A DNA stretch of 38,280 nt from a virus, in IMG/VR virus record IMGVR_UViG_3300030019_000083, positions 1 to 38,280 of that record. The stretch is one strand, 5' to 3'. Each line of letters opens with the position of its first letter. Within the stretch, counting starts at the first letter, position 1. A program made the position numbers and the translations under genes. Of the stretch, positions 1 to 38,280 are shown one piece after another. The notes beneath the pieces were generated by a model. That model saw only the letters and a list, made by a program, of their open reading frames with translations, had not been told where the DNA came from and ran no database searches.

Positions 1-11
1 GAAATAGATAC

Positions 12-62
12 ATAATCGAAAAATCAAAAAGTACATCTTTCTAAATCAAAAAGTACATCTTT
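12..62. repeat. Candidate phage end: inverted octamer plus tandem 22-nt transposase-site-like repeats
   Basis: ATAATCGA at 12-19 recurs in inverted orientation at 38267-38274, so the two copies sit within 20 nt of the two window ends. Just inside it, a 20-nt unit (AAATCAAAAAGTACATCTTT) occurs at 21-40 and again at 43-62, a 22-nt period. Mu carries 22-bp MuA-binding sites, two of them adjacent, at its right end. By position and period these repeats are candidate transposase-binding end sites. The exact terminal nucleotide and any target-site duplication cannot be fixed from this window. Confidence 0.45.
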
Positions 63-86
63 TTGAAGAAATGCAAAGATAGAAGA

Positions 87-115
87 AAAAAGGGATGCAT
101 TTTACATCCCTTTTT
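87..115. terminator. Bidirectional intrinsic terminator at the phage edge
   Basis: Perfect 11-bp inverted repeat: AAAAAGGGATG (87-97), 7-nt loop, CATCCCTTTTT (105-115). Read leftward the stem is followed by a T-rich tract. It lies just beyond the stop of the methyltransferase gene and so should end the leftward late operon before the phage/host boundary. The flanking A and T runs suggest it works in both directions. Confidence 0.8.
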
Positions 116-135
116 AATTCCTATTTAAATAATCT

Positions 136-966
136 TTAAACCCTCTTGTAAAGCATAATATCAGTATAACCTGCATTGTGGCCAACTCCTACGTTCATAC
201 CTTTCATGACCGCTCCTTTAAATGGATTCTCAGCATTTAAGTTGTTTTCAACCCATTCACAGAACTCAAGTATTGATGATTTGTTTGAAGTAAAGTAAAA
301 ATAGTTAGTTCCTTTTAGAACTGTTAGAACATCTAAATAGTTTCCCAGTCTCCAGTAGTTTGAATAAGTACTTACATCTGTGCTCAGATAGGGTGGATCA
401 ACAAGGAATACAACACCTGGTATGTTCTTAAACCTATCAAATAGTTCCCGATAATCGGACTTTACAACATTGATTCCGGATAGATATCCATCCGCAGAGG
501 AATAACCTGATTTTCTGACACAGTTGTACATCGTTTGTTTTTTTAAGTCCTCAATGTTCATTACATAGTTCATGCTGAATAATAATGAAGATGATAAAGT
601 AATATAATCAACAGCACCTGTTAACTCATCCACTTCAATACGTTTTATAATGCGATCCTTCAACTCTGTTGGTATAACCTTATCATTGGGCGAATTCTGG
701 ACAATAATGCGTATATCGTCAAGCAATGCGTTTGTACGGTCTATATTATTCAACCGTATGTGATAATTATCAAAATCATTGTAATAAACATATGCGTCCG
801 GACGTTCCCGGATAACGGTATGAGCCAATAAACCACTACCGCCAAATAAATCAACGAAAGTAGTCGACTTATCGAATAGTTTCAATGCAATTTTAAAATC
901 CTTTAAAAATCTTCTTTTTTGCCCCTGAAATGGTAGGGGAGCCGTTGTGAAAGTTACTTCATTCAT
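136..966 (-). CDS. D12-class (Dam-like) DNA N6-adenine methyltransferase
   Basis: This 276-residue protein has the length of Dam-type enzymes. It shows the AdoMet-binding motif FVDLFGGSG (residues 37-45) after an N-terminal PFQGQKRRF segment that fits motif X, and a catalytic DPPY at 190-193. It should transfer a methyl group from S-adenosylmethionine to N6 of adenine in phage DNA, probably to evade host restriction. It is the last gene of the leftward late operon, next to the phage end, which is where Mu carries its DNA-modification gene mom. No perfect Bacteroidetes promoter is visible directly upstream, so it may depend on readthrough from the tail genes or on the structured element at 1035-1163. 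Target sequence unknown. Confidence 0.85.
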   Translation of the reverse strand: MNEVTFTTAPLPFQGQKRRFLKDFKIALKLFDKSTTFVDLFGGSGLLAHTVIRERPDAYVYYNDFDNYHIRLNNIDRTNALLDDIRIIVQNSPNDKVIPTELKDRIIKRIEVDELTGAVDYITLSSSLLFSMNYVMNIEDLKKQTMYNCVRKSGYSSADGYLSGINVVKSDYRELFDRFKNIPGVVFLVDPPYLSTDVSTYSNYWRLGNYLDVLTVLKGTNYFYFTSNKSSILEFCEWVENNLNAENPFKGAVMKGMNVGVGHNAGYTDIMLYKRV

Positions 967-1023
967 AAATTACTCTTTTACTTTTTTGTTTTTAAATTGT
1001 TTTTAAATTTGATTTAAAACTAC

Positions 1024-1031
1024 TACTTTTG
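1024..1031 (+). promoter_or_regulatory. Candidate Bacteroidetes -7 box for a small RNA
   Basis: TACTTTTG matches the Bacteroidetes -7 consensus TAnnTTTG. A start about 6-7 nt downstream would fall at 1037-1038, at the beginning of the first inverted-repeat arm. No good TTTG -33 element lies at the usual 19-21 nt spacing; the nearest TTG is at 997-999. The call is therefore tentative. Confidence 0.35.
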
Positions 1032-1034
1032 CGA

Positions 1035-1163
1035 ACCACAAAAACAGCAGCACAAACCACGTCGGACACTCTTATACTAAGAGCATCCGGTTGACGTGGT
1101 TTGTGCTGCGTTTTTATCTAAAGTTTTTGTGGTGAAAATGAAGGAACCGGATGCTCTTTTTTT
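1035..1163 (+). ncRNA. Interlocked three-stem structured element, putative small RNA
   Basis: Three perfect inverted repeats interleave. A is 1035-1045 with 1123-1133 (11 bp). B is 1047-1063 with 1093-1109 (17 bp). C is 1079-1092 with 1145-1158 (14 bp). Arm order on the plus strand is A B C B' A' C'. Stem C therefore pairs the loop of hairpin B with sequence beyond A', which would be a pseudoknot, or else C competes with A/B. C' runs into a seven-T tract (1157-1163), as in an intrinsic terminator. A TAnnTTTG box sits just before A. The simplest reading is a rightward RNA of about 125-130 nt, opposite in sense to the flanking genes. A leftward RNA would also contain interlocked arms but would have no T-run. 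Function unknown. Confidence 0.5.
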
Positions 1164-1184
1164 ACTCAACATCCAAGAGTATTT

Positions 1185-4100
1185 TTAATTATCCCGATAT
1201 AATTTACCGTCATAAACGCTAAAATATACACTCCTACCGTCATTCTGGGGATTATGCATTGTTGAAATAAGTGGTAAGTTTCCAAACCAATTTTCACTAA
1301 CCCATTCCGTACCGTTCCATTTTTTTATTCCGGAATCTGTAATTTGAATTCCTTTTGCAGTAGCTAAAGAACTACCCCACAATACTTCAAACCCGTAAAT
1401 AGAACTAAAATATAGGTACTGATAATTATTCCAAAAAGAGAATAGACCATTATTTCCTATTTTAGTTTTAAATACATATCCGGTTGCGAATATATTAGCA
1501 TCATCCCAATAATAACCAGAGATATCAGGTAATTGTCTTTTCCCAAATATCGAAACACTTCCATTTAAATTTGGACAATTTATATTATTTATTATATCCT
1601 GTTTTGCTTCAATATAATATGTTCCTTGTGGTAATATCTTTGTAAATTCAAAAGAAGGTATTGCTCCCAAATCTCCATTCAGATTATCACTGTAAACTAT
1701 ATTTCCAAGAGAATCAATAATTTTAACACTGAATTGCATTCTACTTCCATTATTTGCATATTGATTTGTAAATCGAATTCGTACGTCAATACTTGAAGAA
1801 TGTTCGAATGTAAAAGTTTGGGTATTGGCAACTGCATGTACTTCATGTGTTATTTCGTCTGCAGTAACTAAACCTGAACTCCAAATTTCTTGTCTTTCAA
1901 TTGTTTGAATTTCAGGAGTAGTTAATACTCCTAACGAATCAATAGGATTTTCTGTAAATTCCATTGAATCTGACATGAGGGTATTATTAAAAATTCCAAG
2001 TCCACCAATTTTACCACCTAATGCCGTAATGATACCTTTTAAAACAACGTTTCCATCTTTATCCCAATTTAGATTACCATTAGCCTTACGGGCAGAACCA
2101 TCCTTATAATCGATTGATTTAGCAATTCCATCCAATGCATCCTGATACGTTCCACCTAACCACATTCCAACATTTACATTAGAATCTCCCTGCAAACCTG
2201 CTGTTATATCCTGACCACTTGCTAACGCAATCATAGAAGAGATAAGGCCATCTTTAAAATTTATCTTTCCGGCTATAATGTTGTTTATTAAGTCAAAATA
2301 GGTATTCCCGTCACTTGATACAATTTTGTCGGTAGTAATTCTACCGGGCAATATTTCTGTAAAACCGTACATTTTTGCATAACTTCGATCACCATCATTT
2401 TCACTATTCAAAATACCAACTAATAAATGATAATAACCTTCAATACCTTCCAATGCAATAGATGTCTCGCTTAATAAAAAGATACCTGTTGTTTCTGTTT
2501 TACTACATTTTGCATACAAGTAATACGACATATCCAGTTCGGTCAATACAGGCGAAATATAAGCCGGTAATGCCCAAAATTTATACTCTGAAACTGCATG
2601 AACACTTGAAACAGTATTAATCCCAAGAGTCATATGTTGTAATATTCCTTCTGGAGCTGTCAGTTTTTTATTCAATGGATCATACGTCACATTATGAATA
2701 ACGGATATTGGATTTATCATACTATCCACAAATCGAAACTGGAGACTTTCATCACCTGCTATCAACTGCATCGTTTTAATGCTTATAGGAGAAATAGATT
2801 CACTATAATTTAACAACGAATTTTGAAGCATTTCGGTTGTTTGCTTCACATCTGCCCACTGGCGACGTGCGTTACGTGTAACTTCCAAATCCTTCCGATC
2901 TGTCGCCTGTATCTGTGTAGGTATCGTTTTTAAAACAGTTCCTAAAGTTTCTCCTGTAACCTCGTTTGATAAGGTTATTTCTGGCTGTTTCGGTTTATTG
3001 ATAAATTCTTTAACAGCAGTAATTCTAATAACAACAGGTATATTTAAAAACTGATCATCTTGCAACGATACAAAATATCCACAGTTCAGAAATCCGCCAA
3101 TTGTCAACCAATTTCGTTTAGCATATATCTCATCAAGCGTACCGGTATAAGTATATTTTTGAGATTCATTTTCATACAGATATTTTACAGCAGCATTTAA
3201 TACATCAATTTCTGAACTTGTAATATAATTAGTTGGTAAACTAACATGAAAAACTGCATATTTATCTCCTATTTCTGGAAAGATTGATTCACATGGATAG
3301 TTTATACCATTGTCGGATGTAGGTACTATTTCAAATCGTTTTGTAGGTGCTTTATAGGCAACATTAAATTCTTTACCTGCCAATTGTCCGGTTTGAAAAA
3401 TAATAGTCATAGTCTCACCCGAAATAATTTCTTTTGAAAAATCCAACTCATCCGGGATCGATGAATCAATAATATCATATAGGTTCTTTTCGACATCAAC
3501 CGTATTAACCTGACTAACGATACCGATACGACTCGGATAAATTTTTGTTACATCCAAACTATCTTCCACCACACGACCGGTAGAAATTACTCGTTCAATA
3601 AATGTTCCTGAAGAGTCCGTTTTATAATCAATTCCTTTATAAGTAATAATTTGATTCTTTGGCATTCTTAGTGTAGAGCTTCCATATACACTTTTATCAA
3701 TATTCCGATTCGATCCCTCGATAAATAACCTGGTAATTGCTTTTGATGTACTTACATTTACACGTGAAGTACCTGGTATAAGTCCACAATTATAACCATA
3801 TTTCAATGGAATAGGTGAATCTTTCAATTTCTCAACAGGACGAATATGCAATATTTTATTCTCAAATTCCCATTCAGTATCAAAAGCTTCTTTTGCAACT
3901 AATTTCGACAATACATCGAAACAGTATTCATGATTAAAATCCAAACATACAGGATCAGCATCTATACAATCACCAACTGTCCAATCACCAGTAGAATCAC
4001 CAATATTCATATTATCTACCAATAGTTGTGCAAATCCGGTTGGTGTAAGAGTTAATGAGAATTTCAATTCAAAAGGACTATTCACTACACCATCGGCCAT

Positions 4101-4385
4101 AGTGAAGAATTTGAACTTAATATTTTTCAATAAACTTTGATAAGAGTCTAATAGAAGCGTATATTCATAATTCTCGCTATGGTGTTGGGTGAAGTTCTCA
4201 GGATCTAATAAAATGTATCGTTCGGCCTTAAAATCAATATATGAACCTTCAGGTATATCAATAAAAGTAGATAATGAGAAATAAAGGGTAAGTGAATTTT
4301 CACCCATTATAACTTTATACCGATAACTTTTATCATCAACTATCACATCAATTATTTGTTCACCTAATGAATTGTAAATTGTCAT
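1185..4385 (-). CDS. Large tail-tip / tail-associated structural protein
   Basis: This 1066-residue protein is the last of a run of tail genes that follows the tape measure and distal tail protein, the usual place for the tail hub or host-contact protein. The N-terminal ~400 residues are beta-rich and resemble tail-hub or Tal-type proteins by general character. The middle is compatible with a shaft-like region, with a short helical stretch near residues 490-530. The C-terminal ~250 residues look like beta-sandwich or fibre material. I see no catalytic motif. It probably forms the baseplate hub and extends as a fibre. Family assignment is inferred from position and composition, not from a diagnostic motif. 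It is preceded by an 85-nt gap containing a short tandem repeat. Confidence 0.6.
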   Translation of the reverse strand: MTIYNSLGEQIIDVIVDDKSYRYKVIMGENSLTLYFSLSTFIDIPEGSYIDFKAERYILLDPENFTQHHSENYEYTLLLDSYQSLLKNIKFKFFTMADGVVNSPFELKFSLTLTPTGFAQLLVDNMNIGDSTGDWTVGDCIDADPVCLDFNHEYCFDVLSKLVAKEAFDTEWEFENKILHIRPVEKLKDSPIPLKYGYNCGLIPGTSRVNVSTSKAITRLFIEGSNRNIDKSVYGSSTLRMPKNQIITYKGIDYKTDSSGTFIERVISTGRVVEDSLDVTKIYPSRIGIVSQVNTVDVEKNLYDIIDSSIPDELDFSKEIISGETMTIIFQTGQLAGKEFNVAYKAPTKRFEIVPTSDNGINYPCESIFPEIGDKYAVFHVSLPTNYITSSEIDVLNAAVKYLYENESQKYTYTGTLDEIYAKRNWLTIGGFLNCGYFVSLQDDQFLNIPVVIRITAVKEFINKPKQPEITLSNEVTGETLGTVLKTIPTQIQATDRKDLEVTRNARRQWADVKQTTEMLQNSLLNYSESISPISIKTMQLIAGDESLQFRFVDSMINPISVIHNVTYDPLNKKLTAPEGILQHMTLGINTVSSVHAVSEYKFWALPAYISPVLTELDMSYYLYAKCSKTETTGIFLLSETSIALEGIEGYYHLLVGILNSENDGDRSYAKMYGFTEILPGRITTDKIVSSDGNTYFDLINNIIAGKINFKDGLISSMIALASGQDITAGLQGDSNVNVGMWLGGTYQDALDGIAKSIDYKDGSARKANGNLNWDKDGNVVLKGIITALGGKIGGLGIFNNTLMSDSMEFTENPIDSLGVLTTPEIQTIERQEIWSSGLVTADEITHEVHAVANTQTFTFEHSSSIDVRIRFTNQYANNGSRMQFSVKIIDSLGNIVYSDNLNGDLGAIPSFEFTKILPQGTYYIEAKQDIINNINCPNLNGSVSIFGKRQLPDISGYYWDDANIFATGYVFKTKIGNNGLFSFWNNYQYLYFSSIYGFEVLWGSSLATAKGIQITDSGIKKWNGTEWVSENWFGNLPLISTMHNPQNDGRSVYFSVYDGKLYRDN

Positions 4386-4443
4386 TAAATTATATTTTAG
4401 TATTTATAAATCATCGATAATATTTTAAAATATGTCCATTACG

Positions 4444-4475
4444 ATTTCAATATTTCAATATTTCAACATTTCAAT
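4444..4475. repeat. Four tandem 8-nt units (ATTTCAAT)
   Basis: ATTTCAAT, ATTTCAAT, ATTTCAAC and ATTTCAAT follow one another at 4444-4475, overlapping the stop codon of the upstream fibre gene. This is a short simple repeat in an AT-rich tail-gene junction. No function is evident. Confidence 0.7.
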
Positions 4476-5286
4476 ATATCTTATAAAAATCATTTATGTT
4501 TTTTTCTATTGCAGTTCTTTGAAGTGACTTATCTGTGGAGTAAATTACTATTTCTTGCATACAATCCGGCCCTGTATAAGACCTTATCCCAATACCCCTA
4601 TCATCTGCTATTTTTGCAGCTGTAACACTTCCAGTTGTGAATAAGGAAAGTATTTCAGTATTGCCAGTTTTTGTTGAAAATGGTGAGATTAACTGACTAT
4701 TTCTAAAGAAAGTACCATTCCTAATATTGCTACTAGAGTAAGTACTATTAAAATATATCTGTCCATCTGCGTGAAAATCATAGGTTGAATTGCCCCCCAA
4801 TAGAAATGTATTTGAGCCACCTGATGGATTTACCACAAAAAAAACTGATCTTATGTTTGTTAACTGTGGCATGTCTAAAGAAACAGATTCGTTCTGATAA
4901 GCAATTGCTAATTTACCATTTATATGATGTGAAATTACATTACCATATGCAACAATCATTGGATTGCTTGACGTTTTGCTTGCATTATTTCCATTTCCGC
5001 TTTGATCGTACCAAATATCTACAAAACCGTTATCCGATCCGCAAAAATCCAATAAAGAAGCTGTATCCAATATACCTCCTACAAATCCAATGTCTTTCGT
5101 AGAATTATCTGTCTTCCTGACTCTAAGACAAAACCCATTATATGAACTACTTAATTTTCGCAATGAATATGCCGAAGAGGCTCCTGGAGCAATATCTAAC
5201 ATTGGTATATTTAAACTACCTGATCTATATGGGTCTATTAAATACATACTTCTTTCTATATATTTTTTGTTCGAATGAATAAACAT
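4471..5286 (-). CDS. Tail fibre / receptor-binding protein with a GH54-like lectin-fold domain
   Basis: The 271-residue protein contains AYSLRKLSSSYNG (about residues 38-50), RVRKTDNSTKDIGF, and WYDQSGNGNNA (about 92-102). These resemble the N-terminal signature of the alpha-L-arabinofuranosidase B catalytic (GH54, concanavalin-like) domain, a module that recurs in phage appendage proteins. The remainder looks like a beta-sandwich LamG/concanavalin domain. It lies between two other appendage genes after the tape measure, so a glycan-binding role at the tail tip is likely. Whether it retains hydrolase activity cannot be told. It starts 4 nt after the upstream gene ends. Confidence 0.6.
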   Translation of the reverse strand: MFIHSNKKYIERSMYLIDPYRSGSLNIPMLDIAPGASSAYSLRKLSSSYNGFCLRVRKTDNSTKDIGFVGGILDTASLLDFCGSDNGFVDIWYDQSGNGNNASKTSSNPMIVAYGNVISHHINGKLAIAYQNESVSLDMPQLTNIRSVFFVVNPSGGSNTFLLGGNSTYDFHADGQIYFNSTYSSSNIRNGTFFRNSQLISPFSTKTGNTEILSLFTTGSVTAAKIADDRGIGIRSYTGPDCMQEIVIYSTDKSLQRTAIEKNINDFYKIY

Positions 5287-5289
5287 AGC

Positions 5290-5928
5290 TTATGAGTTGA
5301 AAGGGAATCCCTGAGCTGTAATGTTATCATATTCCCATCCTGAATCAAGATTTGGGATACCACCTGAATTGACAATATCAATTAAATCAGAGGCATTACG
5401 TGCGTTCTGATTTGCTTTATTTGCAACCTCGATCAATCGGTCCTCAACCGTTTGCAAATCCTGTGTAAGAGGAAGCAATTTTAAATTATAAGCTCTGTTT
5501 ACAGCAGCTTGCATCATCGTTAATTTATTTTGTTCCCCTTCAGATAATACCGACGAATTTGCAGCACTTTCCATTTGACGGATAGCTGCTATAATTTCAG
5601 CATCATCACGTCTTACTACTCCATATTCTGTAATAAATATGCTATAATTCGGATATTCTTCATCCTTAATCTGAGTTGGACGTTTGGCTTCGTTCTCCTT
5701 ATAAATCCTGTAATCAACTCCTACCCGTACACCATCCGGTCTAAGTAACCATTCGTAGTTTTCGGCTCCAGGTGCTCCGGAAAAATTAACCGGACTACCA
5801 TCGGTATTTGGGCATGCCATATTTGGGTTGCGAATTTCGTAATCAATCCCTTCAACTAAATTGTTATAATCACGTTCATCAATTGGGTTTAACCAATAAA
5901 TTAAAATTCCTTTGCTTAAATCAGTCAT
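5290..5928 (-). CDS. Tail protein of unknown function
   Basis: I do not recognise this 212-residue protein. The N-terminal half is mixed alpha/beta with many Asn and Pro residues. The C-terminal half (about residues 105-190) is predicted helical with heptad-like spacing, so it may be a trimeric coiled-coil connector. No signal peptide or membrane segment is visible. It sits between the 542-residue fibre-like gene and the GH54-like fibre gene, so a structural or assembly role in the tail tip is inferred from context only. Confidence 0.55.
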   Translation of the reverse strand: MTDLSKGILIYWLNPIDERDYNNLVEGIDYEIRNPNMACPNTDGSPVNFSGAPGAENYEWLLRPDGVRVGVDYRIYKENEAKRPTQIKDEEYPNYSIFITEYGVVRRDDAEIIAAIRQMESAANSSVLSEGEQNKLTMMQAAVNRAYNLKLLPLTQDLQTVEDRLIEVANKANQNARNASDLIDIVNSGGIPNLDSGWEYDNITAQGFPFNS

Positions 5929-5953
5929 TTTATTTTGTTTTTAAATTGTTATG

Positions 5954-7582
5954 TTAGATTAAATAAATTGTTAGTCCCTGTCCTGGAGTTACAGAACCTA
6001 CACCTGTTACAAATACCTCGACATAGTCACCAATCGCAAACGATATCGGATTAGTCGTTAATACGACGGGGACAGTTGCCGTTCTGGTTGTACTCGCACC
6101 TGAGTTGAATGTCAGGTTGGTTGAAAATATTGATACTCCGTTTTTCTTTACAATTACTGTAAATGTTCCACCAACCGCCGGAACAATTAATTCTCCAACA
6201 ATATTTGTAAAACTTTGAGCTGTTTGAAAAACATATCTATTTTTTCGTACTGAAGTGGAAGATGTAATATCGGTAACTTCATCAGAACAAACTAACGGGA
6301 TGGTATTAAGTATTTTTGATTGATTTACGGTTAGTCCCTGTGCACTTATTCCCGTATCGGTTGTACCAATATACCAGTTACCATTTACACCAATATGAGG
6401 TGTAATACCATCATCTCCATCAGATGGAGTAGGTATTGCAGCAACGATATCATCTTTAAGTGTTACAACTGAAAGTTTTTTACCACTCTCTGTGACTATA
6501 TTTTCACCTTCAGAAGTGATTGCTTGAGGAAACGATGTAAAAGAATCTTTTATAAGTCCGGTCATGTAAACCGGTGTTATTCCTATTTTTTCAAATAAAA
6601 CTGTACTTGGATCAAACCCATCAAATTTGTTTTCATAGGCACCATCACCGCTGACCCTTACGGTATTTAGCGCGATGCCGGAAACTAACATTTTGATTAA
6701 ATTGTAAGTCCCGATTTTTACAATTTTAGTATAAATCCCGATTGTCGAAAAATCAGATTGTTTAGCTATTAAGAATAAATCTCCATTTCCAAGGGTGTCT
6801 ACAATTGCATTCGTAATCCTGAATGTACCGTTGGTAGATGCTGAGAGAACTACCTCATTCGTAATAATTTTTTTTACACTAATATCAGAATAATTCGGTA
6901 TGACAGGAATATCTACTACCGTTGAATCGATAGTCCAGGCACCAAGTGTATATATCGCAAAAACAGTATTACCTGCCGGAATTAATACCCCGTTGAAAGT
7001 GATAGGAAAAGAAGTAGAAGGAACTATAAATGTCATGGACTTTGTTACATCTCCAAGAGATGGAAAAATAACACTTCCTCCGTTTGTATTGCAACTAATT
7101 TTCCAATTATCAGCATCACTGACTTTTATTGTATAAGATAAATGCCCTAGGATTAAAGTTATTTCTTCAGCATCTACCACTACAGGAGAAACCTGTGAAG
7201 TACCATATACGGTAAATGGAGGTATAGCAGCGTTTGGATTTGACACGTCTATAGTCCGGATATAAATCTTATCAATCGTATCGACGCGCTGATCAAAATA
7301 AGGAGCTCGAAATCTTCCGGAATATGTTCCACATAAATACCCAGTATTTTCATAAAACCCAATATTTAAAAATGTATCAAAAAATGCCAGTGTATTAGCT
7401 TGTATGGTTTGAATTCCAGTACCCGGGTCATTTCCTCCGCCAGTATTCAATAAGGATAATGGAAATCGAACCGATGTTTTCGGGTTCGTATCAATCCTGT
7501 ATCCGATACCGAATACATTGTTCAGGTTTCCCTCATAAATTGGAAGTGTACTGGCTTTAACGGGAATTATATTTTCACTCAT
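5954..7582 (-). CDS. Tail appendage / fibre-like protein
   Basis: This 542-residue protein is rich in beta-strand, Gly, Thr and Val. Near residue 390 it contains GDDGITPHIG followed by NGNWYIG, a short motif common in phage fibre and baseplate proteins just before receptor-binding domains. The C-terminal ~110 residues look like a compact beta-sandwich head. The start overlaps the upstream distal tail gene by 8 nt, suggesting translational coupling. It is probably a trimeric appendage or receptor-binding protein. Position and composition, not homology to a named family, carry the call. Confidence 0.55.
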   Translation of the reverse strand: MSENIIPVKASTLPIYEGNLNNVFGIGYRIDTNPKTSVRFPLSLLNTGGGNDPGTGIQTIQANTLAFFDTFLNIGFYENTGYLCGTYSGRFRAPYFDQRVDTIDKIYIRTIDVSNPNAAIPPFTVYGTSQVSPVVVDAEEITLILGHLSYTIKVSDADNWKISCNTNGGSVIFPSLGDVTKSMTFIVPSTSFPITFNGVLIPAGNTVFAIYTLGAWTIDSTVVDIPVIPNYSDISVKKIITNEVVLSASTNGTFRITNAIVDTLGNGDLFLIAKQSDFSTIGIYTKIVKIGTYNLIKMLVSGIALNTVRVSGDGAYENKFDGFDPSTVLFEKIGITPVYMTGLIKDSFTSFPQAITSEGENIVTESGKKLSVVTLKDDIVAAIPTPSDGDDGITPHIGVNGNWYIGTTDTGISAQGLTVNQSKILNTIPLVCSDEVTDITSSTSVRKNRYVFQTAQSFTNIVGELIVPAVGGTFTVIVKKNGVSIFSTNLTFNSGASTTRTATVPVVLTTNPISFAIGDYVEVFVTGVGSVTPGQGLTIYLI

Positions 7583-8522
7583 AATCTATTGGTATATAAA
7601 TATTATCTTCTGTTACAAATACACATCCATCCTCAGCTTCTATTACAAAATAATTTTCAACAAATGACACTGTTTCAAATACCAGGCTAAATGAGATTGC
7701 AATACCGTTTGAAAATGGACGAATCTTTGTAAATCCGGTCATATTCGAATAGTAACAGCTTATATCATTTCCATCAGCTATTTGTAGTGATAAAGCCTCT
7801 GTTTTTGATAATTTATTGAATAAGGCGTTATAGTTGGTATAAAACTCATTCAAGGACTCAGCCAACATCACGCAGTCAATTGTTATCTTTTTTGATTTGA
7901 CGTTTGAACCTGTATAAGCTGTTACTCCGTTACTGCGTTCAGTTGTTATGATTAATCCTGGTTTCGAATCAGAAATCTGAAGTGCTGAATTGTATATGTT
8001 TTTTACTATGATTCCAAAATTCTTTAATTCGATATGATTTAACCAAACATACGTGTTTTGTACTTTTGTAGAAACCGGATCCAGAATAGTAGTATCAAAT
8101 ATTGATAATGGAGTATCATCCGAAAATTGAACATCTATTTCGGCTGATTTACTACTTGTCTTTATCAATCCACCCCGGAACGTAAATTGAGGACAGGAGA
8201 CATATCGCAATATAAATGTCTTATCAAATTCGCGTATGTAAACTGACTTAATTCCGGATCCCGTTATTAATGATTTAAAAGTATTCAGAAAATTCAGAAA
8301 ATCAGCCGTTGTAACAGCGTTTAAATAGAATTTAATCGTTACTTTTTTAGCATTAAAATAGATTTCCGATAAATCGACATCCAACCCATCCTGTTCAAAC
8401 CAGTCGTTTGATTTTGGTTCTTTCCGTTCCGGAAAAGCGATCAGGTCATTATCTCCACCCCGGAGAATGAACATCCCCAGGTTAGCTATATCAACACCAT
8501 TTATAATACATGAACCTGCCAT
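7575..8522 (-). CDS. Distal tail protein (Dit-like)
   Basis: The 315-residue protein follows the tape-measure gene by 2 nt, where siphoviruses encode Dit. Its N-terminus (INGVDIANLGMFILRGG, then a PERKEPKSNDWFEQDG segment and a beta-rich KKVTIKFYL stretch) fits the first beta-domain of Dit proteins, which ring the tip of the tail tube. The remaining ~180 residues appear to form a second beta-rich domain like those of two-domain Dits. It supports a long, non-contractile tail, since no sheath gene is seen in the window. Confidence 0.6.
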   Translation of the reverse strand: MAGSCIINGVDIANLGMFILRGGDNDLIAFPERKEPKSNDWFEQDGLDVDLSEIYFNAKKVTIKFYLNAVTTADFLNFLNTFKSLITGSGIKSVYIREFDKTFILRYVSCPQFTFRGGLIKTSSKSAEIDVQFSDDTPLSIFDTTILDPVSTKVQNTYVWLNHIELKNFGIIVKNIYNSALQISDSKPGLIITTERSNGVTAYTGSNVKSKKITIDCVMLAESLNEFYTNYNALFNKLSKTEALSLQIADGNDISCYYSNMTGFTKIRPFSNGIAISFSLVFETVSFVENYFVIEAEDGCVFVTEDNIYIPIDYE

Positions 8523-8524
8523 AA

Positions 8525-11500
8525 TTAAACTCTTATCTTTATTCCTTTTAAATTCAAATCATCAAACGTTCGATTGATATTTTCAAGAAGTTTGCAATAC
8601 GAGGTATTAGAAACTACTTGTGCAAGTTGACTACACATTGTTTGCTCAATAATTAGCAGTTCTTTTATAGAATCAGCTTGTAGTTTAGAGAAATTTCGAA
8701 TATCAGCCACACCAATACGCATAGCATAAACTCCACCTGTTAACTCATCAATTGAATCCTGTGAAGCGGTGGCAATCCCTTTTGAAGTTCCGGTTCTGGT
8801 GGTATCAGAGGACATGTCAATCCCGGTTTTCTTTTCGAATGCAGCCGCGGTATCATTATAAAATTTAGCTGCAGCTGCTATCTTTGTATCTAACCCACCG
8901 TAGAACGTTCCTATTGCATCAGAGGCTTGTGCTTCTTTATCGGCATCTGTCAGCGATGCACTTGAATATATTTTTGTCAGATTGTCTGAAAGATCATTGA
9001 ACATTTTGGCAAAGAAAATAGAATAGGCCAGATCCTTTAGCATTTTTTGAACTGCTTTCCCCACGTAATCACCAAAATCATCCAATGCAGCCTTTGAGTC
9101 ATTCAGGTTATCAACGATGGTAGTCATCAGGTCATCCCCCAGTGATCCAAATACGCTGTTCAGGTAGCTTTGCAGGTTCGCCAATGCATCTTCATAATCC
9201 TTTGTGTAATCTAAAGCCGATTGTAACGCTGCTTTACTGCTGTCATCCAACTTTTGATTATCCAATATTGATTGTGCCAATTCAGTATTCAGGTTCCCCT
9301 GTGCATCAATTAATTTTGGATACTGACTCAACAGGCTTGAATAATCAGCTTTTTCACCACCCCACCCAAATAATCCGGTTTTATGACTTCCGGTTTGGAC
9401 GGTGGAAGTTGACAAGTTGGATACAGAATTATTTTTTGCTGTATTATAACTGGCCATTTGTGCAGCATAAGCATTCGCTTTACCATAGGCATCGGTTCCA
9501 AAAATGCTTTCAGATGCTTTTAGTAATTCGTTTTGCTTCATCAGCAAATCATTGTACTCTTTCTGAGTATCTAATTTAGCTTTAGCAATAGCGGCCAATG
9601 CTGCCTGATGTGCTTTCTCTGCTTCAAAAACCTGTGTTAATGTGGAAGTAATCAATCCAACAGCCGCCCCGATTGGACCACCTTGTGCATATCCCTGCAT
9701 AGTAGCATCAGCTATATTCATCACAGCACCGATACTCTTAGCCGCAGAACTGGCAGCATCACCATCCTTGGTGGATATGGCATTTAGTAAAGTTATAGCT
9801 TGATTGGCATAAAAACTAGCTTCCGAAAATCCTTTTTGCATTTGTTGAAAACTCGATTCATTTGCTTTTGTATAATTCTCAACAGCTTCAGTTGATTTAA
9901 TAATTCCTTGTTGATCACCATTTTTTTGTGCAGTTGCAAGTTCTTCCTTTGCTTTTTTTAATTTTGAATAAGAGTCTATTAAATCCACTATCGAACCACT
10001 AACCTTTTTAGCTTGTGATTTTTCCACTGCAGTGAGTATCTTATTCGCATCTTCCTGTGTCAACTGATTGGATGCAAGTTCAGCCTTAACCCGTTCTTTT
10101 ATCTTATTTATTAGTTCATCATTCAGTTTCTTCCCTAAATTCAATTGCTGATCAGTGGCAAGTTTATAACCTTCGGTTTCTTTTATATAACTCATTGTCA
10201 CTTCACTTACACGTTTGTCACGTTCTACCTTATCATCCTCTTCCCCTGTACGAAGATAAGCGGCTTCATCTTCATATTTCTTCTTTAATGCGGGATCTAT
10301 TTCAGTGGAAGCTTTGGTGTCTAAAAACTGAGCCTGGGCATCTATTTGATTTATCTTTTTATTCCAGTCATCTTCTATTTTTACCCGTTTATCCGCTAAT
10401 TCCCCGGCTAGATCCAACATCTTTTGACCCCATTGTTCGGTTGCTTCTATCGATTTTGATTGATAAGATTTATCCAAAGATAATAATGCATCATTGATTG
10501 ATTTGGTGTCTTTTGGATCAATGGTTGTTAAAGAAGATTGTAAATCTTCCGGTTTAGTAGAAAGGGGTTTAAATCCCTTTTCTGTTCTATGATTTTTATT
10601 GTATGCTTCAACAATTGCGGTTTCTTTTTCTGTTATTTTTCGAACTTCCTCTTCTTTCTCGTGATCTATTTCATCCAGACGTTTTTGCAGGCCATCTTCC
10701 TGTTGTTTAATTAATAGATCTGAAGTTTTACTATTGATATCAAGTAATAGTTTTTGCAATTCTTCAGCAGCGTTATATTCTTCTTTTGCTGATTTTTCCC
10801 TTTTTACTTTATCAGGTTTAATAAGTTCAACTAGATTGTTCTGGGAAATATATTTCTTTGCATTATCTACTTCTTCATAAAGTTTGTCCAGTTCTGGAGT
10901 AGTTGTCTTTATAGATGTTGGTGATTGACCTTTATTTGCTCGAAGTTTATTAACAACAGTACTTGCACCTTCATTAATATCTTTTTCACGTTGGAAATCC
11001 GGACTTGATTCTATTTTATAAATTTTAGAATAAAGATTTGCCAGATATCCTTCAGTTGCACGTAATTTAAGTGACTTATCCAACGATATCATATATTCAT
11101 CAATCGCTTTTTTATTTTCTCGAACGACATTACCCTCTTTATCTAATTCAGCAGTATAACTTGGTATAATTTTTTTAAGCTCATTAATAATAGATAACTT
11201 TTGTTTTCTGGATACATTTTCACCATCAAGTGAAGCACGTAATGCTTCGACTTTAGATAATTCTTTTCCATAGTCATCCGCTGTTTTTTGTGCTAAATCA
11301 GCTTGTTCTTTTGCCAGTTCCTCAGCTTTTTTCTTTTGTTTCTCTTGTGCGGAACTCCATTTATCATATAGATAAATTGCAGCTCCAATTGCGACACTCA
11401 AACCTAATGTTAATGTTGCCATTAATGCACGGGCAGCAACTGTTGATATCCCTAAAGCTGTTGCTACTTTTAATTCAGCAGCAGCCAGCATTTCTTTTGC

Positions 11501-12247
11501 CGGAATTAGAATTTTAAGTGTAAAATAGCTGTTTTTATTCAGCATTTCTGCTGTTTGGGTTAGTCCAATGGTAATAGCCATTACAGCCTGCAACCTCATT
11601 TGTATTTTTTGCAAATCGGCATTTTCACCGGCAAATAGTGACATAACACCGGTAGCAGCTGTAAATGCACCTGACATGCCGGTTGCTGTTTGCATAGCTG
11701 CATGCATTCCTCCTTGTGGATCACCCAACACATGAGCCTGCTTATTTGCAGAGTTCATACGAGCCTGTAATTCTCCCAATACAGTTTGCTGTTCTTTGTA
11801 TGCTTCAGTTCCACGTAATCCAGCCTGAGCCATTTCATCCAGTGTTTGTTTGGCATTCATCACCTGGGTACGAAGACGAACATTAGATTGAGCCGCTTCG
11901 TCAACTTTAGTCGAATACTCACCAAGTGCCGCTTTTTCTTCTGATAATGCCTGTTTAGCAGCTTGCAATTCTTCAATCATTGCACTCTTAGCATTCCCCG
12001 GTGCAGCAGTTACAATTTGTTTTTCGATATTCTTTATATCAGCTTCAATCTGCTTTACCACATTTACCTGCTCCTGTACGGCTGCTTTAGCTGCTGTAAC
12101 GGCTTGCTTGCCTGTATTGACAATACTACCCATAGCTGCATTGGTTTTATCCGTTGCCTCACTTATGTCATTTATTCCGGCGGTAGCTTTTTTGCTTTCC
12201 TCGGTGACATTTTGCTTCATTTGTATGTCAATTTCTACAGGTTCCAT
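8525..12247 (-). CDS. Tail tape measure protein
   Basis: At 1240 residues this is the longest gene in the window. It is dominated by Ala, Lys, Glu and Gln-rich helical coiled coil (about residues 40-175 and 300-800). A hydrophobic, membrane-like segment lies near residues 272-294. The helical character, length and position directly after the tail-chaperone pair and before Dit are diagnostic of a tape measure, which sets tail length and is ejected during infection. A C-terminal Gly/Ser/Ala-rich region may insert into or cross the envelope. No lytic transglycosylase or peptidase motif is visible. Confidence 0.9.
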   Translation of the reverse strand: MEPVEIDIQMKQNVTEESKKATAGINDISEATDKTNAAMGSIVNTGKQAVTAAKAAVQEQVNVVKQIEADIKNIEKQIVTAAPGNAKSAMIEELQAAKQALSEEKAALGEYSTKVDEAAQSNVRLRTQVMNAKQTLDEMAQAGLRGTEAYKEQQTVLGELQARMNSANKQAHVLGDPQGGMHAAMQTATGMSGAFTAATGVMSLFAGENADLQKIQMRLQAVMAITIGLTQTAEMLNKNSYFTLKILIPAKEMLAAAELKVATALGISTVAARALMATLTLGLSVAIGAAIYLYDKWSSAQEKQKKKAEELAKEQADLAQKTADDYGKELSKVEALRASLDGENVSRKQKLSIINELKKIIPSYTAELDKEGNVVRENKKAIDEYMISLDKSLKLRATEGYLANLYSKIYKIESSPDFQREKDINEGASTVVNKLRANKGQSPTSIKTTTPELDKLYEEVDNAKKYISQNNLVELIKPDKVKREKSAKEEYNAAEELQKLLLDINSKTSDLLIKQQEDGLQKRLDEIDHEKEEEVRKITEKETAIVEAYNKNHRTEKGFKPLSTKPEDLQSSLTTIDPKDTKSINDALLSLDKSYQSKSIEATEQWGQKMLDLAGELADKRVKIEDDWNKKINQIDAQAQFLDTKASTEIDPALKKKYEDEAAYLRTGEEDDKVERDKRVSEVTMSYIKETEGYKLATDQQLNLGKKLNDELINKIKERVKAELASNQLTQEDANKILTAVEKSQAKKVSGSIVDLIDSYSKLKKAKEELATAQKNGDQQGIIKSTEAVENYTKANESSFQQMQKGFSEASFYANQAITLLNAISTKDGDAASSAAKSIGAVMNIADATMQGYAQGGPIGAAVGLITSTLTQVFEAEKAHQAALAAIAKAKLDTQKEYNDLLMKQNELLKASESIFGTDAYGKANAYAAQMASYNTAKNNSVSNLSTSTVQTGSHKTGLFGWGGEKADYSSLLSQYPKLIDAQGNLNTELAQSILDNQKLDDSSKAALQSALDYTKDYEDALANLQSYLNSVFGSLGDDLMTTIVDNLNDSKAALDDFGDYVGKAVQKMLKDLAYSIFFAKMFNDLSDNLTKIYSSASLTDADKEAQASDAIGTFYGGLDTKIAAAAKFYNDTAAAFEKKTGIDMSSDTTRTGTSKGIATASQDSIDELTGGVYAMRIGVADIRNFSKLQADSIKELLIIEQTMCSQLAQVVSNTSYCKLLENINRTFDDLNLKGIKIRV

Positions 12248-12256
12248 GTAAGTTTA

Positions 12257-12334
12257 TAGTAAGTAGTTTGTAGTAAGTAGTTTGTAGTAAGTAGTTTATT
12301 TTGGTATTTTACTACCAACTATAAACTACTTACT
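12257..12334. repeat. 14-nt triple repeat with inverted copy, potential hairpin
   Basis: TAGTAAGTAGTTTG occurs at 12257-12270 and 12271-12284, and as TAGTAAGTAGTTTA at 12285-12298. An inverted copy (TAAACTACTTACT) lies at 12322-12334. Between the inverted arms TTGGTA and TACCAA can form an inner stem. The structure spans the end of the frameshift extension ORF and the leader of the tape-measure gene. It may be an mRNA hairpin affecting expression of the very long downstream gene. A related ACTACTTACTT string recurs at about 16.7 kb, between the capsid and protease genes. Confidence 0.6.
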
Positions 12335-12529
12335 TTGTAATATCTTTCTCAAATCATCTGCATTATCCACTACCGGTGCGGGACGTTGTCCTTTCACGTA
12401 GCGAGGTTCATCGGCCATCTCCAACAGGAGCATTGCCCAGGGCTGACTCCACATAATTTGATCGTGGGTAAGTCCTCTTTTCTCTTTCAATTGTCCTAGT
12501 ACTCCAAAGGGGCTATGGAGACCATCCAT
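12326..12529 (-). CDS. Tail assembly chaperone, frameshift extension (lambda T-like)
   Basis: As a free-standing ORF this has 67 residues, but its frame is open upstream of the ATG across the slippery site at 12544-12550. A -1 shift there would fuse it to the preceding 150-residue protein: 149 residues of that protein, then Glu-Leu-Thr-Gly-Tyr, then this sequence, about 221 residues in all. That is the G/GT arrangement that precedes the tape measure in many tailed phages. The extension typically recruits tail-tube protein onto the tape measure. It is probably made only as the fusion. Confidence 0.65.
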   Translation of the reverse strand: MDGLHSPFGVLGQLKEKRGLTHDQIMWSQPWAMLLLEMADEPRYVKGQRPAPVVDNADDLRKILQSK

Positions 12530-12537
12530 GTAGCCTG

Positions 12538-12990
12538 TTAACTCCCCTTTATCTGACCCATATTCTTCACTGTCATCATCTGATTCATCTGACCGCTGAA
12601 GTAATTGGTAATAATCGTAAAATCCATCACACCATTCATATCAACTATATGCAGAAATATGTGTATAAGTACAGCCAATGGTACTTTATTCATCAGAGTG
12701 TGTGTTAGTCGTTCCGTGCGTTTCAATTTTTGTTTATCATTCAACATGGCAATAGCAATTACCCGGCAAATGCTTTCCATCTTTTCAACTGCTTTTATCG
12801 TATCTATTTTTTCAATACCTTCTTGCAGTATGATCCGCGATAGTTCCATAATAGTCCCAGGATAAAGCGGACGAATGATAATGTATTTCAGTCCGATAAA
12901 TCGAAAATAAAACGGGGCATCCGTTATTTTAAACCGCACGCCCCGTTCCAGTAACAAATTAGCGGCTGCTAATCGTTTGTCAATTTCCAT
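12538..12990 (-). CDS. Tail assembly chaperone (lambda G-like)
   Basis: The 150-residue, largely helical protein lies between the tail-tube gene (4 nt upstream) and the tape measure, with a short overlapping-frame ORF after it. The lambda G/GT family is recognised by this context rather than by sequence. It ends in ...QIKGS just after the heptamer A AAG GGG, so most ribosomes would finish this protein and a minority would slip to make the longer GT-like fusion. It is expected to coat the tape measure during tail assembly and to be absent from the virion. Confidence 0.6.
   Translation of the reverse strand: MEIDKRLAAANLLLERGVRFKITDAPFYFRFIGLKYIIIRPLYPGTIMELSRIILQEGIEKIDTIKAVEKMESICRVIAIAMLNDKQKLKRTERLTHTLMNKVPLAVLIHIFLHIVDMNGVMDFTIITNYFSGQMNQMMTVKNMGQIKGS
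12544..12550 (-). promoter_or_regulatory. -1 programmed ribosomal frameshift site (A AAG GGG)
   Basis: On the coding strand the zero-frame codons read ATA AAG GGG AGT TAA. The heptamer AAAGGGG fits the X XXY YYZ slippery form, three codons before the zero-frame stop. After a -1 slip the frame reads GAG TTA ACA GGC TAC ATG and continues open through the 67-residue extension. This is the conserved position for frameshifting in tail-chaperone pairs. Confidence 0.65.
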
Positions 12991-12994
12991 GTCA

Positions 12995-13504
12995 CTACAT
13001 GATTATGAAATCAGTATCCCATCCCGGTTGAGCCAATACACGAAATTTGAATGGATGCTTCATTCTTCCATCTTTGCCAACGTTGGCATTTAACTGAACA
13101 GATCCTTTCGAATTAGGAATGATAAAATAACCACCACCTTTCAATGTATACCGGATAGCAGTATGAATCATCGTTTTTACAGATGAATGCTCATACATTT
13201 TTTCTTCCCCGGCTCCTGTAACCGTTCCGCCCATAATGGCTGCCATTTGAGCAAAAGTGGCATTGATAAATGAACCCTGAGCGGTTAGGCCTACACCGGT
13301 TAATTGGTAATCTTCCGGTGAATCATTTTCGTGTGAATAAGTTTCGGTAGCTGTTGGATCAGCCTCTACAATATCCACGGCATCATCGCGAAGGGTAAGT
13401 GGTTGTTCTACCCAGACTGCAGTAGCAATTTCATCAGATGAGGTAATAGGAGGTGCAAATTCAATTTTTGCGACTCGTAGCGTTGTTAATACTCTTTCTG
13501 CCAT
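12995..13504 (-). CDS. Major tail tube protein
   Basis: The 169-residue protein has the size and beta-rich make-up of siphovirus tail-tube subunits and sits just upstream of the chaperone pair and tape measure. Segments such as TLRDDAVDIVEADPT and SPEDYQLTG, followed by paired strands and a ...RYTLKGGGYFIIPN segment, fit the tube beta-sandwich fold. It should polymerise into stacked hexamers to make the tail tube. There is no signal peptide or membrane segment. Confidence 0.65.
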   Translation of the reverse strand: MAERVLTTLRVAKIEFAPPITSSDEIATAVWVEQPLTLRDDAVDIVEADPTATETYSHENDSPEDYQLTGVGLTAQGSFINATFAQMAAIMGGTVTGAGEEKMYEHSSVKTMIHTAIRYTLKGGGYFIIPNSKGSVQLNANVGKDGRMKHPFKFRVLAQPGWDTDFIIM

Positions 13505-13519
13505 AATTTTTATTATTAG

Positions 13520-14056
13520 TTATTTAATGTTTAAAATCTTTTTAATCCATGTTGAAATTGAAGGTTTTTTCCACAATAGTGAACCAATATATACTACTGC
13601 CAGAAAACCTATCAATAATAAAAGCCATGAAGGAATTAAAGAACTTGTAGTAGTATCTTCAATCTTAATACCTTGTTTCAGATTTACATCTTTATTCGTT
13701 TTTACGTCCTGTTTTTTATTAGTAGCAGAATTGGTATTAACATTGGTTTTAATGTCCTTCTGTAAGTTTTTATCAATAGTGCGCTCCGTTAAAATCTCAG
13801 ACAATACAGACTGTTTACCGGTTGAATCAGGTTTCGTATAATTTATCTGAGTAATTCGCTCAACGGTATGATTATTTGTAGTAATTGCAATAACAGAAGA
13901 TGAATCGGAAACAGAACGTTGATTAATATTTAATGATGATGTAGAATCAACATGCGTAGTTAGATCAGTTTTTACACTTTCTTTAATGACTGACCTGGTT
14001 GTTTTGCAACCAATGAAAACAATGCAAATAATTATAATTACTAATAGCTTTTTCAT
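13520..14056 (-). CDS. Spanin-like lipoprotein with C-terminal membrane anchor (u-spanin candidate)
   Basis: The N-terminus is a lipoprotein signal, KKLLVIIIICIVFIGC, with acylation expected at Cys16. A Ser/Thr/Asn/Lys-rich extended periplasmic segment follows, then a transmembrane helix (SWLLLLIGFLAVVYIGSLLW, about 143-162) and a basic tail. An outer-membrane lipid anchor plus a C-terminal inner-membrane helix on one chain is the architecture of unimolecular spanins, which fuse the two membranes in the last step of lysis. It overlaps the preceding gene by 4 nt and shares a cassette with endolysin and holin. An ordinary Rz1-like partner of the 118-residue protein is the alternative. Confidence 0.6.
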   Translation of the reverse strand: MKKLLVIIIICIVFIGCKTTRSVIKESVKTDLTTHVDSTSSLNINQRSVSDSSSVIAITTNNHTVERITQINYTKPDSTGKQSVLSEILTERTIDKNLQKDIKTNVNTNSATNKKQDVKTNKDVNLKQGIKIEDTTTSSLIPSWLLLLIGFLAVVYIGSLLWKKPSISTWIKKILNIK

Positions 14057-14409
14057 GATTCTTTTTCTTTTAATTCTTTTAAAATAATGCAGTTTTCAAC
14101 TCCCGGACATTCCTTTGATTTATTAATAGCCTTGGTAAATTTTTCAACTGTTTTTTGAAATGATTTTAAAAGATTTTCAAGGTCGATAATCTTTTTATTC
14201 AATTCAGCGATTTGCTTGGCATCAGCATCCGATCTCCTTTTTTCAAACTGCTCATACAGGTTGACAACTTTTTGAGCATTATCAATTTCTGCACTGTCGG
14301 CATTTGCTTGTACTTTCTTCTTTTGGCTTTTAATGGTTAAAACATTGATCATCCATTTACCACCCAGGATCACTACAAAAATGAGTTCGATAATATCTTT
14401 CCAGTTCAT
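14053..14409 (-). CDS. Membrane-anchored coiled-coil lysis protein (holin-like or Rz-like)
   Basis: An N-terminal hydrophobic helix (IIELIFVVILGGKWMINVLTI, about 6-26) is followed by a long charged coiled coil (about 30-100) and a two-Cys tail (CPGVENC). A single N-terminal membrane helix with a coiled-coil ectodomain fits an inner-membrane spanin subunit (Rz). Orientation with the coiled coil in the cytoplasm, as in some holin or antiholin accessory proteins, is also possible. It starts 1 nt from the end of the holin gene and overlaps the lipoprotein gene by 4 nt, so the three are likely translated together. Confidence 0.55.
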   Translation of the reverse strand: MNWKDIIELIFVVILGGKWMINVLTIKSQKKKVQANADSAEIDNAQKVVNLYEQFEKRRSDADAKQIAELNKKIIDLENLLKSFQKTVEKFTKAINKSKECPGVENCIILKELKEKES

Positions 14410-14410
14410 C

Positions 14411-14629
14411 CTACTCTTTTGTTAGCTGTGAAGTACCTGCAATTGCCACACATGCAGCAACTACATATCCCAAACAAGTTAATAATGAAGCATTCAAATT
14501 TAATCCCATTGTTGAGTTTGCAACCAAAACAGCTGCAGAAGATACACCAATTTTTAAAGCTGTCTTTTTCAATTGAATGAAAAACAGAGGTGATTTTGAA
14601 TGTACGCGATCTAGTATAGTTTTCAACAT
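14411..14629 (-). CDS. Holin
   Basis: The 72-residue protein has two hydrophobic segments, about residues 27-42 (GVSSAAVLVANSTMGL) and 48-66 (ASLLTCLGYVVAACVAIAG), with a basic N-terminus and a charged C-terminal tail. Size, two-helix topology and a 1-nt overlap with the endolysin gene all fit a phage holin that permeabilises the inner membrane and releases or activates endolysin. No named holin family is recognised. Confidence 0.65.
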   Translation of the reverse strand: MLKTILDRVHSKSPLFFIQLKKTALKIGVSSAAVLVANSTMGLNLNASLLTCLGYVVAACVAIAGTSQLTKE

Positions 14630-15147
14630 TATGCCTTAAATTTAAAGGAGTTTAACCGGTTCATCCACCCTGCATGAAAAGTCAATTGAGTATGATCATT
14701 TTTACAAATGTCATCAAAGAATTTCTTCCTGGCTAACCATATTTTTTTGAATACTTCCGATTGATCTCCAGTATTAATAGCTGATATCGTTTTAGGACCA
14801 ACTACTCCATCCGGGGTTAAACCCAATACTTCCTGTGGCTTTTTAATTCCCCAGGCTCCGGAGTTCCACACCCAATCAACCACTAAATTTGCAATGGATT
14901 GATTATTGATAGAATTCGCTTTCCACATATTCCATCTTGTTTGGAGCAATCCAACAACATCAGCATGATTAATCAGATTCAAATCCGCTGCATCAATGTC
15001 ACCATCCCCATCTTTGTCATACCCCTGGCTCTTCCAGGTTGCTAAGGTGACACCCATATTTGTTTGTCCTCCATGATCGGATCGGTTATTTACCTTTCCA
15101 CCCTCTACATTGAATTCAATGGGAACTAAAGGATCTATCTTTGCCAT
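14629..15147 (-). CDS. Endolysin: GH108 N-acetylmuramidase with C-terminal peptidoglycan-binding domain
   Basis: The sequence begins with IEFNVEGGKVNNRSDHGGQT, the GH108 signature with the catalytic Glu in VEGG, then TNMGVT. A C-terminal part (GLTPDGVVGPKTI and the segment through KKFFDDIC) matches the PG_binding_3 domain usually paired with it. It should cleave the MurNAc-GlcNAc linkage of peptidoglycan at lysis. The frame is open to 15225, but GH108 enzymes normally begin only about 15 residues before the EGG motif, and the extra upstream stretch contains a 10-bp inverted repeat, so the ATG at 15147 (172 residues) is preferred. It is placed between capsid and holin in the late operon. Confidence 0.85.
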   Translation of the reverse strand: MAKIDPLVPIEFNVEGGKVNNRSDHGGQTNMGVTLATWKSQGYDKDGDGDIDAADLNLINHADVVGLLQTRWNMWKANSINNQSIANLVVDWVWNSGAWGIKKPQEVLGLTPDGVVGPKTISAINTGDQSEVFKKIWLARKKFFDDICKNDHTQLTFHAGWMNRLNSFKFKA

Positions 15148-15173
15148 ATACGTCAAATTATTAGTTGAAACAG

Positions 15174-15219
15174 AAAGGGCACGATACAGCCCGTAAGGAC
15201 TCATATTACCGTGCCCTTT
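15174..15219 (-). terminator. Hairpin between capsid and endolysin genes
   Basis: AAAGGGCACG (15174-15183) and CGTGCCCTTT (15210-15219) form a perfect 10-bp inverted repeat with a 26-nt loop. On the leftward RNA the stem ends in CCCUUUCUGUUU, a weak U-tract. It may attenuate transcription from capsid into the lysis genes or protect the abundant capsid mRNA. Its position supports starting the endolysin downstream, at 15147. Confidence 0.45.
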
Positions 15220-15249
15220 ACACACACGGGTTTATAATTTATTGTGAGA

Positions 15250-16665
15250 TTAGACAGCAGCTCTTGTTACCAGTACCTGATAAGTAGTGGTTGCATTACC
15301 ATCGGCACTTTTCACGCTGACATTGATAATATTTTCACCTATTGCCAGATTCTTAGCGGCTGATGCAACGCCGGTAGCCAATACGGTAGAACCTAATTTC
15401 AATACCTGGCCAGCTTCACTACCGGTAGCAGTTACGGTGGTTGTCGATACGTTATTAGCGACATTTAAAGTGTAATTCAATGTTCCGGATTCAAATTCAG
15501 GAACCATTTCGCCGGCACCCAATACTAAATCGTTTAATTCAGTAGACCCTGCAGCTACTGCAGCATCGCGACCATCATACAATACGATATCTTCACCATA
15601 TACTGTATTTGTATCAACCTTCATCAGCATTTTGAAGAAATACTTTTCACCTGAATTTGTCAGTTTATCAATTTGAATAGCTTGTGCATCAGTTGCCAAT
15701 GATACGCCTGCCCAAAAGTTTGAATCTATTCCCGAAGAGGTTACTGCAGCAACAATTACATCTTTAGGCCAATCGGCTAAAGAAACAATTTGAATACCTT
15801 TGAATCGTTCAGGATTCATATTGGTATAATCCTGTCCTTTGCTTGGTTTATCAGTCAATTCATATTCGAAGCTCTGTCCATCTTCAATGGACATGAAGAA
15901 TTTTAAATTAGGGTGGTTTCTGATAGCTTTTGGTAAAGCGGCGCGAACTAGTTTCAATTTTGAAATTATGTTCGATTGAACTAAAGGTGCAGGAACTGGT
16001 ATTCGTATGACATCATTATCGGCAACAATACGAGTTAAAATTCCATCAAAATATTTACCTTCAGCAGTTGCATGATATTCACAATTAATATACAATCCAC
16101 CAAGTTCAAAGTCCACAATTTTGGCTAATTCAGTCAATAATTGAGTTTGTACAGCTGCCGGTAATTGTTCAAAAACAAGGTTCCCGGTTGGTTGGAATGG
16201 TTTCCAGATATTTTCAAATGCACGTGGATTGAAGGTTGTAAATGCCATTACATCTTTTGGTTCCAAATATTTTTCATCAATATCAAAGTCACCTTTTGAA
16301 TCAGCCTCAATTGGTTGTTCTTTCCTTCGTTGAAGCATTTTCCCTGCTTTAAGACGTGGAATGGTAAATTTCTTTTCCACATTTGGTTGTACATGAATGT
16401 GTCCTCCAGCTACAATTTCATTACCGGTTGTGGCACGAACAAGCAGTTGCTCCAATACTTCACCGGCATAAGCGGTCTGGATATTGACAGCAAATGGCAA
16501 ACAAGCTGCTAATGGTTTATAATACATACTTACAAACCCAATAACGTTACCTCCAATTGCAAAGGCAACGGGATCAAATCCGGCTGCCATAGCAATTCCG
16601 GCACTGACAAGGGTGTTGAATAGCACCATCACCAACAGAGAGATTAAAAATTTTAATGGTTTCAT
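15250..16665 (-). CDS. Major capsid protein with N-terminal hydrophobic region and C-terminal cadherin-like domain
   Basis: The 471-residue protein follows the protease/scaffold gene and precedes lysis and tail genes. The central part (about 65-370) has the helix/strand pattern and conserved-looking segments of HK97-fold capsids. The last ~80 residues (from about PEFESGTLNYTL) match the cadherin-like beta-sandwich family (PF12733), probably displayed on the capsid surface as a decoration. The first ~65 residues are odd for a capsid: a signal-like stretch (KFLISLLVMVLFNTLVSAGI) and a second hydrophobic run. This may be a scaffolding delta domain removed by the protease. Confidence in the capsid call comes mainly from context and size. 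Confidence 0.65.
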   Translation of the reverse strand: MKPLKFLISLLVMVLFNTLVSAGIAMAAGFDPVAFAIGGNVIGFVSMYYKPLAACLPFAVNIQTAYAGEVLEQLLVRATTGNEIVAGGHIHVQPNVEKKFTIPRLKAGKMLQRRKEQPIEADSKGDFDIDEKYLEPKDVMAFTTFNPRAFENIWKPFQPTGNLVFEQLPAAVQTQLLTELAKIVDFELGGLYINCEYHATAEGKYFDGILTRIVADNDVIRIPVPAPLVQSNIISKLKLVRAALPKAIRNHPNLKFFMSIEDGQSFEYELTDKPSKGQDYTNMNPERFKGIQIVSLADWPKDVIVAAVTSSGIDSNFWAGVSLATDAQAIQIDKLTNSGEKYFFKMLMKVDTNTVYGEDIVLYDGRDAAVAAGSTELNDLVLGAGEMVPEFESGTLNYTLNVANNVSTTTVTATGSEAGQVLKLGSTVLATGVASAAKNLAIGENIINVSVKSADGNATTTYQVLVTRAAV

Positions 16666-16730
16666 TTTTCTAAAATTTATTTATGAATGATTTACTTTTT
16701 TACTACTTACTTCTTACTTCTGATGGATGA

Positions 16731-17189
16731 CTATTTCTTTTTCTTAGCAGCGTTAGCAGCATCAATTTCTTCCTGACGGATTTGCCATGCAGTCTTTCCG
16801 GTATCACCCAGGTTAATGGCTGCCTTTTCACGCGTTGGCAAACTTTGTACAAGATTTGTGGCACTTGCAGGATCTTTATCGAATAGGTTTAACAGGGATG
16901 TTTTTACACTTCCATCTGCTTTTTCGCTCAGGCGGCCATCTTTGATAGCTTCATCTACCGATGATGTAAATGCTGCTGTCTTTTCTGTCTTATCAGCAAG
17001 TTGAAGCGCATCGAGTTCAATTTTACGTTCGTTAGCTAATTTCAAATTGGCAGCAGATTTCAGCTTTTCAGCTTCCAGGTTATTTTCAACTTTTACTTTA
17101 TCAGAAAGCAAAAGTTCAACCTTTGCGTCAATATCGGCTTCAGTGGCCGTATCGCTAAGGTTTAATAGGGTTAAATACTTTTTTGACAT
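16731..17189 (-). CDS. Nested scaffold protein from an internal in-frame start (candidate)
   Basis: An in-frame ATG at 17189 begins MSKKYLTLLNLSDTATEADI, exactly where the protease domain gives way to the helical scaffold. Initiation here would give a free 152-residue scaffold, as gpZ is produced from within gene I in Mu and Nu3 from within C in lambda. An A/T-rich stretch (AAAAATAGAAATT) precedes the ATG, as is common before Bacteroidetes starts. Not proven by sequence. Confidence 0.4.
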   Translation of the reverse strand: MSKKYLTLLNLSDTATEADIDAKVELLLSDKVKVENNLEAEKLKSAANLKLANERKIELDALQLADKTEKTAAFTSSVDEAIKDGRLSEKADGSVKTSLLNLFDKDPASATNLVQSLPTREKAAINLGDTGKTAWQIRQEEIDAANAAKKKK

Positions 17190-17693
17190 AATTTCTATTT
17201 TTGGTTTTACAATAAAATCACTCAATTTTAATCCGGCATCTTTCTTAATATCAATTTCTTTCCCATCATTATCAAATAACCGGATAGCATTATTATTACT
17301 TCCAATGGATACGATAGAAACTTCACGTAATCTGCATTTCGTTACAACCATACAGCAAGTATCACCATCAGAACATTGCATACTGGGATCATTTGAACAT
17401 TCCAGGTCAACCAATCCACATGATGCCATTTTGATAAATCCATTCTGAACTTTGTTAATCATCCGCTGAACATCCTTATCGGTATCGGCTGTATCAAAAA
17501 TTGCATCAGCTAATAATTGTCCTTTTTCTTTCCTGATATTTTCCCATCTACCAACCGGCATATTCCAATCATTATGTTGATAAAACATAACCGGATTTTT
17601 CTCGAATTGGGTGGTATCCACTCCATCGACTGACACACAGACATCATACGTAGTTTTCGAGCCATCAAGCAATACAAAAGTGATTGGATCCAT
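16731..17693 (-). CDS. Prohead protease fused to scaffold (S78/U35-like)
   Basis: Residues 1-140 resemble HK97-type prohead proteases: NPVMFYQHNDWNMPVGRW carries the likely catalytic His40 and the PVG motif, and a Ser in KMASCGL (91) or LREVSIVSIG (126/129) would complete the site. From about residue 169 the chain becomes Lys/Glu/Ala-rich helix typical of scaffold, ending in a poly-Lys tail. This is the Mu gpI/gpZ arrangement. A cluster of Cys residues (92, 99, 107, 113, 114, 120) in the protease part is unusual. It is first in the leftward late operon, 66 nt before capsid. Confidence 0.75.
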   Translation of the reverse strand: MDPITFVLLDGSKTTYDVCVSVDGVDTTQFEKNPVMFYQHNDWNMPVGRWENIRKEKGQLLADAIFDTADTDKDVQRMINKVQNGFIKMASCGLVDLECSNDPSMQCSDGDTCCMVVTKCRLREVSIVSIGSNNNAIRLFDNDGKEIDIKKDAGLKLSDFIVKPKIEIMSKKYLTLLNLSDTATEADIDAKVELLLSDKVKVENNLEAEKLKSAANLKLANERKIELDALQLADKTEKTAAFTSSVDEAIKDGRLSEKADGSVKTSLLNLFDKDPASATNLVQSLPTREKAAINLGDTGKTAWQIRQEEIDAANAAKKKK

Positions 17694-17890
17694 TTTTAAT
17701 TAGCGTTTAATTGGTTTTTAAAAGTCGTTTTTACGGGTTTCTTCATCCGGATAAAGTTTACTTCGTTGTGAATTGCACTGCAAAAAAACACTATAAAATA
17801 TGTCCGTCAAAAAAGTACTGCCATTTTGTCACGCTTTTTTTTATTATAGCAGATAAAGCAGTTATTTTGCTTCAAATTAATACGGTCATT
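17694..17890. promoter_or_regulatory. Divergent late control region
   Basis: This ~200-nt gap separates the leftward capsid/tail operon from the rightward terminase/portal operon and should hold both late promoters. It is very AT-rich with several TTTTG strings, but I see no perfect TTTG-N19-21-TAnnTTTG pair in either direction, consistent with promoters that need a phage activator. GCAGATAAAGCA occurs at 17849-17860 and again at 17894-17905, just inside the terminase small-subunit gene. Confidence 0.4.
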
Positions 17891-18358
17891 ATGGCAGATA
17901 AAGCAAAAAGACGTACAAAACAAGAGATGAAAGCACTATACGATTATGCAAAAATGCTATTCGTATATGACAAGCTGAGTCAAAAAGAAATCTCCACAAA
18001 AACAGGAGTTAGCGAAGTAACTATCAGCAAATGGGTACGCGATGATAAATGGGATGATTATCGTAAGGCTATCTCTGTGACACGTGACGAACGTTACCGC
18101 TCCACCATTAACCAGTTGACCGAACTTGATAACCTGATTAAAAGCCGGGATGAAAACTACAGGTTTCCGTCCAAGGAAGAATCAAATATACGGCGTCGAC
18201 TCGTAGCCGATCTTACTGCATTGGAAGTGGAATGTGGAATTGTGGATGTAATCAATGTATCGATCAAGCTTCTGGAATGGTTGCGACAGGTGGATAATGA
18301 CAAGGCAAAGGAGATATCTGATATTTTCAACTCGTATATAAAAAGTACGCTGAAATAA
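17891..18358 (+). CDS. Terminase small subunit (HTH DNA-binding)
   Basis: The 155-residue protein carries an N-terminal helix-turn-helix (KEISTKTGVSEVTISKWV, about residues 34-51) followed by a helical region suited to oligomerisation. It lies 2 nt before the large terminase gene. It should recognise the packaging site and regulate the motor. The frame is open to 17711, but the upstream residues are unlike protein and the ATG at 17891 (MADKAKRRTKQEM) begins the recognisable domain, so the shorter form is chosen. Confidence 0.75.
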   Translation: MADKAKRRTKQEMKALYDYAKMLFVYDKLSQKEISTKTGVSEVTISKWVRDDKWDDYRKAISVTRDERYRSTINQLTELDNLIKSRDENYRFPSKEESNIRRRLVADLTALEVECGIVDVINVSIKLLEWLRQVDNDKAKEISDIFNSYIKSTLK

Positions 18359-18360
18359 TC

Positions 18361-19890
18361 ATGGCTAAGCAAGTAGAAAAACAAGCAATAAAGGAATGGG
18401 ACGAATACCGAAAGGCACTCATTACAGGAACGGCACTCGAATACAATAAAACGACGGCGGATATCGAAAAGCATCGTTTGTATCTTGAGGCACGACCCGT
18501 TGAATGGATGATGTATTTTTTTCCGAATTATGCTACATCGGAATTCGCCCCATTTCATTTAAAATATATCAGACGTATCATTGATAACCCTGAATGGTGG
18601 GAAGTGAACAGTTGGTCCAGGGAACTTGCAAAAGATACCGTCACCATGATGTTGATGTTCTTCTTAAACTTGACAGGTAAAAAGCGATTCACGCTTTTTG
18701 TATCCAGCTCCTACGATGCAGCCTGTGATCTTCTAATGCCTTACAAATTAAATTTTGAAAGCAACCAACGTATCATTGCTTATTATGGTGAACAACGAAG
18801 TTTTGGAAACTGGGAGACAGGTGATATCACTGCTAAGTGCGGAGCCAGGTATGTAGCATTGGGAGCCGGTCAATCTCCCCGTGGAAAGAAGAACGAGCAA
18901 CTTCGTCCGGATTCTATCATCATCACCGATATTGATACCGATGAGGACTGTAAGAATAAAGATACCATCGATAAACGGTTTGACTGGTTAGAACGAGCAT
19001 TGTATATGACTAGATCTATATCAAAAGATCTTTTATTTCTGGTATTGGGAAATATCATTGCTAAAGACTGCTGTGTTGTGAGAGCTGCTAAAAGAGCCGA
19101 CCATCATGATATTGTCAATATCAGGGATAAGAATGGAAAATCAACCTGGCCATCAAAAAACAGTGAGGAACGTATTGACCGGGTTCTTTCAAAAATGAGT
19201 ACTAAAGCTCAGCAGGCGGAATGTTTTAATAATCCACTTACTGAAGGGGATATATTCAAAGAACTTATATGGGGAAAATGTCCGCCAATATCATCCTTAC
19301 CTTATGTAGTGAATTATGCAGACCCTAGCCCATCCAATAAGGACAAACAAAAGAAAGGTGTCAGCTTTAAATCTTCTTTTATAATTGGCTATAAAGATGG
19401 AAAATTCTACATCTACAAAGGATTCCTTGAACAGGTCAATAATTCAATTTTTGTACAATGGTTCTACGATCTGCGAGATTATATACGTAATCGCGTACTG
19501 GCGTATAATTACATAGAAAATAATACTCTTCAGGATCCATTTTATGAACAGGTTTTTAGACCGATGTTCATGGCATGCGGAAAAGAGAAAGGATTTATAA
19601 ACATTACCCCGGATGACCGGAAAAAGCCGGATAAAGCAACTCGTATAGAGGGTAATCTGGAACCATTGAACCGTAATGGTCAGCTTATTTTCAATATAGA
19701 TGAAAAAGATAATCCGCACATGCAGCGCCTTGAAGAGCAATTTAAACTATTCAATATGCAATTAAAAGCTCCTGCCGACGGACCCGATTGTATAGAGGGT
19801 GGTGTATGGATACTCAATAAAAAGCTTTCTATGCTTGGTGTCGACAGTGTTAAAACCTTTGCAAAGCATAGGAATAACAAAAGAATGTAA
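18361..19890 (+). CDS. Terminase large subunit (Mu gp28-like)
   Basis: This is the 509-residue ATPase/nuclease that drives DNA into the prohead. The N-terminal ATPase has a deviant Walker A-like SWSRELAKDT (about 84-93) and a Walker B region SIIITDIDTDED (185-196). The C-terminal RNase H-like nuclease begins at NYADPSPS with Asp321 and continues through LNRNGQLIFN. Order small subunit, large subunit, portal matches Mu and other tailed phages. As a transposable phage it would probably package by headful from replicated copies with host flanks; that is inference from the family. Confidence 0.88.
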   Translation: MAKQVEKQAIKEWDEYRKALITGTALEYNKTTADIEKHRLYLEARPVEWMMYFFPNYATSEFAPFHLKYIRRIIDNPEWWEVNSWSRELAKDTVTMMLMFFLNLTGKKRFTLFVSSSYDAACDLLMPYKLNFESNQRIIAYYGEQRSFGNWETGDITAKCGARYVALGAGQSPRGKKNEQLRPDSIIITDIDTDEDCKNKDTIDKRFDWLERALYMTRSISKDLLFLVLGNIIAKDCCVVRAAKRADHHDIVNIRDKNGKSTWPSKNSEERIDRVLSKMSTKAQQAECFNNPLTEGDIFKELIWGKCPPISSLPYVVNYADPSPSNKDKQKKGVSFKSSFIIGYKDGKFYIYKGFLEQVNNSIFVQWFYDLRDYIRNRVLAYNYIENNTLQDPFYEQVFRPMFMACGKEKGFINITPDDRKKPDKATRIEGNLEPLNRNGQLIFNIDEKDNPHMQRLEEQFKLFNMQLKAPADGPDCIEGGVWILNKKLSMLGVDSVKTFAKHRNNKRM

Positions 19891-19930
19891 TTTTTAAACA
19901 CATTATATACAATTAAATACACACGGGAAA

Positions 19931-20248
19931 ATGAAAAAACTATTTAACTTTTTTAGAAGAGTAAACTATCGTATCAAAGTGCGTCGAATGAATCGAAAAG
20001 CCAATTTTAGGCACTTTAAGAAAGCCGTTCATCAAGCTGAATACTTATCTATTCAGAACGATAATAAACGATATCGGGTATTTCTTTTTGATGAATATAG
20101 GGTATGGAGCCGGGAAGATATTCAACGAATGAAAAACCGTGGAGTCCTTTCTAAAAAGCAAGAAACAGGGCTGTTGTCAAAACAGGTTCTTTATGATACA
20201 CTGGGTCATTCAAACTTACACCCTACTTTTTCAAATCGTAAACTTTAA
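19931..20248 (+). CDS. Small basic protein of unknown function
   Basis: The 105-residue protein is strongly basic at its N-terminus (FFRRVNYRIKVRRMNRK) and otherwise helical. I do not recognise a family. It lies between terminase and the gp36-like gene in the head operon with a 40-nt gap upstream and 4 nt downstream, so it is probably expressed with them. A nucleic-acid-binding or head-assembly role would be a guess. Confidence 0.6.
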   Translation: MKKLFNFFRRVNYRIKVRRMNRKANFRHFKKAVHQAEYLSIQNDNKRYRVFLFDEYRVWSREDIQRMKNRGVLSKKQETGLLSKQVLYDTLGHSNLHPTFSNRKL

Positions 20249-20252
20249 TATT

Positions 20253-20675
20253 ATGGCATTCATTTCATCCGATGAGTTAAAAACTCACCTTTACTCAGAA
20301 AATATTACTGCCATTCAAGGCGATGATGAAACTATACTTACTGCCGCTATCGATGGTGCCTGTCAGCAAGCTAAAAGTTATCTGAATGCATTCGATACTG
20401 ATGCTGTTTTTGGTGCAACCGGTAATAATCGCAATGCCTTATTATTGATATTCATTAAGGACATGGCTGTATGGCATTTCATTAAACTTTGTAATGCCGG
20501 TACCTCTGTAAGTTTCAGACGTGACAATTACACCGATGCTGTCGACTGGCTTAAAAATGTTCAGAAAGGGAATACAATACCGGACTTTCCATTAAGAAAG
20601 GACGAATCCGGAAAACCTGAAACGAATACGCTTTTTAAAATAGGTTCAAATCCTAAAAGAGGACAACATATATAA
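20253..20675 (+). CDS. Mu gp36-like protein (DUF1320 type), head-tail connector region
   Basis: The 140-residue protein starting MAFISSDELKTHLY resembles the DUF1320/Mu gp36 family: an N-terminal ...L....I..I..DD..I..AI..A segment, then helices with ...VFGATGNNRNALLLIFIKDMAVWHFIKLC and an RRDNYTDAVDWL repeat. Proteins of this type lie in the head-tail joining region. The frame extends upstream to 20139, but that part overlaps the preceding gene; the ATG at 20253, 4 nt after it, is preferred. Here it lies before the portal rather than after capsid as in Mu. Confidence 0.7.
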   Translation: MAFISSDELKTHLYSENITAIQGDDETILTAAIDGACQQAKSYLNAFDTDAVFGATGNNRNALLLIFIKDMAVWHFIKLCNAGTSVSFRRDNYTDAVDWLKNVQKGNTIPDFPLRKDESGKPETNTLFKIGSNPKRGQHI

Positions 20676-20684
20676 TTTTACAAT

Positions 20685-22889
20685 ATGGAAACCAATAATA
20701 AACCATTACAATCTACTGCCGTAGATACTTTCAGGCCTACACTTGTAATTCGTCCATCCAGGGTGGAATCTGCTGATGTTGATACCTGGAGAAATGCAGT
20801 CAATTCTGCAAAATTCGGTTACAGGGAAAAACTCTACGATTTGTATGATAATTTAATGGCAGATGGAGTATTATCCAAAGCAGTTGAAAAATTTGTGGGT
20901 AAAGTTACGAATGCAGAAATTTCATTTCAGAAAAATGGAAAGAACATTCCTGAAATAGATGATTTGATGAATACTCCTGAATTTGAAGAATTGATAAAGG
21001 AAATTGCCTATGCTAAAATTTATGGCCGTTCGATCATTGAATTAGGTTTTACACCTGATTTCAGTGTGTTTTCTTACCCTCGTAAAAATTGTATCATTCG
21101 TTATATCGACCGACCATTATCCGAACGTCAGAAATGCATTGTTGCGCGTGAAGGACAAGTAACCGGGTATGATTATACGAAGGATGATTTTTTCATTGAA
21201 TGCGGTAAAGACGATGATTTAGGGCTTATTTTCAAGGCTGCTATTTATGTAATTTATAAGCGGGGCGGATTTGGTGATTGGGCACAATTTGCGGAGATTT
21301 GGGGACAACCGTTTTTGATTGGAAAGTATAATTCGTCTGATATAGCTACACGCGATCAATTGTTCGAGGATTTAGCTAAAATTGGAAGTCAGCCGGTTGC
21401 TGCAATTCCTAACGAAGCAAATATTGAGGTAATTGAAAATAAGTCGACTGGTAGCAGTGGTCTATTCAAGGATTTGAGAAGTGCTTGTAATGAAGAAATA
21501 CTTATCGCAATTCAGGGGGAGACAATGACTACCCTGTCCGGTTCATCCCGATCACAGGCAGAGGTACATCAGGATACCGATGATGACACGTCAAAAACAT
21601 TACGTCGGTATGTTCAGCGGATACTGAATAAAAAGCTTATCCCTCTACTCGTTAAACGTGGTTACAATGTTGCAGGAGGCAAATTCATATTTCCGGAAGC
21701 AGGTGAAGAACTAAGTATTACAGATAAGGTTACCAATGCTATTAATATCAAAAAAGCAGGTGTTCAGGTTGATGATGATTATTTCTATGAAATAACAGAT
21801 ATACCAAAACCAAAAGTTACAGTTGAAACAAAACCGGTAGATACACCACCCGTTCCCACTGTTGATGCAAATGGGAATCCAATTCTTCCGGAACCTATTC
21901 CACCAACTGATGTTCCACCAGTTGATACACCTCCTGTACCTGTAAAGCCTGTCAAAAAGTCCGGAGTAAAACTATCCGATACAGAAAATAAATTCATTCG
22001 GGGGATTGTTGATTTTTTCGCAAACGCCCGGACACCAGGGAGCCGGGCAAACTTGAACGTGAAATCGACAATATCTACTCAGCCAACCATTGATTTGGAT
22101 GTAAATGGAATATCGTTATCCGATTCAATCAATATAAATGATCTTATCAATCGCGCTATCAGGGAACTTTACGAAGAAGATTCAAAACAAAGTGAACTGA
22201 TAAATAAAAATCTTTTTGATATTACGAATAGTAAAATACAGGCTGGAATTGACACTTCATTAAAAACTGTTGATGATACTGAATTTGTCGATCGTTTTAA
22301 AAATAATACTGCCGTTTTTGCAGCATTTAAAAACCATTTACAGACCAAAGAGATGGTTGGCCTGTTGATGGATGAAAATGGAAAATTAAGGTCATTCAGT
22401 AAATTTAAAAAACTGGCTTTACAGGTTTCCGAGAAGTATAATGTAACCTGGTTACAGACTGAATACAATCAGGCGGTCCGATCGGCTCGAATTGCTTCCA
22501 ATTTAAAGCAGTTCGAAAAAACACTACATCTATATCCAAACCTTGAATATATTGAAAGTACAGCCGCCAATGAACGTCCAACGCATAAAAAGTGGGTAGG
22601 TACTATTCTTCCGTTCAATCATCCATGGTGGGATGATCATATGCCTCCAAGTGAATGGGGTTGCCAGTGTTCTGTATCACAAAGTGACAAAGAACCGACA
22701 GCGGTACCCGGAGAAGATGATTCAGATCCGGTATTTCAAAATAACCCGATTCAAACAGCCGACTTTATTAATATGGAGGAACACCCATATTATAAAAATA
22801 CTGATGAATCAGTTCGTAATGATATCATATTAAACGCATCAAAATTATTGGATGAATATCTGTCAAAAAAACAGAATCCAACTAAATGA
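20685..22889 (+). CDS. Portal protein (DUF935/Mu gp29) fused to MuF-like head protein (Mu gp30)
   Basis: The chain has 734 residues. About 1-375 match the DUF935 portal family (for example the YREKLYDLYDNLMADG and FAEIWGQPFLIGKY segments). A Pro/Val-rich linker (about 376-425) with PPVP repeats follows. The C-terminal ~250 residues end in a MuF-type motif: STAANERPTHKKWVG, LPFNHPWW, then MPPSEWGCQC. In Mu these are two adjacent genes, gp29 and gp30; here they are one chain. The portal forms the ring through which DNA enters, and MuF-type proteins are minor head components. No stop or frameshift is seen in the linker, and codon use looks uniform. Confidence 0.85.
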   Translation: METNNKPLQSTAVDTFRPTLVIRPSRVESADVDTWRNAVNSAKFGYREKLYDLYDNLMADGVLSKAVEKFVGKVTNAEISFQKNGKNIPEIDDLMNTPEFEELIKEIAYAKIYGRSIIELGFTPDFSVFSYPRKNCIIRYIDRPLSERQKCIVAREGQVTGYDYTKDDFFIECGKDDDLGLIFKAAIYVIYKRGGFGDWAQFAEIWGQPFLIGKYNSSDIATRDQLFEDLAKIGSQPVAAIPNEANIEVIENKSTGSSGLFKDLRSACNEEILIAIQGETMTTLSGSSRSQAEVHQDTDDDTSKTLRRYVQRILNKKLIPLLVKRGYNVAGGKFIFPEAGEELSITDKVTNAINIKKAGVQVDDDYFYEITDIPKPKVTVETKPVDTPPVPTVDANGNPILPEPIPPTDVPPVDTPPVPVKPVKKSGVKLSDTENKFIRGIVDFFANARTPGSRANLNVKSTISTQPTIDLDVNGISLSDSININDLINRAIRELYEEDSKQSELINKNLFDITNSKIQAGIDTSLKTVDDTEFVDRFKNNTAVFAAFKNHLQTKEMVGLLMDENGKLRSFSKFKKLALQVSEKYNVTWLQTEYNQAVRSARIASNLKQFEKTLHLYPNLEYIESTAANERPTHKKWVGTILPFNHPWWDDHMPPSEWGCQCSVSQSDKEPTAVPGEDDSDPVFQNNPIQTADFINMEEHPYYKNTDESVRNDIILNASKLLDEYLSKKQNPTK

Positions 22890-22916
22890 CAACTATTTAA
22901 TTTGTAAACTTAAAAT

Positions 22917-23420
22917 ATGGACATTGCAGATTTTTCAACCCAATTTACCGGACAGATGAAAAAACTGGATGAGTTTGTTCAGGGGGATGACATAAAAATA
23001 ATTATGGGTGTCGAGGCGGTTAATCATTTCAAAAAGTCATTTCAAGATGAAGGATTCACGGATGAAGAATTGGAAAAGTGGCCGGATGTAAAAAGACGTA
23101 ATCCGGAATCTCCCTGGCATGGACATTCGGGTCAGACAGGAAAGTTTTCACAGGCACGTACTACGGCTAAGGTATTAAGCGGAGAAACTAAGGAACTTCA
23201 AAACTCTATTTCTTATTCTTATATTGAAGGTGGGGTAAGAATTACTGATGCTACTCCCTATGCATCTGTTCACAATTTCGGAGAAGGTGCTAATGTATAT
23301 GGACGAAAAGCATTCATTATGAAAAAACGTCAATTCATGGGTAAATCTAAGGTGTTAGTTGATAATATTGAAAACAAAATTGTTTCTGAAATCAAAAAAA
23401 TACTCAAACTTAATTCATAG
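22917..23420 (+). CDS. Mu gpG-like virion morphogenesis protein
   Basis: The 167-residue protein carries the pattern of the phage virion morphogenesis family (PF05069): a helical N-terminus, GQTGKFSQARTTAKVLSGET, LQNSISYSY, then TPYASVHNFGEG and a basic KAFIMKKRQFMG segment. Mu gpG participates in tail and head completion. It follows the portal-MuF gene by 27 nt, the same neighbourhood as in Mu. Confidence 0.78.
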   Translation: MDIADFSTQFTGQMKKLDEFVQGDDIKIIMGVEAVNHFKKSFQDEGFTDEELEKWPDVKRRNPESPWHGHSGQTGKFSQARTTAKVLSGETKELQNSISYSYIEGGVRITDATPYASVHNFGEGANVYGRKAFIMKKRQFMGKSKVLVDNIENKIVSEIKKILKLNS

Positions 23421-23446
23421 AATATTAATCAGTATAATCTATTTAT

Positions 23447-23902
23447 ATGAAAGTAATATACAATGCCATATTGGCACAATTAAAAGCTACAGTTCCGGCC
23501 ATTAAATGGATTGATCAGGAGATGGGACAACTGGATATTAAACCAGGAGAACGTCCGGCTGTAAAGTTTCCATGCGCAATCATTGGGATAGAATATAACC
23601 AGTGTAATGATTTGGATAATTCAGGTAAAATTCAGGAATGTAAATCAAACATCATTGTACGTATTGCATTCGATACTCCGACACAACGGACTTCATCTGC
23701 AGCATCAGAAACTATTCGTGAAAAGGATCTATCTCCACAGGATACAATAAATGACATCTACAAGAGCCTACAGGGATTTGGAACAGATGATTTCGACCCT
23801 ATTTCACGTGTCTCACAGCGGAAGGAAATACGTTCAGACGGCCTGTTTGTTGAACGGATTATATTTAAATGCGAATTTGAGGATAGATCGGCACTCTCCT
23901 AA
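23447..23902 (+). CDS. Mu gp37-like / tail terminator candidate
   Basis: The 151-residue protein has the alpha/beta pattern of small tail-completion proteins, with an N-terminal VIYNAILAQLKATVPAIKWI helix, a PAVKFPCAIIGI strand and a C-terminal VERIIFKCEFEDRS strand. Position after the gpG-like gene and last in the head operon fits Mu gp37 (DUF1834) or a generic tail terminator that caps the tail tube. A strong terminator follows within 40 nt. Confidence 0.55.
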   Translation: MKVIYNAILAQLKATVPAIKWIDQEMGQLDIKPGERPAVKFPCAIIGIEYNQCNDLDNSGKIQECKSNIIVRIAFDTPTQRTSSAASETIREKDLSPQDTINDIYKSLQGFGTDDFDPISRVSQRKEIRSDGLFVERIIFKCEFEDRSALS

Positions 23903-23940
23903 TCGGATATTGAGGATTATAACTACGAGTATTAAAATAA

Positions 23941-23975
23941 AAAATCCCCTGAGCGATTTGCTCAGGGGATTTTTT
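23941..23975. terminator. Strong bidirectional intrinsic terminator
   Basis: A 12-14 bp stem (AAAATCCCCTGAGC at 23941-23954 with GCTCAGGGGATTTT at 23960-23973), a 5-nt loop and T-run to 23975. A-rich sequence on the left gives the leftward transcript a U-tract as well. It separates the convergent rightward head operon from the leftward secreted-protein gene. Confidence 0.92.
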
Positions 23976-23980
23976 GTGAA

Positions 23981-24817
23981 TTAGTTTTCGTCATCTTTTA
24001 AATAACTATAATCTTCTTTGGATAATTCAATACTTTTTGGTTTATCAATTAGTTTAGTAGTACCATCCATATATGTAACTAAAATTGATGTTATTTTAGC
24101 AGTTTCAACTAAATCCGTAAACCACAAATAATCGAATGAATAAGATGCTGAATCTTTTGGTTTTAATGGTCCAATAGCCCTAACCCTAACACTAGGATTC
24201 TTATTTTTATAAACTATATCTCCAACTGGATTTTTACCTACCAAAGTAAATGAGATATATTTAATCGTTTTCGCTGTTGGATTGTAAACCTCAAATTTAG
24301 CTCCAGTACCTTCAGTATACTCACTTACATCAAATATATTCCAATGTAAAATTGATAATCCTTTAAATTTATACGAATCAATCTTTTTGACAATTTTAGA
24401 CAACTTATCTAAATAATATAGTTTTGAAAGCCTAGTTGAATTCTCATTAAACTTATTGTAACTTTCATCTGATAGATTTTTTATCGAGTTAAAGTAATCA
24501 ATACTATCTGTAAATTCTATACATCCTTTATCAATATAGTATTTTTCTCCTTTATAATTTACCTCATATAAATCTGCCTCTTTTTTCAAAATAGACTTAT
24601 CAATGCAGTGTTTAATTCCAGTAACAAAAAGAATTGTACCATTATCAACCTTTTTATCTGATGACAACATGCAATAATCAATTGTTGCTTTTCCTAAATA
24701 AGTTCCTTCTGTACCATTTTTTACAAATCCAAATACCATTGTTGAGTCAGTAACAACTTTTTGCGAATAAACAAAAGAAATATTTAACATGAATACAAAT
24801 AGCGCAATCTTTTTCAT
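23981..24817 (-). CDS. Secreted protein of unknown function (cargo/moron)
   Basis: The 278-residue protein begins with a clear signal peptide (KKIALFVFMLNISFVYSQ), with cleavage expected after Ser18. The mature part is Lys/Tyr-rich and of mixed strand character. Two Cys residues near positions 49 and 71 might form a disulphide. No known family is recognised. It is isolated by a terminator on each side and has its own candidate promoter, the layout of a moron gene expressed from the prophage. A role in altering the lysogen envelope or excluding other phages is possible but not shown. Confidence 0.7.
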   Translation of the reverse strand: MKKIALFVFMLNISFVYSQKVVTDSTMVFGFVKNGTEGTYLGKATIDYCMLSSDKKVDNGTILFVTGIKHCIDKSILKKEADLYEVNYKGEKYYIDKGCIEFTDSIDYFNSIKNLSDESYNKFNENSTRLSKLYYLDKLSKIVKKIDSYKFKGLSILHWNIFDVSEYTEGTGAKFEVYNPTAKTIKYISFTLVGKNPVGDIVYKNKNPSVRVRAIGPLKPKDSASYSFDYLWFTDLVETAKITSILVTYMDGTTKLIDKPKSIELSKEDYSYLKDDEN

Positions 24818-24843
24818 AACATCTATTTTAATAAATTATTTTA

Positions 24844-24874
24844 CAAAAATAAAGAGTTTCCCTGAATAAACAAG
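24844..24874 (-). promoter_or_regulatory. Candidate Bacteroidetes promoter for the secreted-protein gene
   Basis: On the minus strand TATTTTTG (24851-24844) matches TAnnTTTG exactly. CTTG (24874-24871) lies 19 nt upstream as a near-match to the TTTG -33 box. The ATG is about 27 nt downstream of the -7 box. The same sequence overlaps a terminator-like hairpin, so the two readings compete. Confidence 0.45.
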
Positions 24875-24883
24875 GAAACTCTT
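24852..24883 (-). terminator. Intrinsic terminator (leftward), early operon end
   Basis: AAGAGTTTCC (24852-24861) and GGAAACTCTT (24874-24883) are a perfect 10-bp inverted repeat with a 12-nt loop. Leftward transcripts would read the stem followed by UAUUUUUG. With the hairpin at 24947-24978 it would close the early operon before the cargo gene. Confidence 0.65.
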
Positions 24884-24946
24884 AAATTTATTTTATCATA
24901 TGTTTTGTTGTTTCTGATTATGCAATAAAAAGTGATAAAAAAATTA

Positions 24947-24978
24947 AAGCCGTCTGAATTTCACAACGAAAACGGCTT
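24947..24978 (-). terminator. Intrinsic terminator (leftward) after the HTH gene
   Basis: AAGCCGT (24947-24953) pairs with ACGGCTT (24972-24978). On the minus strand the hairpin is followed by TTAATTTTTTT. It lies just 23 nt beyond the stop of the last early gene, so it is the likely primary end of the early transcript. Confidence 0.6.
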
Positions 24979-25000
24979 ATCATATTTAAAAACGATTCTT

Positions 25001-25231
25001 TTAAAATTCTATTTTCAATTGATTTGGATCATCACCATTTTTTGTAGGTTCCTCATCCAAATACCTCCAAAATGTACGTTCACTAATACCGGTAGCTTTT
25101 TGAATTACATTTCGATATACAGCCAGTTTACATCGGTCTTGCCTTCCTGGTTCGTAATTCTGTTTAAACAATAACTTCACATTTTCCGCTGAAATATGTT
25201 TACTAATGTGATGCTCTTTTTTCTTTCGCAT
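25001..25231 (-). CDS. Small HTH-like DNA-binding protein
   Basis: The 76-residue basic protein has a likely helix-turn-helix at about residues 38-58 (YRNVIQKATGISERTFWRYL). It is the final gene of the early operon, immediately before two terminators. In Mu, the late activators Mor and C come after the early replication genes. By position this is a candidate late-gene activator, but the sequence does not match Mor/C and other regulatory roles are equally open. Confidence 0.6.
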   Translation of the reverse strand: MRKKKEHHISKHISAENVKLLFKQNYEPGRQDRCKLAVYRNVIQKATGISERTFWRYLDEEPTKNGDDPNQLKIEF

Positions 25232-25252
25232 TATTAATTAATTTAATGAGTA

Positions 25253-25648
25253 TTAAAGAAAACCTTCCAGTCCTACACGATCAGCATATGTTGGAACTAA
25301 ATCACGGACTATCCAGTATATTTCGTCCCAGGTTGGAAGTTTAAAAAGCATCCTGTCATCTATGTAAAGATTGGCATACACTTTCCGGGTATCTACTCCT
25401 TTATGTTCCGATAAGTTTACCGGGCAACTCTCATTAAAACGATGAAATTTAATTCCGGATTTAACTAGAAACTCAATTGCCCTTGCTTTATGGATTCCGT
25501 TTCTACAACTCCAAATTATAATGGTATATCCATCATTATACAGTTGATTGATTGCCTCTTTAGCTCCATCCTTTAATTCACCAATTTCAGGATGCTTATC
25601 ATCCACTATCGTACCATCAAAATCTATTGCCAATATTAAATTACTCAT
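25253..25648 (-). CDS. HAD-superfamily phosphatase
   Basis: The 131-residue protein has HAD motif I DFDGT (residues 9-13, nucleophile Asp9 and acid/base Asp11), a motif II-like IIWSCRNG (about 44-51) and an acidic motif IV YIDDR (about 95-99). This cap-less, short HAD form resembles small phosphatases seen in Bacteroides and their phages. Substrate unknown; nucleotide or sugar-phosphate hydrolysis is typical of the group. Its start overlaps the preceding gene by 8 nt. Confidence 0.72.
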   Translation of the reverse strand: MSNLILAIDFDGTIVDDKHPEIGELKDGAKEAINQLYNDGYTIIIWSCRNGIHKARAIEFLVKSGIKFHRFNESCPVNLSEHKGVDTRKVYANLYIDDRMLFKLPTWDEIYWIVRDLVPTYADRVGLEGFL

Positions 25649-25895
25649 TCTTATATTTTTTAATTTCTTCTTTTAGTTGAATTATCTCTTTATCCCTATT
25701 TGCAAGCCATATGCTGCAGTTTATTCTTAATATATGTAGTTGCTCACGTAACCTCTCTTCTATGTTACCATCGTTACCTATTTCAGTTGTATAATGACCT
25801 TCCGAATCCCGTGACCTGGTGTCAGCATATCTGACAACAGGTATAGTTTTTCTTTCAGGAAATTCAAGTTCTAACTGTGTCGGTTGATTGCTCAT
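25641..25895 (-). CDS. Hypothetical protein with C-terminal coiled coil
   Basis: An 84-residue protein, not recognised. The N-terminus begins MSNQPTQLELEFPERK and the last ~35 residues are a charged helix ending KEEIKKYKNE. It overlaps the HAD gene by 8 nt, so it is translated as part of the early operon. Confidence 0.55.
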   Translation of the reverse strand: MSNQPTQLELEFPERKTIPVVRYADTRSRDSEGHYTTEIGNDGNIEERLREQLHILRINCSIWLANRDKEIIQLKEEIKKYKNE

Positions 25896-25959
25896 AAAGA
25901 TTGATTTTTTTCATTTTCAATTCTTCAATTTCTTTCAGGTATAAATCAGAAAAGGACAT
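25864..25959 (-). CDS. Possible 31-residue ORF
   Basis: An ATG at 25959, 7 nt after the stop of the preceding gene, opens a 31-codon frame (MSFSDLYLKEIEELKMKK and onward) that ends inside the next gene. It fills an otherwise unused ~70-nt gap in a tightly packed operon. It may be a genuine helical micropeptide or chance. Confidence 0.3.
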   Translation of the reverse strand: MSFSDLYLKEIEELKMKKINLYEQSTDTVRT

Positions 25960-25966
25960 TAACCAT

Positions 25967-26443
25967 TCAAGTTCCGAATCGATCTCTAAAATGTTGTAAG
26001 CCGTCGTCTTTGTCATTTTCCTGATCATGTTCCCCTTCAGTAACTATAGGTTCTTTATTGTAATGTTCCTCAATCCATTCATTCAGCTTCACAATAGTTT
26101 TATTGGTGACTACCGTATGATGTTTAAACTTTCCGAAATCCACTATTGACTTTTCACAAATACCGCCCCTTTCCGGGAAAGTGAGAAAACATACTCTGTA
26201 ATGCATTAAATCAATTCCTGAAGTCTGCATATCCCGGTATATCTTTCCGACGCTGATCAGCGTACCGTTTGGGTTAGCTTGTGATTTCATTTCTTTATCA
26301 ATAATATTCTTCCACTCCATAAACTTCCAATGATCCGGAACAATCAATTTATCAAAAAACTCCGTGCAAATTACATTTAGTTCCGATCCGGTTCTGGGGG
26401 AACGCTGCCCCCAGGTTCCTTTAGATTTCGGCTTTATTTCCAT
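25967..26443 (-). CDS. Hypothetical early protein
   Basis: About 158 residues from the ATG at 26443 (MEIKPKSKGTWGQRSP); the frame is open to 26473, which would deepen the overlap with the preceding gene. No family recognised. The C-terminal ~40 residues are acidic (EGEHDQENDKDDG). The body has mixed helix and strand with a conserved-looking GTLISVGKIYRDM. It overlaps the 3' end of the upstream gene, consistent with coupled translation. Confidence 0.55.
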   Translation of the reverse strand: MEIKPKSKGTWGQRSPRTGSELNVICTEFFDKLIVPDHWKFMEWKNIIDKEMKSQANPNGTLISVGKIYRDMQTSGIDLMHYRVCFLTFPERGGICEKSIVDFGKFKHHTVVTNKTIVKLNEWIEEHYNKEPIVTEGEHDQENDKDDGLQHFRDRFGT

Positions 26444-26975
26444 ACCGAAATGGTGTAAAATGGATACAAGCAAAAGACTCTTTCATATCATAGTCCCCTT
26501 TTTCAAACCAATTCTTATAATCAATAGCCTCTAAACCATCATTCCTGGACAATTCAGTAATAGATAAAAATTTTCCTTTAGGTTTCTTGTTATCCTTTCT
26601 GATTAATAAACAAGGAAATTCTATTGAGTGTGTAATAAAACGAATCTCTTCAATTCCAACTCCACTATCTTTATCCAGTCGTGCAAACTCAATTTGCTTA
26701 TTTCCTTTCACGTACCTTCCCAAAGAATGATATTTCAAAACTATAACTGCATTTCCGGATAATACTTCCTTAATACGTTTTTCCCAAAGTGAGTAATTAC
26801 CTCGGAATGTGTGAATCTTTGGATCTAAATCAATAAGTAAATCACCTGGCATTTGCACAAGCATATTAAGTGCAAGTTGAATCTTTTCAATAAAGTATGT
26901 TGGCTGTTTCTTTCTAATATGATATACTGGATAAGTACGACTAACCATTATTACGTAAGTTTTAATCTTCTTCAT
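26421..26975 (-). CDS. Conserved phage protein of unknown function (VSRTYP family)
   Basis: About 184 residues from the ATG at 26975 (MKKIKTYVIMVSRTYPVYH); the frame extends to 27026, but the shorter start gives a 14-nt overlap with the preceding gene. The pattern ...SRTYP...RKKQPTYFIEKI...KIHTFRGNYSLWEKRI...ARLDKDSGVGI resembles a family I remember from phages and mobile elements, with unknown function. Strand-rich and cytoplasmic. It sits directly after the C5-methyltransferase-like gene, which may hint at a DNA-modification or anti-restriction link. Confidence 0.6.
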   Translation of the reverse strand: MKKIKTYVIMVSRTYPVYHIRKKQPTYFIEKIQLALNMLVQMPGDLLIDLDPKIHTFRGNYSLWEKRIKEVLSGNAVIVLKYHSLGRYVKGNKQIEFARLDKDSGVGIEEIRFITHSIEFPCLLIRKDNKKPKGKFLSITELSRNDGLEAIDYKNWFEKGDYDMKESFACIHFTPFRYGNKAEI

Positions 26976-27600
26976 TTTCAATATCTGTATTAAATAAATG
27001 ATTTGCCTGATAAAATGCATTTGCAAAACCTATTGGTGTTTCACTCCTTGCTGTTTTTGTTTTTTCTGATTTCCCTCCGTATTTCTTCCACATTTTAGAA
27101 CCTTCTGTCGGTTCAACAATATTAGTTGGCTCTGGCATATTAAACTCACCCCAAAGGCCGGTTTTCTTTGTATAAGGTTCTCCAAATTGCCAAGGTTGAA
27201 AGTATTGAGGTTTTCCAAGTTCCGGAACTAATTTATTGATACGGCCAACTGGATTTTCTATTACCCAAAATTCAGGCTGGCATAAATCAATAATCCGTAA
27301 AGTTTGCCAAACCAGTTCAATACTTTTTTTTGTGTCACCACGTTCATCTTTTCCTTTCCACCAACGCGCTCCGGAACCTGCAAAATCTGTACAAGGGACA
27401 GCGGCTAAAACTCCATCTACAGTACCGTAATTATCAAATATATTTTCATAGAAATAATCTGCACACGCATCATTTATATCAGAAAATTGTGAATACATAT
27501 CACAAGTATGCTTTATATCCCATAATATCACGTCATGCCCATGTTCTGCATAAGGCATTGCCCAATTCCCTGAAAAATCAAATAAGGATAGAATTACCAT
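26962..27600 (-). CDS. DNA cytosine methyltransferase-like protein
   Basis: The 212-residue protein shows the order of C5-cytosine methyltransferase motifs: FDFSGNWAMPYAEHGHDVILWDI (motif I and II region, about 7-29, split here for description), VPCTDFAGSG (about 68-77) with candidate nucleophile Cys70, and WVIENPVGRI (motif VI region) with ENP in place of the usual ENV. It is shorter than typical Dcm enzymes and has little room for a target-recognition domain. It may modify phage DNA or a modified cytosine or nucleotide. It lies between the DGR and the VSRTYP-family gene, 3 nt from the former. Confidence 0.65.
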   Translation of the reverse strand: MVILSLFDFSGNWAMPYAEHGHDVILWDIKHTCDMYSQFSDINDACADYFYENIFDNYGTVDGVLAAVPCTDFAGSGARWWKGKDERGDTKKSIELVWQTLRIIDLCQPEFWVIENPVGRINKLVPELGKPQYFQPWQFGEPYTKKTGLWGEFNMPEPTNIVEPTEGSKMWKKYGGKSEKTKTARSETPIGFANAFYQANHLFNTDIENEED

Positions 27601-27603
27601 AGC

Positions 27604-27918
27604 TTATGTAAAGTAAAATGACTTCTTAGATCCACTGTATTTCTGTGTCACAATTGTTGTCAAAAATGGGAAATCTTGTTTTTGAACTTTGTCTAACATA
27701 TCTTTAATATTTGTTGAATTGGTAAAAAATTTAGACTCTTCATTTTTATATCGTATTTTAATGATATATCTACCTTCTCCATATTCTGTTTTTATACCTG
27801 AAGTGAAATCAAGTACTTCAATTTCACAATTTACGATGTCCGTTATTGATATAAGTGGTGCATTAAATATCGTTTTATCTTCATCGGATTTAATTCCAAG
27901 CTCAGAGAATCTCTTCAT
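27604..27918 (-). CDS. DGR-linked accessory protein of unknown fold
   Basis: The 104-residue protein starts inside the last codons of the reverse transcriptase (17-nt overlap), so it is translationally coupled to it. It is strand-rich and moderately charged, with TDIVNCEIEVLDF, RYIIKIRYKNEE and a C-terminal FPFLTTIVTQKYSGSKK. This is compatible with a small OB-like nucleic-acid-binding fold. It does not resemble the Avd helical bundle of the BPP-1 DGR. Given the coupling, a role in TR RNA or cDNA handling is a reasonable inference. The alternative is an unrelated early gene. Confidence 0.6.
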   Translation of the reverse strand: MKRFSELGIKSDEDKTIFNAPLISITDIVNCEIEVLDFTSGIKTEYGEGRYIIKIRYKNEESKFFTNSTNIKDMLDKVQKQDFPFLTTIVTQKYSGSKKSFYFT

Positions 27919-28903
27919 TTTTTATAATCTTTTTAATTAAGTTCTTTGAATCGCAGTGTTTTGCCCATCCTAAATGTGGTGCAATCTGCATTTTGTATTG
28001 TTTCGGATCCAGTTTTTTCTTATTCAGTTTTGCTGCTTTCCGGCAGAACCGTACTTTAATCGTTTTTCTCATTAAAATATGGGTGTGTCTGAACACATAA
28101 CCAACAAAATCAATCCCACGAACATCAGTTGGAAATACCTGATAATTTCCTTTAATTTGAAGATTTAATTGATTGGTCAAGTAATCATTCATGTCAACCA
28201 ATAAAGCATGTAAATAAGGCTTATTCGGTGCTAGTATCACCATATCATCAGCGTATCGGTAATAGTACTTCACTTTCTTTTCTTCCTTCAGGTAATGATC
28301 AAAATAGCTTAAATACAAGTTTGCGAAAAATTGAGATAAATAATTGCCGATTGGAACCCCTTCTACTGAATCAATTATTTCATCAAGTAATTTCAATAGC
28401 CGTGTATCTTTTATCTTCTTTCGAATAATGCTTTTTAGTATGTCATGGTCAATGCTCGGATAGAACTTTTTTATATCAAGTTTCAAACAATACTGTGAGT
28501 TTTCAACGTCATTTAAATCGTGTTTAATCGCTTTTAAAACTGAATGGATACCTTTGCCTTTAATACAAGAATAACTATGCGATATAAAGACCGATACCCA
28601 AATTGGTTCTAAAATATTCATGATGGCATGATGTATGATCCGGTCTTTAAATGGGAGTCTGAAAATTTCCCGTTCCTTTGGTTCATAAATTCTAAATATG
28701 CTATATTCAGAAGTTCTATAAGTACCCGATATCAATTTGTCATATATCTGATCAATATTCCTTTCAACATTTTTCTCAAAAATCCTGACACCATATTGTC
28801 CTGATTTACCTTTTCTTGCTTTCTGATAAGCAAGAAACAAATTGTCTTTTGTGACTACCTTTTCAAACAAATTATTTATTCTTTTCATATCCTTTGCTTT
28901 CAT
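27902..28903 (-). CDS. Diversity-generating retroelement reverse transcriptase
   Basis: The 333-residue RT has motif A LKLDIKKFYPSID (catalytic Asp143), a motif B of DGR type IGNYLSQ (185-191; other RTs have QGxxxSP), and motif C YADD (217-220). The thumb-like C-terminus is short, and no maturase or endonuclease domain is present, unlike group II introns. It should copy the TR RNA with frequent errors at adenines and deliver the cDNA to the VRs. The gene lies directly downstream of the TR in the same direction, and the accessory gene overlaps its end. Matched TR/VRs with adenine-only differences confirm the assignment. Confidence 0.95.
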   Translation of the reverse strand: MKAKDMKRINNLFEKVVTKDNLFLAYQKARKGKSGQYGVRIFEKNVERNIDQIYDKLISGTYRTSEYSIFRIYEPKEREIFRLPFKDRIIHHAIMNILEPIWVSVFISHSYSCIKGKGIHSVLKAIKHDLNDVENSQYCLKLDIKKFYPSIDHDILKSIIRKKIKDTRLLKLLDEIIDSVEGVPIGNYLSQFFANLYLSYFDHYLKEEKKVKYYYRYADDMVILAPNKPYLHALLVDMNDYLTNQLNLQIKGNYQVFPTDVRGIDFVGYVFRHTHILMRKTIKVRFCRKAAKLNKKKLDPKQYKMQIAPHLGWAKHCDSKNLIKKIIKNEEIL

Positions 28904-28954
28904 ATTAGAGTTTTCTCCATTCGGATACTAACACTTTTTTGAATTAGTTATTTT

Positions 28955-28968
28955 TTGCCAAGTGGCAA
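28955..28968. other. Small stem-loop between TR and RT gene
   Basis: TTGCCA (28955-28960) and TGGCAA (28963-28968) flank a 2-nt loop in the spacer between the TR and the RT start. In the BPP-1 DGR, RNA between TR and RT is needed for cDNA priming. This hairpin may serve that role or may be incidental. Confidence 0.35.
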
Positions 28969-28990
28969 GGTCTTCATTTTTTTTGAAAAA

Positions 28991-29072
28991 CAATTGCGAG
29001 CCGTGTGACCTGCATTCGCATTCGAATTGTTGTAATTCGAATTGTTGAAACGGACACCCGAAGGGGAAAACC
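28991..29072 (-). repeat. DGR template repeat (TR)
   Basis: An 82-nt non-coding segment that matches both VRs at every non-adenine position of the coding strand. It contains 20 adenines, mostly in AAC/AAT codons. Read in the VR frame it gives an Asn-rich version of the segment: FSPSGVRFNNSNYNNSNANA, then GHTARN. Each AAY codon can yield many residues without giving a stop, the usual DGR design. It lies between the second target gene and the RT, and would be transcribed leftward with them. Confidence 0.95.
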
Positions 29073-29098
29073 CCTAAAATGAACAACCTTACTATTTA

Positions 29099-29467
29099 TT
29101 ATCCGTTAAGAGCTATTTCATAAAGCTCTGTTAATTCAGTTCCAGCCGCGTCCGAAGTCGATTCATCTTTGAGACAAAGGCGAGCCGCGCGACCCGCATC
29201 CGCATACGAATAGTAGAAATTCGAAGCGCCGAAACGGACACCCGAAGGGGAAAACCAGAAATATGGGAACCATTTTCTTTGATTAGAATTTGTCCAGTCT
29301 GCTTTCCAACCGTCGTTTTTAGCTTCTGTAATTACCATTAACATGTATTGAGCCATTGCCTGATCTCTCATATCTTCTGGCATACTTGATAAATCAATGC
29401 TTTCTGGTCTGCCAGTTTTTTTGCAGGCATCTTTAAAGGCTTTTTCTATTTTCTTACTTAATTTCAT
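29099..29467 (-). CDS. DGR target protein 2
   Basis: The 122-residue protein has a helical N-terminus (1-50), the segment NDGWKADWTNSNQRKWFPYF, the variable region (about 72-98) and an invariant-looking tail ending TELYEIALNG. It is paralogous to the adjacent 158-residue protein from about GW..D onward. No signal peptide or membrane helix is present. The scaffold resembles a short Bacteroidetes family, as I recall it, whose corresponding segment ends in GSRLCF. Variable residues fall in GASNFYYSYADAG. It probably presents a diversified binding surface; the ligand is unknown. A VR followed by 24 more residues is unlike the usual C-terminal VR. Confidence 0.85.
   Translation of the reverse strand: MKLSKKIEKAFKDACKKTGRPESIDLSSMPEDMRDQAMAQYMLMVITEAKNDGWKADWTNSNQRKWFPYFWFSPSGVRFGASNFYYSYADAGRAARLCLKDESTSDAAGTELTELYEIALNG
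29175..29256 (-). repeat. DGR variable repeat of target 2 (VR2)
   Basis: 82 nt aligned without gaps to the TR. All 62 non-adenine positions are identical. 14 of 20 TR adenines are replaced: eight by G, four by T before the last pair, plus C and T changes at single sites. The pattern is the fingerprint of adenine-specific mutagenic retrohoming. Confidence 0.95.
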
Positions 29468-29473
29468 ATTATC

Positions 29474-29950
29474 TTAGTTTATAAATTTTGCATATAATTC
29501 TGTGTGATCTTTACCAGCCGCGTTCGATAATTCCTCGCTTTTTAAGCAAAGGCGAGCCGCGCGACCCGCACCCGCATTCGAATAGTCGTAACCCGAAACG
29601 CCGAAACGGACACCCGAAGGGGAAAAGTTGAACCAGGGACACCACTTCTTTTGATCAGGATTATTATAATCAGCAACCCAACCTTCATTATAAGCTTTAG
29701 TGATTGTTTTAAGCTTCCTGTAATCAATTTCATCCTGAGTAAATCCAGACTTAATCATTTCGCTTTCGTTCAATGATTCTTCTCCCAGTTCCGCACAAGC
29801 ATCTTCATAAGATTTAATTCGATCAATTATTGAACTAGAGAAAAATGCTTTTCCAAATGTATCTTCAAGTGCTGACTTGAATTCCGGCATAGTGTTATAT
29901 AACTTCCGGGCATTGCTTCTTGAAATTTTTATTACTTCTAATGTTTCCAT
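29474..29950 (-). CDS. DGR target protein 1
   Basis: The 158-residue protein is the first gene of the DGR unit. It has an extra ~70-residue helical N-terminal region, then EGWVADYNNPDQKKWCPWF, the variable region (about 109-135) and a tail SEELSNAAGKDHTELYAKFI shared in outline with target 2. No secretion signal or membrane helix. The variable residues differ from target 2 (GVSGYDYSNAGAG). It lies 6 nt upstream of target 2 in the early operon, which argues that the pair arose by duplication and act together or in parallel. Function unknown; a variable ligand-binding role is inferred from the DGR. Confidence 0.85.
   Translation of the reverse strand: METLEVIKISRSNARKLYNTMPEFKSALEDTFGKAFFSSSIIDRIKSYEDACAELGEESLNESEMIKSGFTQDEIDYRKLKTITKAYNEGWVADYNNPDQKKWCPWFNFSPSGVRFGVSGYDYSNAGAGRAARLCLKSEELSNAAGKDHTELYAKFIN
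29547..29626 (-). repeat. DGR variable repeat of target 1 (VR1)
   Basis: 80 nt aligned without gaps to the TR. All 60 non-adenine positions match, and 15 of 20 adenines are replaced. It shares the substitutions at TR adenines 27, 28, 30, 45, 57, 62, 67, 69, 78 and 79 with VR2 and differs from it at seven other adenine sites. Confidence 0.95.
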
Positions 29951-29967
29951 AAAATTTTAAGTGTTTA

Positions 29968-30228
29968 TTATTTTTCTTCCCATATTCCTTTTGGTAGTGA
30001 TACAAGCCAGTCACCTAATGGCTGAGTTAGTTCAAATTCGTTTGCGACATTAAATTCATGACTCAGTATATTTTTATATACAATTAGTTTAATACCATTA
30101 TCTTTCTTTGTCAATATGTAATTATCACAAACAATCAGTAATGCAAAAAGAGCCGCCAGATATTCAATCCTATTTTCCGGCGGCTGCTTTTTCATAGCCA
30201 TCCTTTGAAGTTCCTTAACCGACGGCAT
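29968..30228 (-). CDS. Hypothetical early protein
   Basis: An 86-residue protein with a hydrophobic central helix (RIEYLAALFALLIVCDNYIL), perhaps buried rather than membrane-spanning. No family recognised. It overlaps the DUF4494 gene by 14 nt and ends 17 nt before DGR target 1, so it is the operon neighbour just upstream of the DGR. Confidence 0.55.
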   Translation of the reverse strand: MPSVKELQRMAMKKQPPENRIEYLAALFALLIVCDNYILTKKDNGIKLIVYKNILSHEFNVANEFELTQPLGDWLVSLPKGIWEEK

Positions 30229-30649
30229 CGAATAAGTATACGTCTAAGATTTGTGTTTCCGTAACTGAAGCAATTTCGTAATTATCCATAGACGCTTTCA
30301 TGCCTTTTACTATTCCTTCGTTGGCTTCCTTCGTATCATTTGCCTGAACTAGCATAGTAGTTGCCGTTTTCTTTTCAATTCCTTTATCTTCGTCAAGTGC
30401 TATGAAATACAATTTAGCTTTGTACCATTTTTCACCATTTTCATCAAAGAATATTTCATTGATTCTTGCTCTACGAATTGTTGCAACTATGAATTCGCCA
30501 CTTATAAAAGGCGTCATTTCTTTTATAATCCTTGCCTCTGTCTCTGTGAATGACAAGGCATCCACTAAATACGTTTCACTTACTTTTACGATTTTACCCT
30601 CTTCAGCGGTTTTCTCGTACCTGATTTTTGTCTCAAACCAATTATGCAT
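30215..30649 (-). CDS. DUF4494 family protein
   Basis: The 144-residue protein matches the Bacteroidetes family DUF4494 in its opening MHNWFETKIRYEKTAEEGK, in YLVDALSFTETEARI, in FISGEFIV, and in the closing EKKTATTMLVQANDT and IASVTETQILDVY. The family is common in phages and mobile elements of Bacteroidetes and has no established function. It supports the host assignment. It lies in the early operon upstream of the DGR. Confidence 0.8.
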   Translation of the reverse strand: MHNWFETKIRYEKTAEEGKIVKVSETYLVDALSFTETEARIIKEMTPFISGEFIVATIRRARINEIFFDENGEKWYKAKLYFIALDEDKGIEKKTATTMLVQANDTKEANEGIVKGMKASMDNYEIASVTETQILDVYLFDAVG

Positions 30650-30692
30650 GTTGTTTTTGTTTTATGTCCCGTGTGTGCGGAACTGATTATTA

Positions 30693-31310
30693 TTAAATGT
30701 TAGAAAAATTCAATTCAATACTTTCATAAGCCCCGGCTACATTTTTAACCCATACTCGGAAGTATGTTTTTGAATCAGGACGGCGTTCGGCTTTTTTAAT
30801 CAGATTACAAGCTTCTGTAAAACGAGGGTCATTTACCCTTTTTTCGTGCCTTGTAAGCGGTGTTATCTTTTTTGGGTCCAGTTTACCATTCTTGTTCTCA
30901 AAGGCTGTTAGAATCATTTCTTTTACGAAATCCTTTGATGAATCAAGGCTATCAGATAAGAACTCATGCAGGATCTCTTTAGCGGCCATAATAGTTTGAT
31001 CATCGTACTGTAAAGCTTCATTGATTGATCTTTCAACTTTAACCGATCTGTCGAAATTAAACCAGGTATAGTTGCCTTTGTAATTATCCCGGTTCAATTT
31101 ATTTTCTTCCAGGAATGCGATCTCACATTCCTCACATAGAATTCTGATTTCCTTCTTAAAAGCGATTAATTTATCATTAATCATTTTTGCTCTTTTTACT
31201 AACTTATCAGAATTAACCTCCATCAGTCTCTCTGATTTTGTTATTCTTTTATATGGTATTTGTGTACCACTCTCATCAGTCCAAAACTGATTTTTATTTG
31301 TTTGTGTCAT
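30693..31310 (-). CDS. DUF3164 family protein (Mu-like phage early protein)
   Basis: The 205-residue protein matches the DUF3164 family of Mu-like phages: N-terminal FWTDESGTQIPYKRI, a helical middle, GNYTWFNFDRSVKVERSI, and a C-terminal TYFRVWVKNVAGAYESIELNF. Function is not established; it is carried in the early/replication region of Mu relatives. It overlaps the preceding membrane-protein gene by 17 nt. Confidence 0.85.
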   Translation of the reverse strand: MTQTNKNQFWTDESGTQIPYKRITKSERLMEVNSDKLVKRAKMINDKLIAFKKEIRILCEECEIAFLEENKLNRDNYKGNYTWFNFDRSVKVERSINEALQYDDQTIMAAKEILHEFLSDSLDSSKDFVKEMILTAFENKNGKLDPKKITPLTRHEKRVNDPRFTEACNLIKKAERRPDSKTYFRVWVKNVAGAYESIELNFSNI

Positions 31311-31677
31311 GCTCTCTTATTTTATTTATTTTGTTAATTATATAAATTCCTAATGTCAATATTTTTTCCCAAATCCAACATCCTACCATTGGAAAACATA
31401 AAAGAATAATTATTACTACTATCTGCCATACTTTTGTATCTGCCCATTCATCATAATCATCATTGTAATCGTAATAATCCGGAGTTACCTCCTTAAAAGT
31501 TCGTGGAGGACAATAACAAACTACATTTCGATTATTACATCCTTCACCGGGAACATGCAGGTCACAAACAAAGCAATTGGCTGCTCCGAAAATATCGGTC
31601 TTTTGTGCTTCGTAACATTTGCCATTGATCATCCCACGTTCACCAACAGGGATATTTATTAAAGTAAGCTTGTTCAT
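31294..31677 (-). CDS. Cys-rich membrane protein of unknown function
   Basis: The 127-residue protein has seven Cys residues, most in the N-terminal ~60 (CYEAQ, NCFVCD, GCNN, VCYC), possibly metal-binding or disulphide-bonded. It has an acidic Tyr/Asp stretch and then a transmembrane helix (VWQIVVIIILLCFPMVGCWI, about 83-102) and a basic C-terminus. Not recognised. It overlaps the genes on both sides, so it belongs to the early operon. Confidence 0.55.
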   Translation of the reverse strand: MNKLTLINIPVGERGMINGKCYEAQKTDIFGAANCFVCDLHVPGEGCNNRNVVCYCPPRTFKEVTPDYYDYNDDYDEWADTKVWQIVVIIILLCFPMVGCWIWEKILTLGIYIINKINKIREHDTNK

Positions 31678-31769
31678 ACGCCTTTCTTTTTATGATTCCC
31701 TACTAAATAAATCCCGATTAAAATGACGGGGATAATTATCGGTACGTAGATAAATATTTGATCAGTCAT
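31674..31769 (-). CDS. Small membrane protein (31 residues)
   Basis: An ORF of 31 codons (MTDQIFIYVPIIIPVILIGI then YLVGNHKKKGV): a single hydrophobic helix with a positively charged end. It is preceded by a good Shine-Dalgarno (GGAGG, 6 nt before the ATG), which is uncommon in this AT-rich genome. It overlaps the upstream ORF by 8 nt and the downstream gene by 4 nt. This packing supports a real gene. Role unknown. Confidence 0.6.
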   Translation of the reverse strand: MTDQIFIYVPIIIPVILIGIYLVGNHKKKGV

Positions 31770-31887
31770 AATCTTCCTCCAATCTTTTTAATTCTGCAAA
31801 CTTATCCGCGTAATCCGGATCATCAATTTCATGAGTTTCTAACCATTCGGTCAACTCATCAATTTTACTTGGTTTTTCTTGTTCCAT
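31762..31887 (-). CDS. Small acidic protein (41 residues)
   Basis: An ORF of 41 codons beginning MEQEKPSKIDELTEWLETHE and ending LKRLEEDYD, acidic and helical. It starts 21 nt after the GemA-like gene ends and overlaps the following small membrane ORF by 8 nt. With its neighbour it fills a 230-nt gap that would otherwise be empty in a compact operon. Confidence 0.5.
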   Translation of the reverse strand: MEQEKPSKIDELTEWLETHEIDDPDYADKFAELKRLEEDYD

Positions 31888-31908
31888 AATTTTGTGATAT
31901 TTTTAGTA

Positions 31909-32370
31909 TTAGTTCAATGCGGCCATTGCCTGTATATCTTCTACAATCAGTTGCTTTGCAGAAACAGCATCCTGTTTACTTTTCTTGAATTGGTTATAAA
32001 TGCCTTGCAACCGTTTTTTTGAAATCGTATTGAAGTTATCAATCTTAGCAGCTACGCAGATTATACCTTCAGCATATTCATCGCTGTAATTAGCTCCAAG
32101 TCCACGACCGTATGACTTTACACAAGTCCTTGTCCAATCACGCCACTTTTCCAACTCTGCCTTTTCTGGATCAACCATGTGTTCTAAATAATCGCATACC
32201 TGAATCAGTTGATCGACATTCATATCCTTTGAACTTTTTACCTTCCAATTCGACAATAGGACAATTTTGTCCTCATCACTTATTTTTGCATCCCGGACAA
32301 GCACGTGATACTTCTTGATCAATCCGTTCTTCCGCTTGTCAATTTCAGTTACTTTTAATATTGCTTTCAT
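31909..32370 (-). CDS. GemA-like protein (Mu gp16, DUF1018)
   Basis: The 153-residue protein resembles the GemA/gp16 family of Mu-like phages. It has an N-terminal helix pair (KKYHVLVRDAKISDEDKIVLL), the KSSKDMNVDQLIQVCDYL segment, and a second conserved region near YAEGIICVAAKIDNFNTISKKRL. In Mu, GemA modulates host gene expression and DNA topology early in infection. Position in the early operon after the replication ATPases agrees. Confidence 0.75.
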   Translation of the reverse strand: MKAILKVTEIDKRKNGLIKKYHVLVRDAKISDEDKIVLLSNWKVKSSKDMNVDQLIQVCDYLEHMVDPEKAELEKWRDWTRTCVKSYGRGLGANYSDEYAEGIICVAAKIDNFNTISKKRLQGIYNQFKKSKQDAVSAKQLIVEDIQAMAALN

Positions 32371-32403
32371 ATCCGTTGTGTGTTGATATATATAATTTAA
32401 ATT

Positions 32404-33021
32404 TTAATATTTTAATCCCCAATGTGCCTTTGCAAATTCTTCGCTGATTACTATTTCCGATCCGCCACCATATCTGGAAGTTGTAAATGCTTTAAACCCC
32501 TCTACACGGAATGCTACATTTGCATCACGCCATATACGTTTTGCTGTTGATCCTTCAGGTTGCTTTCCTTCTACATGTGAGACGTAGATAAATAGTTTGT
32601 GAGGAAACATTGTTTTTAGCCTCTTATAATCAGAGAATTTTAGTTCCATAAACTGAATAGAGTCGATCACAATCACATCAGGTGATTTATGTCGTTGTAG
32701 TCGTTCAATTAGTGGCTCAATTTCTTCTTTCTCCAATAAGATCAACTTACTACCCACATCAATCATGTTCACGCGATCCATAGCCATTTGAATGGTAAGA
32801 CTCAAACCTTCCTCTACAGAATTGTAAGCTGATCGTTTAAAGTTTGTCAGGTATTTCACCAACTTCATGGCGAAACTTGTTTTTCCGTTTTTTGGCGGTC
32901 CGTAAATAAACCACGTTCCGGTTAATTCAGGTGAGCCAACTGCTTCTTTCCATTCCCCCGTAAAATTCAACGTTTGGAACTTTGCCTCTTGTACGTTCGA
33001 TACGCTGTAAGCTCTCTGCAT
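32404..33021 (-). CDS. P-loop ATPase (RecA/AAA_25-like), early replication gene
   Basis: The 205-residue protein has Walker A GPPKNGKTS (41-49) and Walker B DVIVIDSIQ (115-123), in a RecA-like core, with a C-terminal TTSRYGGGSEIVI strand region. It starts 1 nt after the MuB-like gene, on the same strand. Classical Mu has only MuB as an early ATPase, so this is an addition of the Bacteroidetes lineage. It may help recombination or host replisome recruitment. Which DNA or partner it acts on cannot be told. Confidence 0.75.
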   Translation of the reverse strand: MQRAYSVSNVQEAKFQTLNFTGEWKEAVGSPELTGTWFIYGPPKNGKTSFAMKLVKYLTNFKRSAYNSVEEGLSLTIQMAMDRVNMIDVGSKLILLEKEEIEPLIERLQRHKSPDVIVIDSIQFMELKFSDYKRLKTMFPHKLFIYVSHVEGKQPEGSTAKRIWRDANVAFRVEGFKAFTTSRYGGGSEIVISEEFAKAHWGLKY

Positions 33022-33022
33022 A

Positions 33023-33907
33023 TCACTCTGCAGTTGTTATTTTAGTATAGATACGGCGGAGACTCGGACGATCATCTTCACCCATAGTTTGCCGTAAAAG
33101 TTTATTTACATCAGTTCCTTCCGCTGCGTTTGCTTTAATAATCTGGGCAGCAGTTTGATTCAAAAGTTTTTCGCTTTCCTCTTTTCCAATTGGTATCACT
33201 TTACCGTATTTCTTACCAAAACGACTGAATAGTTCAGTATAACCTACCTTTTTGTGATCTATGGCACGTCTCATCTTCTCCTGTAAACTCTCGGCTCCTA
33301 ACATATAGTAACCGCAGGTATGTTCGGTAGCATTCCATAATGCTTTTATTTCAAGGAAAGCGTCGTACTGAAGATCACCCGCTTCATCAAGTATAATAAG
33401 GGGATTGGGAAGTGTTTTCAGATAAAACACCAAATCTTCGTACACATCAGCGTATTTACCGCTGTTCCCAACCCCGAATTCCTTAGCAATATAGCGGATC
33501 ATCTTTTGTTTGCTCTTAACCTGTGAACAATCGCAATAAACCGCATTCTTGTGAGTTTTAGCAAAGTGAACAGCTGCTACTGTTTTTCCGATATCACTCA
33601 GATCACATAAAAGGGAGCTGATACCATCATTCTGGCAAATTTCCAACTGTGCTGTGATAAACTGAAATACCGGTGTATTTGCGATCTTCCATGCAGGTGC
33701 ATTATTTACTGATATTCCCTGACGGCGTGCCAGTGATATCCAAACTGCATCAGCTAATACCTTAGTAGTATCACCGTTCTTAATCCTGCTGTATTGAGCG
33801 TTATTAATTCCCAATGAAATGGCAAACTTTGCATCCGATCCATCAAACAACTGGCGGCTTTCTGCCAAACTTGCTACGATCCGTTTTTTTAATTCTTCTG
33901 TAATCAT
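33023..33907 (-). CDS. MuB-like transposition ATPase
   Basis: The 294-residue protein has an N-terminal HTH (AISLGINNAQYSRIKNG, about 29-45) and an AAA+ core with a degenerate Walker A CDLSDIGKT (101-109; the first Gly of GxxGxGKT is replaced) and an intact Walker B LIILDEAG (170-177). This is the domain order of MuB, which selects target DNA and activates MuA. It lies 32 nt downstream of the transposase gene, as in Mu. Confidence 0.88.
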   Translation of the reverse strand: MITEELKKRIVASLAESRQLFDGSDAKFAISLGINNAQYSRIKNGDTTKVLADAVWISLARRQGISVNNAPAWKIANTPVFQFITAQLEICQNDGISSLLCDLSDIGKTVAAVHFAKTHKNAVYCDCSQVKSKQKMIRYIAKEFGVGNSGKYADVYEDLVFYLKTLPNPLIILDEAGDLQYDAFLEIKALWNATEHTCGYYMLGAESLQEKMRRAIDHKKVGYTELFSRFGKKYGKVIPIGKEESEKLLNQTAAQIIKANAAEGTDVNKLLRQTMGEDDRPSLRRIYTKITTAE

Positions 33908-33939
33908 AATATGGTGTGTTTTAAAATTCGTTTAATTTA

Positions 33940-35931
33940 TTATAATGAGTTCTTAGCAAATTTTCCCCAATCAACAACCGATTCTTCATCTTCCTCATCA
34001 ATATCATATCCCTTAGGTTGTACATTTTCCATTATTTCAACCTTTTCGTAAACTGCAGCCGGTGTAGTGGTAAAATTTCCAACCTTAGGAATTTCAGCTT
34101 TTTCATCTTTGATAAACTTGTATTGATGAGCGACTCGTTTATTTTGGTGAAGCATATTGGCTTCATCTACCTCGGTACGTTCAATGGCACATTCATTGTA
34201 GGCGTATTGTGCTCTGTTTTCTGCCTGTCCAATAAATGTATCACCTTGCCATAGGTAAACCTCGTTAATCGTTCCCTCCATGTCAGGAAGCCAGTAGGCT
34301 GTTACGCTGCGATCATTCGATTTTAGTCTTTTCAGATTTTTGAAGTCCTTGAGTTCAAATTCGCAGTTCGATACCGGACAGTAATCATTGTGATAAATTG
34401 AAGTTTTAGTTTCGTTTCCGATAAACTTGTATAGGTGCCAGTGTTCGATAGGTTGCAAAACAGGATTTACTTGTGATAGAAGTACCTGTTTACGGGTCAT
34501 TCCTGGATAAGTTTTTTGTAATGGGTGAAGTTCATTGTTATACTTTTCAATGTCGGATAAATCATCATGAACGATAGTTTGAGGTTGGTAAACTGGTTCA
34601 ATCATATCTCCGCTGACTCTGTTACGAACAGAACGGTAAGCTTCATGAGGTGAGAACCAACGTCCCCGGGTATGACCTTCTTTTTTAGAAATTCCATATT
34701 TGAATTGTTTGTTGGTATGCTCTACGCGTTTTTCTGTAGCTGTTTCGCAAAATCGTACGAATGGAAACATCTCTTCAAGCCAGCTTCTCATTTCTTTCAT
34801 CAAGTGCCATTCTACTTCCAGTTCGCCCGGCATTGGCAAACCCATCATGTCAAGTTCACAAAACATATTTCTGAATGTTTCAATTACAGTTCCTGCGTTT
34901 GGCTTGCCAACTATGTATGTCGGACGGAAATAATAACCTGATACTACATCCACGGCAATGTATTTATAAATCCAACCTCTGTTTGATTTGCGACTCATAG
35001 CAACGTCATCCATAGATATTTTACTCAAGGAGAATCTTCCCGGCTTCCGGTGTTTCTTTGCCATTACCTTATCAGCAAAAGCAAAATTTCCATTACGGTC
35101 TGCATACGTAGCCGTATTGTTAACGACATCCTTCAGGTAATTCCAAATAGTGGCCTGACTAACCTCCATTGATCTTCCTTTATGCATAAAATCCTGAGGA
35201 CGGAATATCTCACCGGTACTTTTATCAAAAAGTTCTTTTCTTCCTGATAAAAACTCCAGGTAAAGATCATGTACTCGTTTTACAAAAGGTTTATCATTTG
35301 TTCTCCACAATGCAAGGATTAATTTTTCAGCTGAAACAGATACTACACGAGCAGCATCATTTCCAATATTCTTATGCATAAGTTCATTGTAACCTCCTTT
35401 TAAATACGATTTAAATGCTCTTTCAAGGCTACGTGCGTTACCTATTGCAGTACATGGGTATTTCTCAACCTGTTCAAGGTACCAATCTTTAGCATCGTTC
35501 CAGAATTCACCCATTTTTAACCGGTTGCCGCTTTTAGCTCGTTGTGCAATTTGCGTTTCAAGACCTTTTTTAAGTGCGTTGAATATGGAAGCTCTGTTTA
35601 CGTATTCTTCTATTCGGTTTGGTTCAATAGGAGTTCCATCAGGTTTTGTCTGTCCTAGAAAGAATGTGCGGGCTTTATGGTCAATTTCAACTGTAAAATT
35701 TGAAGTACGCGTCTTTTCAGATTCTATTTTTCCAAAAGTGCGTTCTAAGACGTTCAATCTCTCAGGTCTTTTAATGCTACGTACGTCAATTAAAGTATCT
35801 CCATTATAACCTCGGCGATAAATTGATAGAAAACCGTTTTTACTATCATGGTTAAACTGTGCATAGCTTAAACCGGCATTACACCAGTCATTTACCGTAA
35901 TTGTCAAAGTATTATCAATTTCCCTGTACAT
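33940..35931 (-). CDS. MuA-type transposase
   Basis: The 663-residue protein has an N-terminal DNA-binding half, then an RNase H-like core. Comparison with MuA (Asp269, Asp336, Glu392) places the first catalytic residue at Asp308 (ISMDDVAM) and the last at Glu404 (KRVEHTNKQF). The second falls at Glu374 in ELEVEWHLM, so the triad appears to be D-E-E rather than D-D-E. The C-terminal region (about 430-663) matches the MuA C-terminal beta-barrel and partner-interaction area in placement. It catalyses strand transfer for integration and replicative transposition. First structural gene of the leftward early operon. Confidence 0.9.
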   Translation of the reverse strand: MYREIDNTLTITVNDWCNAGLSYAQFNHDSKNGFLSIYRRGYNGDTLIDVRSIKRPERLNVLERTFGKIESEKTRTSNFTVEIDHKARTFFLGQTKPDGTPIEPNRIEEYVNRASIFNALKKGLETQIAQRAKSGNRLKMGEFWNDAKDWYLEQVEKYPCTAIGNARSLERAFKSYLKGGYNELMHKNIGNDAARVVSVSAEKLILALWRTNDKPFVKRVHDLYLEFLSGRKELFDKSTGEIFRPQDFMHKGRSMEVSQATIWNYLKDVVNNTATYADRNGNFAFADKVMAKKHRKPGRFSLSKISMDDVAMSRKSNRGWIYKYIAVDVVSGYYFRPTYIVGKPNAGTVIETFRNMFCELDMMGLPMPGELEVEWHLMKEMRSWLEEMFPFVRFCETATEKRVEHTNKQFKYGISKKEGHTRGRWFSPHEAYRSVRNRVSGDMIEPVYQPQTIVHDDLSDIEKYNNELHPLQKTYPGMTRKQVLLSQVNPVLQPIEHWHLYKFIGNETKTSIYHNDYCPVSNCEFELKDFKNLKRLKSNDRSVTAYWLPDMEGTINEVYLWQGDTFIGQAENRAQYAYNECAIERTEVDEANMLHQNKRVAHQYKFIKDEKAEIPKVGNFTTTPAAVYEKVEIMENVQPKGYDIDEEDEESVVDWGKFAKNSL

Positions 35932-35998
35932 AGTTCAAAAAAAATAATTGTGTTTTAAAAATATGCCGTCTCTCCGGGCTGCCTCCATTCTTTCACGG

Positions 35999-36028
35999 TT
36001 GTCATTGCAAAAATTAATGTTAACTTTG
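35999..36028 (+). promoter_or_regulatory. Candidate rightward Bacteroidetes promoter
   Basis: TAACTTTG (36021-36028) is an exact TAnnTTTG. TTG (35999-36001, in GTTG) lies 19 nt upstream as a -33 element. A start near 36035 gives a short leader to the ATG at 36056. It overlaps a leftward candidate promoter for the transposase, so the two could interfere. Confidence 0.55.
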
Positions 36029-36038
36029 TGTTGTCAAA
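36008..36038 (-). promoter_or_regulatory. Candidate leftward promoter for the transposase operon
   Basis: On the minus strand TTTG (36038-36035) is followed after 18 nt by TAATTTTTG (36016-36008), one base longer than TAnnTTTG. Transcripts would reach the transposase ATG at 35931 after a ~70-nt leader. It lies over the rightward promoter, giving overlapping divergent control. Confidence 0.4.
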
Positions 36039-36055
36039 TCAAAAAATTAAACATT

Positions 36056-36430
36056 ATGAATAAAAAATCTAATAAAAAGGTATGGCGAGAAAATGTAATT
36101 ATTACATATTACAATCCCGATATCACTTCAGCTTATCGTTCGACTGCTGTTGACATGATAACAGGTCTAGCATTATTTCACTCACTTGAGTTCGCGACAT
36201 CTTACGACATCCAGTTTTATTCCGATTCTGATTTATCAGAAAATAAATCTTGCACATGCATTTTTGATCTGATCTATTTTCGATCAACTTCGAGTACTCA
36301 GGTAACTGCGAAAGAGTTTCGGAATATAGTTCACGACATGTTTTACAAATTACCGACGAAGTTTTTTTGTCAATTTGATGTTTGTACTCAGATACACAGT
36401 TTTCTATTAAAGTATCCGTTTCCGAATTAG
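36056..36430 (+). CDS. Hypothetical protein in the control region
   Basis: A 124-residue protein from the ATG at 36056 (MNKKSNKKVWRENVIITYYN); the frame is open further upstream to 35948, but the promoter at 36021-36028 lies inside that extension and argues for the shorter form. Not recognised; mixed strand/helix with a CTCIFDLIYF stretch. It is transcribed against the transposase operon. A minus-strand ORF of 106 codons overlaps almost the whole gene (36123-36443), and I cannot exclude that this one is the real gene. Confidence 0.5.
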   Translation: MNKKSNKKVWRENVIITYYNPDITSAYRSTAVDMITGLALFHSLEFATSYDIQFYSDSDLSENKSCTCIFDLIYFRSTSSTQVTAKEFRNIVHDMFYKLPTKFFCQFDVCTQIHSFLLKYPFPN

Positions 36431-36574
36431 TTGATGCTTTCATTATTTTAGTTTTATAAAATTTGAATAATGATATTTAAGAAAATAATACTGCTGCAAT
36501 TAATCCAATATTGCAAATTCGCTGATTAAGCGGATCCGACAGCAACCGGTCAAAAACAAAATAGAGGAATGCTT

Positions 36575-36805
36575 TCATATCAGTGGTGTGCAATCACTAG
36601 TTGAATTATCACTTTTTTCTGACTCCTGAGTTAGTTCTGATTCCGAAAACCTTCCACCCAGTTTTATCGCTTCCTCCCTGATCTCAATTTTTTGAGGAGT
36701 TTTAGTATCACCTTCCAGTGCCTTCTTAATGGTAGGATAAGAACCAAATTTTAATAGTTCTTTTTTTACCTTGTAGTTCACTACAATTGTTTTTTCTTTT
36801 CCCAT
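36575..36805 (-). CDS. Ner/Cro-like small regulator
   Basis: A 76-residue protein from the ATG at 36805 (MGKEKTIVVNYKVKKEL); longer starts at 36832 or 36949 would run into the promoter and the repressor gene. Residues about 20-48 (FGSYPTIKKALEGDTKTPQK) resemble the small single-domain HTH regulators adjacent to phage repressors in Bacteroidetes. Divergent from the S24 repressor with the promoter between, it is placed as Mu ner is. It should repress the lysogenic promoter or tune early transcription. Confidence 0.6.
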   Translation of the reverse strand: MGKEKTIVVNYKVKKELLKFGSYPTIKKALEGDTKTPQKIEIREEAIKLGGRFSESELTQESEKSDNSTSDCTPLI

Positions 36806-36840
36806 ATATGTGTGTATTGTAAAACTTTTCATACATTTGC

Positions 36841-36860
36841 ACCGTTCACTTTGAAACGGT
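36841..36860. promoter_or_regulatory. Palindromic operator candidate
   Basis: ACCGTT (36841-36846) and AACGGT (36855-36860) form a 6-bp inverted repeat with an 8-nt spacer, between the divergent Ner-like and repressor genes. A TACATTTG box (36832-36839), also TAnnTTTG, lies just before it on the plus strand. Probably a binding site for the repressor or the Ner-like protein. Confidence 0.45.
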
Positions 36861-36873
36861 TTAAAATACTTTG

Positions 36874-36905
36874 CAAATATATACGAGATATTTCGTTTAC
36901 ACAAA
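36874..36905 (-). promoter_or_regulatory. Leftward early promoter with internal operator
   Basis: On the minus strand TTTG (36905-36902), a 20-nt spacer and TATATTTG (36881-36874) form a consensus Bacteroidetes promoter directed at the Ner-like gene. The imperfect palindrome CGAGATATTTCG (36884-36895) lies between the two boxes, where a bound repressor would block RNA polymerase. A near-identical CGAGATATATCG lies within the repressor gene near 37124-37135. Confidence 0.7.
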
Positions 36906-36910
36906 CATTT

Positions 36911-37708
36911 ATGCAAGAAAAATCGCTTATAAAGAAAAATATATTGCAATACATTGAATATAAATGTATTTCAAAGTATAATTTTTATCAAAAAACAGGT
37001 ATAACTAGGGGTATATTGGATCAAAACAACGGAATGAGTGAAGAAAACACAACAAAATTTCTCGCTTTCTTTCCTGAAGTGAACCCTGAATGGCTAATTT
37101 TAGGAATAGGCGACATGATAAAACGAGATATATCGTCTAATAATTCAACTATTTCACCCATAAGTTTAACATATGATGATAAATTGGTCAAGATACCAAT
37201 TATAGAAACTGAACTTTCTGCCGGATTAGGAGGATTTATAAATGGTCGGAATATTGTAACTACGGATTATATGATCCTACCGGCTAATATGGTGAAAGAT
37301 GGAATTAATCTTTCTGTTTTGGTAAAAGGTGATTCAATGTCTCCAACTTTATTTGACAGTGACCGGATCATTGTACATATGTTAGATAAATCAGAATGGT
37401 TGGAAATGAGGGATAAGCATGTATATGCCATTGTGGACACTGAAGGACGCGGTTATATAAAACGGGTGAAGAACCGGTTAAGCAAGGGATTCATAGTTTG
37501 TATGTCCGACAATTTAGATAAGTCTAACTATCCTAACTTTAATCTTCAGCATGATCAGATTATTAGCATCTGGTATGCTGATCTAAGGTTATCTGCTAAG
37601 ATGCCAAATATTAATGATAACTACACAAATCGTTTGAAACAATTGGAATATAGGATGGAAGACATTACTAATATGCTTTCAAAATCAGATAAATCACTTG
37701 AAAAATAG
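36911..37708 (+). CDS. LexA/S24-type phage repressor
   Basis: A 265-residue protein from the ATG at 36911 (MQEKSLIKKNILQYIEYK); the frame is open to 36812, but that extension crosses the promoter/operator region. Residues 1-70 are a helix-turn-helix domain (FYQKTGITRGILDQNNGMS). The C-terminal half is an S24 peptidase-like domain: a possible Ala-Gly cleavage site in ELSAGLGG (about 104-105), catalytic Ser142 in GDSMSP and Lys184 in GYIKRVKN. It should maintain lysogeny and be inactivated by RecA-stimulated self-cleavage. The short helical C-terminal tail may aid oligomerisation. Confidence 0.88.
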   Translation: MQEKSLIKKNILQYIEYKCISKYNFYQKTGITRGILDQNNGMSEENTTKFLAFFPEVNPEWLILGIGDMIKRDISSNNSTISPISLTYDDKLVKIPIIETELSAGLGGFINGRNIVTTDYMILPANMVKDGINLSVLVKGDSMSPTLFDSDRIIVHMLDKSEWLEMRDKHVYAIVDTEGRGYIKRVKNRLSKGFIVCMSDNLDKSNYPNFNLQHDQIISIWYADLRLSAKMPNINDNYTNRLKQLEYRMEDITNMLSKSDKSLEK

Positions 37709-38125
37709 CTTTTTTTTCGTGTTTTTATATATGGATACATGTAATTAATTATATACTAATTAGTTATATGTATTTATTTTTGTTTCAATCCTATAGTTTT
37801 ATAGTATTAAAGGGTATACATTAACTATATATTAACTATATTATTGTTGTTTTTTGGTTATATACATTATTTAATAGTACTATTTTTGACCTATTTACCG
37901 CCCTACTTACGCCCTAATTGATGTATTTTTCGTTTTTTACTTATAAAAACATCCCTATCCTGGTTTAACCGGTAGGGGCATAATTATATGGTAATATGGG
38001 GTAAATATTCCCGTTGGTATATAATACTTGAACTATAGTTTATCGCTTATTCTAAGGGCTTTTAAGTCGTTTTTAGGTATGCTTTAAACAACCTTTAAAC
38101 ATCAATTAAAGTAACCCATAAAAAA

Positions 38126-38142
38126 AGGCTCACGTGGAGCCT
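38126..38142 (-). terminator. Leftward intrinsic terminator near the phage end
   Basis: AGGCTC (38126-38131) and GAGCCT (38137-38142) form a 6-bp GC-rich stem with a 5-nt loop. On the minus strand it is followed by a seven-T run. No leftward phage gene precedes it, so it would stop transcription entering the prophage from the host chromosome toward the repressor region. Confidence 0.75.
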
Positions 38143-38167
38143 AATAATATAAGTAACATTAAAGTAA

Positions 38168-38274
38168 TTGTATGAAATGTTTTTATTTTGGTTCTTTTAA
38201 TTCATTGTATTTCAATATGTTTAAACAATGGTGTTGTATGAATTGTTTTTATCTCTTTGCTTAAAATCGATTAT
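38168..38274. repeat. Candidate phage end: 19-nt direct repeats and inverted octamer
   Basis: TTGTATGAAATGTTTTTAT (38168-38186) and TTGTATGAATTGTTTTTAT (38234-38252) differ at one of 19 positions. TCGATTAT at 38267-38274 is the inverted partner of ATAATCGA at 12-19. The 19-nt repeats share only a loose core (an ATG-like segment followed by T5) with the reverse complement of the 22-nt units at the other end. Probable transposase-binding sites; the boundary is near 38276. Confidence 0.45.
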
Positions 38275-38280
38275 CAATAA

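Follow-up and report, generated by a model that had tools for sequence, protein, structure and literature searches.

Organization of the locus

The DNA that was analysed (38,280 bases, referred to below as the window) is the record of a Mu-like phage, with matches to the MuA-like family phrog_310 and the MuB-like family phrog_296. The presence of MuA-like, MuB-like, terminase, portal, tape-measure and CI-like repressor genes identifies it as a Mu-like temperate phage of Bacteroidota bacteria. The MuB- and MuA-like transposition genes (33023–35931, minus strand) head a run of early genes on the same strand, which extends from MuA (35931) down to 23981 with mostly small gaps. Midway along it is a diversity-generating retroelement (DGR), followed by a C5-cytosine methylase gene. 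Two DNA methyltransferase genes (27600–26962 and 136–966) are found in the window, one of them immediately after ORF104, and the order of cassette then methylase is also seen in several relatives.

The cassette is encoded on the minus strand in the order distal target gene T2 (29474–29950, 158 aa), TR-proximal target gene T1 (29099–29467, 122 aa), template repeat (TR), reverse transcriptase (RT; 27902–28903, 333 aa) and ORF104 (27604–27918, 104 aa), with a 17-nt overlap between the last two. A preliminary description of this DNA had claimed that the early operon of a Mu-like phage here holds a complete DGR in which a single template serves two small paralogous targets, and all of these components were found.

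Template repeat, variable repeats and target proteins

The TR core (28991–29070, minus strand) comprises 80 nt with 20 adenines and is rich in AAY in the frame of both targets. Each target gene carries one variable repeat (VR): VR1 in T1 (29175–29254, minus strand), with 14 mismatches to the TR, and VR2 in T2 (29547–29626, minus strand), with 15. Every mismatch falls at a TR adenine (14/14 and 15/15; probability by chance 2.6 × 10−11 for VR1 and 2.3 × 10−12 for VR2), and the ungapped match of VR1 to the TR reaches 83 nt. The counts of 14/20 and 15/20 adenines given in the preliminary description are therefore right, and only its numbering of the VRs differs. Both VRs are in frame inside their ORFs, and the in-frame AAY codons are common to the two targets. 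Stop codons are unreachable by changes at the adenines of the TR, and the nominal number of variants per VR is 1.6 × 10^11 proteins. A search of the window that included the tail genes did not identify a third VR.

T2 consists of a helical N-terminal part and a VR-bearing C-terminal part; T1 is its paralogue, and the VR segment common to both covers about 26 aa. The target family has no relative in Pfam, NCBIfam or the PDB families, and no solved structure matches its fold; the matches in BFVD are to uncharacterised phage proteins only. The structure model of T2 is confident except in the VR part (pLDDT ∼50) and has no CLec match in the PDB. A CLec fold is usual in DGR targets, although it does not define them. 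In its VR segment the small-target family is similar to the VR end of targets of the tail type (27 columns, E-value 2.8 × 10−6), which suggests that a binding hairpin may have been transferred onto a small helical carrier.

The 3′ part of the TR (28990–29013, minus strand; counterparts 29174–29197 in T1 and 29546–29569 in T2) carries fixed TR/VR differences of an IMH*-like kind. Across 82 TR/VR pairs, the bases found at TR adenines are mixed in the upstream part and fixed at the 3′ end, where AGC becomes GGC (73/73), CAC becomes CGC (70/70), CTA becomes CTT (51/51) and GCA becomes GCG (22/22). The last two changes are synonymous and thus are not explained by selection on the protein; the fixed differences look like an IMH/IMH* boundary. 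A few of the 14 and 15 differences in the window, near the 3′ ends of the VRs, are therefore probably boundary marks rather than products of mutagenesis. The earlier claim that the VRs depart from the TR solely at adenines stands as to position and needs this qualification as to origin.

Reverse transcriptase

The RT contains the motifs IGNYLSQ and YADD, the latter intact, from which it had been described as DGR-type. This assignment agrees with the match to Pfam RVT_1 (E-value 1.2 × 10−18) and with the similarity to Brt of Bordetella phage BPP-1 (35% identity over 318 aa, E-value 4 × 10−57). The closest named RTs are those of the crAss-like phages cr52_1 and cr55_1 (57–60% identity).

Several relatives show irregular RT genes. 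The RT frame seems broken or truncated, with intact TR/VR pairs, in loci L103 (6071–7047), L104 (5638–6614) and L092 (7067–7654), which appear to be decaying DGRs or assembly errors. The RT gene of cr52_1 (L002) has in-frame stops under table 11, as is expected of a crAss-like phage in which one stop codon is translated as an amino acid. Locus L163 contains a second RT-like gene (1632–2666; phrog_2825, 'polymerase') about 2 kb upstream of its targets. In the LoVEphage OY725593.1 (L106, 2799–4342) the RT is annotated in pieces with the ORF104 domain on the last, the gene being broken or interrupted.

Spacer RNA

Most of the spacer between TR and RT, together with the start of the RT gene, matches the Rfam RNA family RT-17 (RF03020; 28874–28972, minus strand) with 44.3 bits against a gathering threshold of 40.4. 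The spacer contains a conserved hairpin, UUGCC-loop-GGCAA (28955–28968, minus strand), in which four pairs show 3, 3, 8 and 6 two-sided changes among 59 sequences with the pairing kept. RT-17 also scores above threshold in seven of the relatives that were searched, including one locus of the large-target form described below, and the spacer of the hankyphage is an RT-3 RNA (RF03068, 146.6 bits). The RT-17 RNA probably forms the 3′ portion of the template RNA.

ORF104

In the hankyphage, the homologue of ORF104 is the C-terminal domain of the RT (40% identity to residues 327–434, the last 108). ORF104 also matches the C-terminal 110 residues of the BKO1-TP3 RT, again with 40% identity, and a homologue is present in LoVEphage. 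In a profile search, 158 of the 166 loci had it beside the RT (136/141 with small and 22/25 with large targets), and it was not detected near the RT in cr52_1 and cr55_1. It mostly follows the RT gene; in eight loci it precedes it, and in several of these eight its position, between target and TR, is the one occupied by avd in BPP-1. The model of ORF104 (pLDDT 86) has the strand order β-β-β-α-β-β. From this topology an OB-like fold is predicted, the Foldseek matches to solved OB proteins being weak (best E-value 0.12).

The accessory gene avd is common in DGRs but not universal. A bAvd HMM detected no Avd in the window or in hankyphage p00 and gave 123 bits for BPP-1 Avd, the positive control. 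Homology of ORF104 itself to Avd was considered and rejected (hhalign probability 0.1%). Its homology to part of the hankyphage RT and its co-occurrence with the RT make ORF104 a likely split RT subunit or accessory. The linkage is constant despite fusion, separation and changes of position, which argues for ORF104 as a functional component of the RT complex, and from its sequence it can be regarded with good confidence as a partner of the RT.

Small-target and large-target forms

Relatives were collected from IMG/VR and from bacterial genomes with the RT as query; TR/VR pairs were then detected de novo and the loci classified. Among the bacterial genomes, nearly every host belongs to the Bacteroidota, and two are Ignavibacteria. 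Contigs binned as Clostridia or Bacilli also occur in several cases, and these are mostly of the large-target form or lack a detected TR. Many relatives sit on bacterial chromosome contigs, and cultured Bacteroidota, among them Pedobacter arcticus A12 and a Flavobacterium, carry cassettes in prophage-like loci, so that the questions raised by this element can be tested in the laboratory. The DGR of the window is thus not peculiar to this phage and is a member of a lineage that occurs across the Bacteroidota in more than 100 related phages and prophages.

The small-target form (138 loci) has two VRs in 104 loci, three in 21 and one in 13, some of the single-VR loci being cut by contig ends; its median target length is 149 aa, with a median VR length of 78 nt and 25 aa after the VR. 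The large-target form (25 loci) always has one VR, with a median target length of 474 aa, a VR of 116 nt and 4 aa after the VR, and its targets are mostly tail-like. Near-copies are counted in both forms. When mapped on a tree built from 117 non-redundant RTs, the target-form label needs three changes, compared with about 20 in shuffles. Within about 6 kb, early markers (a limited set of MuA, MuB, Sak4-like, DUF3164, DnaB, primase and RecT) occur at 79/138 small-target and 0/25 large-target loci (Fisher p = 9.6 × 10−9, near-copies included). In phages that are not Mu-like, PHROGs confirmed primase, DnaB, RecT and methylase genes among the neighbours. Portal or terminase genes lie near 31/138 small-target loci, so that the genes around the small-target form are not exclusively early ones. 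Tail or lysis markers were found near none of the small-target cassettes, and several large-target cassettes have them. Additional target-family genes or VRs were observed several kilobases from the core cassette in L079 (606–694), L169 (near 2127), L182 (near 770) and L183 (near 824).

Variation among close relatives

The near relatives of the window are the contigs L088, L087, L006 and L086. Between the window and the first three of these, none of the 80 TR positions is changed and 14 of 15 VR differences are at TR adenines. Relative to L088, VR1 has nine differences, all at adenines, and VR2 has six, of which five are at adenines and one is a C>G change. This change is common to L006, L087 and L088 and indicates that ordinary mutation occurs as well. 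Relative to L087, the VRs differ at 14 of 40 A positions and at one of 122 non-A positions, with an unchanged TR.

In L013, L014 and L015, the remainder of the cassette shows 3 to 27 differences over about 2000 positions. VR2 is changed at 11/20 adenines in one of these loci; in another, VR1 is changed at 9/20, and the non-A positions are unchanged in both. Whole VRs have been replaced, one target at a time and independently. The same pattern of whole-VR replacement is seen in L067, L068, L069 and L077. The preliminary description had predicted that VR differences between strains of an active element would fall at TR adenines while the TR stays fixed, and the relatives behave in this way, apart from the C>G change noted above. 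The comparison with these relatives suggests that the DGR of the window has been active recently.

The window and L088 are identical from MuA to DUF4494 and then diverge by about 3–7% (from about 30145 downwards), which includes an 86-aa ORF and, outside their VRs, both target genes. The proximity of identical transposition genes and a diverged cassette could arise from block exchange of the DGR between phages or from a chimaeric contig or assembly.

Proposed mechanism and role of the targets

Taken as a whole, the locus is best explained as an intact DGR that, assisted by ORF104, diversifies two small targets of the early module, with a probability of roughly three in four. The DGR mechanism itself is close to certain on the sequence evidence, being supported by the TR/VR pattern, the in-frame AAY codons and a fixed TR with adenine-directed change in the VRs. 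The TR and spacer (RT-17 RNA) would be transcribed as template RNA and copied by the RT with random insertion opposite adenines, the RT most likely being in complex with ORF104, its detached C-terminal domain, in place of Avd. The mutated cDNA would then take the place of the VR in a single target in each event, starting from a putative priming site at the IMH-like 3′ boundary and proceeding upstream. T1 and T2 would be small soluble proteins of the early/replication module, presumably expressed early, and might bind a variable partner from the host or a rival phage, for example a defence factor, inside the infected or lysogenised cell.

The position of the targets among early genes in unrelated phages favours such an intracellular partner; for an intracellular role as opposed to that of tail adhesins, the odds judged from sequence are about even. 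The main alternative is that the same DGR diversifies virion or adhesin components, such as tail-tip or decoration proteins, in ordinary tropism switching. It draws on the published phage DGR targets, which are mostly tail proteins (PMC8144416), on the relationship of the VR segment to that of tail-type targets and on the portal and terminase genes near some cassettes. On the other hand, tail and lysis markers are absent near small-target cassettes, unlike several large-target ones, the targets are only about 120–180 aa in length without a recognised structural domain, and the cassette is placed in a transposition/replication run in Mu-like and primase/DnaB phages alike. A virion role is a possible reading that is given a smaller chance.

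Two further explanations were considered. The targets could act in the lysogen, in prophage immunity or superinfection exclusion, and be diversified against competing phages; a small soluble protein whose VR forms a binding loop would be well fitted to this purpose and many relatives are found on bacterial chromosome contigs, but the targets of the window stand among transposition genes, which are expected to be silent in a lysogen, and this role is considered improbable. It is very unlikely that the element has decayed, that is, that it only looks intact, has lost homing in this phage and retains its VR differences as relics. The identical VRs of L005 would fit such a loss, whereas the RT and ORF104 are open and conserved, the VRs differ from those of L087 almost exclusively at A positions next to an unchanged TR, and in sister phages entire VRs have been replaced while almost everything else stayed the same.

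Diversification of small intracellular targets by an intact DGR would have consequences beyond this phage. Phage DGRs are generally thought of as tropism switchers. Small paralogous hypermutated genes beside transposase, primase or helicase genes in unrelated phages point to a second use of DGRs and, if the interpretation is true, targeted hypermutation would be directed against an intracellular partner that changes fast, for example host defence. ORF104 would be a candidate, open to test, for the accessory that is missing from DGRs without Avd, and an orphan Rfam family would be linked to template RNA. The most general form of this proposal, a pan-Bacteroidota DGR lineage in which pairs or triplets of small intracellular early proteins, instead of receptor-binding proteins, are diversified with ORF104 (a predicted OB-like domain, separate from the RT or fused to it) in place of Avd and RT-17 as part of the template RNA, is put forward tentatively and falls somewhat short of even odds.

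Comparison with known systems

The BPP-1 DGR (mtd-avd-TR-brt) shares with the window the related RT, a TR beside the RT, adenine-specific VR change and the order target-TR-RT. It differs in having a single tail-fibre target with a CLec fold, Avd and a TR of 134 nt, compared with two small early-module targets, ORF104, no detected Avd and a TR of 80 nt in the window. Hankyphage p00 (PMC6199706, PMC12135933) is likewise a Mu-like phage of Bacteroidota with a DGR, an ORF104 homologue and a structured TR–RT spacer. Its RT is 34% identical to that of the window and is fused with the ORF104 domain, its spacer is RT-3 and its single 116-nt VR is part of a tail-fibre ORF that is about 2245 aa long, which bears out the earlier statement that the hankyphage form is different. 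A hankyphage-type DGR was rejected as a description of the window, which has two targets of 122 and 158 aa and a separate, overlapping ORF104. The crAss-like DGRs (cr52_1, cr55_1 and LMMB) are also unlike the window in having a single VR in a tail-side gene.

Several targets per DGR occur in about one in seven DGRs (PMC3521204), and on this point the preliminary description needs correction, since a unit with more than one target is in itself no novelty. Multi-target DGRs (PMC3521204; tentaclins, PMC10743442; Bacuni, PMC8143477) combine one TR with at least two paralogous or related targets, as in the window. In the phage examples described, however, the targets are adhesins or tail proteins with CLec or Ig domains, and Bacuni has Avd, whereas those of the window are small unannotated early-module proteins. 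Phage DGR targets have been sorted into 24 target clusters (PMC8144416). A search of the main texts of freely accessible papers found neither small early-module targets nor ORF104 described, nor RT-17 named as a template-RNA spacer.

The spacer of the window belongs by its score to the Rfam family RT-17 (RF03020), the entry for which gives no function and which is here placed as the probable 3′ part of a DGR template RNA. This RNA, the IMH-like 3′ boundary and ORF104, which lies inside the interval of the preliminary description, go beyond that description. Neither DGRs as such nor their occurrence in Mu-like phages or with several targets is new (PMC6199706, PMC12135933, PMC3521204, PMC10743442, PMC8143477); the small early-module targets and the ORF104 accessory look new.
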